A stretch of DNA of 64,000 bases from positions 3,725,001 through 3,789,000 of the forward strand of contig NZ_JABWRE020000001.1 in NCBI RefSeq assembly GCF_014268815.2, in the 5' to 3' direction. Of this stretch, positions 1 through 64,000 are shown in pieces (the first letter of the stretch is position 1; each line of letters opens with the position of its first letter). The notes under the pieces are model-generated. The model was not told the DNA's origin and ran no database searches. It worked only from the letters and a program-made list of their open reading frames with translations. The translations under genes and the position numbers were made by a program. Source of the stretch: Pseudomonas urmiensis (lineage in GTDB: Bacteria > Pseudomonadota > Gammaproteobacteria > Pseudomonadales > Pseudomonadaceae).

Positions 1-1
1 A

Positions 2-823
2 CCGCAGCGCCAGCGTACGGACGGGGCGCCCTCGCGTAGCCCCAGGTTGTTCCTGGACACGGATGGTCATTGGCTGGTCGGCGATTATCAGCCAGCCACT
101 ACGAGTCGGCCTGCCCAGATGGTCATGCATAAGGATGATGGCTCTGTGCTCAAGCGCTTCGAGGCCGATGGCGAGCGCTGGCGTCAGCGGGCAGCCGACA
201 GGCCCACGCGAGCACATGAATTGCGCGACCTTAAACACGTCGCCAACCAAGCCATGGCTAACCTGCCCAGCTATCGCAAACGCATTCAGACCTATCAGCG
301 CCAAGGCATGCTGGCAGTAGACGTCGAACACATGATGGTGATCAAGGCCGATGACCTGCAACGTTATGCCGATCGGCTACAGCAACTCGACCCATCAGCC
401 CACGAGCCAGCCAGACTCCGCACTCAAGCCCAAGCGCTACGTGCCGAGGGGCGGTCCATGCGCATTGCCCAGGTAAAGCAAAGCGCGCAACCCAGCGAGG
501 GCCAGTTGAGTTACCTGATCGAGCAGCGCCAGGTTGAATTGCGTCGCGCAGGCCAGCGGCAGATGCTCAGCGAGCGCGATTATCTTCAGGAATACCAGAT
601 CGTCGACCTCGCCAACCACGACCATGCGCTACTTTGGTATGCGCACTTCCACTACCGTAGCGCCGATACCCCATTCGACAAGTTCAGCGCAGCGCATCTC
701 AAACGCGCCGAGGACCGCTTCCTCGGCCCGCAATGGCAGGCAGCTCAGGCCGAACCCAGCAACATCTGGCGCGGGCCGCTATCACGCAGCATAGCCAACC
801 AGCACTTCGCCGCACTCGCCTAG
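2..823 (+). CDS. C-terminal part of a large toxin-like protein (5' end outside window)
   Basis: The reading frame is open from the first base of the window to a TAG at 821-823, so this is the 3' end of a longer gene; the TTG at 47 is not a credible start because the frame continues upstream of it. About 273 residues are visible. They are hydrophilic, mostly helical, and rich in Gln, Arg and Leu, and end in a segment with DYLQEYQIVDLANHDHALLW and AHFHYRS. From memory this tail resembles the C-termini of very large Pseudomonas proteins annotated as dermonecrotic-toxin-domain (DUF6543) or NEL-type proteins. The catalytic part would lie upstream, so function cannot be judged here. The family call is tentative; the partial coding status is clear. 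Confidence 0.6.
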   Translation, partial: PQRQRTDGAPSRSPRLFLDTDGHWLVGDYQPATTSRPAQMVMHKDDGSVLKRFEADGERWRQRAADRPTRAHELRDLKHVANQAMANLPSYRKRIQTYQRQGMLAVDVEHMMVIKADDLQRYADRLQQLDPSAHEPARLRTQAQALRAEGRSMRIAQVKQSAQPSEGQLSYLIEQRQVELRRAGQRQMLSERDYLQEYQIVDLANHDHALLWYAHFHYRSADTPFDKFSAAHLKRAEDRFLGPQWQAAQAEPSNIWRGPLSRSIANQHFAALA

Positions 824-827
824 CAAG

Positions 828-860
828 CACTTGGCAGGGCCTGCCCTGCCTTGCCAAGTG
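828..860 (+). terminator. Hairpin after the toxin-like gene
   Basis: A 9-bp inverted repeat, CACTTGGCA (828-836) and TGCCAAGTG (852-860), starts five bases after the stop codon. There is no strong T-tract, so termination is likely but not certain. Confidence 0.5.
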
Positions 861-935
861 ATCGACAGACATCGCAACTTGAGCCAAACTCAACGACTTT
901 CCCATCCGCTGCAATATCGCTCATGAGAAGTCGTT

Positions 936-1853
936 GTGCTTGAGATCCGCCACCTGAAAACCCTGCATGCCCTGCGCGAGGCCGATAGCCTGGTCGAGGC
1001 CGCCGAACGCCTGCACTTGACGCAATCGGCGCTGTCCCACCAGTTCAAGGAACTCGAAGAACGCCTTGGCCTGCCCATCTTCGTGCGCAAGACCAAGCCG
1101 ATCCGCTTCACCAGTGCCGGCCTGCGCCTGCTGCAACTGGCCGACGCCACCTTGCCGCTGCTGCGCGGCGCCGAACGCGACATCGCCCGCCTGGCCGGTG
1201 GCACCGCGGGTCGTCTGCACATGGCGATCGAATGCCATAGTTGTTTCCAGTGGTTGATGCCGACCATCGACCAGTTCCGCGATGCCTGGCCGGAAGTCGA
1301 GCTCGACCTGGCTTCAGGCTTTGCCTTCGCGCCACTGCCAGCGCTGGCCCGCGGCGATCTGGACCTGGTGGTGACCTCCGACCCGCTGGACCTGTCGGGC
1401 ATCACCTACGTGCCACTGTTCACCTACGAAGCGATGCTGGCAGTGGCCAATCAACACGCCTTGGCCAGCAAACCCTACATCGTGCCCCAAGACCTGCTCG
1501 ACCAGACGTTGATCACCTACCCAGTCGAGCGCGACCGCCTGGATATCTTCACCCGTTTCCTGGAGCCCGCCGACATCGAGCCGGCGGCGGTACGCACCTC
1601 GGAGCTGACCGTGATGATGATGCAGTTGGTCGCCAGTGGCCGTGGCGTGTGCGGCATGCCGCACTGGGCGCTGCATGAGTACAGCTCGCGCGGCTATGTA
1701 AAGGGCAAGCGTTTGGGTGAGAAAGGCCTGTTTGCCACGCTTTATGCGGCGGTGCGCACCGACATGCTCGATGCGCCGTACATGCGCGACTTTTTGCTGA
1801 CGGCTAAAGACACTTCGTTCGCCACCCTCGATGGAGTCAGCGCGGTACGTTGA
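936..1853 (+). CDS. metR: MetR, LysR-type regulator of methionine biosynthesis
   Basis: The 305-residue product is a LysR-type transcriptional regulator. The N-terminal winged helix-turn-helix (about residues 1-62) contains EAAERLHLTQSALSHQFKEL, which is the recognition region typical of MetR, followed by the substrate-binding-like effector domain (about 90-300). MetR in enterobacteria activates metE, metH and glyA with homocysteine as co-effector; that role is inferred here from sequence similarity. The start is a GTG at 936, chosen because translation gives the usual MLEIRHLKTL start of the family. No met gene is adjacent. The gene is convergent with the NUDIX gene, and the two overlap by 17 bp at their 3' ends (1837-1853). 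Confidence 0.9.
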   Translation: MLEIRHLKTLHALREADSLVEAAERLHLTQSALSHQFKELEERLGLPIFVRKTKPIRFTSAGLRLLQLADATLPLLRGAERDIARLAGGTAGRLHMAIECHSCFQWLMPTIDQFRDAWPEVELDLASGFAFAPLPALARGDLDLVVTSDPLDLSGITYVPLFTYEAMLAVANQHALASKPYIVPQDLLDQTLITYPVERDRLDIFTRFLEPADIEPAAVRTSELTVMMMQLVASGRGVCGMPHWALHEYSSRGYVKGKRLGEKGLFATLYAAVRTDMLDAPYMRDFLLTAKDTSFATLDGVSAVR

Positions 1854-2250
1854 GGCCCTGGCGGTAGAGCGGCAGGATCAGGTCGCGGGTCAGCGGCGCC
1901 AGCTCAAAGGTTGGCGTCTGCTCGGCTGCCAGCCATAACACCTCTTCGATTTCCGCAGCCGGGGCCACAGCCTCGGCGCTGTGTACGCGAAACAGTTCGG
2001 CCTGCACCTCAAAGCCTGGCTCGTTGGCCGCTGGGGCGCTGAATTGGCCCAGGTACTCGGCGTGCTCAGGGTCGACGCGCAGGCCGAGTTCTTCATGGAG
2101 TTCGCGCACCAGGGCTTGCTGCGGGGTTTCCCCGGCATCGATCTTGCCACCAGGTTGCATGAAGGCCTGGGTGCCGCGTTTGCGCACCAGCAGGGTGCGA
2201 CCCTGGGGGTCGATCAGCAGGGCGGCGGCGATGCGGATGATGTTGGTCAT
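1837..2250 (-). CDS. NUDIX hydrolase
   Basis: The 137-residue protein carries a complete NUDIX box, GX5EX7REUXEEXGU, at residues 35-57 (GKIDAGE, then RELHEELGL), so it should hydrolyse a nucleoside diphosphate linked to another moiety using a divalent metal held by the box glutamates. The substrate cannot be told from sequence. Length is typical for a single-domain family member. The ATG at 2250 sits at the edge of a tandem repeat: the bases around this start codon and upstream are the seed of the 113-bp repeat described at 2248-2700, so the promoter and leader region have been copied several times upstream of the gene. Confidence 0.88.
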   Translation of the reverse strand: MTNIIRIAAALLIDPQGRTLLVRKRGTQAFMQPGGKIDAGETPQQALVRELHEELGLRVDPEHAEYLGQFSAPAANEPGFEVQAELFRVHSAEAVAPAAEIEEVLWLAAEQTPTFELAPLTRDLILPLYRQGLNVPR

Positions 2251-2700
2251 GGAAGGGCTCGCAGGCTAAACAGCGGCTGAGGATAACTGATCTGGGGTGT
2301 CTGTAGCGGCCCTATCGCGGGGCAAGCCCGCTCCCACGCCAGTCGATGATGGTGGGGGTCATGGAAGGGGGCGCAGGCTAAGACAGCGACCGAAGATTAC
2401 TGATCTGGGGTGGCTGTAGCGGCCCTGTCGCGGGGCAAGCCCGCTCCCACGCCAGTCGATGATGGAGGTGGTCATGGAAGGGCTCGCAGGCTAAGAAAGC
2501 GACCAAAGATCACTGATCTGGGGTGTCTGTAGCGGCCCTATGGCGGGGCAAGGCCGCTCCCACGCCAGTCGATGATGGAGGTGGTCATGGAAGGGGGCGC
2601 AGGCTAAGACAGCGACCAAAGATTACTGGTCTGGGGTGGCTGTAGCGGCCCTGTCGCGGGGCAAGCCCGCTCCCACGCCAGTCTGTGATGGTGTTGGTCG
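2248..2700. repeat. Four tandem copies of a ~113-bp unit, each with a REP element
   Basis: Near-identical units begin with CATGGAAGGG at 2248, 2360, 2473 and 2586, giving periods of 112, 113 and 113 bp; a decayed fifth start is seen near 2698. Each unit runs through GCAGGCTAA, a CTGATCTGGGG-like segment and the REP core GCGGGGCAAGCCCGCTCCCACGCCAGTC. Copy 1 starts on the complement of the NUDIX start codon. Units differ by a few substitutions, so the array is recent but not brand new. No gene is present between 2251 and 2824; the repeat fills most of this gap. Confidence 0.9.
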
Positions 2701-2759
2701 GGTGGAAGCGGCTCCCAGGTGAGCAAAATCGACTGGCGTGGGAGCGGGCTTGCCCCGCG
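2655..2759. repeat. Inverted REP pair with a 29-bp perfect stem
   Basis: The last forward REP of the array (2655-2683) is exactly complementary over 29 bases to an inverted REP at 2731-2759, separated by 47 bases. Transcribed in either direction this would fold into one long hairpin. It lies just upstream of the Lhr helicase gene and may act as a transcription barrier between the NUDIX region and lhr. Confidence 0.85.
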
Positions 2760-2824
2760 ATAGCGTTGTACAGGCAGACGAACGGCCCCTTGCCAACCCG
2801 CGCCATGCCCTGCATAACCAATGC

Positions 2825-5800
2825 ATGAACCTCCCTGCCCTGCACCACCCGGTCCTGGATCTGTTCCACCCCGCCGTTGGCAGCTGGTTCGGCCAGCGCT
2901 TCGCCACGGTCACCGACGCCCAGGCGCGTGCCTGGCCGCTGATTCACAGTGGCCAATCGATGCTGCTCGCCGCCCCCACCGGTTCGGGCAAGACCTTGAG
3001 CGCCTTTCTGGCGGTACTCGATGAGCTGTTTCGCCAAGGCCTGGAGCACGGCGGTGAACTGCCTGCGCAAACCCAGGTGGTGTATGTTTCACCGCTCAAG
3101 GCGCTGTCCAACGACATTCGCCTCAACCTGCAGGTACCCCTCGAAGGGATCAGCCAAGCCCTCGAAGCCCAGGGCCTGAAGGCGCCGCGGATCACCACGG
3201 CGGTGCGCACCGGCGATACTCCGCAAAAAGACCGTGCGGCCATGCGCAAACTGGCTCCGCATATCCTGGTGACCACCCCGGAATCGCTCTACGTGCTGCT
3301 CGGCTCGGGGTCCGGCCGTGCCGGCCTTGCGCAGGTGCACACAGTGATCGTCGATGAGATTCATGCCGTGGCCGGAAACAAGCGCGGCTGTCACCTGGCG
3401 TTGACCTTGGAGCGCCTGCAAGCCCTGTGTGGCAGGCCGCTGCGGCGTATCGGCCTGTCGGCCACGCAACGCCCGGTAGAGCGCGTGGCGCAGTTTCTGG
3501 TCGGCCATCAACGGCCCTGCGCCATCGTCGATGTCGGCCATGCACGCCAGCGTGATCTGGCCATCGAAGTGCCGCCGGTACCGCTAGGGGCGGTAATGGC
3601 TACCGATGTGTGGAACCTGGTCTACGACCGCCTCGCCGCCCTGGCCCGCGAACACCGCACCACGCTGATCTTCGTCAACACCCGGCGCCTGGCTGAGCGC
3701 CTGACCCGTCATCTGGGCGAGCGCCTGGGCAATGCGCGGGTCGCCGCTCACCACGGCAGCCTGGCCAAGGAGCACCGGCTGATTGCCGAGCAACGGCTGA
3801 AAGCGGGCGAACTGCAAGTGCTGGTCGCCACGGCTTCGCTGGAACTGGGCATCGACATCGGCGAGGTCGAGCTGGTCTGCCAGATCGCCTCGCCCGGCTC
3901 GATCGCGGGCTTCTTGCAGCGGGTCGGACGTTCAGGACACCAGGTCGATGGCGTACCCAAGGGGCGGCTGTTCCCGACCTCTCGCGATGACTTGATCGAA
4001 TGCGTGGCCTTGCTCGATTGCGTGCGCCGGGGCGAACTCGATGAGTTGCACACGCCCAAGGCGCCGCTGGATGTGGTGGCCCAGCAGATCGTTGCCGAAG
4101 TCAGTAACCAGCCGTGGTCCGAACAGGCCTTGTTCGACTGCCTGCGCCAGGCCCAACCTTTTGCCGAGCTGGACCTGCGCCATTACCAGTCACTGCTGCG
4201 CCTCCTGGCCGAGGGCTACAACGGCCGCCAGGGCGTGCGTGCCGCCTATGTCCACCGCGATGCGGTCAGCGGCATGTTGCGCGGGCGCCGGGGCAGCCAG
4301 CTGACCGCGCTGACCAGCGGCGGCACCATCCCGGAAACTGCCGACTATGCCGTGCTGCTCGAACCCCAGGCGTTGAACATCGGCAGCGTCAACGAAGACT
4401 TCGCGGTCGAAAGCATTGCCGGCGATATCTTCCAGCTGGGCAATGCGTCGTACCGCATCCTGCGCGTCGAGCCCGGTCGGGTCAGGGTCGAGGACGCCCA
4501 TGGGCTGCCGCCGACCATTCCGTTCTGGCTCGGCGAGGCGCCTGGGCGCAGCGACGAGCTATCGACCGCAGTGGCCCGGCTACAAGCCCGTATCGATGAG
4601 CAGCTGCAGCTCAGTGGCGGCGAACCTGAGCCGGTCCGCCAGTGGCTGCAGGACAGCTATGAACTGCACCAGGACACCGTCAGCCAACTGCTTGATTATC
4701 TCCAGCGTACCTGGCAAGTGCTCGGCGCCCTGCCCTCGCAGCAGACGCTGGTGATGGAGCGTTTCTTCGACGAGTCTGGCGGTACCCAGCTGATCATCCA
4801 CTCACCCTATGGCAGCCGGATCAACCGCGCCTGGGGGCTGGCCCTGCGCAAGCGTTTCTGCCGCACCTTCAATTTCGAGCTGCAAGCTGCGGCCAGCGAG
4901 GACGCGATCGTACTCTCGCTGTCGACCAGCCACAGTTTCGAGCTCGACGAAGTGTGGCGCTACCTGTCGAGCAAGAGCGCCGAGACGATCCTGATCCAGG
5001 CCGTGCTCGACGCCCCGCTGTTTGGCGTGCGCTGGCGCTGGAACGCTGCGGTAGCCCTGGCCCTGCCGCGTTTCGTCGGCGGGCGCAAGGTGGCGCCGCA
5101 GATCCAGCGAATGAAGAGCGAGGACCTGGTTGCAGCCGTGTTCCCAGACCAGATCGCCTGCCTGGAAAACATCGCCGGCGAACGGCAGATCCCCGATCAC
5201 CCGCTGGTCGAACAGACCCTCGACGATTGCCTGCACGAAGCGATGGACAGCGAGGGCTGGCTGGCCCTGCTCAGGCGCATGGAAAATGGCCAGGTGCGCC
5301 TGCTCAGCCGTGACTTGCCGGCGCCATCGCCCTTGGCGGCGGCCATTCTCAATGCGCGTCCCTACGCCTTTCTCGATGATGCCCCGCTCGAAGAGCGGCG
5401 CACCCAGGCGGTGCTCAATCGGCGCTGGAACGAGGTGCACAGCAGCGACGAGCTTGGCGCACTGGATGCCGAGGCGATTGTCGCAGTGCAGGATGAAGCC
5501 TGGCCGCAACCGACCAGCAGCGACGAGATGCATGAGGCACTGATGAGCCTGGGCGCCATCAGCCAGGCTGAAGTAGAAGGCAACCCTGGTTGGCAGGCAC
5601 TGCTGCACACTTTAGCCAAGGCCGGACGCAGCACCTGCCTGCATACGCCCGGCCAGCCACTGTGGCTGGCCCGCGAGCGCTTGAACCTGTTCACGGCGTT
5701 GTACCCGGGCGCACGGCTTGAACCGTCTGTAGACCTGCTTGCTGGGTTCGATCACCCCATAGATACCGATACCGCACTCACCGAACTGCTGCGCGCCCGC

Positions 5801-7102
5801 CTCAGCGGCTTTGGACCTCTGACGCTCTCGCAGATCGCCGCCCCGCTGGGCTTGGCGGAGCCGGACATCGAGCAGGCCCTGGCACGCCTGGAGCAGCAAG
5901 GCTATGTGTTGCGCGGTCACTTCAGCCCAGCCAGCCAGGCGCTGCAATGGTGTGAGCGCCACCTGCTGGCGCGAATTCATCGCTACACGGTCAAACGTCT
6001 GCGCCGAGAGATCGAGCCGGTCAGCCTGCAGGACTTCATGCGCTTTCTGTTCGATTGGCAGCACCTGGCCAGCCAGGATCGCTTGCGCGGGCCTGAGGCG
6101 ATCAGTGAAGTGCTGGGGCAGTTGCAAGGCTTCCCGAGTGCTGCCGGTGCCTGGGAGGCAGACCTGCTGCCAGCGCGGATCAAGGACTACAGCCCACATT
6201 GGCTGGACGATGCCTGCCGCAGCGGGCAGTGGGCGTGGAGCCGGCTGGCGGCGACGGCGTCGAGCAGTACCCTGTCGAGCACGCCACTGGTGCTGCTACC
6301 GCGTGAGCACTTGGGGCTGTGGCGCAGCTTGGCCAGCGCGCCTGAGGTGAGTGAGCTGGGGCCACGTGCGCAACGGGTGCATGAGGCATTGCACCGCCAC
6401 GGGGCGTTGTTCTTCGATGAATTGAGCCACGAGGCCCACCTGCTGCCCAGCGAGTTGGAGTCCGCCTTGCAGGAGCTGGTGGGCTCGGGCCTGGTCGGCG
6501 CAGATAGCTTTACCGGCTTGCGCAGCCTGATCACACCCGCCGCCAAGCGCTCATCGCGCATCAGCCGCCGTGGCCATCCGCCGATGTCCAGCAGCATGGC
6601 TCACGCCGGACGCTGGGCATTGCTCAGGCGCAATAGCGCCGAGCCCGATCACGATCAACGCCTGGAGCACATTGCCCGGGCGCTGTTGCGCCGCTATGGG
6701 GTGATCTGCTGGCGCTTGCTGGAGCGCGAAAGCGATGCCCTGCCGCCGTGGCGAGAGATGCTGCGCTGTTATCACCGGCTGGAAGCGCGCGGCGAGATTC
6801 GTGGTGGGCGTTTCATTGCGGGGTTGGCGGGGGAACAGTTTGCCTTGCCCGAAGCGGTCGGGCTGCTGCGCCAGGTCAGGCGGCGGGCGCTGGATGGCGA
6901 GCTGGTGATGGTAAGTGCCAGTGATCCGCTGAATTTGATTGGCACATTATTGCCAGGGAGCAAGGTGCCTGCGGTGAGTGGCAATCGGCTGCTTTACCGC
7001 GATGGCCTGCCGGTGGCTGCGCGGGTGGCGGGCAAGTATGTGTTTTTGCTTGAGGCGCCTGCCGAGCAGGAGGCCTGGCGGCTGAAGTTGCTGCGTGGCT
7101 GA
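2825..7102 (+). CDS. lhr: Lhr-family large ATP-dependent helicase
   Basis: The 1425-residue product is a superfamily 2 DNA helicase of the Lhr (large helicase-related) type. The Walker A motif PTGSGKT is at residues 51-57, the DEIH Walker B box near 177, and LSATQRPVER (motif III) near 220; the second RecA domain has ATASLELGIDIG and the QRVGRSGH motif VI. A winged-helix region and the long C-terminal Lhr domain follow, matching the family length of about 1400-1500 residues. Lhr proteins act on DNA repair intermediates. The frame stays open upstream into the REP element, but the ATG at 2825 gives the expected MNLPALHHPVLDLFHPAVGS N-terminus, so the longer version is not used. The gene stands alone. 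Confidence 0.9.
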   Translation: MNLPALHHPVLDLFHPAVGSWFGQRFATVTDAQARAWPLIHSGQSMLLAAPTGSGKTLSAFLAVLDELFRQGLEHGGELPAQTQVVYVSPLKALSNDIRLNLQVPLEGISQALEAQGLKAPRITTAVRTGDTPQKDRAAMRKLAPHILVTTPESLYVLLGSGSGRAGLAQVHTVIVDEIHAVAGNKRGCHLALTLERLQALCGRPLRRIGLSATQRPVERVAQFLVGHQRPCAIVDVGHARQRDLAIEVPPVPLGAVMATDVWNLVYDRLAALAREHRTTLIFVNTRRLAERLTRHLGERLGNARVAAHHGSLAKEHRLIAEQRLKAGELQVLVATASLELGIDIGEVELVCQIASPGSIAGFLQRVGRSGHQVDGVPKGRLFPTSRDDLIECVALLDCVRRGELDELHTPKAPLDVVAQQIVAEVSNQPWSEQALFDCLRQAQPFAELDLRHYQSLLRLLAEGYNGRQGVRAAYVHRDAVSGMLRGRRGSQLTALTSGGTIPETADYAVLLEPQALNIGSVNEDFAVESIAGDIFQLGNASYRILRVEPGRVRVEDAHGLPPTIPFWLGEAPGRSDELSTAVARLQARIDEQLQLSGGEPEPVRQWLQDSYELHQDTVSQLLDYLQRTWQVLGALPSQQTLVMERFFDESGGTQLIIHSPYGSRINRAWGLALRKRFCRTFNFELQAAASEDAIVLSLSTSHSFELDEVWRYLSSKSAETILIQAVLDAPLFGVRWRWNAAVALALPRFVGGRKVAPQIQRMKSEDLVAAVFPDQIACLENIAGERQIPDHPLVEQTLDDCLHEAMDSEGWLALLRRMENGQVRLLSRDLPAPSPLAAAILNARPYAFLDDAPLEERRTQAVLNRRWNEVHSSDELGALDAEAIVAVQDEAWPQPTSSDEMHEALMSLGAISQAEVEGNPGWQALLHTLAKAGRSTCLHTPGQPLWLARERLNLFTALYPGARLEPSVDLLAGFDHPIDTDTALTELLRARLSGFGPLTLSQIAAPLGLAEPDIEQALARLEQQGYVLRGHFSPASQALQWCERHLLARIHRYTVKRLRREIEPVSLQDFMRFLFDWQHLASQDRLRGPEAISEVLGQLQGFPSAAGAWEADLLPARIKDYSPHWLDDACRSGQWAWSRLAATASSSTLSSTPLVLLPREHLGLWRSLASAPEVSELGPRAQRVHEALHRHGALFFDELSHEAHLLPSELESALQELVGSGLVGADSFTGLRSLITPAAKRSSRISRRGHPPMSSSMAHAGRWALLRRNSAEPDHDQRLEHIARALLRRYGVICWRLLERESDALPPWREMLRCYHRLEARGEIRGGRFIAGLAGEQFALPEAVGLLRQVRRRALDGELVMVSASDPLNLIGTLLPGSKVPAVSGNRLLYRDGLPVAARVAGKYVFLLEAPAEQEAWRLKLLRG

Positions 7103-7146
7103 GGGCCTCATCGCGGCGCCCCGACTTGCCCCGCGATAGGGCCCTC
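7101..7146. terminator. Degenerate REP hairpin between lhr and rpmE2
   Basis: GAGGGCCTCATCGCGG (7101-7116) pairs with CCGCGATAGGGCCCTC (7131-7146) apart from a small mismatch. It overlaps the lhr stop codon and sits between two convergent genes, so it could end transcription from both sides. Confidence 0.6.
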
Positions 7147-7158
7147 GGCCAATCTGAA

Positions 7159-7413
7159 CTAACGCGCAGTGAACCCGGCAAAACGCTTGTTGAACCCAGC
7201 CACTCGCCCTTCCACGGTGGTCTTGCGCTGCTGGCCGGTATACACCGGATGCGAAGCGCTCGACACATCCAGGGCCACGTACGGATAGCGCTGGCCATCG
7301 CTGTGCTGGTGGGTACGATCAGTCTCAACGGTTGAGCCGATCAGGAAATACACGTCGGCAGCGGTGTCATGAAACAACACTGGACGATAGGCAGGGTGGA
7401 TATCAGGCTTCAT
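7159..7413 (-). CDS. rpmE2: Type B (zinc-free) 50S ribosomal protein L31
   Basis: The 84-residue product matches type B L31, starting [20 protein letters not shown] and containing the family's THPVYTG-like segment (SHPVYTG). It has no cysteine at all, so it lacks the zinc ribbon of ordinary L31. Such paralogues replace the zinc form in the ribosome during zinc starvation and release zinc for other use; this is established for several bacteria and inferred here. The ATG at 7413 is preferred over an in-frame codon five residues upstream because GAGG lies about nine bases before it. A Zur-type site lies 25-37 bp upstream, which fits control by zinc. Confidence 0.92.
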
Positions 7414-7437
7414 GGCAAATGACCTCAATCGCTAAGT

Positions 7438-7450
7438 GATACTTTATAAC
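7438..7450 (-). promoter_or_regulatory. Candidate Zur box upstream of rpmE2
   Basis: On the minus strand the core reads GTTATAAAGTATC inside TATGTTATAAAGTATCAC. It matches the GTTAT(N)ATAAC-type Zur pattern imperfectly but is very similar to the site before the znuD-like gene in this window (GTTATATTGTAAC at 16688). Confidence 0.6.
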
Positions 7451-7591
7451 ATACTAAAAGCGAATGATTTTTGATACTGCAATTTTCATTTTTTCCGCTG
7501 CCGGCAAGGCTGGCCATTGGCTTGGTTAAAGGGCTATGGTCGGGGTTTGACCCAGGCCCTGAGCCTGACCGAGCCATCGCAAGGATTACGT

Positions 7592-9211
7592 ATGAGCCTG
7601 TCACTTCTCAGTCGCTATGCCTTCTTCGCCGGGTGTGTGCTGTTCACCCTGGCCAGTCTGCCGCTGCTGCATCATGAATGGCTGTGGCCGTTCACCCTGA
7701 CCACCGCCATCCTCAGCTTGATCGGCCTGTTCGACCTGCTGCAAAAGCGCCACGCGGTGCGCCGCAACTATCCCATCCTGGGTAACATCCGCTACCTGGT
7801 CGAAGCCATTCGCCCGGAGATCCGCCAGTACCTGCTGGAGGCCGACAGCGATGCCCTGCCCTTCTCCCGCGCCCAGCGTTCGCTGGTCTATGCCCGCGCC
7901 AAAAACGAGGCATCGGACAAACCATTCGGCACCCTGATCGATGTCTACGAGTCGGGCTTTGAATTCATCGGCCACTCCATGCGCCCGGCGCCGCTGGCCG
8001 ACCCTGCCAGTTTCCGGGTGATCATTGGCGGCCCGCAATGCCGCCAGCCCTATTCAGCGTCGATCTTCAACATCTCGGCGATGAGCTTCGGCTCGCTCAG
8101 CGCCAATGCCATTCGTGCCCTCAACCAAGGCGCCAAACTGGGCAACTTCGCCCATGACACCGGCGAAGGCAGTATCAGCCCCTATCACCGCGAGCACGGC
8201 GGCGACCTGACGTGGGAGCTGGGCAGTGGCTACTTCGGTTGTCGTACCGCCGATGGGCGCTTCGACCCCGAGCGCTTCGCCGAACAGGCGCGCAATCCAC
8301 AGGTGCGGATGATCGAGATCAAGATGAGCCAGGGTGCCAAGCCCGGCCACGGCGGCATCCTGCCCAAGCACAAGGTGACCCAGGAGATTGCCGAGACGCG
8401 CAGCATCCTGATGGGCGAGGACTGCATCTCGCCGTCACGCCACAGCGCCTTCTCCACCCCGATCGAGATGATGCAGTTCATCGCCCAACTGCGTGAGTTG
8501 TCTGGTGGCAAACCGGTCGGCTTCAAGTTCTGCCTGGGCCATCCGTGGGAGTTCATGGGCATCGCCAAGGCCATGCTGGAGACTAGCATCCTGCCCGATT
8601 TCATCGTCGTCGATGGCAAGGAAGGTGGCACCGGTGCGGCGCCAGTGGAGTTCACCGACCATATCGGCGTACCGCTGCGCGAAGGCCTGCTGTTCGTGCA
8701 CAACACGCTGGTTGGCTTGAACCTGCGCGACAAGATCAAGCTCGGTGCCAGCGGCAAGATCGTCAGTGCTTTCGATATCGCCAGCGTATTGGCGATTGGC
8801 GCCGACTGGGCCAACTCGGCGCGCGGCTTCATGTTCGCCATTGGCTGCATCCAGTCGCAGAGCTGCCACACCAACAAGTGCCCGACCGGGGTGGCGACTC
8901 AGGACGCCTTGCGCCAACGGGCGCTGGTGGTGCCGGACAAAGCCAACCGGGTGCTCAACTTCCATCACAACACCCTGCGCGCCTTGGCCGAAATGCTCGC
9001 TGCAGCAGGCCTGGATCACCCTGCGCAACTGGAGGCCAAGCACCTGGTGCGGCGCATTTCGGCGACCGAGATCAAGTTGTTCTCGCAGATGCATGTGTTC
9101 CTCAAACCTGGCGAGTTGCTCACCGGTGAGGTCAATGGTCAGTTCTATTCGCGTATGTGGCAGCTGGCCAGGGCGGACAGCTTCGAGCCGCACAGTGAGG
9201 TGGCGGCTTAG
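7592..9211 (+). CDS. FMN-binding glutamate synthase-family protein (GltB central domain-like)
   Basis: The 539-residue protein has one or two N-terminal membrane segments (about residues 8-50) and then a domain like the FMN-binding TIM barrel of the glutamate synthase large subunit. Visible signatures are ISAMSFGSLS, GEGSISPYH, IEIKMSQGAKPGHGG, DGKEGGTGAAP and, near residues 423-433, the cysteine motif CHTNKCPTG, which in glutamate synthase helps hold a 3Fe-4S cluster. It lacks the glutaminase domain, so it is not a complete GltB. The substrate of these stand-alone membrane-linked forms is not established. The ATG at 7592 is preferred to an upstream in-frame codon at 7517 because it gives a normal hydrophobic N-terminus after AAGGATTACGT. 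Confidence 0.85.
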   Translation: MSLSLLSRYAFFAGCVLFTLASLPLLHHEWLWPFTLTTAILSLIGLFDLLQKRHAVRRNYPILGNIRYLVEAIRPEIRQYLLEADSDALPFSRAQRSLVYARAKNEASDKPFGTLIDVYESGFEFIGHSMRPAPLADPASFRVIIGGPQCRQPYSASIFNISAMSFGSLSANAIRALNQGAKLGNFAHDTGEGSISPYHREHGGDLTWELGSGYFGCRTADGRFDPERFAEQARNPQVRMIEIKMSQGAKPGHGGILPKHKVTQEIAETRSILMGEDCISPSRHSAFSTPIEMMQFIAQLRELSGGKPVGFKFCLGHPWEFMGIAKAMLETSILPDFIVVDGKEGGTGAAPVEFTDHIGVPLREGLLFVHNTLVGLNLRDKIKLGASGKIVSAFDIASVLAIGADWANSARGFMFAIGCIQSQSCHTNKCPTGVATQDALRQRALVVPDKANRVLNFHHNTLRALAEMLAAAGLDHPAQLEAKHLVRRISATEIKLFSQMHVFLKPGELLTGEVNGQFYSRMWQLARADSFEPHSEVAA

Positions 9212-9213
9212 GG

Positions 9214-9242
9214 ATTTTGGGGCCGCTTTGCGGCCCCAAAAT
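9214..9242. terminator. Bidirectional rho-independent terminator
   Basis: ATTTTGGGGCCGC and GCGGCCCCAAAAT form a perfect 13-bp stem with a TTT loop, flanked by A and T runs on both strands. It serves the GltB-like gene on the plus strand and the permease gene on the minus strand. Confidence 0.92.
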
Positions 9243-9250
9243 TGTTTACC

Positions 9251-10669
9251 TCAAGAAGCGGTACTCACTACCCCTTGCACCTCTTTGGGCGCCAGACGGA
9301 ACGCGTAGTACAACCCCGTCAGCAACACCAGGAACGCCGGGCCAATGTACAAGGCCACGCGAGTCTCCTCGAAGTACGCCATCAAGCCCACTACCAGCAC
9401 CAGGAACGCCAGCGCCAGGTACGAGCTCAGCGGCCACAGCCACATGCGGTACTTCAGCGCCTTGCGCTCAGCGCTGCTAAGGCCTGCGCGGAACTTGAGC
9501 TGGGCCAACAGAATCATCACCCACGTCCAGATCGCACCGAAGGTGGCGATCGAAGTCACCCAGACGAAGACTTTCTCCGGCACCAGGTAGTTGGCCAACA
9601 CACCCAACAGCAAGGCGGCAATCGACAGCAGCAGCGCATTGCGCGGTACGCCGTTTTTCGAGGTACGGGCGAAGGTCGCCGGCGCCTGGCCGTTCTGCGC
9701 CAGGCTGTAGAGCATGCGCCCGGTGCTGAAGATCCCGCCGTTGCACGACGACAGCGCGGCAGTGATCACCACGAAGTTGATGATGCCAGCCGCAGTCTTG
9801 ATGCCCAGACGCTCGAAGGTCATCACAAACGGGCTACCCTGGCTGCCGATTTCGTTCCACGGGTAGATCGACAGGATCACGAACAGCGCGCCGACGTAGA
9901 ACAGCAGAATGCGCCAGAACACCGAGCCAATCGCTTGGGGGATGGTCTTCTGCGGGTTGCGTGCTTCACCTGCCGTGAGGCCGATCATCTCCACACCCAG
10001 GTAGGCGAACATGACCATCTGCAGCGACATCAGCACACCGGTCACGCCATTGGGCATGAAGCCGCCGTTGCTCCACAGGTTGGAGATGCCCATGGCCACC
10101 CCGTCATTGCCCAGGCCAAAGGCGATGATGCCGATGCCGCCGAGGACCATGGCGATGATGGTGACGATCTTGATCAGGGCGAACCAGAACTCGAACTCAC
10201 CGAAAGCCTTGACCGCGATCAGGTTGATCGCACCCATGCTGCCCAGCGCCGCCAGGGCCCAGATCCAGCGCGGCACATCGGGGAACCAGATGCCCATGTA
10301 GATGGCCACCGCCGTGATCTCGGCAACGCAGGTCACCAGCCACAGGAACCAGTAGTTCCAACCGGTCAGAAAGCCCGCCAGGGGGCCGAGGTAGTCTTGG
10401 GCGTAGCGGCTGAAGGAGCCAGCGACCGGATTGTGCACGGCCATTTCGCCGAGCGCGCGCATGATCACCAGGATCGCCAGGCCGCCAATGATGTAGGAAA
10501 TCATGATGGCCGGGCCGGCCATTTCGATAGCTTTGGCCGATCCGAGGAACAGGCCGACACCGATACAGGCGCCGAGGGCCATCAGACGGATGTGCCGTTC
10601 GCCCAGTTCACGCTTGAGTGGGCCGCCTTGAGCGGTCTCACCATGGGCAGGGTGGTTGCCGACTGGCAT
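9251..10669 (-). CDS. Amino acid permease of the APC family, ProY-like
   Basis: The 472-residue inner-membrane protein has about 12 hydrophobic segments and the family N-terminal signature ERHIRLMALGACIGVGLFLG. Segments such as IIGGLAILVIMRALGEMAVH and SNLWSNGGFMPNG closely follow E. coli ProY and related AAT-type permeases, so it should import an amino acid by proton symport. The exact substrate (proline, histidine or another) cannot be fixed from sequence. The ATG at 10669 follows a TGAGGTTG ribosome-binding region. The long leader between 10670 and 11106 contains a striking palindrome at 10861-10886. A long open frame on the opposite strand is a composition effect. Confidence 0.85.
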   Translation of the reverse strand: MPVGNHPAHGETAQGGPLKRELGERHIRLMALGACIGVGLFLGSAKAIEMAGPAIMISYIIGGLAILVIMRALGEMAVHNPVAGSFSRYAQDYLGPLAGFLTGWNYWFLWLVTCVAEITAVAIYMGIWFPDVPRWIWALAALGSMGAINLIAVKAFGEFEFWFALIKIVTIIAMVLGGIGIIAFGLGNDGVAMGISNLWSNGGFMPNGVTGVLMSLQMVMFAYLGVEMIGLTAGEARNPQKTIPQAIGSVFWRILLFYVGALFVILSIYPWNEIGSQGSPFVMTFERLGIKTAAGIINFVVITAALSSCNGGIFSTGRMLYSLAQNGQAPATFARTSKNGVPRNALLLSIAALLLGVLANYLVPEKVFVWVTSIATFGAIWTWVMILLAQLKFRAGLSSAERKALKYRMWLWPLSSYLALAFLVLVVGLMAYFEETRVALYIGPAFLVLLTGLYYAFRLAPKEVQGVVSTAS

Positions 10670-10860
10670 AGCAATACAACCTCATTTTGTTATTGGATAT
10701 GACCTTCGTGCAGCACTAGCCTCGCCGATGAGCGGGGCGTCGTCTTGCCGGGCCAACCTCGTGGGTTGATCCGTCCACCCGCACCAGAGGCGCGGGCAGG
10801 GCGAAGGGGTCGAGCAGTATAGGAAGCCAACTGTAGGGCTTTTCACTATATAAACAGGGA
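10670..10860 (-). other. Long leader region of the permease gene, function unknown
   Basis: About 190 bases upstream of the permease start contain several short GC-rich inverted repeats on the minus strand, for example CCCGC with GCGGG around 10780-10800 and CGCCCCGCTC with GATGAGCGGGGCG around 10724-10740. No open reading frame is convincing here. It could be a structured leader or simply spacer; I do not recognise a known riboswitch. Confidence 0.3.
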
Positions 10861-10886
10861 AATTTGGCGAGAATTCTCGGCAAATT
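10861..10886. promoter_or_regulatory. 26-bp palindrome between divergent permease and PBP genes
   Basis: Twelve of thirteen base pairs are symmetric around a central CGAGAATTCTCG, with flanks AATTTG and CAAATT. It lies in the 437-bp intergenic region between two divergent genes, about 190 bp from the permease start and 220 bp from the PBP-like gene. A dimeric regulator site is the simplest reading. The rest of this gap up to 11106 shows no gene; AT-rich stretches near 10840 and 11000 could be promoters. Confidence 0.6.
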
Positions 10887-11106
10887 GCCCCTTTACCTAG
10901 TGTGTTTTTGCCGCTGCTGCAGTGCTCATCGCAGCAGCCCCAAAATGGTGCAGCCACCCTAACAACTTCCACGCAAATTGGAAGCCGCACCAAAGCCTTA
11001 TATTCCCACCGCAGATTTGGCCACTTCTTACAAAATTTTCACCAATTCCGGCCAACGTCTAAGCTTCAGACAAGTAAGACGAAATTACCTGGCCGGATTG
11101 AAGACT

Positions 11107-14100
11107 ATGGGCGCACTGTGGCAATCGGAACCAACCAGAACGGACGCACCTGAAGCAAATCTGGCTGAAGCTCCGGCGCCAAAGACCCCTCGCCAGCGCC
11201 GGCTGTGGTGGCGGTTGATTTTGCTGATCGTGCTGGTGGCCATCGTCGCCATCGGTTTTGCCGCCTATGACGAGGTGCAGACCTCGAATCTGCAGTCACG
11301 CGAATTCAGCCGGCTGGCCAGCACCCTCACCTATTCGCTGGAGCCTGGCCCAAGCGATGCCATCGTCTACCCCGGCGAAGGTCCGTTCGACAAACGCTTG
11401 GGTTACAGCGCCCTGGGCGAATTCCTGCCGCGCCTGCTCAAGCGCGACTACCTGATCAGCCAGCAGGTGCAGTTCTCCCCGGCCCTGATGAACTACGTCG
11501 ACCACGGCCTGTTCGTGCCTTACGTGGAAAAGATCCAGGCGGGCCTGTCGATTACCGACTGCCGGGGCGACACGCTGTACCAGTACAACTACCCACAGCA
11601 CCTGTATCCAAACTTTGCGGCGATTCCGCCGGTGATCGTCAACAGCCTGCTGTTCATCGAGAACCGCGACCTGCTCGACCCGCACGACCCGCGCAACAAC
11701 CCGGCCGTCGACTGGCCGCGCTTCGCCAAGGCAGCCTACAGCCAGGTGGCCAAGTACCTCGCCTTGCCGGGTCAATCGGCGGGCGGCAGCACCCTGGCTA
11801 CGCAGCTGGAGAAATACCGCCATTCGCCAGATGGCCTGACCGTGTCGGGCGCCGAGAAGATCCGCCAGATGTTCTCGGCCAGCGTGCGCGCCTACCAGGG
11901 CGGGCCGGACACCACCGAATCACGCCAGCGCATCGTGCGTGACTACCTCAACAGCGTGCCGCTCTCGGCAGTGCCTGGGCATGGCGAAGTGCACGGCATG
12001 GCTGAGGGTTTGCGGGTCTGGTACGGCGCTGATTTCGACCAGGTAAACCAAGCGCTGGCGTCCACCGCCACCGACCAGGCCAGCATGGCCCAACGTGGCC
12101 TGGCCCTGCGCCAGGTGTTATCGCTGATGATCGCCCAGCGCCGGCCTTCGCATTACCTGACCAAAGGCCGCATCGAACTGGCTGAACTGACTGATTCGCA
12201 TATTCGCGTGCTCGCTGCCGCCAACGTCATCGAGCGACCACTGGCTGACGCGGCGCTGGCCAGCAAGGCGGTGTATCGCGACTGGGTGGCCCAGCCGACC
12301 ATCGTGCCGATCGTCACCAACAAGGGTATCAGCCTGGCCCGCAACCGCCTGGCAGCGATGCTCAATCGCCCGCTGTATGACCTCGACCGCCTCGACCTGT
12401 CGGCCACCAGTACCCTGCAGGCCGACCTGCAGACGCAAGTCAGCCAATACCTGAAAAACCTTTCCGACCCGGCCTTCGCCGCGCAGATCGGGCTGATCGG
12501 AGAACGCTTGCTGACCACCAAGACCACCGACCAGGTGCGCTACAGCTTTACCCTGTTCGAGCGCACCGCCGATGGCTCGCGGGTGCGCGTGCAGACCGAC
12601 AGCACCGACCAACCGTTCGACATCAACGAAGGCAGCAAACTGGAACTGGGCTCGACCGCCAAGCTGCGGGTACTGACTACCTACCTGGAAATCATCGCCG
12701 AGCTGCACGACAAATACGCGGGCAAACCCGTCGCCGACTTGAAGAAAGAACCTGTCGCCGAGCTCGACCGGATCACTCAGTGGTCACTGGAATGGCTGAT
12801 CCAGAACAGCAAGAATCAGAGCCTGGACGCCATGCTCGACGCCGCCCTTGAGCGCAAGTACTCGGCCAATACCGGTGAAGCGTTCTTCACCGGTGGCGGC
12901 ATGCATGTGTTCAACAACTTCCGCAAGGAAGACAACAGCCGCAACCCCACTCTCAAGGACGCACTGCGCGAATCGATCAACCTGCCGTTCATCCGCCTGA
13001 TGCGCGACATCGTCCGCTACGTGACCTACCAGCAGCCGTTCAACCGGGCGCCGCTGCTCAAGGACGACTCCGACCCGCGTCGCCAGGAATACCTGGCGCG
13101 CTTTGCCGACCGGGAAGGCACCAACTACCTGATGCGCTTCTGGAAGAAGTACCAGCGCAAGACCTCCCAGCAGCGCCTGGACACCTTCCTCGACAGCATG
13201 CGCGTGACCCCGCAGCGCCTGGCTGCGGTGCACCGCTACCTGTTCCCAGAGGCCGGACAGGAGACGTTCAATGCCTTCGTGCGCGCCCATAGCAAAGAAG
13301 ACAAGAAGGCCCTGGCCAAGCTCACCGACGGCCGCCTGTCGGAGATGTACGACGCCTATGGCCCTGGCAAATACGACCTGCCCGACCAGGGCTACATCGC
13401 CAAGGTTCACCCGCTCGACCTGTGGCTGCTCGGCTACTTGCTGAAAAACCCGGGGGCGACCCTCACCGAGATGGTCAACGCCAGCCGCTTCGAGCGTCAG
13501 GAGGTGTACAGCTGGCTGTTCAAGAGCCGCCACCAGGGCGCGCGCGACAGCCGCATCCGTACCATGGTCGAGATCGAGGCGTTTCTCGATATTCACCAGC
13601 GCTGGAAACGCGTCGGCTACCCGTTCGATCACCTGGTGCCCTCGCTGGCCACTGCCATCGGCAGCTCGGGCGACCGCCCTGCGGCACTCTCCGAACTGGT
13701 CGGGATCATCCAGAACGATGGCGTGCGCCTGCCCACCTTGCGCATCGATACCCTGCACTTCGCCGCCAATACCCCCTATGAAACCAAGCTGATCAGCGAC
13801 CCGGACCGCGGCCAGCGAATCCTCCCGGTGGAAGTTGCCCGGGCGCTCAAGGGCGCCCTGTCGCAAGTGGTCGATGCCGGTACCGCGCGGCGCATCTCCG
13901 GCAGCTTCAAGCTGCATGACGGCACTGCGCTGGTGATGGGCGGCAAGACCGGGACCGGTGACAACCGCATCGAAAGCTTCGGCGCCGGTGGCCGGCTGAT
14001 CGGCTCGCGCTCGCTCAACCGCACCGCCACCTTCGTGTTCTACCTGGGCGACAACCACTTCGGTACCCTCACCGCGTTCGTTCCAGGTCGCACGGCAGAA

Positions 14101-14235
14101 GCCTTCACCTTCACCTCGGCATTGCCGGTGCAGGTGCTCAAGGGCATGGCGCCGATTCTCATGCCGTACCTGGAGCCGGGCAGCGCCACCGAGTGCAAGG
14201 CACCGCAAATGGCTATGCGTGCAAATGCCCCCTAG
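11107..14235 (+). CDS. Large class A penicillin-binding protein-like (transglycosylase/transpeptidase)
   Basis: The 1042-residue protein starts with a cytoplasmic tail, one membrane segment (about residues 38-58), then a GT51 peptidoglycan glycosyltransferase-like domain: FIENRDLLDPHD carries the catalytic-type Glu with Asn replacing the usual next Asp, followed by GGSTLATQLEK and IVRDYLNSVPL. Further on are transpeptidase-type motifs: GSTAK (SxxK, Ser near 516) and GGKTGTG (KTG, Lys near 947). A long insert between them makes it much larger than PBP1a or PBP1b. It should polymerise or remodel peptidoglycan in the periplasm. The ATG at 11107 is chosen over 10978 because the earlier codon lies in non-coding-looking sequence; this start is not certain. 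Confidence 0.78.
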   Translation: MGALWQSEPTRTDAPEANLAEAPAPKTPRQRRLWWRLILLIVLVAIVAIGFAAYDEVQTSNLQSREFSRLASTLTYSLEPGPSDAIVYPGEGPFDKRLGYSALGEFLPRLLKRDYLISQQVQFSPALMNYVDHGLFVPYVEKIQAGLSITDCRGDTLYQYNYPQHLYPNFAAIPPVIVNSLLFIENRDLLDPHDPRNNPAVDWPRFAKAAYSQVAKYLALPGQSAGGSTLATQLEKYRHSPDGLTVSGAEKIRQMFSASVRAYQGGPDTTESRQRIVRDYLNSVPLSAVPGHGEVHGMAEGLRVWYGADFDQVNQALASTATDQASMAQRGLALRQVLSLMIAQRRPSHYLTKGRIELAELTDSHIRVLAAANVIERPLADAALASKAVYRDWVAQPTIVPIVTNKGISLARNRLAAMLNRPLYDLDRLDLSATSTLQADLQTQVSQYLKNLSDPAFAAQIGLIGERLLTTKTTDQVRYSFTLFERTADGSRVRVQTDSTDQPFDINEGSKLELGSTAKLRVLTTYLEIIAELHDKYAGKPVADLKKEPVAELDRITQWSLEWLIQNSKNQSLDAMLDAALERKYSANTGEAFFTGGGMHVFNNFRKEDNSRNPTLKDALRESINLPFIRLMRDIVRYVTYQQPFNRAPLLKDDSDPRRQEYLARFADREGTNYLMRFWKKYQRKTSQQRLDTFLDSMRVTPQRLAAVHRYLFPEAGQETFNAFVRAHSKEDKKALAKLTDGRLSEMYDAYGPGKYDLPDQGYIAKVHPLDLWLLGYLLKNPGATLTEMVNASRFERQEVYSWLFKSRHQGARDSRIRTMVEIEAFLDIHQRWKRVGYPFDHLVPSLATAIGSSGDRPAALSELVGIIQNDGVRLPTLRIDTLHFAANTPYETKLISDPDRGQRILPVEVARALKGALSQVVDAGTARRISGSFKLHDGTALVMGGKTGTGDNRIESFGAGGRLIGSRSLNRTATFVFYLGDNHFGTLTAFVPGRTAEAFTFTSALPVQVLKGMAPILMPYLEPGSATECKAPQMAMRANAP

Positions 14236-14257
14236 AAAAGTACTCATCGAAAAGTTA

Positions 14258-14276
14258 GATGAGAATCATCACCATC
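14258..14276 (+). promoter_or_regulatory. Candidate Fur box
   Basis: GATGAGAATCATCACCATC matches about 13 of 19 positions of the Fur consensus. It lies upstream of the padR-SIP pair, whose second gene is a ferric-siderophore reductase type, so iron control is plausible. Confidence 0.55.
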
Positions 14277-14284
14277 TAAGGCTT

Positions 14285-14331
14285 GTCTTGCGATATATCT
14301 TAAGTAATATCTAACGATATATCGCAAAGAC
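14285..14331 (+). promoter_or_regulatory. Inverted-repeat operator, probably for the PadR regulator
   Basis: TTGCGATATAT (14288-14298) and ATATATCGCAA (14317-14327) are perfect inverse complements separated by 18 bases; GTC and GAC outside extend the symmetry with one extra base. The site ends about 12 bp before the padR start. Position and symmetry fit autoregulation by the PadR dimer. Confidence 0.7.
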
Positions 14332-14343
14332 GAGAACACTCCC

Positions 14344-14949
14344 ATGCGTGACCATGATCCTTTCGAACGTCGCCCCGGCCGAGGCGAACGCGGCCCTCGG
14401 GTATTCGCCCCGGGCGACCTCAAGTTGCTACTGCTGGCGATGCTTGCCGAGCAACCTGGCCATGGCTATGACCTGATCCGCCAGATCGAAACCCTGTTCG
14501 ACGGCAGCTACAGCCCAAGCCCAGGGGTGATCTACCCCACCCTCAACTTCCTTGAAGAAGCAGAGCTGATCACCGGCCAAATCCAGGGCAGTAAACGTCT
14601 GTACGTCATCACCGACGCCGGTCGCACCGCCCTGATCGAGCAAGCCGTCGCCCTCGATGGCGTGCGCATGCGCATCGAAGTCAGCAAACGCGCCCTGCGT
14701 GGCCACGACCGGCCGCCAGAAATCCATGAAGCGGTCGGCAACCTGCGCCATGCCTTGCACATGCACAGCGGCCGCTGGACGCCTGAAGAGATCGAGCGGG
14801 TGCGCACCCTGCTCAACGACACCGCCAAGGCCATCGCCGCCGGCCCGACCGATTCCGTTATGGAGAACACCCAATGTGCGACACCATTCACCGCGTCAAC
14901 CATGAAATCAAACAACGCCGTTTGCAGGTTCTGCGGGTCACCGAACTGA
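14344..14949 (+). CDS. PadR-family transcriptional regulator, YqjI-like
   Basis: The 201-residue protein has a PadR winged-helix domain at about residues 22-100: LLLLAMLAEQPGHGYDLIRQ, then SPGVIYPTLNFLEEAELI and GSKRLYVITDAGR. Gene order next to a siderophore-interacting protein recalls E. coli YqjI, a nickel-responsive repressor of yqjH, but here the two genes are in tandem rather than divergent and the N-terminus is not strongly His-rich. The last 25 residues are encoded in the 76-bp overlap with the next gene and end with CRFCGSPN, which holds a C-x2-C pair that might bind metal or may only reflect the overlap. An inverted repeat and a Fur-like site precede the gene. Confidence 0.85.
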   Translation: MRDHDPFERRPGRGERGPRVFAPGDLKLLLLAMLAEQPGHGYDLIRQIETLFDGSYSPSPGVIYPTLNFLEEAELITGQIQGSKRLYVITDAGRTALIEQAVALDGVRMRIEVSKRALRGHDRPPEIHEAVGNLRHALHMHSGRWTPEEIERVRTLLNDTAKAIAAGPTDSVMENTQCATPFTASTMKSNNAVCRFCGSPN

Positions 14950-15635
14950 CCCCACGCATGCGCCGGATTACCCTCGGTGGCCCTGAGCTGCAAGGGTTCG
15001 TCAGCCTCGGCAGCGACGACCACGTCAAGCTGTTGTTCGCCATGAGCGCACAAGAGCAAGCCGCCATCGAAGCGCGCAACCTTGGCCGTGACGGCGGTGC
15101 GCGGCCCACCATGCGCGAATACACCCCACGGCGGGTCGACCTGGCGGCGGGAGAACTGGACATCGACTTCGTCCTGCACGGCGATGGCCCTGCCTCGACC
15201 TGGGCTGCGCAGGCTGTACCTGGGCATGAGCTGAACATCGCCGGGCCACGAGCGTCGATGGTGGTCCCGGACATTTTCGACAGCTACCTGCTGATCGGTG
15301 ACGAGACTGCAATCCCGGCCATTGCCCGCCGCCTGGATGAACTGCCCGCTGGCCGTCAGGTGTTGGCCGTGATCCAGGTCGAGGACGAACAGGACCGTCA
15401 GCCACTGCCGAGCAAGGCTCAGGTCGAGGTGATCTGGGTGCGCCGACATGACGAAGACCTGCTGGCATTGCTGGAGAATCTGGCACTGCCGCAAGGCAAG
15501 CTGTACAGCTGGGTCGCCCTGGAAAAAACCCTCACCCGCCAGGCCAAAGCGTTGCTGCTGGCCAAGGGCGCACAAGAAGACGCACTGAAGGCCGCCGCTT
15601 ATTGGCGTGCAGATGCCAGCGCTGACGACGAGTGA
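14874..15635 (+). CDS. Siderophore-interacting protein (FAD-dependent ferric reductase), YqjH-like
   Basis: The 253-residue cytoplasmic protein belongs to the SIP/ViuB family. The FAD-binding barrel carries TMREYTPRRVD (RxYT-type flavin motif) and FVLHGDGPASTWA, followed by an NAD(P)H-binding domain with LLIGDETAIPAIARRL. Such enzymes reduce ferric iron in imported siderophores to release it. The ATG at 14874 lies inside the end of padR (76-bp overlap in another frame), so the two genes are transcribed together and probably translationally coupled. The Fur-like box and the inverted repeat upstream of padR would control both. Confidence 0.88.
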   Translation: MCDTIHRVNHEIKQRRLQVLRVTELTPRMRRITLGGPELQGFVSLGSDDHVKLLFAMSAQEQAAIEARNLGRDGGARPTMREYTPRRVDLAAGELDIDFVLHGDGPASTWAAQAVPGHELNIAGPRASMVVPDIFDSYLLIGDETAIPAIARRLDELPAGRQVLAVIQVEDEQDRQPLPSKAQVEVIWVRRHDEDLLALLENLALPQGKLYSWVALEKTLTRQAKALLLAKGAQEDALKAAAYWRADASADDE

Positions 15636-15639
15636 TCGC

Positions 15640-16293
15640 TCAGCGCGAATGCGCCCTGGCTTCGGCCAGGCGCCTGCCTTGCCAGCGGTCCAGGCTCAGG
15701 ATCAGCAGGCCGATCCCCCAGAACCCCGCCAAAACCGCCAGAGCATTGACCAGCACTTGCGCATAGCCAAGCTCGGCAACATCGATGAACGGATACGGGT
15801 ACACCCCGATCTCATGCCCGCGCCACAAGGCAAAGGCAAAGTACAACGCCGGATACAGGCTCCACAGCCCCAGGTGCCAGAAACGCAGGCTGCCCTTGGG
15901 CACCACCCGCCACCAATACATCACGAACAGCAGCGGCATCACGTCGTGCAGTAGTTCATCGGCCAGCCATTGCCAGCCCTGCGGGTGCCACAAGTGGCGC
16001 AGTAACAGGCTGTAGGCCAAGGCCACCAAGGCGATGCTGGCAGCAATCCCTGAGCTGACTGCGGGCGACAGGAACCAACGCTTGGCGGCAGACGGGTGGC
16101 CGAAGGCTGCATAACTGAGCACGCTGGCTACCAAGGTGTTGGTCAGTATCGTGAAAAACCCGAAGACATTGATCAACCCGCCGATCAGGCTGGCCTGCTC
16201 CTGCCAGCGCGCCAGCAGCACCAGGTAAACCTGCACGCTCAGGCCGCTCCAGCCGAGGATTGCGGCCAGGCTCAACCAAGGATGACGAGGCAT
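15640..16293 (-). CDS. Pr6Pr-family integral membrane protein
   Basis: The 217-residue protein is strongly hydrophobic with about six predicted membrane helices and matches the Pr6Pr (FAR-17a/AIG1-like) family, with conserved FGFFTILTNTLVA and LLHDVMPLLFVMYW segments. No enzymatic function is established for the bacterial members. It directly follows the VF530-type gene: its ATG at 16293 abuts the stop codon at 16294-16296, so the two form an operon. It converges with the SIP gene, with only four bases between their stop codons. Confidence 0.8.
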   Translation of the reverse strand: MPRHPWLSLAAILGWSGLSVQVYLVLLARWQEQASLIGGLINVFGFFTILTNTLVASVLSYAAFGHPSAAKRWFLSPAVSSGIAASIALVALAYSLLLRHLWHPQGWQWLADELLHDVMPLLFVMYWWRVVPKGSLRFWHLGLWSLYPALYFAFALWRGHEIGVYPYPFIDVAELGYAQVLVNALAVLAGFWGIGLLILSLDRWQGRRLAEARAHSR

Positions 16294-16515
16294 TCAGCCT
16301 TTGCGCTGCAGCTTGATGTACAGGTGCTCGACTTTTTCCCGCGCCCACGGCGTCTTGCGCAAGAAGGTCAGGCTCGACTTGATGGTCGGATCGCTTTTGA
16401 AGCAGCGGATGTCGATGCGCTCGGCCAGGCCCTGCCATTGGTAGTGCGCGACCAGCTCGGTAAGGATCTGCTCCAAGGTCTTGCCGTGCAGCGCGTTGTG
16501 GTTGGCCGTGCTCAT
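16294..16515 (-). CDS. VF530-family small DNA-binding-like protein (DUF2132)
   Basis: The 73-residue protein fits the VF530 family: [20 protein letters not shown], then [20 protein letters not shown] and [12 protein letters not shown]. The Vibrio fischeri structure suggested DNA binding, but the cellular role is unknown. The ATG at 16515 is chosen because it gives the family's short N-terminus; the frame extends 25 codons further but through an AT-rich leader. It is the first gene of a two-gene operon with the Pr6Pr membrane protein. Confidence 0.85.
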
Positions 16516-16687
16516 GCCAGTGCTCCCGCGAAGAAAAGATGCGCACATTACACGAGTGTAGTGGGCGGTGGCGGTATTCGAGCGCTGCACCCGGCAGGCA
16601 GGCCCTATCGCCCCCCTGCGACTTGCGCCGGCAGGAATGCAGAAGACCCTCTGGACAGACCGAGATTCCCTGCGCTGAAATAGTAAT

Positions 16688-16700
16688 GTTATATTGTAAC
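16688..16700 (+). promoter_or_regulatory. Zur box upstream of the znuD-like receptor gene
   Basis: AATGTTATATTGTAACCAT contains GTTATATTGTAAC, a good match to the Zur inverted repeat. It ends 33 bp before the start codon, where a repressor would block the promoter. Confidence 0.75.
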
Positions 16701-16733
16701 CATACTAATACCTGCCAAGGATCGTCTTTTCTC

Positions 16734-18791
16734 ATGCTGTGCTCCTCATTGCGCCTCTCCCCCCTCGCCGCCGCGCTATGGCTCGCCTCCACGCCCAGCC
16801 AGGCAGTCGAACTCGAACCCCAGGTCATCACGGCCAACCCGCTCGGCAATTCCCAGCTGGCCGCGCCCAGCACTGTCCTGGAAGGCAACGACCTGCTACA
16901 ACAGCAGCATTCGAGCCTCGGCGAAACCCTCAACAAGCAGCCCGGCGTCGCCTCCACCTGGTTCGGCCCCGGGGCCAGTCGCCCAGTGATTCGCGGCCTG
17001 GATGGCGATCGCATCCGCATCCTGCGCAATGGCGTCGGCGCCCTGGATGCCTCGTCGCTGTCCTATGACCATGCGGTGCCGCTCGACCCGGTCACGGTCG
17101 AACGGGTCGAGATCGTCCGCGGCCCCGCCGCCCTGCTCTACGGCGGCAATGCCATCGGCGGCGTGGTCAACACCTTCGATAACCGCATCCCCGACGCGCC
17201 CATCGAGGGGATTCATGGTGCGGGCGAGCTGCGCTACGGCGGCGCCGACACCACCCGCAGCAGCGCCGGCAAGCTTGAGGCCGGCAACGGCGCCTTCGCC
17301 CTGCACCTGGATGCCAACAGCCGTCAGTTCAATGACCTGCGCATCCCCGGCTACGCGCGCAGCTCGAACGTGCGCAACGCCGAGGAACCTGGCAGCAAGC
17401 ACCGCCTGGAAAACAGCGACGGTCGCCAGGACGGCGGCGCCATTGGCGGTTCCTACCATTGGGATCACGGCTACACCGGTCTGTCCTACAGCCGCTATGA
17501 CAGCAACTACGGCTCGGTGGCCGAGTCTGGCGTACGCCTGGACATGCAGCAGGATCACTACGGTTTCGCCTCGGAGCTGCGCGACCTCGAGGGGCCGTTC
17601 AGCTCGGTCAAGGTCGACGCCGGGTACACCGACTACCAGCACCGCGAGATCGAAAGTGGCGAGGTTCACACCACCTTCAAGAACAAGGGCTACGAGGCGC
17701 GTATCGAGGCGCGGCACCAGCCGCTCGGGCCGCTCGAAGGGGTGATCGGCGCCCAGGTCAGTCGCAACGAGTTTTCCGCCCTGGGCGAGGAAGCTTTTGT
17801 CCCGCATACCGATACCGACAGCCTGGCGCTGTTCCTGCTTGAGCAGTGGCAGGCCAGCGAGCGTCTGAACCTGAGCTTCGGGGCGCGCCTGGAGCACACC
17901 CGGGTAGATCCCGATGCCAAGGGCAATGAAGACTTCGCCGGGGCCGACAGCGCCAGCAGCTTCAACGCAGTGAGCCTGTCGTCCGGTGCGGTGTACCAAC
18001 TCGATCCGGTCTGGTCGCTGGCGGCCAATCTCGGCTATACCGAGCGCGCCCCGACCTTCTACGAGCTGTATGCCAACGGCGCGCACGTCGCCACTGGCGC
18101 ATATGAGGTGGGCGATCCGAACCTGAACAAGGAAAAAGCCATCTCCGGCGACCTGGCGCTGCGGTTTGACAACGGCACCCACAAGGGCAGCGTCGGCGTG
18201 TTCTACAGTCACTTCCGTAACTACATCGGCCTGATCGGCAGCGGCAACCTGCGCGAAGGGCACGATCATGGCCATGAAGAGCACGAGCACGACCACGACC
18301 ACGATCATGACCACGATCACGGCGACATCCCCGAGTACCTCTACCAGGGCGTGCGTGCACGCTTCTACGGCATCGAGGCGCAAGACCGCTGGCAGTTGAC
18401 CGAGAACCGCTATGGCAGCTTTGCCCTGGAATTGTCGGGTGACTACACCCGCGCCAAGAACCTGGACAGCGGTGAGCCTCTGCCGCGTATTGCGCCGCTG
18501 CGCTTGAACAGCGGCTTGGTCTGGGAGCTGGATCGCTGGCAGGCGCGGGTCGACGTGCAGCATGCCGCCTCGCAGCATCGCAAGCCGTCCAATGAAACTC
18601 GCACTGACGGCTATACCACCCTGGGGGCCAGCGTGGGTTATCGCTTCGATATCGGTCAGAGCCAGTGGCTGGCCTTCGTGCGCGGCGAGAACCTGACCGA
18701 TCAGACGGTGCGCTATGCCAGCTCGATTCTGCGCGACATTGCTCCAGCGCCCGGGCGCAGTGTCGAGGTGGGCTTGCGGACCAGTTTCTGA
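16734..18791 (+). CDS. znuD: ZnuD-like TonB-dependent zinc receptor
   Basis: The 685-residue outer-membrane protein has a signal peptide (cleavage after TPSQA, about residue 22), a plug domain with VIRGLDGDRIRILRNGVGAL and ERVEIVRGPAALLYGGNAIG, and a barrel ending in a C-terminal Phe. A loop near residues 510-532 contains ten His alternating with Asp and Glu, as in zinc receptors of the ZnuD group. It should import zinc with energy from TonB. The upstream Zur-type site supports this. The ATG at 16734 is chosen because it gives a proper signal peptide; the frame is open further upstream across the Zur site. The gene is monocistronic and followed by REP repeats. Confidence 0.88.
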   Translation: MLCSSLRLSPLAAALWLASTPSQAVELEPQVITANPLGNSQLAAPSTVLEGNDLLQQQHSSLGETLNKQPGVASTWFGPGASRPVIRGLDGDRIRILRNGVGALDASSLSYDHAVPLDPVTVERVEIVRGPAALLYGGNAIGGVVNTFDNRIPDAPIEGIHGAGELRYGGADTTRSSAGKLEAGNGAFALHLDANSRQFNDLRIPGYARSSNVRNAEEPGSKHRLENSDGRQDGGAIGGSYHWDHGYTGLSYSRYDSNYGSVAESGVRLDMQQDHYGFASELRDLEGPFSSVKVDAGYTDYQHREIESGEVHTTFKNKGYEARIEARHQPLGPLEGVIGAQVSRNEFSALGEEAFVPHTDTDSLALFLLEQWQASERLNLSFGARLEHTRVDPDAKGNEDFAGADSASSFNAVSLSSGAVYQLDPVWSLAANLGYTERAPTFYELYANGAHVATGAYEVGDPNLNKEKAISGDLALRFDNGTHKGSVGVFYSHFRNYIGLIGSGNLREGHDHGHEEHEHDHDHDHDHDHGDIPEYLYQGVRARFYGIEAQDRWQLTENRYGSFALELSGDYTRAKNLDSGEPLPRIAPLRLNSGLVWELDRWQARVDVQHAASQHRKPSNETRTDGYTTLGASVGYRFDIGQSQWLAFVRGENLTDQTVRYASSILRDIAPAPGRSVEVGLRTSF

Positions 18792-18814
18792 TGCTAACGC
18801 CGCAGGTTCGAACG

Positions 18815-19124
18815 TAGCTTCTGCGTCAACCGCTTCGCGGGCAAGCCCGCTCCCACAGGTACAGCGCGGCTCTTGGGACCTGCGCGGTCCTTGGGCAACT
18901 GTTCGTTATGCCAGCTCGCTTCTGTGTCGGCCGCTTCGCGGGCAAGCCCGCTGCTCCCACAGGTACAGCGCGGCTCTTGGGAACTGCGCGGTCCCTGGGC
19001 AACTGTTCGTTATGCCAGCTCGCTTCTGCGTCGGCCGCTTCGCGGGCAAGCCCGCTCCTACTGGTACACCACGGCTCTTGGGAGCTGCGCGGTCCCTGTG
19101 GGAGCGGGCTTGCCCGCGAAGAGG
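18815..19124. repeat. Three tandem ~103-bp units with REP elements plus one inverted REP
   Basis: Units start at the GCTTCTG(C/T)GTC segment near 18816, 18918 and 19022, with periods of about 102 and 104 bp. Each contains CGCTTCGCGGGCAAGCCCGCT, then ACAGCGCGGCTCTTGGGA and CTGCGCGGTCC, and the first two continue into GGGCAACTGTTCG. The third unit ends with an inverted REP (19096-19122). No gene is present between 18792 and 19356. The array lies between the znuD-like gene and oprB. Confidence 0.9.
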
Positions 19125-19341
19125 CCGGCACAGACGCTGTGATCATTGCCCCAAGAAATGGCCTAACAAAGCGATTATTACTCCCTCGGCAATAATTCCC
19201 TGCGACAATTTGTCTTTTTTTCTTACAACTTCCCCTATATCCTCCCCGCCGCAAGCTGAATCGCTTCATCCGCACCATCCGATGCCATTTCCATTGAAGA
19301 GCCCGCTCTTCGATGCGTTTGCGTATTTTTCAATAATCAAA
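19125..19341 (+). promoter_or_regulatory. Upstream region of oprB
   Basis: This AT-richer stretch holds the presumed oprB-gcd promoter. It contains a 16-bp inverted repeat GAAGAGCCCGCTCTTC at 19296-19311, which may be an operator. I cannot assign a confident -35/-10 pair. Confidence 0.4.
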
Positions 19342-19355
19342 AGATAGCGCTATCT
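19342..19355. promoter_or_regulatory. Perfect 14-bp palindrome over the oprB ribosome-binding region
   Basis: AGATAGCGCTATCT is fully symmetric and ends one base before the oprB start codon at 19357, occupying the place of the Shine-Dalgarno sequence. It could be an operator or an RNA hairpin that limits translation. Confidence 0.55.
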
Positions 19356-19356
19356 C

Positions 19357-20703
19357 ATGCTCCAGCTGCCTAAAACTCGATACTCCGGCCTTGCCCTGGC
19401 CACCCTTCTCAGCGGCCTGTCGACCACCGCTAGCGCCAGCGAACTGTTCGCCAGCGATTCGCCGTGGATGCTCGGCGACTGGGGCGGCACCCGTACTGAA
19501 CTGCTGGAACAAGGCTACGACTTCACCCTCGGCTACACCGGCGAGATGGGCAGCAACCTGCACGGCGGCTATGACCACGACCGCACGGCGCGCTACAGCG
19601 ACCAGTTCACCTTTGGCAGCCACCTGGACCTGGAAAAGATCCTCGGCTGGCACGATACCGAGGTGCAGCTGACCATCACCGAGCGCCACGGCCAGAACAT
19701 CAGCAATGACCGCATCAACGACCCACGCGTCGGCGGTTTTACCTCGGCCCAGGAAGTCTGGGGCCGTGGCCAGACCTGGCGGTTAACCCAGATGTGGATC
19801 AAGCAGAAATACTTCGACGGCGCCCTGGATGTGAAATTCGGCCGTTTCGGTGAAGGCGAGGACTTCAACAGCTTCCCCTGCGATTTCCAGAACCTGGCGT
19901 TCTGCGGCTCGCAGGTGGGCAACTGGGTGGGCGGCATCTGGTACAACTGGCCCGTCAGCCAGTGGGCACTGCGTGTGCGCTACAACCTCAGCGACTCGCT
20001 ATACGCCCAGGTCGGGGTGTTCGAACAGAATCCGTCCAACCTTGAGTCGGGCAACGGCTTCAAGCTCAGCGGCAGCGGCACCCAGGGCGCGGTGATGCCG
20101 ATCGAACTGGTCTGGAGCCCACGGGTCAATGGCCTGAAAGGGGAATATCGCGCCGGCTACTACTACAGTAATGCCAAGGCTCAGGACGTATTGAAGGACA
20201 GCAACGGTCAGCCGGCCGCAATCAGCGGCGCCGCCTACCGCAGCAGCTCCAGCAAGCATGGCATGTGGCTCGGCGTCCAGCAGCAGGTCACCTCGCTGGC
20301 ATCCGACCAGTCGCGCGGCCTGAGCCTGTTCGCCAATGCCACCGTGCACGACAAGAAGACCAATGCCATCGACAACTATGTTCAGGCAGGTGTGGTTTAC
20401 AAAGGGCCGTTCGATGCCCGCGCCAAGGACGACATCGGTTTCGCCCTCGCTCGCGTGCACGTCAATCCCGGCTATCGCAAGAACGCCCGCCTGGCCAACC
20501 AGGTGGCGGGCCTCGACGACTACGACAATCCAGGCTTCCTGCCCGTGCAGGACACCGAATACAGCGCCGAACTCTATTACGGCATCCATCTGGCCGACTG
20601 GCTCACCGTGCGTCCCAACCTGCAGTACATCCGCCATCCGGGCGGGGTGTCGCAAGTCGATGATGCGCTGATCGGCGGCCTGAAGATCCAAAGCAGTTTC
20701 TGA
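19357..20703 (+). CDS. oprB: OprB-family carbohydrate-selective porin
   Basis: The 448-residue outer-membrane protein has a signal peptide ending in TTASA (about residue 26), the family start SPWMLGDWGGTRTELLEQGYDF, and a C-terminal QSSF typical of barrel proteins. OprB porins carry glucose and related sugars into the periplasm. The gene lies 32 bp before gcd, so imported glucose can be oxidised directly in the periplasm; the two form an operon. The start at 19357 lacks a clear ribosome-binding site because a palindrome covers that position. The only nearby methionine in frame is this one, so the start is kept. Confidence 0.9.
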   Translation: MLQLPKTRYSGLALATLLSGLSTTASASELFASDSPWMLGDWGGTRTELLEQGYDFTLGYTGEMGSNLHGGYDHDRTARYSDQFTFGSHLDLEKILGWHDTEVQLTITERHGQNISNDRINDPRVGGFTSAQEVWGRGQTWRLTQMWIKQKYFDGALDVKFGRFGEGEDFNSFPCDFQNLAFCGSQVGNWVGGIWYNWPVSQWALRVRYNLSDSLYAQVGVFEQNPSNLESGNGFKLSGSGTQGAVMPIELVWSPRVNGLKGEYRAGYYYSNAKAQDVLKDSNGQPAAISGAAYRSSSSKHGMWLGVQQQVTSLASDQSRGLSLFANATVHDKKTNAIDNYVQAGVVYKGPFDARAKDDIGFALARVHVNPGYRKNARLANQVAGLDDYDNPGFLPVQDTEYSAELYYGIHLADWLTVRPNLQYIRHPGGVSQVDDALIGGLKIQSSF

Positions 20704-20735
20704 ACCCACCCTTTGACCTAACGGAGTACCTATTG

Positions 20736-23147
20736 ATGAGCACTGACAGTGCCAAGAATGGAACCCGCTGGCTCCCGCGCCTTCTGGGCGTGCTGCTATT
20801 GCTGATGGGCCTGGCCCTGCTGGCTGGCGGCATCAAGCTGAGCCAGCTGGGCGGATCCCTCTACTACCTGATCGCCGGCCTTGGCTTTGCCGTGTCTGGC
20901 GCCCTGTTGCTGGCCAAGCGCCGCATCGCTTTGGGCCTGTACGGCCTGGTGCTGCTCGGCAGTACCGTCTGGGCCTTGTGGGAAGTGGGCCTGGATTGGT
21001 GGCAACTGGTGCCGCGCCTGGCCATCTGGTTCGCCATCGGCGTGCTGTTGCTGCTGCCGTGGGCACGCCGCCCGCTGCTCGGCCCAGCCTCGAAGATCAA
21101 CACCGCCCTGCTCAGCGTGGCCGTGGTCGCTTCCGGCGCCACCGCCGTGGCCAGCCAGTTCACTCACCCCGGCGAGATCCGTGGCGAGCTGAACCGCGAC
21201 AGCAGCGAGATGGGCAGCGCCGCACCGGCCATGCCGGACGGTGAATGGCAGGCCTACGGGCGTACCGAGCATGGCGACCGCTACTCGCCACTGCGCCAGA
21301 TCACCCCGCAGAACGCCTATCGCCTGGAAGAAGCCTGGCGCATTCGCACCGGCGACTTGCCAACCGACAACGACCCGGTGGAATTGACTAACCAGAACAC
21401 CCCGTTGAAGGTCAACGGCATGCTCTACGCCTGCACTGCGCACAGCAAGCTGCTGGCGCTGGACCCGGATACCGGCGCGGAAATCTGGCGCTTCGACCCA
21501 CAGGTCAAGAGCCCGACTGGCACCTTCAAGGGCTTCGCCCACATGACGTGCCGGGGCGTCTCGTACTACGACGAAAATCGCTACGTCAGCCGTGACGGCA
21601 GCCCAGTGCCGAAGATCTCCGACGCCGGCCAAGTGGTCGCCCAGGCCTGCCCGCGCCGCTTGTACCTGCCGACCGCCGACGCCCGCCTGATCGCCATCAA
21701 CGCCGACAACGGCAAGGTCTGCGAAGGCTTCGCCAACCAGGGCGTGATCGACCTGACCACCGGCATCGGTCCGTTCACTGCCGGTGGCTACTACTCCACC
21801 TCGCCTGCGGCGATCACCCGTGATCTGGTGATCATCGGCGGCCATGTCACCGATAACGAGTCGACCAACGAGCCGTCGGGCGTGATCCGCGCCTACGACG
21901 TGCACGACGGTCACCTGGTGTGGAACTGGGACAGCAACAACCCAGACGACACCAAGCCTCTGGCTCCGGGCAAGATGTACAGCCGCAACTCGGCCAACAT
22001 GTGGTCGATCGCCAGCGTCGATGAAGACCTGGGCATGATCTACCTGCCACTGGGTAACCAGACGCCCGACCAGTGGGGCGCTGACCGCACCCCGGGCGCC
22101 GAGAAGTACAGCGCCGGTATCGTCGCCCTGGACCTTGCCAGCGGTAAGGTGCGCTGGAACTACCAGTTCACCCACCACGACCTGTGGGACATGGACGTCG
22201 GCAGTCAGCCAACCCTGATCCACCTGAAGACCGACGATGGCGTCAAGCCTGCGGTGATCGTGCCGACCAAGCAGGGCAGCCTGTACGTACTGGACCGCCG
22301 CGACGGCACGCCGATCGTGCCGATCCGCGAGATCCCGACGCCGCAAGGCGCGGTCAAGGGTGATCACACCGCACCGACCCAGGCCCGTTCGGACCTCAAT
22401 TTGCTCGGCCCGGACCTGACCGAACAGGCGATGTGGGGTGCTACCCCGTTCGACCAGATGCTCTGCCGGATCCAGTTCCGCAGCCTGCGCTACGAAGGCC
22501 AGTACACCCCGCCGTCCGAGCAAGGCAGCCTGATCTACCCAGGCAACGTCGGTGTGTTCAACTGGGGCAGCGTCTCGGTCGACCCGGTGCGTCAGCTGAT
22601 GTTCACCTCGCCCAACTACATGGCCTTCGTCTCGAAAATGGTTCCACGCGAGCAAGTCGCCGCGGGCAGCAAGCGCGAGAGCGAAACCAGTGGCGTGCAG
22701 CCCAATACCGGCGCGCCGTATGCGGTGATCATGCATCCGTTCATGTCGCCACTGGGCGTGCCGTGCCAAGCACCGGCCTGGGGCTACGTGGCAGCCATCG
22801 ACCTGTTCACCAACAAGGTCGTGTGGAAGCACAAGAACGGCACCACCCGCGACAGCACCCCAGTGCCAATCGGCATGCCGGTCGGCGTACCAAGCATGGG
22901 CGGCTCGATCGTCACCGCCGGTGGCGTTGGCTTCCTGAGCGGCACGCTGGACCAGTACCTGCGCGCCTATGACGTGCACAACGGCGAAGAGCTGTGGAAA
23001 GCCCGTCTGCCGGCAGGCGGCCAGGCCACGCCGATGACCTACACCGGCAAGGATGGCAAGCAGTACGTCCTTGTGACGGCTGGCGGCCACGGCTCGCTGG
23101 GCACCAAGATGGGTGACTACATCATCGCTTACAAACTCGCCGAGTAA
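20736..23147 (+). CDS. gcd: Membrane-bound PQQ-dependent glucose dehydrogenase
   Basis: The 803-residue enzyme has five N-terminal membrane helices (about residues 15-140) and a periplasmic eight-bladed quinoprotein domain beginning WQAYGRTEHGDRYSPLRQIT. Segments such as TPLKVNGMLYACTAHSKLLALD, DVGSQPTLIHL and GGQATPMTY are typical of Gcd. It oxidises glucose to gluconolactone in the periplasm and passes electrons to ubiquinone (EC 1.1.5.2). The ATG at 20736 lies about nine bases after ACGGAG; a TTG three bases earlier is also possible. It follows oprB in an operon. REP elements follow the stop. Confidence 0.95.
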   Translation: MSTDSAKNGTRWLPRLLGVLLLLMGLALLAGGIKLSQLGGSLYYLIAGLGFAVSGALLLAKRRIALGLYGLVLLGSTVWALWEVGLDWWQLVPRLAIWFAIGVLLLLPWARRPLLGPASKINTALLSVAVVASGATAVASQFTHPGEIRGELNRDSSEMGSAAPAMPDGEWQAYGRTEHGDRYSPLRQITPQNAYRLEEAWRIRTGDLPTDNDPVELTNQNTPLKVNGMLYACTAHSKLLALDPDTGAEIWRFDPQVKSPTGTFKGFAHMTCRGVSYYDENRYVSRDGSPVPKISDAGQVVAQACPRRLYLPTADARLIAINADNGKVCEGFANQGVIDLTTGIGPFTAGGYYSTSPAAITRDLVIIGGHVTDNESTNEPSGVIRAYDVHDGHLVWNWDSNNPDDTKPLAPGKMYSRNSANMWSIASVDEDLGMIYLPLGNQTPDQWGADRTPGAEKYSAGIVALDLASGKVRWNYQFTHHDLWDMDVGSQPTLIHLKTDDGVKPAVIVPTKQGSLYVLDRRDGTPIVPIREIPTPQGAVKGDHTAPTQARSDLNLLGPDLTEQAMWGATPFDQMLCRIQFRSLRYEGQYTPPSEQGSLIYPGNVGVFNWGSVSVDPVRQLMFTSPNYMAFVSKMVPREQVAAGSKRESETSGVQPNTGAPYAVIMHPFMSPLGVPCQAPAWGYVAAIDLFTNKVVWKHKNGTTRDSTPVPIGMPVGVPSMGGSIVTAGGVGFLSGTLDQYLRAYDVHNGEELWKARLPAGGQATPMTYTGKDGKQYVLVTAGGHGSLGTKMGDYIIAYKLAE

Positions 23148-23175
23148 GCGATTGCCCGGCGTCAGTGATGACGCC

Positions 23176-23285
23176 ATCGCGGGGCAAGCCCGCTCCCACG
23201 CTTCCATTGACACCGGCAGCGTGGGGCAAGCCTGCTCCCACGCTGCCAGTATCGGACGCGTGGGAGCGGGCTTGCCCCGCGATGC
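23176..23285. repeat. Three REP elements between gcd and lon
   Basis: Two direct copies (around 23176-23200 and 23220-23243) and one inverted copy (23257-23284) share the GGGGCAAGCCCGCTCCCACG core; the middle copy has GTGGGGCAAGCCTGC and is degenerate. They lie 28 bp after the gcd stop and may separate gcd from lon. Confidence 0.85.
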
Positions 23286-23370
23286 GTTTGCCAGCCCCCC
23301 TTTCGTCTACCATTGAAACCTGTCCGCCCCCGCCCCATCTAAGCACCATAGCCATTCACGCAGGTGCCCC

Positions 23371-25791
23371 ATGAGCGACCAGCAGGATCTTCCGGAACAT
23401 CCCGACGAACACAGCGAAGTCGAACACCTCGAAGCGGCCTCCACCCCAGGCCACTCCCTCGCCCTGCCCGGCCAACAGCTGCCGGACAAGGTCTATGTAA
23501 TCCCAATCCACAATCGCCCATTCTTCCCGGCCCAAGTGCTGCCGGTCATCGTCAATGAAGAACCCTGGGCAGAAACCCTCGACCTGGTAGCCAAGACCGA
23601 TCATCACTCGCTGGCGCTGTTCTTCATGGACACGCCGCCCGAGGACCACCGCCACTTCGACACCTCGGCGCTGCCGGAGTACGGCACCTTGGTCAAGGTG
23701 CACCACGCCAGCCGCGAAAACGGCAAGTTGCAGTTCGTCGCCCAAGGCCTGACCCGCGTGCGCATCCGCACCTGGCTCAAGCACCACCGCCCGCCTTATC
23801 TGGTGGAAGTCGAATACCCGCGCCAGTCGACCGAGCCAACCGATGAGGTCAAGGCCTACGGCATGGCCCTGATCAACGCGATCAAAGAGCTGCTGCCACT
23901 CAACCCGCTGTACAGCGAAGAGTTGAAGAACTACCTCAACCGCTTCAGCCCCAACGATCCTTCGCCACTGACCGACTTTGCCGCCGCGCTGACTTCGGCG
24001 ACCGGCAACCAGTTGCAGGAAGTGCTCGACTGCGTGCCGATCCTCAAGCGCATGGAGAAGGTCTTGCCGATGCTGCGCAAGGAGGTCGAGGTCGCCCGTT
24101 TGCAGAACGAGATCTCCGCCGAGGTCAATCGACAGATCGGCGAGCACCAGCGCGAGTTCTTCCTCAAGGAGCAGCTCAAGGTCATCCAGCAGGAGCTGGG
24201 CCTGACCAAGGACGATCGCAGTGCCGACCTTGAGCAGTTCAAGCAACGCCTGGAAGGCAAGACCTTGCCCGCTGCCGCGAAAAAACGCATCGACGAAGAG
24301 ATGGGCAAGCTGGCGATTCTGGAGACCGGCTCACCCGAATACGCCGTCACCCGCAACTACCTGGAATGGGCCAGCGCCCTGCCCTGGGGCGTGTACGGCA
24401 AGGACAAGCTCGATCTCAAGCATGCGCGCAAGGTGCTCGACCAGCATCATGCCGGGCTCGATGACATCAAGGAGCGCATCCTTGAGTTCCTCGCCGTGGG
24501 CGCCTGGAAGGGCGAGATCAGTGGCTCCATCGTGCTGCTGGTCGGCCCGCCCGGGGTCGGCAAGACCAGTATCGGTAAATCGATTGCCGAATCGCTCGGC
24601 CGGCCGTTCTACCGCTTCAGCGTCGGCGGCATGCGCGACGAGGCCGAGATCAAGGGCCACCGCCGCACCTACATCGGCGCCCAGCCGGGCAAGCTGGTGC
24701 AGGCGCTCAAAGAGGTCGAGGTGATGAACCCGGTGATCATGCTCGACGAGATCGACAAGATGGGCCAGAGCTACCAGGGCGATCCGGCTTCGGCGCTGCT
24801 GGAAACCCTCGATCCGGAGCAGAACGTCGACTTCCTCGACCACTACCTGGACCTGCGCCTGGACCTGTCCAAGGTGCTGTTCGTGTGTACCGCCAACACC
24901 CTCGACTCGATCCCCGGGCCGTTGCTCGACCGCATGGAAGTGATTCGCCTGTCCGGCTACATCACCGAAGAGAAGCTGGCGATCGCCAAGCGCCACCTGT
25001 GGCCCAAGCAGTTGGAAAAAGCCGGTGTGGCCAAGACCAGCCTGAGCATCAGTGACAGCGCCCTGCGCACGGTCATCGAGGGCTATGCCCGTGAAGCCGG
25101 GGTTCGCCAGCTGGAAAAGCAGCTTGGCAAGCTGGTGCGCAAGTCAGTGGTCAAGCTGCTGGACGACCCTACGGCGAAACTGAAGATCGCCCCGAAAGAC
25201 CTGGAAGCCGCCCTGGGCATGCCGGTGTTTCGCAGCGAGCAGGTGTTGGCGGGCAAAGGCGTGATCACCGGCCTTGCCTGGACCAGCATGGGCGGCGCGA
25301 CCCTGCCGATCGAGGCGACGCGCATCCATACCCTCAACCGCGGCTTCAAGCTGACCGGCAAGCTCGGCGATGTGATGAAAGAATCGGCCGAAATCGCCTA
25401 CAGCTACGTCAGCTCCAACCTCAAGCAGTTTGGTGGCGATCCTGGGTTCTTCAACGAAGCCTTCATTCACCTGCATGTACCGGAAGGCGCCACGCCCAAG
25501 GACGGCCCCAGCGCCGGCGTGACCATGGCCAGCGCGCTGCTGTCGCTGGCTCGCGACCAGGTGCCGAAGAAAGGCGTGGCGATGACCGGCGAGCTGACCC
25601 TGACCGGCCAGGTCCTGCCGATCGGCGGTGTGCGCGAGAAAGTCATTGCGGCCAAGCGGCAGAAGATCTTCGAGCTGATCCTGCCGGAGGCCAACCGCGG
25701 TGATTTCGAGGAACTGCCCGATTACCTGCGCGAAGGGCTGACCGTGCATTTTGCCAAGCGCTTTGCCGATGTAGCGAAGGTACTGTTCTAA
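23371..25791 (+). CDS. lon: ATP-dependent Lon protease, AsrA-like second copy type
   Basis: The 806-residue protein has an N-terminal LON substrate-binding domain (about 40-240), an AAA+ module with Walker A GPPGVGKTS near residue 394 and Walker B VIMLDEIDK, and a serine protease domain with PKDGPSAG (Ser 714) and Lys 757, the 43-residue spacing of the Lon catalytic dyad. It degrades misfolded or regulatory proteins in the cytoplasm. Pseudomonas genomes carry a main Lon next to clpX and a second one; the gene context here (after gcd, before cmoAB) and a divergent N-terminus point to the second, AsrA-like form. No CIRCE or heat-shock promoter could be assigned. Confidence 0.92.
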   Translation: MSDQQDLPEHPDEHSEVEHLEAASTPGHSLALPGQQLPDKVYVIPIHNRPFFPAQVLPVIVNEEPWAETLDLVAKTDHHSLALFFMDTPPEDHRHFDTSALPEYGTLVKVHHASRENGKLQFVAQGLTRVRIRTWLKHHRPPYLVEVEYPRQSTEPTDEVKAYGMALINAIKELLPLNPLYSEELKNYLNRFSPNDPSPLTDFAAALTSATGNQLQEVLDCVPILKRMEKVLPMLRKEVEVARLQNEISAEVNRQIGEHQREFFLKEQLKVIQQELGLTKDDRSADLEQFKQRLEGKTLPAAAKKRIDEEMGKLAILETGSPEYAVTRNYLEWASALPWGVYGKDKLDLKHARKVLDQHHAGLDDIKERILEFLAVGAWKGEISGSIVLLVGPPGVGKTSIGKSIAESLGRPFYRFSVGGMRDEAEIKGHRRTYIGAQPGKLVQALKEVEVMNPVIMLDEIDKMGQSYQGDPASALLETLDPEQNVDFLDHYLDLRLDLSKVLFVCTANTLDSIPGPLLDRMEVIRLSGYITEEKLAIAKRHLWPKQLEKAGVAKTSLSISDSALRTVIEGYAREAGVRQLEKQLGKLVRKSVVKLLDDPTAKLKIAPKDLEAALGMPVFRSEQVLAGKGVITGLAWTSMGGATLPIEATRIHTLNRGFKLTGKLGDVMKESAEIAYSYVSSNLKQFGGDPGFFNEAFIHLHVPEGATPKDGPSAGVTMASALLSLARDQVPKKGVAMTGELTLTGQVLPIGGVREKVIAAKRQKIFELILPEANRGDFEELPDYLREGLTVHFAKRFADVAKVLF

Positions 25792-25796
25792 ACAGA

Positions 25797-25875
25797 GGGC
25801 CCTAGCGCCGGGCAATCCCGCCCCTACAGGACTGTGGTAAGCCCTGTAGGGGCGGGCTTGCCCGGCGATAGGGCC
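25797..25875. repeat. Inverted REP pair after lon
   Basis: GGGCCCTAGCGCCGGGCAA and TTGCCCGGCGATAGGGCC with CCGCCCCTACAGG inside form a long hairpin with a short loop. It may act as terminator or mRNA stabiliser for lon. Confidence 0.8.
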
Positions 25876-25943
25876 AGAACAGCCAACCCAAAATACCCAC
25901 CGCTTCGGTTATCCTCAGGCATCGCCAGCCCTTAGGAGCCAAC

Positions 25944-26336
25944 ATGACTGCCCTCCGTCTGCTCGTTCCCCTGAGCCTCACCCTGCTTGCCGCCTGTAGC
26001 CATCAGTCGCGCCAAACCGTCGAGCTGGGCGCAGAAAACGAATGCCCGATACGCCTGCAAACAGGCCAGAACCTGACCCTGAGCCTGCCAAGCAACCCCA
26101 CCACCGGCTACCGCTGGCTGGTGCAAAACCCGGCCAACAACATCCTTCGGCCGATCGGCGCAGAGGTCTACACCCAACCCGAGCAGGCCGGGCTGGTCGG
26201 TAGTGCGGGCGTCTCGACCTGGCGTTTCCAAGCCAAAGCCCCCGGCGATGGCCACCTGATCCTGGTCTACCAGCAGCCCTGGGCTCCGGAAGTGCGCCCC
26301 GTACAGACCTTCGATTGCGAGATCAAGGTGAATTAA
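25944..26336 (+). CDS. Chagasin-like (I42) protease inhibitor lipoprotein
   Basis: The 130-residue protein has a lipoprotein signal with the lipobox LLAAC (Cys 18) and an I42 domain with the inhibitor loops NPTTGYRW (about 50-57), GSAGVSTWRF and QQPWAP. Chagasin-type proteins block papain-like cysteine proteases by inserting these loops into the active site. As an outer-membrane or inner-membrane lipoprotein it would act in the envelope; its target is unknown. The gene is close to lon but separated by a REP hairpin, and lon is not a cysteine protease. Confidence 0.85.
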   Translation: MTALRLLVPLSLTLLAACSHQSRQTVELGAENECPIRLQTGQNLTLSLPSNPTTGYRWLVQNPANNILRPIGAEVYTQPEQAGLVGSAGVSTWRFQAKAPGDGHLILVYQQPWAPEVRPVQTFDCEIKVN

Positions 26337-26425
26337 ACACGCAGCGCTGGTCAGCCATTCATGCATCCTTGGCGCAGTTTGGCTAAAATGCTGGCCCTTT
26401 ACCCAGCCAGCACCCTGGAACTTAC

Positions 26426-27169
26426 GTGAGCAAACAACCCGACCGCCTATTCGCCGAGCCTCTTGAGCAGGTACCCGACTTCGTGTTCAACGAAGACGTG
26501 GTGCGGGTGTTCCCGGACATGATCAAGCGCTCGGTGCCAGGTTACCCGACCATCGTCGAGAACCTTGGCGTGCTGGCCGCACGCTTCGCCCAGCCCAATA
26601 CCGCACTGTATGACCTGGGCGCCTCGCTCGGCGCGGTGACGCAGTCCTTGCGCCGCCATGTGCGCAGTGACGGTTGCCGGGTGATCGCGGTGGACAACTC
26701 CGCAGCGATGGTCGAGCGTTGCCGCCAGTACCTCACCGCACAAGACTCGATGTTCCAGGAGCTGCTGCCGGTACAGGTGCTGGAGGCGGACATTCTTGCC
26801 CTGCCCTTCGAGCCGGCCTCGGTAGTGGCGATGAACTTCACCCTGCAATTCATCGCTCCCGAGCAGCGCCTCGAGCTGCTCACACGCATCCGCCAGGCGT
26901 TGCTGCCGGGCGGTGCGCTGATCCTCTCGGAAAAGCTGTGCTTCGCCGATGAGCAGGAGCAGGCGTTGCTCGCCGAGCTGCACGTGGACTTCAAGCGCGC
27001 CAATGGCTACAGCGAACTGGAAATTGCCCAGAAGCGTAGCGCCATCGAAAACGTCATGCGCCCCGACACACTTGAAGCCCATGAACAGCGCCTGCGCGCT
27101 GCCGGTTTCTCCAAGGTGGTGCCGTGGTTCCAATGCCTTAACTTTGCCTCACTGATAGCCCTGCCATGA
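26426..27169 (+). CDS. cmoA: Carboxy-S-adenosyl-L-methionine synthase CmoA
   Basis: The 247-residue SAM-dependent enzyme makes carboxy-SAM from SAM and prephenate, the donor for wobble uridine modification. Visible family segments are [20 protein letters not shown], the SAM-binding [14 protein letters not shown] (about 62-75) and MNFTLQFI. The start is a GTG at 26426. The gene overlaps cmoB by 4 bp (ATGA), so translation is coupled. Confidence 0.95.
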
Positions 27170-28122
27170 TCGATCTGTCTCCCCTCGTCCGCCGCCTGGC
27201 GGGCACCCCCCTGGCTAACTGGTCGCAAGGCCTGCAAGCGCAGCTGCAAAGTAAACTGGAAAAAGGCCACGGTGACCTCGAACGCTGGCGCGGCGCATTG
27301 GACGCCTTGCCCGATCTACAACCGAGCCATGTCGATCTGGTCAATGGCCTGCGCCTGGACAGCGACTGCGATGAGGCCTGCCGCGCGCAGATGCGCCAGG
27401 CGCTGATGGGCTTGTCGCCTTGGCGTAAAGGGCCGTTCGATCTGTTCGGCGTGCATGTCGACACAGAATGGCACTCGGACTGGAAATGGTCGCGGGTCGC
27501 TCCGCACCTGGACCTGAACGGCAAGCGCGTGCTGGATGTCGGCTGTGGCAATGGCTACTACCAGTGGCGCATGCTCGGTGCCGGCGCTGACATGGTCATC
27601 GGCGTCGACCCCAACTGGCTGTTCTTCTGCCAGTTCCAGGCGGTGCAAAAGTACCTGCCAGAGCTGCCAGCCTGGCACTTGCCGTTCGCCCTGGAAGAGT
27701 TGCCGGCCAACCTCGAAGGCTTCGACACAGTGTTCTCGATGGGCGTGTTCTATCACCGGCGCTCGCCGATCGAGCACCTGCTGGCGCTCAAGGACTGCCT
27801 GGTCAAGGGCGGCGAACTGGTGCTGGAGACCTTGGTGATCGAAGGTGACGAGCATCAGGTGCTGGTCCCGGAAGATCGCTATGCGCAGATGCGTAACGTC
27901 TGGTTCCTGCCTTCGGTGCCGGCATTGGAGCGTTGGCTGCGCCGCGCAGGCTTCAGCGACGTACGTTGCGTCGACGTCAGCGTCACCAGCGTCGAAGAGC
28001 AACGCAGCACCGACTGGATGCGCTACCAATCGCTGGGTGACTTCCTCGACCCGGACGACCACAGCAAGACCATCGAAGGCCTGCCGGCACCTCGCCGCGC
28101 GACCATCCTGGCGCGCAAATAA
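27166..28122 (+). CDS. cmoB: tRNA U34 carboxymethyltransferase CmoB
   Basis: The 318-residue enzyme transfers the carboxymethyl group of carboxy-SAM to 5-hydroxyuridine at tRNA position 34, giving cmo5U that broadens wobble decoding. It has the SAM motif [15 protein letters not shown] (about residues 125-139) and the family segments [14 protein letters not shown] and [16 protein letters not shown]. The start overlaps the end of cmoA by 4 bp. Two hairpins follow the stop. Confidence 0.95.
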
Positions 28123-28125
28123 AAC

Positions 28126-28180
28126 AGGCGCCCGGCAATGGGCGCCTAACGACACCGCCTGGCAGGAGCAACGCCAGGCG
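28126..28180. terminator. Two hairpins between convergent cmoB and the small exported-protein gene
   Basis: AGGCGCC/GGCGCCT (28126-28147) and CGCCTGGC/GCCAGGCG (28156-28180) are perfect stems within 60 bases between the convergent stop codons. No long T-run is present, so termination strength is uncertain. Confidence 0.65.
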
Positions 28181-28191
28181 GCTGGGTGAAA

Positions 28192-28395
28192 CTAGTCCTT
28201 GGCTACTTCACGGGCCTTTTCTGCTTGCTTGCGCTCACGCTCGGCCACGGCCTGGTCCTGCTTGCCGTGCAAGCGCTCCTGGTCCTGGCGGAATGCCTCC
28301 CAGAACTGCCGCGAACGCTCCGCGCCGCCTTCGGCCAAGGCCGTGGTGCTGCCCAGGGTGAGCAGTGCCAGCAACAGGTACTTGGTCAGGTTCAT
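28192..28395 (-). CDS. Small exported protein, function unknown
   Basis: The 67-residue product has a clear signal peptide, MNLTKYLLLALLTLGSTTALA, and a mature part of about 46 residues that is highly charged and helical (QFWEAFRQDQERLHGK, then AERERKQAEKAREVAKD). It is probably a small periplasmic protein. The ATG at 28395 is chosen because it gives the signal peptide; an upstream in-frame codon adds five residues. I do not recognise a family. Confidence 0.65.
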   Translation of the reverse strand: MNLTKYLLLALLTLGSTTALAEGGAERSRQFWEAFRQDQERLHGKQDQAVAERERKQAEKAREVAKD

Positions 28396-28577
28396 GGTGA
28401 TTTGCCTCATAAGGGTTCAGATGAGGCCATCCTAGAGGGCGGTAGCTAACGCCAAGGTGAGGCGCACATTACAGTCTTGCAAGGCTGGCTTTCGGGGCGG
28501 TTGGTTCACCCTATCGCGTCTGTAAGCGCGGGTTTGTGCCACGTTAGGGCCCTGACTGTCAGGGAAATGGCTGGCAC

Positions 28578-28593
28578 ATTACAAATCCGTAAT
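28578..28593. promoter_or_regulatory. Palindrome upstream of the metal-type two-component genes
   Basis: ATTACAAATCCGTAAT has perfect 5-bp arms (ATTAC/GTAAT) with a 6-bp centre, about 100 bp before the response-regulator start. Copper- and metal-type OmpR regulators bind similar ACA/TGT-type sites, so it may be the autoregulatory site. The 299-bp gap 28396-28694 holds no gene. Confidence 0.45.
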
Positions 28594-28694
28594 CCAGGCA
28601 AAACACCGCTTCGCATGCCGTAACATTGCCCCGCTTGACCCTCATCCCACTTCAGGGTCGAGAATCGCCGCCCTTCACCTGACCGAGCCCGACC

Positions 28695-29369
28695 ATGCGT
28701 CTACTGATCATCGAAGACGAACTGCGCACCGCCGACTACCTGCAGCAAGGCCTGCGCGAGAACGGCTACGTGGTCGACTGCGCCCACACCGGCATCGACG
28801 GCCTGCACCTGGCCCGCCAGCAGGCATATGACCTGGTGATCCTCGACGTCAACTTGCCCGAGCTGGACGGCTGGAGCGTATTGCAGCGCCTGCGCGCCGA
28901 TTCGGCCACACGGATCATGATGCTCACTGCCCATGGCCGCCTGGCCGACCGAGTCAAAGGCCTGGACCTGGGTGCCGACGACTACCTGCTCAAGCCGTTC
29001 GAATTCCCCGAGCTACTGGCGCGAATCCGCAGCCTCCTACGGCGCAACGACCAGCAGCTGCAACCGAGCACCCTGCGCGTCGCTGACCTGGAACTCGACC
29101 CAGGCCGTCATCGTGCCTGGCGCGGCGGCAAGCGCATCGACCTGACCGCCAAGGAGTTCTCCCTGCTGCACCTGTTGATGCGTCAAAGCGGCGAAGTGCT
29201 GTCGCGCACGCAGATCATCTCGTTGGTGTGGGACATGAACTTCGATTGCGACACCAATGTGGTCGAGGTCTCCATCCGCCGCTTGCGGGCGAAGATCGAC
29301 GATCCGTTCGAAGACAAGCTGATCCATACCTTGCGCGGCGTTGGCTACGTGCTCGAGGCGCGTCCTTGA
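28695..29369 (+). CDS. OmpR-type response regulator of the heavy-metal class (CopR/CzcR-like)
   Basis: The 224-residue protein has a receiver domain (1-115) with the phosphoacceptor Asp in [13 protein letters not shown] (Asp 51) and Lys in [11 protein letters not shown], and a C-terminal winged-helix domain ending in [20 protein letters not shown]. The sequence [20 protein letters not shown] is close to CopR, CzcR and IrlR regulators. It is coupled to the sensor kinase gene, which starts on the TGA of this gene. No metal efflux gene is beside it in the window, so its signal and targets are open. Confidence 0.9.
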
Positions 29370-30751
29370 AGCCTGCCAGCCTGTCGCTACGGCTGGGCCT
29401 GAGCGTGACCCTGATGGGCGCCACCCTGGTCCTGCTGCTGGCCTGCCTGGCAGTGTTCGCCCTCGATCATGAACTCGATAGCCGTGCCCGCAAGGACCTG
29501 GCGCGCAAGATGCTCCAGGTCGAGCACAACTTGCGGGTCGACTTGCGCAGCGGTGACTTGGCCACTCGGGCCCACCCGCTGCTCGACCTGGTCATGGGCC
29601 ATGACAACCTCAGCCTCAATGTCCTGGCCCTCAACGGCCGGCACCCGCCGCTGCTCAGCCTTGGCCCAGCGCTGGAGTCGCAGGCGCTCCGCGAACTGCA
29701 AACCGGCGCAACGCTGGCCTTCGCGCAGTGGCAGGACAGCGCCGGCAACCAGATCCTCACTGCCACCCGCTTGATGCGCCTGCGCGATGACACGCCGGTG
29801 CGGGTGATGATGTCGCTCAACCGCGACGACGATAACAGCCTGCTGCAGGCCTACCTGCACTCGACCTTGCTGGCCCTGCCCTTGCTGCTGGTGCTGATCG
29901 GCATTGGCGCGTGGAAGCTGGTGCAACGCAGCCTCAAGCCGCTGCGCCACTTTCGTCGGGTGGCCGGTCAGGTCTCGGCCCAAGACCTCACTCACCGTCT
30001 GCCCGACAGCGGCCTGCCGTCTGAGCTGGCCGAGCTTGCCGGCGCCATCAACGTGATGCTCGATCGCCTGGATCAAGGCGTGCGGCAGCTGTCGCAGTTC
30101 TCCGATGACCTGGCCCATGAGCTGCGCACACCCTTGAGCAACCTGATGGGCAAGGCCCAGGTCACCCTGGCTCGTGAGCGTGACAGCGAGAACTATCGCG
30201 AAGTCCTGGAAGACAGTATCGAGGAGCTGACCCGGCTCAACCGCATCATCAACGACATGCTGTTCCTCGCCCAAGTCAGCCAACCGCAGGCGCAGGTCGT
30301 GCTCAAACCCTTGGCATTGGCCGAAGAGGCCGAGCGGGTCGGCGAGCTGTTCGCATTCAGCGCCGAGCTCAAGGATATCGAGCTGAAGCTGCAAGGTTGG
30401 GGCACGGCGCTGGCCGACCGGTTGATGTTCCAGCGGGCGCTGTCGAATCTGTTGAGCAACGCCATCAGGCATAGCCCTGAAGGGCAGCGCGTGACGGTAG
30501 GCATTGGCCGGCATGCTGAGCATGCCTGGGTGTGGGTGGAGAACCAGGGGCCAGGGATCGCCCAGGCCCACCAGCCACAGCTGTTCGAACGCTTCTACAG
30601 GGCTGGATGCGGGCGTTCGCGGCTCGAAGGCGGTACAGGACTAGGGCTTGCGATCGTACAGTCGATCATGCACTTGCACGGTGGCAGGGTCGAGGTGAGT
30701 AGCCGGCCAGAAGGGCCGACCCGGTTTACTTTGCTGTTTCGCGCAGAATGA
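29366..30751 (+). CDS. Heavy-metal-type sensor histidine kinase
   Basis: The 461-residue inner-membrane kinase has two membrane segments (about 8-30 and 160-185), a periplasmic sensor part, a HAMP domain, the H-box [20 protein letters not shown] and a HATPase domain with [11 protein letters not shown] and [18 protein letters not shown]. It resembles CusS/CopS/IrlS kinases. The start is TTG at 29366, overlapping the stop of the regulator by 4 bp (TTGA); no better ATG exists near the first membrane segment. The open frame continues upstream only as a shadow of the regulator gene. Confidence 0.88.
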
Positions 30752-30773
30752 ATCGCGGGGCTGGCCCCGCGAT
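30752..30773. terminator. Hairpin after the sensor kinase gene
   Basis: ATCGCGGGG and CCCCGCGAT form a perfect stem directly after the kinase stop codon at 30749-30751. Confidence 0.7.
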
Positions 30774-30776
30774 CAG

Positions 30777-30794
30777 CTAGGCGATTGCGCCTAG
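30777..30794. terminator. Hairpin after pdxJ
   Basis: CTAGGCG/CGCCTAG forms a 7-bp stem with a 4-base loop just beyond the pdxJ stop on the minus strand. No strong T-run follows. Confidence 0.55.
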
Positions 30795-30800
30795 GCTTGC

Positions 30801-31541
30801 TTAGCGCGATGCCTGGACAATCAGCGCTTTCATCTCGGCCACCGCCGCCTTGAAGCCAACGAACAGCGCATGTGCGACCAGCGCATGACCAATGTTCAGC
30901 TCGTTGATGCCCTTGATCGCCGCTACCGCTTCGACGTTGTGGTAATGCAGGCCGTGGCCGGCGTTGACGATCAGGCCCTGGCCCACGCCAAAGGCGACGC
31001 CATCGACGATGCGCTTGAGCTCTTCAGCCACCTCGGTCGGGGTTTGGGCGTCAGCATAGCGGCCGGTGTGCAACTCGATCGCAGGCGCGCCGACACGACG
31101 CGAGGCTTCGATCTGGCGCTCATCGGCGTCGATGAACAGCGAGACTTCAGCGCCAGTACGCGACAGGCGCTCAACTGCAGCCTTGATCCGCGCTTCTTGC
31201 CCAGCCACGTCCAGGCCACCTTCGGTGGTCAGTTCCTGACGGGTTTCGGGGACCAGGCAGATATGCGCCGGGCGGATTTTTTCGGCGAACAGCATCATCT
31301 CTTCAGTGACGCCCATCTCGAAGTTCATGCGCGTTTGCAGCACGTCCTTGAGTACCAGCACATCACGCTCCTGGATATGCCGGCGGTCTTCGCGCAGGTG
31401 TACGGTGATGCCGTCTGCGCCTGCCTCCTCGGCATCCAGGGCAGCCTTGACCGGGTCTGGGTAGCGGGTGCCGCGGGCCTGGCGCAGGGTCGCCACGTGG
31501 TCGATGTTGACGCCAAGAAGCATGCGGTTGCTGTGAGTCAC
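30801..31541 (-). CDS. pdxJ: Pyridoxine 5'-phosphate synthase
   Basis: The 246-residue TIM-barrel enzyme condenses 1-deoxyxylulose 5-phosphate with 3-amino-2-oxopropyl phosphate to make pyridoxine 5'-phosphate (EC 2.6.99.2). The N-terminal [32 protein letters not shown] and the phosphate-binding [13 protein letters not shown] are diagnostic. A GTG start at 31541 is chosen because AGGAG lies 8 bases upstream and the product length then equals the family; the ATG nine codons upstream has no ribosome-binding site. It is the last gene of the lepA-lepB-rnc-era-recO-pdxJ run. Confidence 0.95.
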
Positions 31542-31584
31542 GAAAGGCTCTCCTGAAGATTGAGCCACACAGCATACGACGTGC

Positions 31585-32268
31585 TTAGCGCTTGCGAAAC
31601 AGTTCCCGACTGACCAGCGGCTTTGGCCCCAGGTGTACCGCCAGCGCCTGACGCATCAGGCGCTTGGCAGCCAGCAGTGCGCCGGGGGCTTCCCAGTTCG
31701 CTTCAGCCAGGGCCAGCAGCTCGTCACCCTTGAACAATCCGGGCTGCAGCAGCTCGACGCGCTCAAGGCCTGCGTCCACTTGCAAGCGATACAGGCCTTC
31801 GGCGGCAATCGGGGTGTCGTTGATGTCGTGATCCAGCGCGAAGGCGTAACCGAGCTCGTCGAGCAGGCGCCATTCGAAGGCGCGCAACAGCGGCTCCAAG
31901 GGCCGGCCTTCGCCGAGCGCTTGCAAGGTCAATGCGTAATGTTCGAATAACGCCGGATGAGGCGCTTCGGCAGGCAGCAGGCGCATCAGCAACTCATTGA
32001 GGTACAAACCGCTGAACAAGGCGTCGCCATGCAGCCAGGCGGCAATCCCCACGCTGTCCAGGCGGCCGACGTTCTTCAGCTCGCCGCGCCCGCGCAGCTC
32101 GACTTCCAGCGGCACGAAACAGCGCACCAGGCTGCCACCCTTGCCCCGCGCCCGGCGCAGCACCGCTCGCACCCGCCCCTGCGGGGTGAGCAAGTCCACC
32201 AGCGCACTGCTTTCCTTGTAGGCGCGGCTGTGGAGCACGAAGGCCGGCTGGGCGGCGGGTTGTTCCAT
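31585..32268 (-). CDS. recO: DNA repair protein RecO
   Basis: The 227-residue protein mediates RecFOR loading of RecA on SSB-coated gaps. The OB-fold N-terminus reads [20 protein letters not shown] and [15 protein letters not shown], followed by the helical part with [11 protein letters not shown] and [14 protein letters not shown]. The ATG at 32268 gives the family N-terminus; the open frame continues upstream only through a REP pair and as a shadow of era. An inverted REP pair separates it from era. Confidence 0.94.
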
Positions 32269-32294
32269 CACAGAGCACTCGATGTCAGAAATAA

Positions 32295-32349
32295 CTGTGG
32301 GAGCGGGCTTGCCCTGCGATCGCCATCGCGGGCAAGCCCGCTCCCACAG
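32295..32349. repeat. Inverted REP pair between era and recO
   Basis: CTGTGGGAGCGGGCTTGCC and GGCAAGCCCGCTCCCACAG are perfect inverse complements 17 bases apart. Inside an operon, such a stem could lower expression of recO and pdxJ relative to era. Confidence 0.85.
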
Positions 32350-32371
32350 GAGCAAAGGCGGAGCGTAAGGC

Positions 32372-33274
32372 TTACAGGTCGCCGTAGCCCAGCGAACGCA
32401 GGGCGCGTTCGTCATCGGACCAGCCGCCTTTGACCTTGACCCACAGGTTGAGCATGACCTTGGCGTCGAACAGGGTTTCCATGTCCTTGCGCGCGTCAGA
32501 GCCGATGCGCTTGATGCGCTCGCCCTTGTCGCCAATGATGATCTTCTTCTGGCCATCTCGCTCGACCAGGATCAATGCATGGATGTGCAGCACATGACCC
32601 TGCTGCTTGAACTCTTCGATCTCGACGGTGATCTGGTACGGCAGCTCGGCACCGAGCTGGCGCATGATCTTCTCGCGCACCAGCTCAGCGGCGAGGAAGC
32701 GGCTGCTGCGGTCGGTGATCTGGTCTTCAGGGAAGAAGTGCTCGTTTTCCGGCAGGTGCTTGGCGATCAGCGCCTCGAGCGATTCGAGGTTGTGCCCTTG
32801 CTGCGCGGAGATTGGCACGATCTCGGCGTTCGGCAACTGCTCCTGCAGCCATTTCAGGTGCGGGATCAGCTCGGCCTTCTCCTCCATCCGGTCGGTCTTG
32901 TTGACCGCCAGGATCAACGGGCCGGTCACGTACTGCACCCGCTCGAGCACCAGCTGATCTTCTTCGGTCCAGCGGGTACGGTCGACCACGAAAATAACCA
33001 CGTCGACGTCCTTGAGGGCGGCCGAGGCGGTGCGGTTCATGTAGCGGTTGAGCGCTTTGTCGTTGGCCTTGTGCATGCCCGGGGTGTCGACGTAGATCGC
33101 CTGCACATCACCTTCGGTCTTGATCCCGAGCATGTTGTGCCGGGTGGTCTGCGGCTTGCGCGAGGTGATCGCCAGCTTTTGCCCGAGGATGTGGTTGAGC
33201 AAGGTCGACTTGCCCACGTTGGGGCGACCCACGATGGCTACGTAACCGCAGCGGGTTGGGTTGTTCTCAGTCAT
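32372..33274 (-). CDS. era: GTPase Era
   Basis: The 300-residue GTPase acts in 30S ribosome maturation by binding 16S rRNA 3' end. It has G1 [10 protein letters not shown]3 DTPGMH, G4 NKTD and a C-terminal KH domain with [20 protein letters not shown]. The ATG at 33274 is preferred to one two codons upstream because GGAG lies seven bases before it. It overlaps rnc by 8 bp, so both are translated from one message. Confidence 0.96.
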
Positions 33275-33956
33275 TGCCATTCTCCACGCCCAGGGCGATC
33301 AATGCAGAAGCCGCGGCGACTTGCTCGGCGATACGCCGGCTGACGCCCTGGCCACGGCTCTTGTTGTTCAGCAGCACCACTTCGCATTCGACGAAGAAGG
33401 TGCGGCAGTGAGGTTCGCCCTGGATGTCGACCACTTCGTAACGTGGCAACTCACAGGCCCGCGACTGCAGGAACTCCTGCAGGCGGGTCTTGGGGTCTTT
33501 GTTGGTGTCGACCAGCGTCAGGCTCTCGAATTCATCGGTCAGCCAGGCCAGGATGCGCTCACGCGCAGTCTCCATGTCGGCGTCCAGATAAATGGCGCCG
33601 ATCAGCGCTTCGAGGGCATCGGCGAGGATCGATTCGCGGCGAAAACCGCCACTCTTGAGCTCGCCCGAACCCAGGCGCAGGTATTCGCCCAGGTCAAAGC
33701 CGCGGGCCAGACGGGCCAGGGTTTCACCCTTGACCAGGCGTGCGCGCAGGCGCGACAGCTGGCCTTCGCGCGCTTGTGGGAAGCGCTCGAACAGCGCCTC
33801 GCCAGCGACGAAGTTGAGAATGGCATCGCCGAGAAACTCCAGACGCTCGTTATTGCGCCCGGCGTAGCTGCGATGGCTCAGGGCCAGGAGCATCTGGTCC
33901 TTGTTCTTGAAGGTGTAGCCGAGCTTGCGCTCCAGGCGTTCAAGGGGAGCACTCAT
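33267..33956 (-). CDS. rnc: Ribonuclease III
   Basis: The 229-residue endonuclease cleaves double-stranded RNA, including rRNA precursors. The RNase III signature [18 protein letters not shown] lies at about 36-53 and the C-terminal double-stranded RNA-binding domain starts near 155 ([11 protein letters not shown]). It overlaps era. In Pseudomonas aeruginosa a small gene lies between lepB and rnc; here only a 164-bp gap with a stem-loop is found. Confidence 0.96.
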
Positions 33957-34090
33957 GCGGCCACCCGTGGGTTATTCAACGCGTTGTTCAAATCAACATC
34001 CTGAAAGACTGTTTTGCTGTGGATCGCCCCTGTTCAGGTGGCGAAATCTCCCGATCCCTGAGAACACAGCCTATGTCAGAAAAGCATTCG

Positions 34091-34113
34091 GCGCTGTCTG
34101 TCAGACAACGCCG
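34091..34113 (-). ncRNA. Stem-loop in the lepB-rnc spacer
   Basis: On the minus strand GGCGTTGTCT pairs with AGACAGCGCC (one G-U pair) around a GAC loop and is followed by GAATGCTTTT. It lies about 135 bases before the rnc start. In E. coli RNase III cuts a stem in its own leader, so this could be a cleavage site or an attenuator. The 164-bp spacer (33957-34120) shows no gene. Confidence 0.5.
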
Positions 34114-34120
34114 ATGGGTA

Positions 34121-34975
34121 TCAATGGATCAGGCCGACCCGCGACAAGTTGGGCATATGGCTGAGCTTGGGTTCTGGCCAGCTCATCCAGACCGCGAAGG
34201 CCTTGCCGACGATGTTGCGGTCCGGGACCATGCCGTGCAGCTCTTTAGGAATGTTCGGGTCATCCCAGTAACGGCTGTCGTTGGAGTTGTCGCGGTTGTC
34301 GCCCATCATGAAGTAATGGCCAGCCGGCACGGTCCATTGCTGGTCCGGCGGCATGCGATAGCGGCTCATCTCCTTGCGGATCAGGTGCTCGGTCTCGCCC
34401 AGCTTTTCCTTGTACAGCTCAGCGCTGCCCAGGGTGCCTGGCTCGGTACCGACCAACTGCTCGGCGACCGGCTGACCGTTGACATACAAACGCTTGTCGC
34501 TGGTATAGCGGATCTGGTCGCCCGGCAGGCCGACCACGCGCTTGATGTAGTTGACGTTCGGGTCGCTTGGATAGCGGAACACCATCACGTCCCCGCGCTG
34601 CGGATCACCCACGTCGATGACCTTTTTATCGATCACCGGCAGACGAATGCCGTAGGAGAACTTGTTCACCAGGATGAAGTCGCCGACTTCCAGGGTCGGT
34701 TTCATCGACCCGGAAGGGATCTGGAACGGCTCGACCAAGAACGAGCGCAATACCAGCACGATGAACAGCACCGGGAAGAACGACTTGCCGTACTCGACCA
34801 GCAACGGCTCCTTGTTCAGCTTCTCGACCACAGCCATTTCGGGCTGAGTGACACTGCCCTGGTAGTTGGCGATCGCTGCGCGCCGGCGCGGGGCCAGGAA
34901 CAGCAGGTCGATCAGACCCAACAAGCCACAGACTGCGACGGCGATGACGAGCAACAGCGGGAAATTTAGCGACAT
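34121..34975 (-). CDS. lepB: Signal peptidase I
   Basis: The 284-residue inner-membrane protease removes signal peptides from exported proteins. Two membrane segments are at about 4-28 and 62-80. The catalytic Ser 90 lies in IPSGSMKPTL and Lys 145 in YIKRVVGLPGD; both numbers equal those of the E. coli enzyme. Also visible are GDVMVFRYP and GHYFMMGDNRDNSNDSRYW. It follows lepA by five bases. Confidence 0.97.
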   Translation of the reverse strand: MSLNFPLLLVIAVAVCGLLGLIDLLFLAPRRRAAIANYQGSVTQPEMAVVEKLNKEPLLVEYGKSFFPVLFIVLVLRSFLVEPFQIPSGSMKPTLEVGDFILVNKFSYGIRLPVIDKKVIDVGDPQRGDVMVFRYPSDPNVNYIKRVVGLPGDQIRYTSDKRLYVNGQPVAEQLVGTEPGTLGSAELYKEKLGETEHLIRKEMSRYRMPPDQQWTVPAGHYFMMGDNRDNSNDSRYWDDPNIPKELHGMVPDRNIVGKAFAVWMSWPEPKLSHMPNLSRVGLIH

Positions 34976-34980
34976 AGGAC

Positions 34981-36780
34981 CTAGCTATCCAACCTGAGCA
35001 CGGCGAGGAAGGCCTCTTGTGGAATCTCCACATTGCCCACCTGTTTCATGCGTTTCTTACCGGCCTTCTGCTTCTCCAGCAGCTTGCGTTTACGGCTAAC
35101 GTCACCACCGTAGCACTTGGCCAGTACGTTCTTTCTGAGCGCCTTGACAGTGGTACGCGCAACGATCTGCCCGCCAATGGCGGCCTGGATCGCAACGTCG
35201 AACATCTGCCGAGGAATCAGTTCCTTCATCTTCTCGGTCAACGCACGACCTTTGTAGTGCGCGTTATCGCGGTGCACGATCAGCGCCAGGGCATCGACCT
35301 TGTCGCCGTTGATCAGCACGTCCAGTTTGACCAGGTTGGCCGACTGGTAGCGATCGAAATGATAGTCCAGCGAGGCATAACCGCGGCTGGTCGACTTCAG
35401 GCGGTCGAAGAAGTCCAGCACCACCTCGTTCATCGGCAAGTCATAACGCACCTGCACCTGCGAGCCGAGGAACTGCATGTCGCGCTGCACGCCACGCTTC
35501 TCGATGCACAGGGTGATGACGTTACCCAGGTGCTCTTGCGGCACGAGGATGTTGGCCTGCACGATCGGCTCGCGGAAATCTTCGACCGACGACACGTCCG
35601 GCAGCTTGGACGGGTTGTCGACGTAGATGGTTTCGCCGGTCTTGAGCTTGACCTCGAAGATTACGCTTGGCGCGGTGGTGATCAGGTCCAGGTCGTATTC
35701 GCGCTCCAGGCGCTCCTGGATGATTTCCATGTGCAGCATGCCGAGGAAGCCGCAACGGAAGCCGAAGCCCAGTGCGTCGGAGCTTTCCGGCAGGTATTGC
35801 AGCGACGAGTCGTTCAGGGTCAGTTTCTGCAACGCGTCGCGGAAATCCTCGAAATCGTCGGAACTGACCGGGAACAGGCCGGCATACACCTGCGGTTGGA
35901 TCTTCTTGAAGCCTGGCAATACTTCGACTTCAGGGGTAGCGGACAGGGTCAGGGTGTCACCGACCGGTGCACCATGAATGTCTTTGATGCTGGCGATGAT
36001 GAAGCCCACTTCGCCAGCCTTGAGGTCTGCGGTCTGGGTGTGCTTGGGGGTGAATACACCGACGCTGTCGACCAGGTGCACCTTGCCGGTGGACTTGACC
36101 AGAATCTTGTCGCCCTTCTTCACCCGACCATGGCGCACACGCACCAGCGACACGACCCCAAGGTAGTTGTCGAACCAGGAGTCGATGATCAGCGCTTGCA
36201 GGGGCGCGTCGATATCGCCTTCGGGGGCAGGAATGGTCTGTACCAGGCGTTCGAGCACTTCGTCGACGCCCATGCCGCTCTTGGCGCTGCAAGCCACGGC
36301 GTCGGTAGCGTCGATGCCGATGATCTTCTCGATCTCGTCCTTGACGCGGTCCGGGTCGGCCTGGGGCAGGTCCATCTTGTTCAGCACTGGCATGACTTCC
36401 AGGCCTTGCTCGATGGCGGTGTAGCAGTTGGCGACCGACTGTGCTTCGACACCTTGACCGGCGTCCACCACCAGCAGCGCGCCCTCACAGGCGGCCAGCG
36501 AACGGCTGACTTCATAGGTGAAGTCGACGTGGCCGGGGGTGTCAATGAAGTTCAGCTGGTAGGTCTTGCCGTCCTGGGCCTTGTAATGCAGCGTGACGCT
36601 GTGGGCCTTGATGGTAATACCGCGCTCGCGCTCCAGGTCCATGGAGTCCAGGACCTGGGCTTCCATTTCGCGCGCCGACAGGCCACCGCACATCTGGATG
36701 AAACGGTCGGCCAGCGTCGACTTGCCATGGTCGATGTGGGCGATGATGGAGAAATTGCGGATATGACTCAAATCACTCAC
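34981..36780 (-). CDS. lepA: Elongation factor 4 (LepA)
   Basis: The 599-residue translational GTPase has G1 [14 protein letters not shown]3 DTPGHVDF, G4 NKMDLP, and the LepA-specific C-terminal domain with [20 protein letters not shown] and [20 protein letters not shown]. It remobilises stalled ribosomes or assists initiation. It is first of a tight run lepA-lepB followed by rnc-era. Confidence 0.97.
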
Positions 36781-36902
36781 GGGTCAACACTCGGAAAAGG
36801 CTGCGAGCCGGACGCCCGCCGAAAAATAGCCGGGAATTGTACCTTAAGCCGATGGCTTATGGGAGATTCCTGATCGGCAGTCATGGCATCTACGTGCTGA
36901 AG

Positions 36903-36996
36903 CGTGGGAGCGGGCTTGCGCCCCCGCGATTGCCGGCTGATCAAGTAGAGAGGGGGCTTGGTCGCTCGCAATCGCGGGGCAAGCCCGCTCCCACAG
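36903..36996. repeat. Inverted REP pair between mucD and lepA
   Basis: GCGTGGGAGCGGGCTTGCG at 36903 and GCGGGGCAAGCCCGCTCCCAC near 36974 are inverted copies with about 50 bases between. The gap 36781-37064 holds no gene; the lepA promoter should lie within it. Confidence 0.8.
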
Positions 36997-37021
36997 TGCA
37001 TGAAACGTTCAATCAGCGACG

Positions 37022-37047
37022 AAAAAGGGCAGCCGAAGCTGCCCTTT
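37022..37047 (-). terminator. Rho-independent terminator of mucD
   Basis: On the minus strand AAAGGGCAGC-TTCG-GCTGCCCTTTTTC forms a 10-bp stem with a stable TTCG loop and a T-run, 17 bases after the mucD stop. Confidence 0.93.
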
Positions 37048-37064
37048 CCTACCTTGTTACCGGA

Positions 37065-38495
37065 TTATTCAGCCAGTTTGAAGGTGATGAAGCTGGCGCG
37101 CCCCTGACGCAGAACGCGCATGGACACCGAACGGTTCTTCGGCAGGCCCTTGGCGATCTCGGTGAACTCCTTGGCGTTGCTGATCGCCTGGTTGTTCAGG
37201 TGGCTGATGACGTCGCCCGGACGCAGACCGATCAGCGCCGCAGGGCCGTCCTGAACTTCCTTGATGAGCACACCACCCTTGAGCTCAAGCGATTTTTTCT
37301 GCTCGGCGGTCAGGTCAGTCACCGAGACGCCCAGACGGTTGCTGCTGCGCTCGGCGCCGCCTTGGGCACCGGTACCAATATCGGCGTCATCTTCCGGCAG
37401 TGCGCCGACGGTGACATCGAGGTTCTGCCGCTTGCCGTTGCGGATGATCTCAAGCTTGGCCTTGGCGCCGTCCTTGAGGCTGCCGACCAAGTGCGGCAGA
37501 TCGGCCGACATGACGATCGGCTGACCATTCATGCTGAGGATTACATCACCGACCTGCAGGCCACCTTTGGCAGCCGGGCCGTCTTCCAAAACCTGAGCGA
37601 CCAAGGCACCGGCTGGTTTGTCGAGGCCAAACGATTCTGCCAGGTCTTTGTTGACCTCCTGGATCACCACGCCGAGCCAGCCGCGGTTGACCTTGCCGTC
37701 TTTCTTCAGTTGGTTGGAGACATCCAGCGCCACGTCGATCGGGATAGCGAAGGACAGGCCCATGAAGCCCCCGGAGCGGGTGAAGATCTGCGAGTTGATG
37801 CCGACCACTTCGCCTTTCATGTTGAACAGCGGGCCACCGGAGTTACCTGGGTTGATCGCCACGTCAGTCTGGATGAACGGCACATAGGTGTCGTTAGGCA
37901 GGGTACGACCCTTGGCGCTGACGATCCCTTTGGTCACCGAATGATCGAAGCCAAACGGCGAACCGATGGCCAGCACCCACTCCCCGACCTTGAGCTTCTC
38001 GGAGTCGCCCAGCTTTACCGTTGGCAGGTTTTTGCCTTCGACCTTGAGCAGGGCCACGTCGGTGCGCGGATCGGTACCGACCAGCTTGGCCTGCAGCTCG
38101 CTGCGATCGGACAGGCGCACGATGATTTCGTCGGCGTCGGCCACGACATGGTTGTTGGTCAGCACGTAGCCATCACTGGAAATGATGAAGCCCGAGCCGA
38201 GCGACTGCGCTTCACGCTGGCGGTCGCCACGCGGCGAACGCGGCTGTTGCGGCATATTGCGCTCGAAGAACTCGCGGAACATCGGTGGCAGCCCTTCGAG
38301 ATCGGGCATGGTCCCGGCGGCGAGGCGGTCCGGCAGCTTCTGTTTGGTACTGATGTTGACCACGGCCGGCGAGGCCTGCTCCACCAGGGTAGTGAAGTCC
38401 GGCAGGGCTTCTTCGGCCTGAGCGCTGAGCACCTGACCGAGCATGAGCACGGCGGCGAACATCGACAGATAGGATTTCAAGCGTGGTATTGACAT
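37065..38495 (-). CDS. mucD: Periplasmic serine protease MucD (DegP-like)
   Basis: The 476-residue HtrA-family protease has a signal peptide ending in LSAQA (about residue 27), a trypsin-like domain with His 116 (TNNHVV), Asp 146 (TDVALLKV) and Ser 219 (NPGNSGGPLF), and two PDZ domains (about 260-360 and 385-470). It clears misfolded envelope proteins and thereby limits AlgU activation and alginate production in P. aeruginosa. The ATG at 38495 follows GGGAG; the longer frame is not used. It is separated from mucB by 173 bp with a hairpin and a possible promoter, and mucC is absent. Confidence 0.95.
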   Translation of the reverse strand: MSIPRLKSYLSMFAAVLMLGQVLSAQAEEALPDFTTLVEQASPAVVNISTKQKLPDRLAAGTMPDLEGLPPMFREFFERNMPQQPRSPRGDRQREAQSLGSGFIISSDGYVLTNNHVVADADEIIVRLSDRSELQAKLVGTDPRTDVALLKVEGKNLPTVKLGDSEKLKVGEWVLAIGSPFGFDHSVTKGIVSAKGRTLPNDTYVPFIQTDVAINPGNSGGPLFNMKGEVVGINSQIFTRSGGFMGLSFAIPIDVALDVSNQLKKDGKVNRGWLGVVIQEVNKDLAESFGLDKPAGALVAQVLEDGPAAKGGLQVGDVILSMNGQPIVMSADLPHLVGSLKDGAKAKLEIIRNGKRQNLDVTVGALPEDDADIGTGAQGGAERSSNRLGVSVTDLTAEQKKSLELKGGVLIKEVQDGPAALIGLRPGDVISHLNNQAISNAKEFTEIAKGLPKNRSVSMRVLRQGRASFITFKLAE

Positions 38496-38573
38496 ACGGC
38501 TCCCGTCACAACGAGCGTAGTTAGCAGTAAGACCCCTGCTGACGCAGGCAAGGCCAGACCTCAAGAAGTCTGA

Positions 38574-38602
38574 CCTATAGAAAATTTACGAGGGGATTGC
38601 AA
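38574..38602 (-). promoter_or_regulatory. Possible promoter for mucD
   Basis: On the minus strand TTGCAA, a 17-base spacer and TATAGG lie about 80 bases before the mucD start, downstream of the mucB hairpin. The match to a housekeeping promoter is moderate. Confidence 0.35.
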
Positions 38603-38620
38603 ATGACAATGCTTTAATTT

Positions 38621-38653
38621 CATTTCAGCCCCGTGTTTTCGGGGCTGATGAAA
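38621..38653 (-). terminator. Hairpin after mucB
   Basis: CATTTCAGCCCC and GGGGCTGATGAAA form a stem with one bulge, 16 bases after the mucB stop codon. The T-run is weak, so partial termination is likely. Confidence 0.6.
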
Positions 38654-38668
38654 GGGCGCTGAAGGTCA

Positions 38669-39631
38669 TTACTGACGCGCCTGAGCATCCTGCGCCCGCA
38701 TGGACAATGCCACACGTTCGGCGGTACCCAAAGGAATCTCTCCAACCACGGTCACCATGACTTTGCCATTGGGCGTGTTGAGTTGGCGCGAAACGGCCAC
38801 GGTTGGGCCTAACTGGGTTCGAATATCGTTGCCCGAGCTGCCCTTGACCGGCTCCAGGAACACAGAGAAGCGCGCCAGACCGTCGTCATACATCAAGCTG
38901 CTGACCGTACTGTTGCGCGAAGCGTCGCGCCGGCTGGAGCTGTTGATCAGCTCGAAGCCTGGCGGCAGCCAGTCTGAGCGCCAAGCCGCCGTAGAACCGC
39001 CAGACGCCGAGGCAACTGACTGGACAGGCTTGCACGAGGCACTGGCATGCAGCTCTTGATCGCTTGGGGCGGTGGTATCCAAACGGGTCATCTGGAAGCG
39101 CTCGAGCAACTGGCCCTTGTCGTTGAGCATCAACGAGCGCAGGGGCAATCCAGTCTCACGGTCCAGATGTAATTCGAAGGCGTAACGATGCTGGTCGCGG
39201 GGAGTAAGCGTGACAATCACCGCATCGCGATCAGCGACCCGGGATTTACCCGCAACCCTCAAGTCGTACCAGCTCATCAGCTTGAGCGGATCGAGCATGC
39301 GCGGCGCAGAGTCAGGTGGCGTTGCCACCCCGCTGGCCAGAGCCCCGCTAACGCACTGCACCTTGCCATCGACGCGCACGATTTCCTGGGCCGCGCCATC
39401 GAGCTGCAACAGCCGCTCGCTGACCGTGCCATTGTGCACACGGTGCCAGATATCGTGGGAAGAGAAGCTGCCGTTACGTTCGTAAACGAAGGAACCCTGG
39501 TAACTCTGTACTTGCTCGGCTCGTGCCAGCTTGTTCAACCACTCACTCGCCTCAGGCGAGGAGTTGGCTGCCAACGCTGGCACCGTCATGCAGCTGCCTA
39601 GTAGCAGCGACAGGAGAGGTAGCGCGCGCAT
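38669..39631 (-). CDS. mucB: MucB (RseB-like) periplasmic regulator of AlgU
   Basis: The 320-residue protein has a signal peptide ending in VPALA (about residue 21) and the two-domain RseB fold, starting SPEASEWLNKLARAEQVQSY and QGSFVYERNG. It binds the periplasmic part of MucA and protects it from AlgW cleavage until mislocalised lipopolysaccharide or other signals displace it. The stop of mucA is 11 bases upstream. The next gene in P. aeruginosa would be mucC; here none is present. Confidence 0.94.
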   Translation of the reverse strand: MRALPLLSLLLGSCMTVPALAANSSPEASEWLNKLARAEQVQSYQGSFVYERNGSFSSHDIWHRVHNGTVSERLLQLDGAAQEIVRVDGKVQCVSGALASGVATPPDSAPRMLDPLKLMSWYDLRVAGKSRVADRDAVIVTLTPRDQHRYAFELHLDRETGLPLRSLMLNDKGQLLERFQMTRLDTTAPSDQELHASASCKPVQSVASASGGSTAAWRSDWLPPGFELINSSSRRDASRNSTVSSLMYDDGLARFSVFLEPVKGSSGNDIRTQLGPTVAVSRQLNTPNGKVMVTVVGEIPLGTAERVALSMRAQDAQARQ

Positions 39632-39642
39632 GATCCTCCTTA

Positions 39643-40233
39643 CTAGCGGTTTTCCAGGCTGGCAGCGCGGGCGTATGGCAGAGCGGTTTCAGTGCCCTTG
39701 AGCGCAGATTCCTGGGCGTGCTGACGCAGGTAGCCTGGCAGACGCTGATCCCAGCCGGCCTGGTTCTGCAGCACACCATTGGCCATTGGCCCGGTCGGTT
39801 GCTCACTGCTTTCACTATAGCCTGCCAATACAGCTGGGCCTTGTGTTTGCGGCATGCTCAGACCTTGCTGTGCCGGTTGCTGGGCAGCCAGTTCGCTACC
39901 GGTGATTTCATCTTGGTTGTACAGGCGTACACCTGCCAGCACCGCAACGGTCACCGAGGCAGCTACAGCCAGACGGCCGATGCTACGCCATGGGCCCTGC
40001 TTGACCTTGGCCGGCACGGCTTCATCAGCCAGTGCTGCAGACACCGCCGAGGCGATATCCAGCTTAGGCAGCAGCAGTTCCTTGTGCATCGCTGCGCGGG
40101 CAACCTGGTAACGCGACCAGGTGGCACGGGTGTCTGCGTCATCGACGGCGCTGAGCACCCGACGCAATTCCAGTTCGTCCGCTTCGTTATCCATCACCGC
40201 GGACAGCGATTCCTGCAAAGCTTCACGACTCAT
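39643..40233 (-). CDS. mucA: Anti-sigma factor MucA
   Basis: The 196-residue inner-membrane protein binds AlgU through its cytoplasmic N-terminus (MSREALQESLSAVMDNEADE and ELRRVL) and crosses the membrane once (about 86-104, IGRLAVAASVTVAVLAGVRL). Its periplasmic part is the target of regulated proteolysis by AlgW and MucP in P. aeruginosa. It looks intact, with no frameshift of the mucA22 kind. The ATG at 40233 is chosen by homology; the open frame upstream overlaps algU. Confidence 0.95.
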   Translation of the reverse strand: MSREALQESLSAVMDNEADELELRRVLSAVDDADTRATWSRYQVARAAMHKELLLPKLDIASAVSAALADEAVPAKVKQGPWRSIGRLAVAASVTVAVLAGVRLYNQDEITGSELAAQQPAQQGLSMPQTQGPAVLAGYSESSEQPTGPMANGVLQNQAGWDQRLPGYLRQHAQESALKGTETALPYARAASLENR

Positions 40234-40264
40234 GGCGGTTCCTCTCTTGGCTGTCGCCGCTGTC

Positions 40265-40846
40265 TCAGGATTCCTGCAACAACGGCTGCAGGGCTTTATC
40301 AATGGCCTCCCGAGCGCGGAAGATTCGAGAGCGCACGGTACCCACCGGACATTGCATGACGCTCGCAATGTCCTCGTAACTCAGACCATCAAATTCACGC
40401 AAAGTTAGAGCAGTGCGTAGATCTTCTGGCAGTTGCTGGATGGTGCGATGGACGGTGCCTTCGATTTCATCCCGCAACAACGAGCGCTCTGGGGACTCGA
40501 GATCCTTGAGACCATGATCGCCGTCGTAAAACTCCGCATCCTCGGAGCTCACATCGCTGTCTGGGGGCCGTCTACCACGGGACACCAGATAGTTTTTCGC
40601 CGTATTGATGGCGATGCGGTACAGCCAGGTATAAAACGCACTGTCTCCGCGGAAATTTCCAAGCGCTCGGTACGCCTTGATAAAGGCTTCCTGCGCTACA
40701 TCCTGGGCTTCATGGGTGTCGTGTACGAAACGCACGATCAACCCGAGAATCTTGTGCTGATACTTCAGCACCAACAGATCGAACGCTCGCCTGTCGCCGC
40801 GCTGTACGCGCTCAACAAGCTGCTGATCCTCTTCCTGGGTTAGCAT
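40265..40846 (-). CDS. algU: RNA polymerase sigma factor AlgU (RpoE, sigma-22)
   Basis: The 193-residue extracytoplasmic-function sigma factor has region 2 (QHKILGLIVRFVHDTHEAQD and AFIKAYRALGNFRGDSAFYT) and region 4 (LPEDLRTALTLREFDGLSYE, then GTVRSRIFRAREAI). It controls envelope stress, alginate and its own operon. The ATG at 40846 follows GAGGAG by five bases; a GTG two codons upstream is less likely. Two sigma-22-type promoters are seen upstream, showing autoregulation. It heads algU-mucA-mucB. Confidence 0.97.
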   Translation of the reverse strand: MLTQEEDQQLVERVQRGDRRAFDLLVLKYQHKILGLIVRFVHDTHEAQDVAQEAFIKAYRALGNFRGDSAFYTWLYRIAINTAKNYLVSRGRRPPDSDVSSEDAEFYDGDHGLKDLESPERSLLRDEIEGTVHRTIQQLPEDLRTALTLREFDGLSYEDIASVMQCPVGTVRSRIFRAREAIDKALQPLLQES

Positions 40847-40905
40847 GAACACTCCTCAGTGAACTCGAAGGAGCGTTGCCACAGCCATCGTTCAGGCTTG
40901 CAACC

Positions 40906-40932
40906 ATAGACTCGGGCTTTGCGCAAAAGTTC
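40906..40932 (-). promoter_or_regulatory. AlgU-dependent promoter proximal to algU
   Basis: On the minus strand GAACTT, a 16-base spacer and TCTAT match the sigma-22 consensus GAACTT-N16/17-TCTRA. It lies 60 bases before the algU start and closely resembles the autoregulated promoter of P. aeruginosa algU. Confidence 0.85.
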
Positions 40933-41100
40933 TCCCCTCCAAGCAAGTTTCCTGCGGCCTCTGGTCGGCTCGCACGAAAAACACACAGCGCGGTCACGGC
41001 CGGCTGCGTCGATAATCGGGTCTCGAATACGCAGGTGTCAGCCCGGATCGAGCTACCGCCCTGCGTCGCCTTGGCATTTGTGGCGTATGGGCAGCCTTCA

Positions 41101-41128
41101 TAGGATTTCCCGGCATGTCGGAAAGTTC
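41101..41128 (-). promoter_or_regulatory. Second AlgU-type promoter, distal
   Basis: On the minus strand GAACTT, a 17-base spacer and TCCTA lie about 255 bases before the algU start. The -35 is perfect and the -10 is weaker. The 437-bp gap 40847-41283 between divergent algU and nadB holds no gene; the nadB promoter should lie near 41210-41270 but I cannot fix it. Confidence 0.55.
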
Positions 41129-41283
41129 CCACGAAGATCACCATCGCTACGCAAGCGCCATTGGAAATCAGGCGCCTGGGGCTGCTATAAAGGCAACCCG
41201 GCTATGTTTCACGATAGTTTCACAATGCCATCTGCGCATGACTATTGTGCCGTTCCCCTACCCCAGATTACTAGTGTCCCGAC

Positions 41284-42888
41284 ATGAGCCAACAATTCCA
41301 ACATGATGTCCTGGTGATCGGCAGTGGTGCAGCTGGCCTGAGCCTGGCCCTCAACCTTCCCAGCCACCTGCGCATTGCCATCTTGAGCAAGGGCGACCTG
41401 GCCAATGGCTCGACGTTCTGGGCTCAGGGTGGGGTCGCAGCGGTGCTGGACGACACCGATACCGTGCAATCGCATGTCGAGGACACGCTCAATGCCGGCG
41501 GCGGCCTGTGCAACGAAGACGCCGTGCGCTTCACCGTCGAGCACAGCCGCGAAGCCATCGAGTGGCTGATCGAGCAAGGCGTGCCTTTCACCCGCGACGA
41601 GCATGCCAGCGTCGACGACGGCGGTTTCGAGTTTCACCTGACCCGCGAAGGCGGTCATAGCCACCGACGCATCATCCATGCCGCCGACGCCACTGGCGCG
41701 GCAATCTTCACCACCCTGCTGGAACAAGCCCGCAAGCGCTCGAACATTGCCTTGCTGGAACAGCGGGTGGCGGTCGACCTGATCACCGAACGGCGCCTGG
41801 GCCTGGATGGCCAACGCTGCCTGGGTGCCTACGTGCTTGACCGCAATACCGGCGAGGTCGACACCTTTGGCGCACGCTTCACGGTGCTGGCCACGGGCGG
41901 CGCAGCCAAGGTCTATCTGTATACCAGCAATCCCGACGGTGCCTGCGGCGATGGCATCGCCATGGCCTGGCGCGCCGGCTGTCGGGTGGCCAACCTTGAG
42001 TTCAACCAGTTTCATCCGACCTGCCTGTACCACCCACAGGCCAAGAGCTTCCTGGTAACCGAGGCCCTGCGCGGAGAAGGCGCCCTGCTGCGACTGCCCA
42101 ATGGCGAACGCTTCATGCCGCGCTTTGACCCGCGTGAAGAGCTGGCCCCACGCGATATCGTCGCCCGCGCGATCGACCACGAGATGAAGCGCCTGGGCGT
42201 GGATTGCGTCTATCTGGACATCACCCACAAGCCGGCTGATTTCATCAAGAGCCACTTCCCCACAGTCTATGAGCGCTGCCTGACCTTCGGCATCGACATT
42301 ACCCGCCAGCCCATCCCAGTGGTGCCGGCCGCCCATTACACCTGCGGCGGGGTCATGGTCGATGATCGCGGTCATACCGATGTGCCGGGCCTGTACGCCA
42401 TTGGCGAGACCAGCTTTACCGGCCTGCACGGCGCCAACCGCATGGCCAGCAACTCGCTGTTGGAGTGCTTTGTCTATGGTCGCTCGGCTGCGGCAGACAT
42501 CGAGGCGCATCTTGAGCAGATCAGCATGCCGACCGCCCTGCCCTGCTGGGATGCCAGCCAGGTCACCGACTCGGACGAAGATGTGATCATTGCCCACAAC
42601 TGGGACGAGCTGCGCCGGTTCATGTGGGACTATGTGGGGATCGTGCGCACCAACAAGCGCCTACAGCGGGCGGAGCACCGGGTGCGGTTGCTGCTCGATG
42701 AGATCGATGAGTTCTACAGCAACTACAAGGTCAGCCGCGATTTGATCGAGTTGCGCAACCTGGCACAAGTTGCGGAGCTGATGATTCGTTCGGCCATGCA
42801 GCGCAAGGAAAGCCGGGGATTGCATTACACCCTGGACTATCCAGGAATGCTGCCTGAAGCGCGTGACACTGTTCTGGACCCACGCTGA
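41284..42888 (+). CDS. nadB: L-aspartate oxidase
   Basis: The 534-residue flavoprotein oxidises L-aspartate to iminoaspartate, the first step of NAD synthesis. It has the FAD-binding [15 protein letters not shown] (about 9-23), [13 protein letters not shown], the substrate region [16 protein letters not shown] and the C-terminal [20 protein letters not shown]. It is divergent from algU and monocistronic, as in P. aeruginosa. Confidence 0.96.
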
Positions 42889-42904
42889 AGCAAGACACGC
42901 CACG

Positions 42905-43363
42905 TTATCTGCTGGCTATCGGCGCCCAACGTCTGCGGCTGAACTTCAGCCGCAGGCGTAAGCGCCGATGCTGATCCACCCCCAGCGCGTCTTTGGGGAT
43001 GCACTGACTTTGACTGATACGCCGTCCTTCGCGCACGAAACGCAACACCACTAGGCGCGGCAAGGCAATACTGTCAGGCAGTAACCGCACAGGCTGCCAG
43101 CCATGAGCACGGCTGAACAGCCGCCAACCCTGCGGATCGCGGCGTAGACCGGTGATGGCCTCGGGGTGCGTCAGAAGAATTCGCCGGGGAATGGCCCAAC
43201 GAGCGTGGGCAATGCCGATCAACAAAACCACTATTGTCAGCCACCAGGGCAGCGCACTCAGCCAGAGGGCCATGAGCGCCAGCGCCTGACATGCCAGATA
43301 CGCCGTCAGCAACAGGCGCGAGCCCTGCCAACGGCATTCGAAGTGTTCACTTGGGCTGGACAC
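42905..43363 (-). CDS. YgfX-like membrane protein
   Basis: The 152-residue protein has two membrane helices (about 14-45, [18 protein letters not shown] and [15 protein letters not shown]) followed by a basic C-terminal part. Position directly after sdhE and size fit YgfX (CptA), which in enterobacteria is encoded with SdhE/CptB; the partner role of YgfX is debated. The start is a GTG at 43363, overlapping sdhE by 17 bp; the sequence gives no strong ribosome-binding site, so coupling is likely. Confidence 0.75.
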
Positions 43364-43601
43364 GGTCCAAGATGATGCGAACCATGCGTTGCAGCTCTGG
43401 ATCTTCCGATTCGGTGCGCTCCATGAACCAGCCGAACATGTCCTGATCTTCGCAGGAGAGCAGGCGAACATACAGCTCGCGGTCCACTTCGCTCAGCGTG
43501 GGATAGACCTCCTGGGTGAATGGCACCAGCAGCACGTCCAGTTCCAGCATGCCGCGGCGGCTGTGCCAGAAAAGCCGGTTGAGTTCAGTTTGTTCGACCA
43601 T
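43347..43601 (-). CDS. sdhE: SdhE, FAD assembly factor for succinate dehydrogenase
   Basis: The 84-residue protein contains the family motif RRGMLELD (RGxxE, about 15-22) needed for covalent flavin attachment to SdhA, and [20 protein letters not shown] near the end. It was earlier described as antitoxin CptB, a role that is now doubted. The ATG at 43601 follows GAGGGCCCC. It overlaps ygfX. Confidence 0.92.
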
Positions 43602-43734
43602 GGGGCCCTCCTCGAATGGCCGGCCAGTATACAGCGCGGCGAAGCCAGCGGCACAAGGCGTTGGTCTAGTCACCTACCTATTTTGTTACCGGCGTTCTAT
43701 GATGGCCGCCAGTCTTTAGTAACCGCGATGACCC

Positions 43735-44676
43735 ATGGCCGACTCTGCTTTCTTCTGCCCCCTGTCCCACGAGGGCATTCTCGCCGTCCGCGGCTCCGAC
43801 GCGGGCAAATTCCTGCAAGGCCAATTGACCTGCAACCTCAACTACCTGAGCCAGGAGCAATCGAGCCTTGGCGCTCGGTGCATGGTCAAGGGCCGCATGC
43901 AGTCGAGCTTCCGCATCCTGCCCGAGGGCAACGGCTTTTTGCTGGCGATGGCCAGCGGCCTGCTCGAGGCGCAGCTTGCTGACTTGAAAAAGTACGCGGT
44001 GTTCTCCAAGGCCAGCCTGACCGACGAAAGCGCGGCCTGGGTTCGCTTTGGTCTTGAACAAGGCGACGCGGCCCTGCACGCCTTGGGTCTGGCAGCGCCT
44101 GGCGATGCTGGCGCTACCATTCGTCATGAGGGCTTGATCGCTGTTGCTGTCTCGCCTGGACGTGTGGAGCTCTGGGCTCCTGCCGAACAAGCCGCCGCCG
44201 TGCGCGAACGACTCGCCGCCAGCTTGCCCGAAGGCAGCCTCAACGATTGGCTGCTGGGCCAGATCCGCGCCGGTATCGGCCAGGTGATGGAGCAGACCCG
44301 CGAGCTGTTCATCCCGCAGATGATCAACCTGCAGGCTGTCGGCGGCGTGAGCTTCAAGAAAGGCTGCTACACCGGCCAGGAAATCGTCGCCCGCATGCAG
44401 TACCTGGGCAAGCTCAAGCGCCGCCAGTATCGCCTGGCCCTGGCCCAGGATGAGATCCCTGCGCCCGGCACCGAAGTGTTTTCGCCCACTCACAGCTCCT
44501 CGGTCGGCGAAGTGGTGATTGCCGCCCACGCCCACGCTGGTTGCGAACTGCTGGCAGTGCTGACCGCCGATTCGGTAGAGGACGACAACCTGCACCTGGG
44601 CAGCCCAGAAGGCCCACGCCTGACCCTGCTGAGCCTGCCTTACGAACTGGACCGCGACCGGGAAATCCAACGCTGA
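43735..44676 (+). CDS. ygfZ: YgfZ, folate-binding Fe-S cluster maintenance protein
   Basis: The 313-residue protein is related to glycine cleavage T-protein and has the strictly conserved KGCYTGQE motif near residues 205-212, with the Cys needed for function in E. coli. It takes part in assembly or repair of some Fe-S enzymes such as MiaB. It is divergent from sdhE-ygfX, an arrangement common in proteobacteria. Confidence 0.93.
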   Translation: MADSAFFCPLSHEGILAVRGSDAGKFLQGQLTCNLNYLSQEQSSLGARCMVKGRMQSSFRILPEGNGFLLAMASGLLEAQLADLKKYAVFSKASLTDESAAWVRFGLEQGDAALHALGLAAPGDAGATIRHEGLIAVAVSPGRVELWAPAEQAAAVRERLAASLPEGSLNDWLLGQIRAGIGQVMEQTRELFIPQMINLQAVGGVSFKKGCYTGQEIVARMQYLGKLKRRQYRLALAQDEIPAPGTEVFSPTHSSSVGEVVIAAHAHAGCELLAVLTADSVEDDNLHLGSPEGPRLTLLSLPYELDRDREIQR

Positions 44677-44727
44677 CCAGCCCGCCCCGCCCACAAGCGG
44701 GGCCGCCCCATTGCGGTAGAGAAATCC

Positions 44728-45534
44728 ATGAACAAGCTGGCCGAGATGGTTCAAGCGCAGTTGCTCGCAGCCATCGACAACGATGACCTGGTCTTGCCGA
44801 CCCTGCCGGAAGTCGCCCTGAGCATCCGCGAGGCCGCCGAGGACAGCGAAATCAGCGTGGCCGCGTTGAGCAAGGTGATCGGCCGCGACGCCGCGCTGTC
44901 GGCGCGCCTGATCAAGGTGGTCAACAGCCCCCTGTTGCGCGCCGCCGTCGAGGTCACCGACCTGCACACCGCGATTACCCGCCTGGGCATCAACTACAGC
45001 TGCAACCTGGCCATTGGCCTGGTGATCGAGCAGATCTTCCATGCCCGCTCACCGGCGGTGGAACAGAAGCTGCGTGATATCTGGGCCAATAGCCTGGAAG
45101 TGGCAGGCATCAGCTATGAGCTGAGTCGGCGCTACACCCAGCTCAAGCCTGACCAGGCCACCCTTGGCGGCTTAGTGCATCAGATCGGCGCATTGCCGGT
45201 ATTGATCTACGCCGAAGAGCACAATGAGCTGTTGTCGGACCCGGTCTGCCTGCATTACGTGATCGAGCAGATTCAACCCGCCTTGGGCGACAAGATTCTC
45301 AGCGCCTGGGAGTTTCCCGAGCAGTTGGTCAAGCTGCCGAGCGAAGTTCAGGACCTGGACCGGCGCACGGACAAGGTCGACTACATCGACATCGTGCAGA
45401 TCGCCCGCTGCCTGAGCCAACGCGGCCGCAGCCGCCCCCTGGCCGCCCTGCCCGCTTATCGGCACCTGGGACTGCCTTATGGGACCGAGCTGGATGTGGC
45501 GGATCTGCTTGAGGCGCGGAGTATGTTGCGCTAA
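44728..45534 (+). CDS. HDOD-domain signalling protein
   Basis: The 268-residue protein consists mainly of an HDOD domain (about 15-215): LPTLPEVALSIREAAEDSEI, VIGRDAALSARLIKVVNSPL and AITRLGINYSCNLAI. HDOD proteins lack nucleotide phosphodiesterase residues and are linked to signalling, motility or DNA damage responses; the role here is unknown. It starts 51 bp after ygfZ with no terminator between, so the two may be cotranscribed. Confidence 0.85.
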   Translation: MNKLAEMVQAQLLAAIDNDDLVLPTLPEVALSIREAAEDSEISVAALSKVIGRDAALSARLIKVVNSPLLRAAVEVTDLHTAITRLGINYSCNLAIGLVIEQIFHARSPAVEQKLRDIWANSLEVAGISYELSRRYTQLKPDQATLGGLVHQIGALPVLIYAEEHNELLSDPVCLHYVIEQIQPALGDKILSAWEFPEQLVKLPSEVQDLDRRTDKVDYIDIVQIARCLSQRGRSRPLAALPAYRHLGLPYGTELDVADLLEARSMLR

Positions 45535-45568
45535 CGCCGCAGAGTTGGCTCGTGGGAGCGTGTCGCAT

Positions 45569-46948
45569 CTAGTCGGCGATGAAGCTCACCCGCACCTTCA
45601 AGCCGCCATTCTGGCCATCGTGCAAACTGATCTGCGCCAAATGCGCACGGCAGATCTCGCCAACGATCGCCAAGCCCAGGCCACTGCCCTGCGCGCTGCG
45701 CCGATAGAAGCGCTCAAACACCCGCTCGCGCTCGTCCTCGGGAATCCCCGGGCCATCGTCTTCGACTTCAAGAACCGCCGGCGCCAGCACCCGCAGGATC
45801 ACGTTGCCACCTGCAGGTGTATGGGCCAGGGCGTTGTCGACCAGATTGCTCAACAGTTCGTTGAGCAGGGTTGGCTCACCCCTGAGCCACACAGGCGACT
45901 CGGCCTCCAGCGCCAGAGACACACCCCGGGCATGGGCCAGCGGCGCCATGGCCATACCCAAGTCGCGCGCCAACTGACTCAGGTCCAAGCGCTGGGCACC
46001 GCCCTCGGCAATCGCCCGCGCGCCATTCTCCACCCGCGCCAGGGATAACAACTGGTTGGCCAAGTGGGTCAGCCGGTCAGTGCCTTGTGCGGCAGACTCC
46101 AGGGTCTGGCGCCATTCCTGCGGCTCGTGCGAGCGCAGACCCAATTCGACCCGCGCCTTGAGCGCCGCCAAGGGCGTTCGCAACTCATGGGCGGCATCGG
46201 CGATAAATTGTGCCTGACGTTCGAACTGGCCGCGCAGACGCTCGGTAAAGTGGTTGAGCGCCCGCACCAGCGGACCTAGCTCGCGCTGCACCTGGACCAC
46301 CGGCAACGCTCGCAGGTCATCAGGCTGACGTTCTTCCACCGCCGTGCGCAAGCGCTCCAGCGGGCGCAGCGCGGCGCTGATGGCAAACCAGACCATCACC
46401 AATGCCCCCAGCGCCAGCATCCCCAGGCGCAGCAGGGTGTCGGCCATCAACCCGCGCGCCATGCTCACCCGCGCCTCTTCGGTCTCGGCCACCCGAATCT
46501 CGGCCATGCCATTCATGTTCGGCTCGCTGACCGGCTTGAGCAAACTGACCACGCGCACGTCCTGGCCCAGATAGGTGGCGTTGTAGAAGCGCGCCAGGGC
46601 TGGATAGTCGTCCGTGCGTGGCGTACCGGGTGGCGGTGGCGGCAGGTTCTCGTAACCGGAGATCAGCCGCTGGTGAATATCCAACACTTGGTAGTAGATG
46701 CGTCCGGCGCTGTCGTAGGCGAAGGTGTCCAATGCCACGTAGGGCACATCAGCGCTCAAGGTGCCGTCACGCTGCGACAGGCCCGCGGCAATGGTCCGCG
46801 CCGAGGCCAGCAAGGTTCGGTCATAGGCGGTGTCGGCGGCCTCGCGACCGTTCCAGTAGGCGCTCAGGCCGCTGGCCAGCATCAGCACCACCAGCAACAA
46901 CGCCAGGTTGGCCAGCAGGCGTCCGCGCAGGCTGGTGCTGTCACGCAT
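45569..46948 (-). CDS. tctE: Sensor histidine kinase TctE
   Basis: The 459-residue kinase has a membrane segment at about 12-32, a periplasmic domain with NATYLGQDVRVVSLLKPV as in TctE, a second membrane helix (about 160-185), the H-box [20 protein letters not shown] and the ATP-binding NLVDNALAHTPAGG and GSGLGLAIVGEI. It should sense tricarboxylates such as citrate. The ATG at 46948 overlaps tctD by 8 bp. The pair is divergent from the uptake genes. Confidence 0.9.
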   Translation of the reverse strand: MRDSTSLRGRLLANLALLLVVLMLASGLSAYWNGREAADTAYDRTLLASARTIAAGLSQRDGTLSADVPYVALDTFAYDSAGRIYYQVLDIHQRLISGYENLPPPPPGTPRTDDYPALARFYNATYLGQDVRVVSLLKPVSEPNMNGMAEIRVAETEEARVSMARGLMADTLLRLGMLALGALVMVWFAISAALRPLERLRTAVEERQPDDLRALPVVQVQRELGPLVRALNHFTERLRGQFERQAQFIADAAHELRTPLAALKARVELGLRSHEPQEWRQTLESAAQGTDRLTHLANQLLSLARVENGARAIAEGGAQRLDLSQLARDLGMAMAPLAHARGVSLALEAESPVWLRGEPTLLNELLSNLVDNALAHTPAGGNVILRVLAPAVLEVEDDGPGIPEDERERVFERFYRRSAQGSGLGLAIVGEICRAHLAQISLHDGQNGGLKVRVSFIAD

Positions 46949-47612
46949 CGCGGTGCTCGAGCAGATAGCCAAGGCCACGGAAGGTCACGATCGCCACCGG
47001 ATGGCCATCGAGCTTCTTGCGCAGGCGGTGGATGTAGATTTCTATGGCGTCGGGGCTGGCGTCCTCATCCAGACCGAACACCTGGGCGGCCACCTGTTCT
47101 TTGCTCATCACCCGACCCGGCCGGGCGATCAGCGCTTCGAGCACACCCTGCTCACGCGACGTCAGCGCCAGGTGCTCTTCACCCAAGCTGAAGCGGCGGG
47201 TATCCAGGTCGTACACCAGCGGGCCGCAACGTTGTTGGCGCTCGCCGCCCAACACACTGCGGCGCAGCAGCGCCTTGACCCGCGCCTCAAGCTCGGTGAG
47301 CTCGAATGGCTTGGCCAGGTAGTCGTCAGCGCCCAGGTTCAGCCCATGGACCCGATCCTTGACGTCACTGCGCGCGGTGAGCATCAGCACCGGCAGGGTT
47401 TTGCCGCGCGCGCGCAGGCGGGCCAGCACCTCGAAGCCGTCCATGCGCGGCAAGCCGACGTCGAGCACGGCCACCGCGTACTCCTCGCTGGCCAAGGCCA
47501 GGTCGGCGGCGATGCCGTCGTGCAACACGTCCACGGTCAGCCCATGACTCTTGAGCGCCTGGGCCACGCTTTCGGCCAGTTGCAGGTGGTCTTCGACCAG
47601 CAGCACTCGCAT
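46941..47612 (-). CDS. tctD: Response regulator TctD
   Basis: The 223-residue OmpR-type regulator has a receiver domain (Asp 51 in VAVLDVGLPRMDG, Lys in YLAKPFELTEL) and a winged-helix DNA-binding domain with SPDAIEIYIHRLRKKLDGHP. It is expected to activate the divergent opdH-tctCBA operon. A 17-bp palindrome that fits a binding site is found in the intergenic region at 47692-47708. The ATG at 47612 gives the standard MRVLLVEDH start. Confidence 0.92.
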   Translation of the reverse strand: MRVLLVEDHLQLAESVAQALKSHGLTVDVLHDGIAADLALASEEYAVAVLDVGLPRMDGFEVLARLRARGKTLPVLMLTARSDVKDRVHGLNLGADDYLAKPFELTELEARVKALLRRSVLGGERQQRCGPLVYDLDTRRFSLGEEHLALTSREQGVLEALIARPGRVMSKEQVAAQVFGLDEDASPDAIEIYIHRLRKKLDGHPVAIVTFRGLGYLLEHRDA

Positions 47613-47691
47613 CGGTTTTCTCCCTGCTTGGTTAGGTCGGGTGGCGCGGAGTGTACCGCCGTCATCGAGACTGTGAAGCCCCCGAGCGTTT

Positions 47692-47708
47692 CCTTTCACC
47701 CTGAAAGG
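47692..47708. promoter_or_regulatory. Candidate TctD operator
   Basis: CCTTTCACCCTGAAAGG is a perfect inverted repeat (7-bp arms, 3-bp centre) in the divergent tctD-opdH intergenic region, about 107 bp before opdH. A half-site GCGAAAGG follows at 47711. Confidence 0.6.
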
Positions 47709-47815
47709 TTAGCGAAAGGTTGGTTACCTAGCATCGCACCACGGTCGCTCCATGCGCCGACTATAAGCACCAGCAAGGTGCAAACCGATAAGAACAATAA
47801 ACGGAGTCATCCTCG

Positions 47816-49105
47816 ATGCTGCAAGCACAGCCGCAGGCGTTCGCGCCCACCCGTTCCCTTCGCACCCGTCCGTCTGCCCTCGCCAGCGCCTTTGCGCTTG
47901 CCAGTGTCGCTCCTGTCAGCCAGGCCGCATTCTTCGAAGACAGCAGCGCCACCTTCGAAACCCGCAACATGTACTTCAATCGCGACTTCCGTGACGGCAC
48001 CAGCAGCCAGCAGTCCAAGCGCGACGAGTGGGCGCAGGGCTTCATGCTCAACTTCGAGTCCGGCTACACCGAAGGCACCGTCGGTTTTGGCCTGGACGCG
48101 CTGGGGATGGTCGGCGTCAAGCTCGACTCCAGTAAAGACCGCACCGACACCGGCCTGCTGCCGACCCATGATGACGGCAAGGCTGCAGACGAGTACTCCA
48201 AGCTGGGCCTGACCGGCAAGGTCAAGGTATCGAAGACCGAGCTGAAGGTCGGCTCGCTGATTCCTGAACTGCCCACCCTGCAGCCCAACGATGGCCGCAT
48301 CCTGCCGCAAACCTTCCAGGGCGGCCTGCTGACCTCCAACGAGATCAGCAACCTGACCATCACCGGTGGGCGCCTGGAAAAAGCCAAGGACCGCAACGAC
48401 ACCAACTGGGAAGACATCGCCCTCAACAACAAGAACGGCCGTTTCGGTGGCACCTTCGCCGCCGACAACTACGACCTGGCCGGCCTTGACTATAAGTTCA
48501 GCGAGCGCATCACCGGCAGCTACCACGTCGCCCAACTCGACGATATCTATCGCCAGCACTTCGTCGGCATGGTCGCCACCCAGCCCTGGGGCCCGGGCAC
48601 TTTCGGCGCCGACCTGCGCCTGGCGATCAGCGACGACCAAGGCCAGGCCCGTGCCGGCAAGATCGACAACACCACCGCCAACGGCATGCTCAGCTACGCC
48701 CTGGGCGGGCACAAGGTCAGCGGCGCCTACCAGCATTTGTCCGGCGACAGCGCCTTCCCCTATGTCGATGGCGCCGACCCGTACCTGGTCAACTTCGTCC
48801 AGATCAACGACTTCGCCGGGGCTGACGAGCACTCCTGGCAACTGCGCTACGACTACAACTTCGCCTCCTTAGGCATTCCCGGCCTGACCTTCATGACCCG
48901 TTACATCAGCGGCGACAACGTCAGCCGCGCCGATGGCAGCGAGGGCAAGGAGTGGGAACGCAACACCGAGTTCAAGTACGTGGTACAAAGCGGCCCGTTG
49001 AAAAACGTCGCCGTGCGCCTGCGAAACGCCACCTTCCGCTCCAATTTTGCCCGCGACGCCGACGAAGTGCGGCTGCTGGTGAGCTACAGCGTGGCGCTGT
49101 GGTAA
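47816..49105 (+). CDS. opdH: OprD-family porin, OpdH-like (tricarboxylate)
   Basis: The 429-residue outer-membrane porin has a signal peptide ending near SQAAF (about residue 38), the OprD start FFEDSSATFETRNMYFNRDF, and ends in VALW. In P. aeruginosa OpdH takes up cis-aconitate and related tricarboxylates. Location at the head of tctCBA and divergent to tctDE supports that role. The gap to tctC is 32 bp. Confidence 0.9.
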   Translation: MLQAQPQAFAPTRSLRTRPSALASAFALASVAPVSQAAFFEDSSATFETRNMYFNRDFRDGTSSQQSKRDEWAQGFMLNFESGYTEGTVGFGLDALGMVGVKLDSSKDRTDTGLLPTHDDGKAADEYSKLGLTGKVKVSKTELKVGSLIPELPTLQPNDGRILPQTFQGGLLTSNEISNLTITGGRLEKAKDRNDTNWEDIALNNKNGRFGGTFAADNYDLAGLDYKFSERITGSYHVAQLDDIYRQHFVGMVATQPWGPGTFGADLRLAISDDQGQARAGKIDNTTANGMLSYALGGHKVSGAYQHLSGDSAFPYVDGADPYLVNFVQINDFAGADEHSWQLRYDYNFASLGIPGLTFMTRYISGDNVSRADGSEGKEWERNTEFKYVVQSGPLKNVAVRLRNATFRSNFARDADEVRLLVSYSVALW

Positions 49106-49137
49106 CCCAATAACAACAATGCTCACGGAGATAGACG

Positions 49138-50118
49138 ATGACCTTTTCACTGCGCCGCCTCGTCCTCGCCACTGGCTGCCTGCTGCTCGCCGGCAACGCC
49201 CTGGCCGCTGAACCGAAACGCCCCGAATGTATTGCCCCGGCCTCCCCTGGCGGCGGCTTCGACCTGACCTGCAAGCTGGTGCAAAGCGCCCTGGTCAACG
49301 AGAAGATCCTCAGCAAACCGATGCGCGTCACCTACATGCCTGGCGGTGTCGGCGCGGTGGCCTACAACGCCGTAGTCGCCCAGCGCCCGGGCGATGCCGG
49401 CACCCTGGTGGCCTGGTCCAGTGGCTCGTTGCTCAACCTGGCCCAAGGCAAGTTCGGCCGCTTCGACGAGAACGCGGTGAAATGGCTGGCGGCGGTAGGC
49501 ACCAGCTATGGCGCCATTGCGGTGAAAAACGATTCGCCCTACAAGAACCTCGACGATTTGGTCGCGGCCTTGAAGAAAGATCCGAGCAAAGTGGTGATCG
49601 GCTCCGGCGGCACCGTCGGTAGCCAGGACTGGATGCAGACCGCGCTGATCGCCAAGGCTGCCGGAATCAACCCGCGCGACTTGCGTTACGTAGCCCTGGA
49701 AGGCGGCGGCGAAATCGCCACCGCACTGCTCGGCGGACACATTCAGGTCGGCTCCACTGACATTTCCGACTCCATGCCGCATATCCAGAGCGGCAACATG
49801 CGCATCCTTGCGGTGTTCTCCGAGAACCGCCTGGACGAGCCCGAGATGAAGGACATCCCCACCGCCAAGGAACAGGGCTACGACATTGTCTGGCCGGTGG
49901 TACGCGGCTTCTACCTGGGGCCAAAGGTCAGCGATGAGGACTACGCCTGGTGGAAAGCCTCGTTCGACACGCTGCTCAAATCCGAAGAGTTCGCCAAGCT
50001 GCGTGACCAGCGTGAGCTGTTCCCGTTCGCCATGACCGGTGAAGAGCTCGATGGCTATGTGAAGAAGCAGGTTGCTGACTACAAGGCGCTAGCCCGGGAA
50101 TTTGGGTTGATCCAGTAA
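49138..50118 (+). CDS. tctC: TctC, periplasmic tricarboxylate-binding protein
   Basis: The 326-residue protein has a signal peptide ending in GNALA (about residue 22), followed by PKRPECIAPASPGGGFDLTC, the tricarboxylate-binding protein start, and VVIGSGGTVGSQDWM. It captures citrate-type substrates and delivers them to TctAB. An inverted REP pair separates it from tctB, which may allow more binding protein than transporter. Confidence 0.93.
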   Translation: MTFSLRRLVLATGCLLLAGNALAAEPKRPECIAPASPGGGFDLTCKLVQSALVNEKILSKPMRVTYMPGGVGAVAYNAVVAQRPGDAGTLVAWSSGSLLNLAQGKFGRFDENAVKWLAAVGTSYGAIAVKNDSPYKNLDDLVAALKKDPSKVVIGSGGTVGSQDWMQTALIAKAAGINPRDLRYVALEGGGEIATALLGGHIQVGSTDISDSMPHIQSGNMRILAVFSENRLDEPEMKDIPTAKEQGYDIVWPVVRGFYLGPKVSDEDYAWWKASFDTLLKSEEFAKLRDQRELFPFAMTGEELDGYVKKQVADYKALAREFGLIQ

Positions 50119-50181
50119 GTGAACCTGCTGGGTGCCCTTGCTTAAGACTGGTGTTGGCCGCTTTGGGGCTGCTATGCAGCC

Positions 50182-50254
50182 CTTCGCGGGCCAGCCCGCT
50201 CCCACAGTTCTTCAGACCGACGCGGTCCCTGTGGGAGCGGGCTTGCCCGCGAAG
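50182..50254. repeat. Inverted REP pair inside the tct operon
   Basis: CTTCGCGGGCCAGCCCGCT and CTGTGGGAGCGGGCTTGCCC-type halves face each other between tctC and tctB. A stem here could stabilise the upstream message and lower the downstream one. Confidence 0.85.
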
Positions 50255-50339
50255 AGCCGCACAGCGGCTCCAGAACCTCAGCAGCAACCCGCCCAAAAGG
50301 CCGGCACCGTGCCCGAATACCCGTATCGAGGATTCCTTG

Positions 50340-50798
50340 ATGATCCTGCAACGCCTGTTCGCCCTCATTCTGCTGGCGCTCTGCGCCGCCCTGGCAGTGA
50401 TGGCCTGGCCTTACCAGGCCGCGTTTTCCTATGAACCGGTAGGCCCACGCGCCTATCCCTTGCTGATGCTCGGCCTGATGAGCCTGGGCCTGTTGTACCT
50501 GGCCATTCGCCCCACGCCCATCGTGCACAAGGACGACGAGCCACCACTGGACCGCGAAACCCTGCTCAAGATCACCGCCTGCGTGGGCCTGCTGATCGTC
50601 TTCGCCAGCACCTTCGAGGCCCTGGGCTTCGTGCTCAGCGCGATCCTGGTCGGCGTGCCGATGGCCCGTCTGTATGGCGGCCGCTGGCTGCACAGCGCGA
50701 TCGTCGTGGTGGGCATGAGCCTGTTCCTGTACTGGCTGTTCGACCGCGTGATGGACGTGCCCCTGCCCCTTGGCCTGCTTGACGTTCTGGAGAACTGA
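50340..50798 (+). CDS. tctB: TctB, small membrane subunit of the tripartite tricarboxylate transporter
   Basis: The 152-residue protein has four predicted membrane helices (about 5-22, 36-53, 77-95 and 113-140) as expected for TctB. The ATG at 50340 is chosen because it gives the hydrophobic start MILQRLFALILLALCAALAV; the frame continues upstream only through a REP element. It precedes tctA by three bases. Confidence 0.9.
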   Translation: MILQRLFALILLALCAALAVMAWPYQAAFSYEPVGPRAYPLLMLGLMSLGLLYLAIRPTPIVHKDDEPPLDRETLLKITACVGLLIVFASTFEALGFVLSAILVGVPMARLYGGRWLHSAIVVVGMSLFLYWLFDRVMDVPLPLGLLDVLEN

Positions 50799-50801
50799 CA
50801 C

Positions 50802-52316
50802 ATGGATACCTTGAGCTACCTGGGCCAGGGCTTCGGCGTCGCCCTGAGCCCTTACAACCTGGTTACCGCCCTGACCGGCACCCTGATCGGCACCGTGGTC
50901 GGCCTGCTGCCGGGCCTGGGGCCAATCAATGGCGTGGCGTTGCTGATCCCGATTGCCTTTGCCCTCGGCCTGCCACCAGAGTCGGCGCTGATCCTGCTGG
51001 CGGCGGTGTACCTGGGCTGCGAATACGGCGGACGCATCAGCTCGATCCTGCTGAACATCCCCGGTGAAGCCTCCACCGTGATGACTACCCTCGACGGCTA
51101 CCCGATGGCCCGCCAGGGCCTGGCTGGGGTGGCCTTGTCGCTGTCGGCCTGGAGTTCGTTCATCGGCGCCTTCATTGCCACCTGCGGCATGGTCCTGTTC
51201 GCGCCGCTGCTGGCGAAATGGGCGATCGCTTTTGGCCCGGCGGAATACTTCGTGTTGATGGTGTTTGCCATCGTCGCCCTCGGCGGCATGGCCGGCGACA
51301 AACCGCTGAAGACCTTTATCGCCGCCCTGATCGGCCTGTTCCTGTCGGCGGTCGGCATCGACGCCAACAGCGGTGTGTACCGCTTCACCGGTGACAGCGT
51401 GCACCTGGCCGACGGCATTCAGTTCGTGGTCCTGGTGCTTGGTTTGTTCTCCATCAGCGAGATCCTTCTGCTGCTGGAAAAAACCCACCATGGCCACCAA
51501 GCGGTCAAGGCCACCGGACGCATGCTGTTCAACTTCAAGGAAGCGGCTTCGGTGTTTGTGGTCAACATCCGCTGCGGCCTGCTTGGCTTCATCATGGGTG
51601 TGTTGCCGGGTGCCGGCGCGACCCTGGCCAGCGCGGTTGCCTACATGACCGAGAAAAAGATCGCTGGCGCCAAGGGTAATTTCGGCAAGGGCGATGCCCG
51701 TGGCCTGGCGGCCCCGGAAACCGCCATTGGCGCCTCCTGCTGCGGCGCCCTGGTACCCATGCTGACCCTCGGGGTTCCCGGCTCGGGCACCACAGCGGTG
51801 ATGATCGGCGCGCTGACCCTGTACAACATCACCCCAGGCCCGATGCTGTTCGAACAGCAGCCGGACATCGTCTGGGGCCTGATCGCGTCGTTGTTCATCG
51901 CCAACATCATGCTGGTGATCCTCAACATCCCGATGATCCGCATCTTCACCCGCATCCTCGCCGTGCCGAACTGGGCGCTGGTGCCGGTGATCGCCATCAT
52001 CACCGCGATCGGCGTATACGCCGTGCATGCCACTACCTTCGACCTGTTCCTGATGGTCGGCATCGGCATCATGGGCTACATCCTGCGCAAGCTGGACTTC
52101 CCGCTGTCGCCGATCCTGCTCGGCTTCATTCTCGGCGGCTTGATGGAGCAGAACCTGCGTCGCGCCTTGTCGATCTCCAACGGTGAGCTGGGCATTCTCT
52201 GGTCGAGCCCGATCAGCATGGGCGTGTGGGTGCTGACCATTTGCATGCTGAGCCTGCCGCTGCTGCGCATCTGGCGCCGCCGCAGCCTGCAACGTCGGGC
52301 CGTGGCGGATGCCTGA
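50802..52316 (+). CDS. tctA: TctA, large membrane subunit of the tripartite tricarboxylate transporter
   Basis: The 504-residue protein has about 12 membrane helices and the family motifs GLLPGLGPINGVALLIP, YGGRISSILLNIPGEASTVM and MGVLPGAGATLASAVAYMTE. It forms the channel for proton- or sodium-linked tricarboxylate import with TctB and TctC. Its end overlaps the AbrB-family gene by 8 bp. Confidence 0.95.
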   Translation: MDTLSYLGQGFGVALSPYNLVTALTGTLIGTVVGLLPGLGPINGVALLIPIAFALGLPPESALILLAAVYLGCEYGGRISSILLNIPGEASTVMTTLDGYPMARQGLAGVALSLSAWSSFIGAFIATCGMVLFAPLLAKWAIAFGPAEYFVLMVFAIVALGGMAGDKPLKTFIAALIGLFLSAVGIDANSGVYRFTGDSVHLADGIQFVVLVLGLFSISEILLLLEKTHHGHQAVKATGRMLFNFKEAASVFVVNIRCGLLGFIMGVLPGAGATLASAVAYMTEKKIAGAKGNFGKGDARGLAAPETAIGASCCGALVPMLTLGVPGSGTTAVMIGALTLYNITPGPMLFEQQPDIVWGLIASLFIANIMLVILNIPMIRIFTRILAVPNWALVPVIAIITAIGVYAVHATTFDLFLMVGIGIMGYILRKLDFPLSPILLGFILGGLMEQNLRRALSISNGELGILWSSPISMGVWVLTICMLSLPLLRIWRRRSLQRRAVADA

Positions 52317-53343
52317 TCGGTCGTTGCCGCTGTTCTGGGCCACCGGGCTGGTCGGGCTGGCGGGCGGGTATCTCGCCAGCCTGGTCGGCTGGCCTTTGCC
52401 ATGGATGGTCGGCTCGTTACTGGCGATCATCCTGGTGCGCTGCCTGACGCCCTGGCAACTGACGGAGATCCCCAACGGGCGCAAATGCGGCCAGTGGATC
52501 ATTGGCGTCGGCATTGGCCTGCACTTCACCCCGGCGGTGATCGAACAGGTGGCTGGGCATTTCATGTTGATCGTGTTTGGCGCGCTGTTCACTACAGTGT
52601 CGAGCGTGATCGGCGTGTGGCTGCTGCGGCGCACTGGCGAGGACCGCGCTACGGCATTCTTCGCCAGCATGCCGGGCGGTTCGGGAGAGATGGTCAACCT
52701 CGGCGCGCGCAATGGCGCGGTACTCAGCCAAGTAGCTGCGGCGCAAAGCCTGCGGGTGCTGGCGGTGGTTTTGTGCGTTCCAGCGCTGTTCAAATTTCTG
52801 GTCGGCGACGGCGTGCCGCTGAATCACGCCAACAGTGTTAGCTGGGGCTGGCTGGCGTTGATCGCACCGCTGGCCGTGCTGGTCGCCCTGGGTTGGCAGC
52901 GCCTGCGCCAGCCCAACCCCTGGCTGTTCGGGCCATTGTTGGTGGCGGCCTGCGTGAGCCTTGCCGGCAACCTGCAAATCGCCCTGCCCAATGGCGCCAG
53001 CCAGATTGGCCAGTGGTTGATCGGCAGCGGCCTGGCCTGCCATTTCAACCGGGCGTTCTTTCGCCGTGCCCCCTCGTTTTTGGGTCGTACTTTGGTTGCC
53101 AGCGCATTGAGCATGCTGATTGCCGCCAGCGCCGCCTGGGCGCTGAGCAGCCTTACCCATCTGGACTTGCGCTCACTGACGCTGGGCATGATGCCTGGCG
53201 GCATCGCCGAGATGAGCCTGACGGCCGAGACCTTGCAACTGTCGGTGCCGCTGGTGACAGCGATGCAGGTTATGCGTTTGCTGTTCGTGCTGTTTTTGGC
53301 GGAGCCGTTGTTTCGGCGTTGGAATGCCAGCCGCCAAAAGTAA
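52309..53343 (+). CDS. AbrB-family membrane protein in the tct operon
   Basis: The 344-residue protein has about ten membrane helices in two related halves (each with GxWxIGxGIGLHF or GQWLIGSGLACHF and MPGG(S/I)(G/A)EM), matching the AbrB/PF05145 family, which is named after a regulator but is in fact a membrane protein. Its 8-bp overlap with tctA shows that it belongs to the transporter operon. Whether it exports, imports or regulates is unknown. Confidence 0.85.
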   Translation: MPDRSLPLFWATGLVGLAGGYLASLVGWPLPWMVGSLLAIILVRCLTPWQLTEIPNGRKCGQWIIGVGIGLHFTPAVIEQVAGHFMLIVFGALFTTVSSVIGVWLLRRTGEDRATAFFASMPGGSGEMVNLGARNGAVLSQVAAAQSLRVLAVVLCVPALFKFLVGDGVPLNHANSVSWGWLALIAPLAVLVALGWQRLRQPNPWLFGPLLVAACVSLAGNLQIALPNGASQIGQWLIGSGLACHFNRAFFRRAPSFLGRTLVASALSMLIAASAAWALSSLTHLDLRSLTLGMMPGGIAEMSLTAETLQLSVPLVTAMQVMRLLFVLFLAEPLFRRWNASRQK

Positions 53344-53355
53344 CGGGTTTAATAC

Positions 53356-54109
53356 TCAGGAACATATAACGCCTTCTCGCACCACCCGGCTGTACCTTAC
53401 AACGCAGGGCTCGGAGCGAATCACCGTGACGCAGCAGTACCTGGGCGTTGGTTTTGTAATTGATTGTTGAGAATAGCAACGTACCTCACGAACGCACTGA
53501 TGTTGACCCTTATAGTGGTTACGGGTGAGCGTTGAAAGTTGCCTGCATTGGTCGCAGTGGCATCAGGATAGATTTCATAAAAATCTGCTTCTGCCCATTA
53601 CCTTGCGCCAGCAAGGTTGCATTGGGCAGCGTCACGACAGCAGTGCCGCCTGGGGTTTCAGTGCCGACCAGTGTACGCACTTGTGCCGCGAGCAACTCCA
53701 CCCCGTCGTAGAAGAACCTTACGAAGTGACCGGCCGCCTGCCCTTGGTAGAAGGTGAAAGTAATATCAGCATTTGCACCGCCAGCCGCATCGCGCTCGGT
53801 AATTTCATTAACCGTTGGCGAAATACGACCGCGAACTGAAACTGGGGTAAGGCTGGGGCTGACCGGTCCTCGATCAACGGGTACTGGGCCCACTGTGCGA
53901 AGATCGAGTGGCACGACCGCACGCGGTGAAGTCCCACGTGGCGTACCGTCTCGATACCATACGTATTCAACATGCAGCGTGTATGAGGACTGGCCGAGAA
54001 GCAGGGGTACTGCCAGATCTTCCCACTGCGCCGTTACGCTACGTGGATCGAAACTGGCAGAACTGCTAGGAAAAGGGCTTCTGCCCAAGTTAATCCCAAG
54101 AATCGACAC
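53356..54109 (-). pseudogene. Decayed third copy of the 783-aa beta-sandwich protein gene
   Basis: From 54109 to about 53580 the frame aligns with an internal part of the 783-aa protein at 57814-60165: for example WEDLAVPLLLGQSSYTLHVE with WDDLAVPRLGGQSFYDLNVE, and VPLDLRTVGPVPVDRGPV with VPLDLRTVGPVPIDQGPV. At 53579-53583 a run of five T (minus strand) breaks the frame; with one extra T the homology continues as FYEIYPDATATNAGNFQRSP. Homology then goes on in shortened form (AFVRYVAI, QLQNQRPGT), and the C-terminal CVVRYSR of the paralogue (CLVRYSR) is found in yet another frame before the TGA at 53356-53358. The part with NCGAQPWLGI is deleted and the N-terminal half is missing. Confidence 0.8.
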
Positions 54110-54116
54110 CCAATAA

Positions 54117-54140
54117 AAAAGGAAGCCGAAGCTTCCTTTT
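54117..54140 (-). terminator. Terminator of the autotransporter gene
   Basis: On the minus strand AAAAGGAAGC-TTCG-GCTTCCTTTTTT is a strong stem with TTCG loop and T-run, 16 bases after the stop codon. The pseudogene begins directly behind it. Confidence 0.93.
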
Positions 54141-54155
54141 CTCTAACCGCGCTTA

Positions 54156-57100
54156 TCAGAAATCGTAGCGCACACCCAGGTTCACCCCGTAAGGCTGCTC
54201 GATGTGCTTACCATTGCTGTACTCCACATCCGCATGCACACGGAACTGCTTGGACAGCGCCAGCGACACCCCCGCCCCCAGCTCAGCACGAGAACCGGAC
54301 AGGTCATTGTTGAACACGTTGTTGTTCACCTGTACTTCGTTGCGCTTGACGAACTCGTGGGCGAAAGCGGCCTTGACGTAAGGCTGGAGCATGCCGCCGC
54401 CATCGAGCGGGATAGTCTTGCCGACAGTGGTACCAACCTTGCCCAGCAGCGACCTGGCAGTATCACCTTCGGCGCGCAGACCGTTGTCGAAGCTGTAGTC
54501 CTTGCCAGCTACCACGGCTGTGGCCACCTGGGCAAAGGGCTCGATGAAGTAGCCATCGTTGAGCTTGATGTGCTTACCGGCCTCAACCGAGCCACTCAGG
54601 CCGTGGGTGTCGTAGTCGCCCTTGGTCCGGGTCGAGTCGCTCAAGCCAACCTTGGCGTTGTTCTGGTAGCGGTTGTACTTGACCACGGTGTCGACGTAGT
54701 AACCGGTCTCACGGTCCAGCCAGGTGGCGTAACCGCCCAGGTAGTAGCTGTCGACCCGGCCCGAAGTGCCATAGTCGAGGTTCAGGTCCGAGCGACTGGT
54801 ACCACCCAGCACACCCACCAGCCAGTCGGTCTCGGCCACCTGCATGTCGGCGCCCAGGCTCAAGCCATGTTGGTTTTGCTGATAGCCAGCGCCCGATGAC
54901 GCGCCGCTGACATTGTACTTGTTGCCATAGGCGCGCATCCACAAGCCGGCATCGCGGCCTTCGCTGTAGCGCAGCTCACCCATGCGGCTGCGCAGCGAGC
55001 TCAGCTCACCATAGGCCACCGTGATCGGGGTATTGAACAGGGCCATCACCGAACGGGTCATCGGCGAGATGGTGCGGGTCTCGCGGTTGAGTACCCAGTC
55101 GTTGTTTTCATCCTTGGTCATTTCATAGGAGTAGGCGCCTACATCCACTCGGTCGCGGTCGTTGAGCAGGTGGAACTGGGCTGCACCATCTTGCGTTTGC
55201 ACTAGGCGCATCGACTCCACGGTGGCCTCATTGCCGCTGCTGGCGACCAGCAAGCCGTGATTGCCACTGGAGCTGCCAGTAACGATCAGTTGATCGGTTT
55301 CACCGCTGACAAAATCACTGCCCATGACGAACGTGCCGTTGCCGGACAGGTTGTTCACCGTCAGCTCATGGAAACTTGGGGTGTCGCCGAAGGTCACTTG
55401 ACCGCCATTCAAGGCCAGGTCACCGACGCTGCTGTTTCCGTTCAGGGTCCAGTTCGAGCCGCTGGCAACGTTAGCGTTGCGCACGTTGTTCAGCGTACCC
55501 AGCAAGGTCGAGTTATTGAACAAGCTGACGTCGGCCATTGCGCCGGAGGCGGCGGTGACGTTACCGGTCATCTGGCCCTGGTCCAGCGCAAGGCTGAGCG
55601 AGCCGGTGTTGGTAACCGTGCCATTGCCCGTCAACGCCGCCTGGTTGAAGGTCGCAGTAGTGCTGCCGGCCGAATCGATGTTGCCCTGCATGGCGCCGCC
55701 GTTGAAGGACAGATCGAGCTTGCCTGCATCGGCGACCACGGCATTACCGGTCAACGTCGCTTGATTGAAGGTGCTGGTAGCAGCGCCTGCCGACTGAATA
55801 TCGCCGGCCATGCTGCCGCCGTTTAGGGTCAGATCAAGGGTGCCGGCGTCAGTGACGATCGCGTTGCCGGTCAGTGCTGATTGGCTGAGGTTCGCTGTGA
55901 CAGTACCGGCAGACTCGATGTTGCCGTTCATGCGTCCATCAGTCATGTTCAGGTTGAGTGTACCGCCGGTTGCGGCCACGGCATCGCCGGTAAGCGTCGC
56001 TTGATTGAAGGTAGCTGTGGCAGTGCCGGCAGACTCGATATCGCCAGCCATGCTGCCGCCGTTCAAGCTCATGCCAAGCGTGCCGCCGTTGAAGACCGTG
56101 GCATTACCGGTCAAGGCCGTTCGCGTGAGGTCGACCGTTGCACTGCCAGCGGAGTCGATGTTGCCGTCCATGCGCCCATCAGTCATGGTCATATTGAGCG
56201 TACCACCGGTAGCGGCAAGGGCATTGCCGCTCAGCGTCGCTTGATTGAACGTAGCCGAGGCCGTGCCGGCAGACTCGATATCGCCAGTCATGCTGCCACC
56301 GTTCACAGTCATGCCAAGCGTGCCGCCGTTGGCGACTGTGGCGTTGCCCATCAACGCAGTTCGCGCGAGGTCAACCGTTGCGCTACCAGCGGAGTCGATG
56401 TTGCCGTCCATGCGCCCATCGGTCATGGTCAGGTTGAGCGTACCACCGGTAGCAGCAACGGCATCGCCGGTCAGGGTCGATTGATTGAAGGTGGCCGTGG
56501 CATTGCCAGCAGACTCGATATTGCCGGTCATACTGCCTTCGCTGAATGACAAATTCAGCGTACCGGTATCGGTAACCACAGCGTTACCGGTCATGTTCGA
56601 CTGTTCGAAACTCACCACTGCAGCACCGGCAGAATCAATGTTGCCGTTCATGGCCGCGGTGTCAGTGAACCTAGCGGAGGCATCGCCCAGTTCGCTGACA
56701 TTCAGATTGCCGTTGAGCGTCGACTGATCGAGTGACGCATCGAGCGTCCCCGCGATCTGAAGATGGCCATCGATCTGTGAATTGTCGAAAAGCAGGTCGC
56801 CGAGGGCTTGCTCAGCAACCGTGACGCCGCCTACCAGCCGAGAGTCTTCCACTACAGCGGCAAGGTTACTGGTACGCTCCAGGTTAAGTGCGACGCCATT
56901 GTTACCGGTCAACGTCGAGCCATTGCTCACTTGCAAGGTGGCCTCTGTGCCCCCTCCCGCCGCTATTGCCGGGCCATTTACGCCTACCACGTGGGAATTA
57001 TCCAGCGTGAGTGCTGGCACGTTGACTGTCGGACTCTCTTGCGCCAGACGGATGCCTGCGGTTTGGCCAGTGATGACACTGTTAGCACTGACATCGGCAC

Positions 57101-57605
57101 TGCCTCCGAGCAGTCGCAGCCCCACCCCGGCGGGGGTGGTTGCCGTAACCTGCGAACGCTGGATGATCAGCTGACTACGGGCGGACGCCTGTGCGCCGGC
57201 AAAACCGCCACTAATCTGACTGTCGGTTATACGGGCAGTAGAGCCGATGTTCAACCGCCCCAACAAGACCCCGGTGAGATTGGTCGAGGTGATGGTGGCG
57301 TTGCCAATAGTCGCTTGACTGTCCACAAGTCTGATAGCGCTAACGGTCGGCGCCGTCGTCGTGCCGCTGAGAATGTTCAATGTAGATTGAGAGGATTGTA
57401 TTGCCCCTGTCTGCGCCCCATCGACGGTCAATACCGAAGCGGCACTCAAGTTGTAGGTATCCAGAGCAGTGGTCGCATCAATAGTCAGGCTCTGCCCAGT
57501 TAGATCCCGTGCATGCAGGGGGCTGGCAGCCAATGTCAGTAAACTGATAACACCAGCGAGGGACAAGGCAATTTGTTTTTCCGGGCGAGTTCGGCAGTTT
57601 CGCAT
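54156..57605 (-). CDS. Autotransporter with repetitive passenger domain
   Basis: The 1149-residue protein has an extended signal peptide (MRNCRTRPEKQIALSLAGVI, cleavage near HARDL, about residue 33), a passenger of roughly 800 residues predicted as beta-helix, and a C-terminal autotransporter barrel (about 880-1149) from SEGRDAGLWMRAYGNKYNVS to the final GVRYDF. It is a type Va secretion adhesin or surface protein of the pertactin/AidA kind. Residues 321-680 are nine 40-residue units such as GNIDSAGSATVDLTRTALTG followed by NATVFNGGTLGMSLNGGSMA. No RGD, protease or lipase motif is seen. It lies downstream of the two beta-sandwich genes on the same strand. Confidence 0.9.
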   Translation of the reverse strand: MRNCRTRPEKQIALSLAGVISLLTLAASPLHARDLTGQSLTIDATTALDTYNLSAASVLTVDGAQTGAIQSSQSTLNILSGTTTAPTVSAIRLVDSQATIGNATITSTNLTGVLLGRLNIGSTARITDSQISGGFAGAQASARSQLIIQRSQVTATTPAGVGLRLLGGSADVSANSVITGQTAGIRLAQESPTVNVPALTLDNSHVVGVNGPAIAAGGGTEATLQVSNGSTLTGNNGVALNLERTSNLAAVVEDSRLVGGVTVAEQALGDLLFDNSQIDGHLQIAGTLDASLDQSTLNGNLNVSELGDASARFTDTAAMNGNIDSAGAAVVSFEQSNMTGNAVVTDTGTLNLSFSEGSMTGNIESAGNATATFNQSTLTGDAVAATGGTLNLTMTDGRMDGNIDSAGSATVDLARTALMGNATVANGGTLGMTVNGGSMTGDIESAGTASATFNQATLSGNALAATGGTLNMTMTDGRMDGNIDSAGSATVDLTRTALTGNATVFNGGTLGMSLNGGSMAGDIESAGTATATFNQATLTGDAVAATGGTLNLNMTDGRMNGNIESAGTVTANLSQSALTGNAIVTDAGTLDLTLNGGSMAGDIQSAGAATSTFNQATLTGNAVVADAGKLDLSFNGGAMQGNIDSAGSTTATFNQAALTGNGTVTNTGSLSLALDQGQMTGNVTAASGAMADVSLFNNSTLLGTLNNVRNANVASGSNWTLNGNSSVGDLALNGGQVTFGDTPSFHELTVNNLSGNGTFVMGSDFVSGETDQLIVTGSSSGNHGLLVASSGNEATVESMRLVQTQDGAAQFHLLNDRDRVDVGAYSYEMTKDENNDWVLNRETRTISPMTRSVMALFNTPITVAYGELSSLRSRMGELRYSEGRDAGLWMRAYGNKYNVSGASSGAGYQQNQHGLSLGADMQVAETDWLVGVLGGTSRSDLNLDYGTSGRVDSYYLGGYATWLDRETGYYVDTVVKYNRYQNNAKVGLSDSTRTKGDYDTHGLSGSVEAGKHIKLNDGYFIEPFAQVATAVVAGKDYSFDNGLRAEGDTARSLLGKVGTTVGKTIPLDGGGMLQPYVKAAFAHEFVKRNEVQVNNNVFNNDLSGSRAELGAGVSLALSKQFRVHADVEYSNGKHIEQPYGVNLGVRYDF
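55566..56645 (-). repeat. Nine 120-bp coding repeats in the autotransporter passenger
   Basis: Nine units of exactly 40 codons each begin with G(N/D)I(E/D/Q)SAG. Units 2, 4 and 6 are alike (FNQ(S/A)TL and TGGTLN) and alternate with units 3 and 5 (DL(A/T)RTAL and NGGTLGM), so a 240-bp superunit has also been duplicated. Flanking units are more diverged. Confidence 0.93.
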
Positions 57606-57773
57606 CTTCGAGCTCCAATTTCGGGCATGAGATGTACAGAAGGCGCGACTGTCGCGCGCTCCAATGAATAAGCGCCGGCAATTTATTCTTTTGGATGGCC
57701 CTTTTCTGTAGGAAAACTCAACAACCGTATGAGTTCTTTCCTACAAGAATTGTCTCTAATCACGAAAACTAGC

Positions 57774-57802
57774 GCCGCGGTGGCCATCACAACCACCGCG
57801 GC
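57774..57802 (-). terminator. Hairpin after the 783-aa gene
   Basis: GCCGCGGTGG and CCACCGCGGC form a perfect 10-bp stem with a 9-base loop, 12 bases after the stop; TTTT follows nine bases later on the minus strand. The 208-bp gap 57606-57813 otherwise holds the presumed autotransporter promoter (AT-rich around 57690-57770). Confidence 0.7.
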
Positions 57803-57813
57803 AGTTTCAACAC

Positions 57814-60165
57814 TTAGAGGGCAGGCCCACAGACTGTATTGGTCTGCAGTCTGCTGTACCGAACAAGGCAGTCAGCGGTACTACCGAAGCCTCCGTCAGC
57901 TTTAGTCACGGTGAAACTGCTGACGAAACTACCGCTGGCAAGTGCCGGCGTTGGTCCACTGCCGACGTTGTAGAACATGATCTGGCTATACGGCACGCTG
58001 TGAAGCAGGCGGCGATCATTCACGTCAGCTTGAGTGACATCATGATCGAAGGTGTAGTGTTGATTGACCAAGGCAGTACCCAGAGCATTACTGGAGTAGG
58101 TCAGGGTAATCGTAACGATGTCACCGACAACTAAAGTGGGCTCGATAATTTCAAGATTGATACCAAGCCACGGCTGCGCCCCGCAGTTAATGATACCGGT
58201 TTGGGTAACGGGCGAACCTGGCCGACGGTTCTGCTGCTGTATGACCTGCCCGTTAGCTACGCGAGTGTCGGCAACAGCGGTATATCTAATGAACGACGTT
58301 AGCGCCAAGGTAACGAATTGAACCCTGACATCGGTAGTCGGCGAACGCTGGAAGTTATTCGCGTTGGCCGCTGTGTCATCTGCATACACTTCATAGTAGA
58401 TAGGCTTGCGCCCATTGCCGCGCGCCGTGATCACAGCTTCCGGCAACGCCACGGTAACCGTGGTTCCTACAGTCTCGTTGCCCACCAGTTCAAGTTCAGC
58501 GACTTGATCAGCTGCCGTGCCACCATCGTAGAAGAACCTGACCACATGACCGGCAGCCAGTCCTTCATAGTAGGTAAACGTGATGACGCCATCCTGGCCT
58601 GTATCACGACTATCGATCAAGTTGTCGGTCTGTGAAGCAGGACCCCGTACAACAACTGGCGTAAGCGCTGTATTCACAGGGCCTTGGTCAATCGGTACTG
58701 GACCCACCGTGCGCAGATCCAAAGGCACGATGGCGCGAGGCGAGATACCGAGATCGGCGGTCCCTCGGCGCAAGGTATATTCCACATTCAGATCATAGAA
58801 GGACTGACCGCCTAATCTAGGCACTGCCAGATCATCCCAACTGGCGATGACGGTGCGAGGGTTACTACCGTATGTGAACGTCGGCAGTGTCACGACATTA
58901 CCGGTATCTCCTGGGGGGTTGGCAGCAATGGGACGGATCAGGCGCATTTCGATCAGGTCGCCGGGCTGTGCATTGGTAATATCCGGCACCCGAATAGGCA
59001 GCCCCGTGCGGGCAATCACGCGATCCACGCGCGCAGCGGTAATGACTGGCGCAGGCAATACCCCAGGTACAGCATCCAGCCGCAGGGTGACCTGCAGAGA
59101 CTGGGAACGACCCGATCCCCAACCAGCACGATCGATCAGCTCATATTCCAATTCCTTGGGCCCCTCTCCCAGCGCAAGAAGCGCAATGGAGGGAATGGCC
59201 ACAGTAGCGTTAGGAGCAGGAGCGGGAAGGGGCAGGGGTTGAGCCTGGTCATCAATTGGCCACATCACGGCCTCATGCACGATAACCCCACCGGCCCTGA
59301 CCACAATTCGATCACCTGGCCAGGCGCCAGTGGCCAGTGGTACAGGAAACTCAATGAGCTGATTGCTCTCGAGTAGCGCTCTGGTTAGCACGACCGGTGC
59401 GGTGATGCCGGCAGGGGTTGTCGGGATACCTAGCGGACCCGGTGTTGAGCGAAAGGACGGCGGAGTCGCATCTACGAACAACGGCTGTAGGGGCGACATC
59501 GCATCGTTTAAGACAATTTCGTTAGTGACAATGTAAAAAATGTTGTTGAGCCGATCCGGGTCAAGCCAGCGGATGAAATCTGGAGTAAGCGTGAACGTGT
59601 ACTCGGTAGGACTGGTAGCCGTGGTGAGTTCAAATGGCGTACTGAATAAAAAATCTCCGTAGCGAATATTGTTGGCCGGATTATTTCGGTCCTGCCGCCC
59701 GAAGTAAATAACGTCATTAGTGCCGGCATAATCCGGAGCTTCCGTGTCCGATACCGTGGATGCCCAACGCGGCACGGTAATGGTGATTAAGCTATTTCCG
59801 CTACTATCGGCATCTTCCCACGCCGCGGCGGGAACGGTATTTTGACGTGCATCATCAACATCTGGCAAGATATTGCTGAGGGTAAAAGCCGCGGCCGCAA
59901 GAATAGAAATGTCCGCTGGCGCATCCGTACCGGCTGCGAGCCGGGTCCGCGCTTTAGGTTTTGTACTCGACGTCAATAGCTTGTCATTGGCTTCTTTTCG
60001 ACGCGCTGACATTTCTTCAGCTTCTAGTCGCTGCTCGGCCAGAGTACGCTCATTCACACTGAGCGACAGGTCCTTCTGCACCTGTCCGATCGGCGCAACA
60101 AAATCGCCTGATTCAATGATCACCAGTGTGCCATTATCGCTGGAGTCTTTCTCTTGAATAGTCAT
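57814..60165 (-). CDS. Tandem beta-sandwich (Ig-like) protein of unknown function
   Basis: The 783-residue product has no signal peptide and no membrane segment. After a charged N-terminus with a helical, possibly coiled stretch (about 30-75, ERTLAEQRLEAEEMSARRKE), the rest is rich in Val, Thr, Pro and Asp, with modules that run VLPAPVI...GLPIRVPDITNAQPGDLIEM and end in VPLDLRTVGPVPIDQGPV followed by NTALTPVVVRG. A late NCGAQPWLGI segment and a C-terminal VCGPAL are shared in type with the 645-aa neighbour. Similar modules occur in large Pseudomonas Ig-like proteins. The ATG at 60165 is preferred over one 24 codons upstream; both lack a strong ribosome-binding site. Function unknown. Confidence 0.8.
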   Translation of the reverse strand: MTIQEKDSSDNGTLVIIESGDFVAPIGQVQKDLSLSVNERTLAEQRLEAEEMSARRKEANDKLLTSSTKPKARTRLAAGTDAPADISILAAAAFTLSNILPDVDDARQNTVPAAAWEDADSSGNSLITITVPRWASTVSDTEAPDYAGTNDVIYFGRQDRNNPANNIRYGDFLFSTPFELTTATSPTEYTFTLTPDFIRWLDPDRLNNIFYIVTNEIVLNDAMSPLQPLFVDATPPSFRSTPGPLGIPTTPAGITAPVVLTRALLESNQLIEFPVPLATGAWPGDRIVVRAGGVIVHEAVMWPIDDQAQPLPLPAPAPNATVAIPSIALLALGEGPKELEYELIDRAGWGSGRSQSLQVTLRLDAVPGVLPAPVITAARVDRVIARTGLPIRVPDITNAQPGDLIEMRLIRPIAANPPGDTGNVVTLPTFTYGSNPRTVIASWDDLAVPRLGGQSFYDLNVEYTLRRGTADLGISPRAIVPLDLRTVGPVPIDQGPVNTALTPVVVRGPASQTDNLIDSRDTGQDGVITFTYYEGLAAGHVVRFFYDGGTAADQVAELELVGNETVGTTVTVALPEAVITARGNGRKPIYYEVYADDTAANANNFQRSPTTDVRVQFVTLALTSFIRYTAVADTRVANGQVIQQQNRRPGSPVTQTGIINCGAQPWLGINLEIIEPTLVVGDIVTITLTYSSNALGTALVNQHYTFDHDVTQADVNDRRLLHSVPYSQIMFYNVGSGPTPALASGSFVSSFTVTKADGGFGSTADCLVRYSRLQTNTVCGPAL

Positions 60166-60379
60166 TGTCTCTATCCCTAATCTACTAGCCGGAGTGTAAT
60201 TATCCCTACCACTGAACGCTCTACTACAACTACTCATCTTCTTTGAACACTGTAATTATCTTTCTGACATGGCCATCCGCCCTCCTCTGCTGGTCTGAGC
60301 AGATATCGATAGGTGCTACTGCATGTCATGAAACGTCTGTAACTTAGGTCGACACTAAATTGCTAACTGCCAAGCAGTG

Positions 60380-62317
60380 TTAAACCCTCACATCACCCGT
60401 TGGGGTACAGACCACAAAGCTTGCTCGCTGGAGATCGATGGGCACCCAGGACAGTGGCGCTTCAACGGTTCGGCCATCTGGCTTGGTCAACCGATAGCCG
60501 ATCCTCGCGTAGCCCGTGTAAACCCTCCCGGCTGCGGCGAACACATCAAAGATCAGCCTATTGAACTCGTTCATCTGCAAGGTCTGCGCACCCGCCTGGG
60601 TGACCACTATTGGCGCAAGATATTCCGGGGCTGGCATAAGCGGCTGGGAAGCCACCCCATCACTCTGCGTGCGGAACAACTGCCAACGCAGCTCCAGACG
60701 GTCTCTCACCTGAATGTCCGCGTGCTGCGCAACGGTCATCGTTATGCCTAGCCAGGGTTGCGTGGCACAGTTGAGAATGGGTTGGAAAGGCGTCAGTCGT
60801 GGTCTGGTCACCGTCAATCGAGTCAGTTGTGCCGTGTCAACTCTGACCGACGTCGGGTTGGCTCGTTGTCGGTTGCCGCCTATCGCCGTTCGGTAGAACA
60901 CCTGCACGGCAGGGCCATCACCGCCTTGCCTGATCACCTCGTAAGGCACCGGGGAAAAGGTAACCCTCTGTCGCGGCGGTTCATTACCGCTCACCAGGTA
61001 AGTAGCAACCACCTGTGGCAAGTTCCCCCAATGCAGCTCAAGCACCTCACCGGCGCGGGGGCTTGGGTAAAGCTCAACATCGACCATGACGGCCAGAGCG
61101 ACATCCGCAAGCCCGAGGACGTTATCCGCCGTGCGCCCCCTCACCACCACGGGAGCAAGCTGTGTGTTGACCTCTCCGGGCCCCTGCGGATCAGGCCCTG
61201 CCACGCGCAAATCGACGTTCACCTGGATGACAGGTGAAGGCGACCTTCCCGCATTTTGCACCAGCTCATAGCGCACTGACCGCAGCACTGGGCCAACGAA
61301 ACCATCGGCGGTGATCGTCGCCCAGGGCACGATCACAGTGGCAGGCCACTGCGGGGTAGCAGGTACTGGCCATAGCGCAAGCGGGCGATCATTCCAATAG
61401 ACCTGAATGCTATCGCCGGCGAGCGCCTGGGTGATTTGCGGGACTTCAACAGTTACCAACCCACGCGCCTCCTGCAGATCGATCAAACCATCGCTAGCTA
61501 ACGGTACGACTGGAGCAGGCAGCACTGGGCCGACAGTCAAACGTATCTCGACGTCCCGCGAGGTCGATTCACGACCGACGTTGCCCGAACGGTCAAGCAA
61601 CTTGCTGACCACTCGGAACTGCCCATCACGTAATAACCCGGCCGGGACAGCGATAGGAAACGGCTGCAGATTGATGTTCTCAGGCGTGACTTCGACTTCC
61701 ACGGTAGGCGTTTCGGGTGTCGCCGCTTGCCCTTGAGGGATAACAAATAACAAGGCACGGTCGCCCAAGCGTATATCGACCCAGCGATCGAGGAAAAAGA
61801 TCGCTTGCTGAGCATTGTTGGCGAGATAGGTAGGGTCAACCAGTCTCACGTTATCGTTACGCAAGGGTGCAGGATTGCCGAAGTTGGGTGCTGTTCGATC
61901 AATACGAATCTGTATGGAAGAAGACGTGCTCGGATTGCCGATGACCTCCACTTCGGCCGAGTAGCCAACCGACCACACGCCTTCACGGTTGAGCAAGTGT
62001 GCGGGCATCTGCAACTGCACCGGAAAGAAATCTACCGCGCGGGGCTCCATTTTTACTGGAAACTCTGCGACTGCCGCGCCTTCCCACAAGCAACGAAAGA
62101 TCATCTGCGGATCGGTGTAACCCTCACTCACCAACTGTGCATAGCTAGCTTCGTAATCTGCCCAACCGAGCACTTGCATCTCCAACGCAGCGCCCTGCGC
62201 GGTGAGCGGTACGGTGAAGGCACCGTTTTCATCGGCAAGCAATGCAAGCACTGCGGGCAGGTTCGGTTCAGGAAGATCCGTGGTGCCGGCCCTGGTACTT
62301 GGTAGCGGCTGCGTCAT
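60380..62317 (-). CDS. Tandem beta-sandwich (Ig-like) protein, paralogue of the 783-aa protein
   Basis: The 645-residue product is acidic and beta-rich with no signal peptide or membrane helix. Modules have the same plan as the neighbour: VLPAPVV, VTVEVPQITQALAGDSIQVY, a VPWATI strand, then VNVDLRVAGPDPQGPGEV and NTQLAPVVVRGRTADNVLGL. The late motif ILNCATQPWLGITM matches IINCGAQPWLGINL of the 783-aa protein, so the two are clear paralogues. The ATG at 62317 follows AGAGGGG. It is the first gene of a same-strand series with the 783-aa gene (214-bp gap without visible terminator) and the autotransporter. Function unknown. Confidence 0.8.
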   Translation of the reverse strand: MTQPLPSTRAGTTDLPEPNLPAVLALLADENGAFTVPLTAQGAALEMQVLGWADYEASYAQLVSEGYTDPQMIFRCLWEGAAVAEFPVKMEPRAVDFFPVQLQMPAHLLNREGVWSVGYSAEVEVIGNPSTSSSIQIRIDRTAPNFGNPAPLRNDNVRLVDPTYLANNAQQAIFFLDRWVDIRLGDRALLFVIPQGQAATPETPTVEVEVTPENINLQPFPIAVPAGLLRDGQFRVVSKLLDRSGNVGRESTSRDVEIRLTVGPVLPAPVVPLASDGLIDLQEARGLVTVEVPQITQALAGDSIQVYWNDRPLALWPVPATPQWPATVIVPWATITADGFVGPVLRSVRYELVQNAGRSPSPVIQVNVDLRVAGPDPQGPGEVNTQLAPVVVRGRTADNVLGLADVALAVMVDVELYPSPRAGEVLELHWGNLPQVVATYLVSGNEPPRQRVTFSPVPYEVIRQGGDGPAVQVFYRTAIGGNRQRANPTSVRVDTAQLTRLTVTRPRLTPFQPILNCATQPWLGITMTVAQHADIQVRDRLELRWQLFRTQSDGVASQPLMPAPEYLAPIVVTQAGAQTLQMNEFNRLIFDVFAAAGRVYTGYARIGYRLTKPDGRTVEAPLSWVPIDLQRASFVVCTPTGDVRV

Positions 62318-62428
62318 GAAACACCCCTCTGGTGCAGGCCTGCAAAGTTCGGCTTGCGGATTTGCTGGGTGAAATCTAGCGCGCAACGCAGCCAGGGCGA
62401 AACTGACAAAAATGCTAGGTAGTTACCT

Positions 62429-63121
62429 TCAAAGCGGCCGCAGCGCCCAATCGATCGGGCTCATGCCATGCTGCTGCAAAAAGCCATTAGCCCGACTGAA
62501 ATGGCCACAGCCAAAGAACCCACGATAGGCCGACAGCGGCGATGGATGCACCGACTTGAGCACCAGGTGCTTGGTGCCGTCGATCAGCTTTTGCTTGCTC
62601 TGGGCATGGGCGCCCCACAGCAGAAACACCACGTTGGGGCACTGCTCGCTGACCAACTGAATGATTCGATCAGTAAACAACTCCCAACCTTTTTTCGCAT
62701 GCGAAGCGGCATTGGCGCGCTCTACGGTCATGGTGGTGTTGAGCAACAACACGCCCTGATCGGCCCAGCTCTGCAGATAGCCATGATTAGGAATGGGCAG
62801 GTTCAAATCACGCTGCAGTTCTTTGTAGATGTTGACCAGCGAAGGCGGCGTAGCAATGCCCGGCTGCACCGAGAAACACAAACCGTGGGCCTGCCCCGGG
62901 CCGTGGTACGGGTCCTGGCCGAGAATGACCACTTTGACCTGGTTCAGCGGCGTCGAATTCAGCGCATTGAAAATCAGCGGACCCGGCGGATAGATCTCCT
63001 TGCCAGCGGCGTACTCCTGACGGAGGAATTCGCGCAGCTGGTGCATGTAGGGCTGGTCGAATTCAGCGCGTAGCGCCTCCTTCCAGCTGGGTTCGAGCTT
63101 GATGCGGTCGTCGTCGGTCAT
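62429..63121 (-). CDS. ung: Uracil-DNA glycosylase
   Basis: The 230-residue family 1 enzyme removes uracil from DNA. It has the water-activating motif [13 protein letters not shown] (Asp 70) and the DNA-binding loop [17 protein letters not shown]. The ATG at 63121 gives the family length; an in-frame codon six residues upstream is also possible. It marks the return to core genes after the accessory block. Confidence 0.96.
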
Positions 63122-63249
63122 GGGGCTGTCCAAAAGCAAAGTGGCGCGACACTAGGAAAGCTGCCCTGGCTTGTCAATCGATCCGACCGACGACCAGCGC
63201 GATCTGCTCAGCAGGCCATACTTGGCGGATGACTTGTGCGAGGTAGTCC

Positions 63250-64000
63250 ATGTCCATTACAAGCGAGGTACTCACCGGCGTCGATGGCGCCCGGATCGGT
63301 ATCGCCACCCTGGATGCACCCAAGGCGCTCAACGCATTGGGCCTGCCGATGATCGAGGTGCTCGACGAGCAACTGCGCGTTTGGGCCAGTGACCCGGGAA
63401 TCGTCTGCGTGCTGCTGCGTGGCAGTGGCAGCAAGGCCTTTTGCGCTGGCGGCGACGTGCGCGCGCTGGTCGATGCATGCCGTGAGCATCCCGGTAGCGT
63501 CCCGCCGCTGGCGGCGACCTTCTTTGCCGCTGAATACCGCCTGGATTATCGCCTGCACACCTACCCTAAACCGCTATTGTGCTGGGGGCATGGGCATGTG
63601 CTCGGCGGTGGCATGGGCCTGCTGCAAGGCGCGGGGGTGCGTATCGTCACCCCCAGCAGCCGGTTGGCCATGCCGGAAATCAGTATTGGCTTGTACCCCG
63701 ATGTGGGCGCCAGCTGGTTCCTCAGCCGCCTGCCCGGCAAGCTGGGGTTGTTCCTGGGGCTGACCGGGGCGCCGATCAACGCGCGTGATGCGCTCGATCT
63801 GGGCCTGGCGGATCGTTTCTTTGGCGAGCACCAGCAGGACGCGTTGATCGAGGAGCTGCTGCAACTGAACTGGCAAGAGCAAACCAACCTGCAATTGAAC
63901 AGCCTGCTCAAGTGTGAACAGCACCGTGCCAGCGTCGAACTGCCGCAAGCACAGTGGTTACCACGCAGGGCGTTGATTGACGAGTTGCTCGATGTCGCCG
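63250..64000 (+). CDS. 3-hydroxyisobutyryl-CoA hydrolase-like, enoyl-CoA hydratase family (3' end outside window)
   Basis: The frame is open from the ATG at 63250 to the end of the window (250 codons). Signature segments are SKAFCAGGDVRALVDAC, GHGHVLGGGMGLLQGAG and MPEISIGLYPDVGASWFLSR; the last is characteristic of the HIBCH branch, which hydrolyses 3-hydroxyisobutyryl-CoA in valine breakdown, rather than of true enoyl-CoA hydratases. GCGAGG lies about ten bases before the start. About 110 residues are expected beyond the window. It is divergent from ung. Confidence 0.88.
   Translation, partial: MSITSEVLTGVDGARIGIATLDAPKALNALGLPMIEVLDEQLRVWASDPGIVCVLLRGSGSKAFCAGGDVRALVDACREHPGSVPPLAATFFAAEYRLDYRLHTYPKPLLCWGHGHVLGGGMGLLQGAGVRIVTPSSRLAMPEISIGLYPDVGASWFLSRLPGKLGLFLGLTGAPINARDALDLGLADRFFGEHQQDALIEELLQLNWQEQTNLQLNSLLKCEQHRASVELPQAQWLPRRALIDELLDVA

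Follow-up and report, generated by a model that had tools for sequence, protein, structure and literature searches.

Stand-alone Ig-like domain arrays encoded beside type Va autotransporters in Pseudomonas

Autotransporters of the pertactin/BrkA/Vag8 class (type Va) are, to our knowledge, one-gene systems. Intimin and invasin (type Ve) unite a surface barrel and an Ig-like array in one protein, and two-partner secretion (type Vb) involves two adjacent genes, one of which encodes an outer-membrane barrel. We analyzed a window of 64,000 nucleotides from Pseudomonas urmiensis, in which an autotransporter (AT) is encoded next to two paralogous multi-Ig proteins, B1 and B2, members of what we term here the B family. 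The AT itself is of the type Va class (the profile of the AT family matches Vag8 with an E of 1e-81) but, unlike other systems of this class, usually adjoins multi-Ig proteins. As in intimin and invasin, the cassette comprises a barrel and Ig-like arrays, albeit the arrays are separate genes and the barrel is C-terminal and follows a pertactin-type passenger. With two-partner secretion, the cassette has in common that neighbouring genes are involved and one of them specifies an outer-membrane barrel, but the AT bears no TpsB-type family and the B proteins have no recognised signal peptide. The B proteins also differ from the giant Ig-like adhesins (the BapA/SiiE type and GhpA of Aureispira), as they stand alone, comprise 650-800 aa and five domains, carry no BapA_N or LapA retention module that we could find, and are encoded beside an autotransporter.

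A search of the open-paper literature, as far as the accessible text of the papers extends, found no description of stand-alone Ig arrays paired with a type Va autotransporter. Pseudomonas autotransporters are described as uncharacterised or of unclear function in the accessible portions of two papers (PMC4509608, PMC3596284). Each part of the cassette is of a known kind, and the fixed pairing of B and AT appears to be what is new. We propose, with a probability of roughly 0.45, that the old cassette composed of an AT-distal B, an AT-proximal B, and AT represents a two-component system for surface recognition or adhesion.

The block at the ung/tct site

All four elements of the block, namely B1, B2, AT, and a decayed remnant (B3), lie on the minus strand and are flanked by ung and the tct locus (Table 1). 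This layout and the paralogy of B1 and B2 had been claimed in the sequence-only reading, and both are borne out. B2 comprises 783 aa if started at an internal ATG at around position 60165 (hand count). The remnant had been taken for a decayed third paralogue, and it is indeed of the B2 type: one frame is 57% identical to residues 459-616 of B2 and a second frame is 41% identical to residues 614-679, while an 8-residue trace of the C-terminus in a third frame (E 0.83) is insignificant alone. The remnant contains nothing that matches residues 1-458 of B2. The scans for promoters and terminators gave chance-level results only.

Table 1. Features of the block and its flanks in the window
Feature	Position	Strand	Description
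B1	60380..62317	-	645 aa; member of the AT-distal subfamily; five Ig-like domains and no signal peptide recognised
Fifth Ig-like domain of B1	60398..60799	-	Two cysteines near the domain ends (residues 517 and 637)
B2	57814..60237	-	AT-proximal subfamily; 807 aa from the first ATG; five Ig-like domains
AT	54156..57605	-	1149 aa; classical monomeric autotransporter with a pertactin/Vag8-class passenger and a C-terminal beta-barrel
Tandem repeats in the AT passenger	55738..56652	-	240 bp, about 3.8 copies, sub-period of 120 bp
B3	53383..54109 (about)	-	Remains of a decayed B2-type gene, spread over different frames
ung	62429..63115	-	Conserved flank of the occupied site; longest ORF to 63139 from TTG
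AbrB-family gene of the tct locus	52309..53343	+	Conserved flank; convergent with ung

The gap between ung and the AbrB-family gene was readable in 126 of 149 Pseudomonas genomes, in which the two genes resided on one contig and less than 30 kb apart (eight weaker second copies of AbrB were excluded by hand from this count). The gap was shorter than 400 bp and regarded as empty in 89 of the 126 genomes, ranged from 0.4 to 4 kb in 25, and was 6.5-22 kb long and regarded as occupied in 12, including the window with 9.1 kb. Matches to B and AT adjoined ung in all of the 12 genomes with the occupied site. Two genomes additional to the 126 (G037 and G130) possess the block beside ung, with AbrB not within reach. 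Thus, the block is accessory at the ung/tct site, as the sequence-only reading had it. The B family is far from restricted to this site, as the B profile detected matches in 112 of the 149 genomes, yet the block is found here in only 12 of 126. Conservation throughout the relatives without a difference in GC, which would have spoken against the sequence-only reading, thus holds only partially.

The GC contents of B1, B2, the remnant, and AT were 0.588, 0.548, 0.558, and 0.597, respectively, as compared with 0.64 for the two tct genes and 0.585 for ung. The corresponding GC3 values were 0.64, 0.55, 0.53, and 0.72, as compared with 0.81 and 0.87 for the tct genes. The lower GC attributed to the block holds against the tct genes but fails as a strain-specific mark, given the low GC3 across the family: B was below the conserved neighbouring ORFs in GC3 in all of the 81 comparable loci (mean difference of -0.16), and so was AT in 76 of 96 loci (mean difference of -0.05). 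The GC below the neighbours and the large number of genomes with the empty site would both be explained if a low-GC island had recently entered this strain from a foreign source. Nevertheless, the low GC3 in every comparable locus and the two old clades formed at ung, one by the B1 and one by the B2 proteins (see below), argue so strongly against such an island that we rejected it as scarcely credible.

Domains and fold of B and AT

The self-alignment of B revealed five tandem repeats of approximately 120 aa each. Neither B1 nor B2 matched any entry of Pfam (no family at E<=1 and no gathering score for Big), NCBIfam, or PADLOC, and the search against PHROGs yielded one chance-level row for B2 and otherwise no match. 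No toxin, enzyme, or defence domain was detected in B1, B2, or the remnant by the family searches, and no BapA_N or LapA retention module was matched in B1 or B2 at E<=1 in Pfam or NCBIfam. On the other hand, the profile of the B repeat matched giant adhesin-like proteins that abound in Pfam Big_13, in the regions of their Ig-like repeats. Of two such giants, one (L166) has 28 Big_13 stretches and was matched by the repeat HMM in 32 stretches (3e-75 for the whole protein), and the other (L168) has 10 Big_13 stretches and gave 6e-18 for the best single repeat. In the single case in which the overlap could be checked by coordinates, the B repeat and Big_13 covered residues 686-773 and 711-773 of L166, respectively. 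Altogether, the tandem repeats of B are related by profile to Big_13/Big_6 repeats; as no Pfam family was matched at E<=1, we term them 'related to' Big_13 and do not file them as Big_13.

An Ig/FNIII-like fold was found for B. The AlphaFold model had a pLDDT of 89, and its best structural matches included fragments of the adhesins GhpA and SiiE among many eukaryotic FNIII/Ig chains, with the fifth domain barely covered by the search. In the sequence-based search against solved structures, the B profile found no match, and B2 alone and a single repeat found chance-level rows only, including a weak one of SiiE. Thus, the B family consists of arrays of five Ig-like domains related to the repeats of giant adhesins. 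The sequence-only reading could name no function for this family, which now has a place among the Ig-like domain arrays.

Five of eight giant relatives scanned against Pfam had matches above the cut-offs (beta-propeller, RCC1 repeats, or Big_2/3_5/6), one had propeller matches below the cut-off, and two had no match. A profile of seven giants matched the S-layer YVTN propeller (E 5e-27) and aligned with B across most of the length of B (probability of 99.3). No match to B1 was found in phages. The plasmid search retrieved one record for B1 and likewise one for a second B, and none for AT at E 1e-60.

In Pfam, the window AT matched Pertactin (E 2.4e-28) and Autotransporter (E 1e-54); above the cut-off these were the only two families, and no TpsB-type one (POTRA and FhaC barrel) was among the matches. 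Besides Vag8, the closest solved structures to the AT-family profile were the BrkA barrel (E 5e-57) and pertactin (E 2e-33). The AT thus belongs to type Va, having both the C-terminal PF03797 barrel and the pertactin-type stem of the passenger. Its N-terminus is hydrophobic by eye, and 78 of 102 relatives passed a hydropathy proxy for signal peptides, as opposed to 12 of 126 B proteins; this proxy is crude, as the remaining 24 ATs fail it and those 12 B proteins pass it.

The N-terminal tail is more basic in the AT-proximal B proteins than in the others (net charge of +1.6 vs. -1.0; p 3e-4), the N-terminal motif having been picked post hoc after inspection of the sequences. In the last domain, the C-terminal cysteine is present in 100 of the 100 sequences reaching the column and the first cysteine in 98 of 126, and both columns are filled (with a small tolerance) in 54 of 60 AT-proximal B proteins and 33 of 66 other ones. 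Such a pair would suit an oxidising compartment and may form a disulfide. Beta-propeller, RCC1, and Big modules are usual in extracellular proteins, and their presence in the giants favours a role of B outside the cell. Alternatively, B may be a cytoplasmic protein that helps the AT producer, either through an immunity-like protection or as an assembly partner. Such a role agrees with the lack of a recognised signal peptide, the basic tail of the AT-proximal B, and the presence of several paralogues and remnants next to a surface gene. However, the Cys pair that B usually has, its Ig arrays, and the propellers or Big domains of the giants all point outside, and we regard a cytoplasmic B as unlikely.

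Pairing, settings, and divergence of B and AT

We searched the 149 Pseudomonas genomes with two profiles, one built from 31 B proteins and the other from 20 ATs. B2 as a single query matched 44 genomes, while the B and AT profiles matched 112 and 114, respectively. Both were detected in 107 genomes, neither in 30, B alone in 5, and AT alone in 7 (Fisher p 1e-19, species kinship being ignored). Among the matches listed (150 for B and 117 for AT, the latter with an E of about 1e-176 or better), an AT was found within 6 kb of 145 B genes and on the same strand in 111 of these, against a rough chance expectation of 0.2% for a neighbour at this distance. Conversely, 95 of the 117 ATs had a listed B within 6 kb; the other 22 were all fetched and read, and weaker B-like ORFs adjoined 17 of them. 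We fetched 100 loci in total, which were picked by hand from the match lists, not at random, and include all of the 22 ATs without a listed B. AT was found in 99 of them, and 95 of the 99 had a B-like ORF within 3 kb (ORFs were chosen by a rule on length and GC3, not by a gene finder). Among the four AT loci without B, one lies at a contig end (L105) and another within 2.4 kb of one (L155), and the two that were fully read (L139 and L153) are true exceptions. Altogether, the pairing of B with AT is real and strongly supported. What had been a link to an autotransporter drawn from position only is thereby borne out, and the co-occurrence extends across Pseudomonas, to a plasmid of Yersinia frederiksenii, and to a genome of another class (G690). 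Environmental Pseudomonas carry many autotransporters of obscure function, and one class of these is now tied to a partner family, which turns the question of AT function into a direct test of two genes.

The other 368 Gammaproteobacteria searched (369 with the genome of the window) had no match. Fourteen of 398 phylum-wide genomes matched, namely that of the window, five more Pseudomonas, G690 with a strong match, and seven with weak ones, six of which sit in frames longer than 3000 aa. In 119 genomes of the family, representing 19 genera, matches were found in six Pseudomonas alone, that of the window included. The Y. frederiksenii plasmid encodes B, a giant relative, and AT in a row. In G690, three B genes (one partial, one full, and one short) accompany an ORF that resembles YD repeats by eye, and the AT lies on the other strand. 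The full B of G690 nests in a clade composed mostly of the Pseudomonas loci of the Rhs type, and that of the Yersinia plasmid groups as sister to B proteins of other settings (FastTree, several long branches); both positions are as transfer would give.

In our grouping, the 100 loci represent five chromosomal settings and six others. The ung/tct site is one of the five, and a second is distinguished by Rhs-type and related neighbours. The AT lineages track the setting (11 label changes vs. 61.6 in shuffled data). At ung and two other settings, the order is AT-distal B, AT-proximal B, and AT, while the Rhs-type setting has one B followed by AT and a short B, and the fifth has an opposite-strand AT between B genes. 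A full-length, same-strand B is located directly upstream of 60 of 102 ATs with a median gap of about 190 bp. Downstream of AT, a short same-strand B, the positional counterpart of the remnant, was found in 24 of 99 cases, an opposite-strand giant in 16, another B-type ORF in 21, and none within 1.5 kb in 38.

The B tree, inferred with FastTree only, covered the 126 B proteins that matched the profile strongly at a length of 550-850 aa. Shorter and split proteins were excluded, and the figures on hydropathy, tail charge, cysteines, and the B directly upstream of AT refer to this set as well. The AT-proximal and AT-distal B proteins were separated with 7 label changes vs. 42.7 in shuffled data, and none of 500 shuffles was as low. 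At the ung site, the 12 B1 sequences formed one well-supported clade and so did the 13 B2 sequences. The AT-proximal and AT-distal B are, as the tree has them, old subfamilies, and a recent duplication giving rise to B1 and B2 was rejected.

At an Ung identity of 80-85% (69 pairs; of 21 loci, the 19 that combine ung and AT with two B genes were used), the mean identities were 34% for B1, 25% for B2, 41% for the passenger, and 55% for the barrel. The dN/dS values for five close pairs were 0.12-0.24 for B1, 0.14-0.57 for B2, 0.06-0.19 for AT, and 0.01-0.09 for ung. As judged from these comparisons, B and AT are maintained and fast-changing genes under purifying selection, in agreement with the fast evolution assumed beforehand. 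In one pair of loci (L060 and L061), the dS of B exceeded that of ung about tenfold, which points to allele import.

The divergence of B correlated with that of the passenger given the barrel (partial r of 0.57) and little with that of the barrel given the passenger (0.14) over 59 of 60 AT-B pairs. In the ung set, the correlations were 0.54-0.66 with AT or the passenger and about 0 with the barrel. The B genes on the passenger side gave 0.63 for the passenger vs. 0.01 for the barrel, whereas those on the barrel side gave 0.53 for the barrel vs. 0.29 for the passenger (a small set, fragments included). As the barrel-side B tracks the barrel more, we dropped co-evolution of B and the passenger as a sign of contact; linkage with recombination suffices to explain their co-divergence. 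B and AT may be surface genes that have nothing to do with each other and are simply carried along together in variable chromosomal sites, of which the ung/tct site is one. We consider this improbable, since the pairing is kept over five settings and two distant lineages, the positions of the B subfamilies are conserved, and B accompanies nearly all of the AT loci (95 of 99).

Candidate roles of the pair

For the two-component system proposed above, AT would display a beta-helix passenger on the outer membrane, and the B proteins, as rods of five Ig-like domains, would be exported along a path that does not depend on the usual Sec signal peptide. B would then act together with the AT passenger, probably bound to it, as the fast-changing part that recognises a presumed target. 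The block had been taken for a fast-evolving surface or contact-related system; the fast evolution and the link to AT hold, while the surface or contact-related role is what we infer. If B is outside the cell, the route without a signal peptide poses an export problem. If B binds AT, the arrangement would be one of type V that our search of the open-paper literature did not find in the accessible text. In a more specific version, which we deem possible but doubtful, the pair is a two-gene type V display, where the autotransporter obtains its exchangeable recognition part, or its cargo, in trans from multi-Ig proteins without signal peptides. With comparable doubt, such a display may be the two-protein counterpart of intimin and invasin, widespread in Pseudomonas and present in two other lineages.

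Some observations do not fit the two-component reading readily: 5 of the 149 genomes have B without AT and 7 have AT without B, the gene order depends on the setting, the Cys pair is seen in 33 of the 66 B proteins that are not AT-proximal, and three of the eight giants have no Pfam match above the cut-off.

A large Rhs-type ORF (cluster c11) was found near the cassette in 14 of the 100 loci, and the one member scanned bears the Rhs core domain (TIGR03696) and RHS repeats. Together with the YD-repeat-like ORF of G690 in the same place, and the proteins of about 900 aa of no known family at some Rhs-type loci, this raises the prospect that B proteins are released protein weapons or parts of a toxin complex-like assembly, comparable to some Rhs proteins, for which AT is a dock or delivery aid; B would be freed by lysis or an undefined route. 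We hold both the weapon itself and such a release to be rather unlikely, because neither B1, B2, nor the remnant contains a toxin or enzyme domain, 86 of the 100 loci lack the Rhs-type cluster, and the block in the window is flanked by ung and tct. The two-component system for recognition or adhesion stays our preferred reading of the cassette. The proteins of about 900 aa encoded at some Rhs-type loci matched no family, gave chance-level rows against solved structures, and had no detectable relation to B. In one scanned locus (L080), an adhesin of the LapA/BapA type adjoins the cassette.

Larger relatives of the B family

Near cassettes, in which genes for B (the protein of five Ig-like domains) accompany the autotransporter AT, giant B relatives of about 1200-2000 aa were encoded at five fetched loci (L038, L093, L135, L086, and L076). 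In all five, the B-type Ig array was followed by C-terminal propeller, RCC1 or Big domains scoring above the Pfam cut-offs; such domains were found at that threshold in none of the three other giants scanned (L045, L059, and L071). The L076 cassette lies on a plasmid of Yersinia frederiksenii AGR_49. It comprises B (636 aa; ORF pick), a relative of 1198 aa that contains RCC1 repeats, and AT; its genes are annotated as two hypothetical proteins and one autotransporter. The genome bearing the window encodes a further Ig-array protein with Big_2 and seven B-type repeat stretches, and no AT of the cassette family was found within the 18 kb read.

Coordinates of the features
Feature	Location	Strand	Remark
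Further Ig-array protein, own genome	L169 7891-10848 (C1 about 2217890-2220847)		985 aa
Yersinia cassette (L076)	NZ_MT039225.1, 68391-77076		
Open frame	window 50172-52793	-	873 aa; antisense to tctA
Tandem repeats	window 55738-56652		240 bp; inside AT passenger

N-terminal motifs and AT length

A basic N-terminal tail was frequent in AT-proximal B proteins (e.g., L080, L089, L094, L096, and L165 of genome G690). A QxRxxY-like motif, picked after inspecting the sequences, occurred at the N-terminus in 19 of the 60 AT-proximal B but only 3 of the 66 other B. The tail or motif is possibly a targeting or docking signal. The window AT, with tandem repeats in its passenger, is 1149 aa long, whereas 17 of the 19 other aligned ATs are about 730-790 aa.

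Rhs-type loci, empty sites and an antisense frame

Rhs-type loci (L046, L051, L053, L079, L081, and L100) encode proteins of roughly 740-980 aa, some of which run off the end of the fetched stretch. These proteins carry a GWGxx-like motif near the N-terminus, and those scanned matched no known family. The frame opposite tctA is likely to be a shadow ORF, arising from the high GC content of the coding strand. At empty ung/tct sites of relatives (L172, L173, and L174), visual inspection showed REP-like inverted repeats in the gap separating the convergent gene pair.
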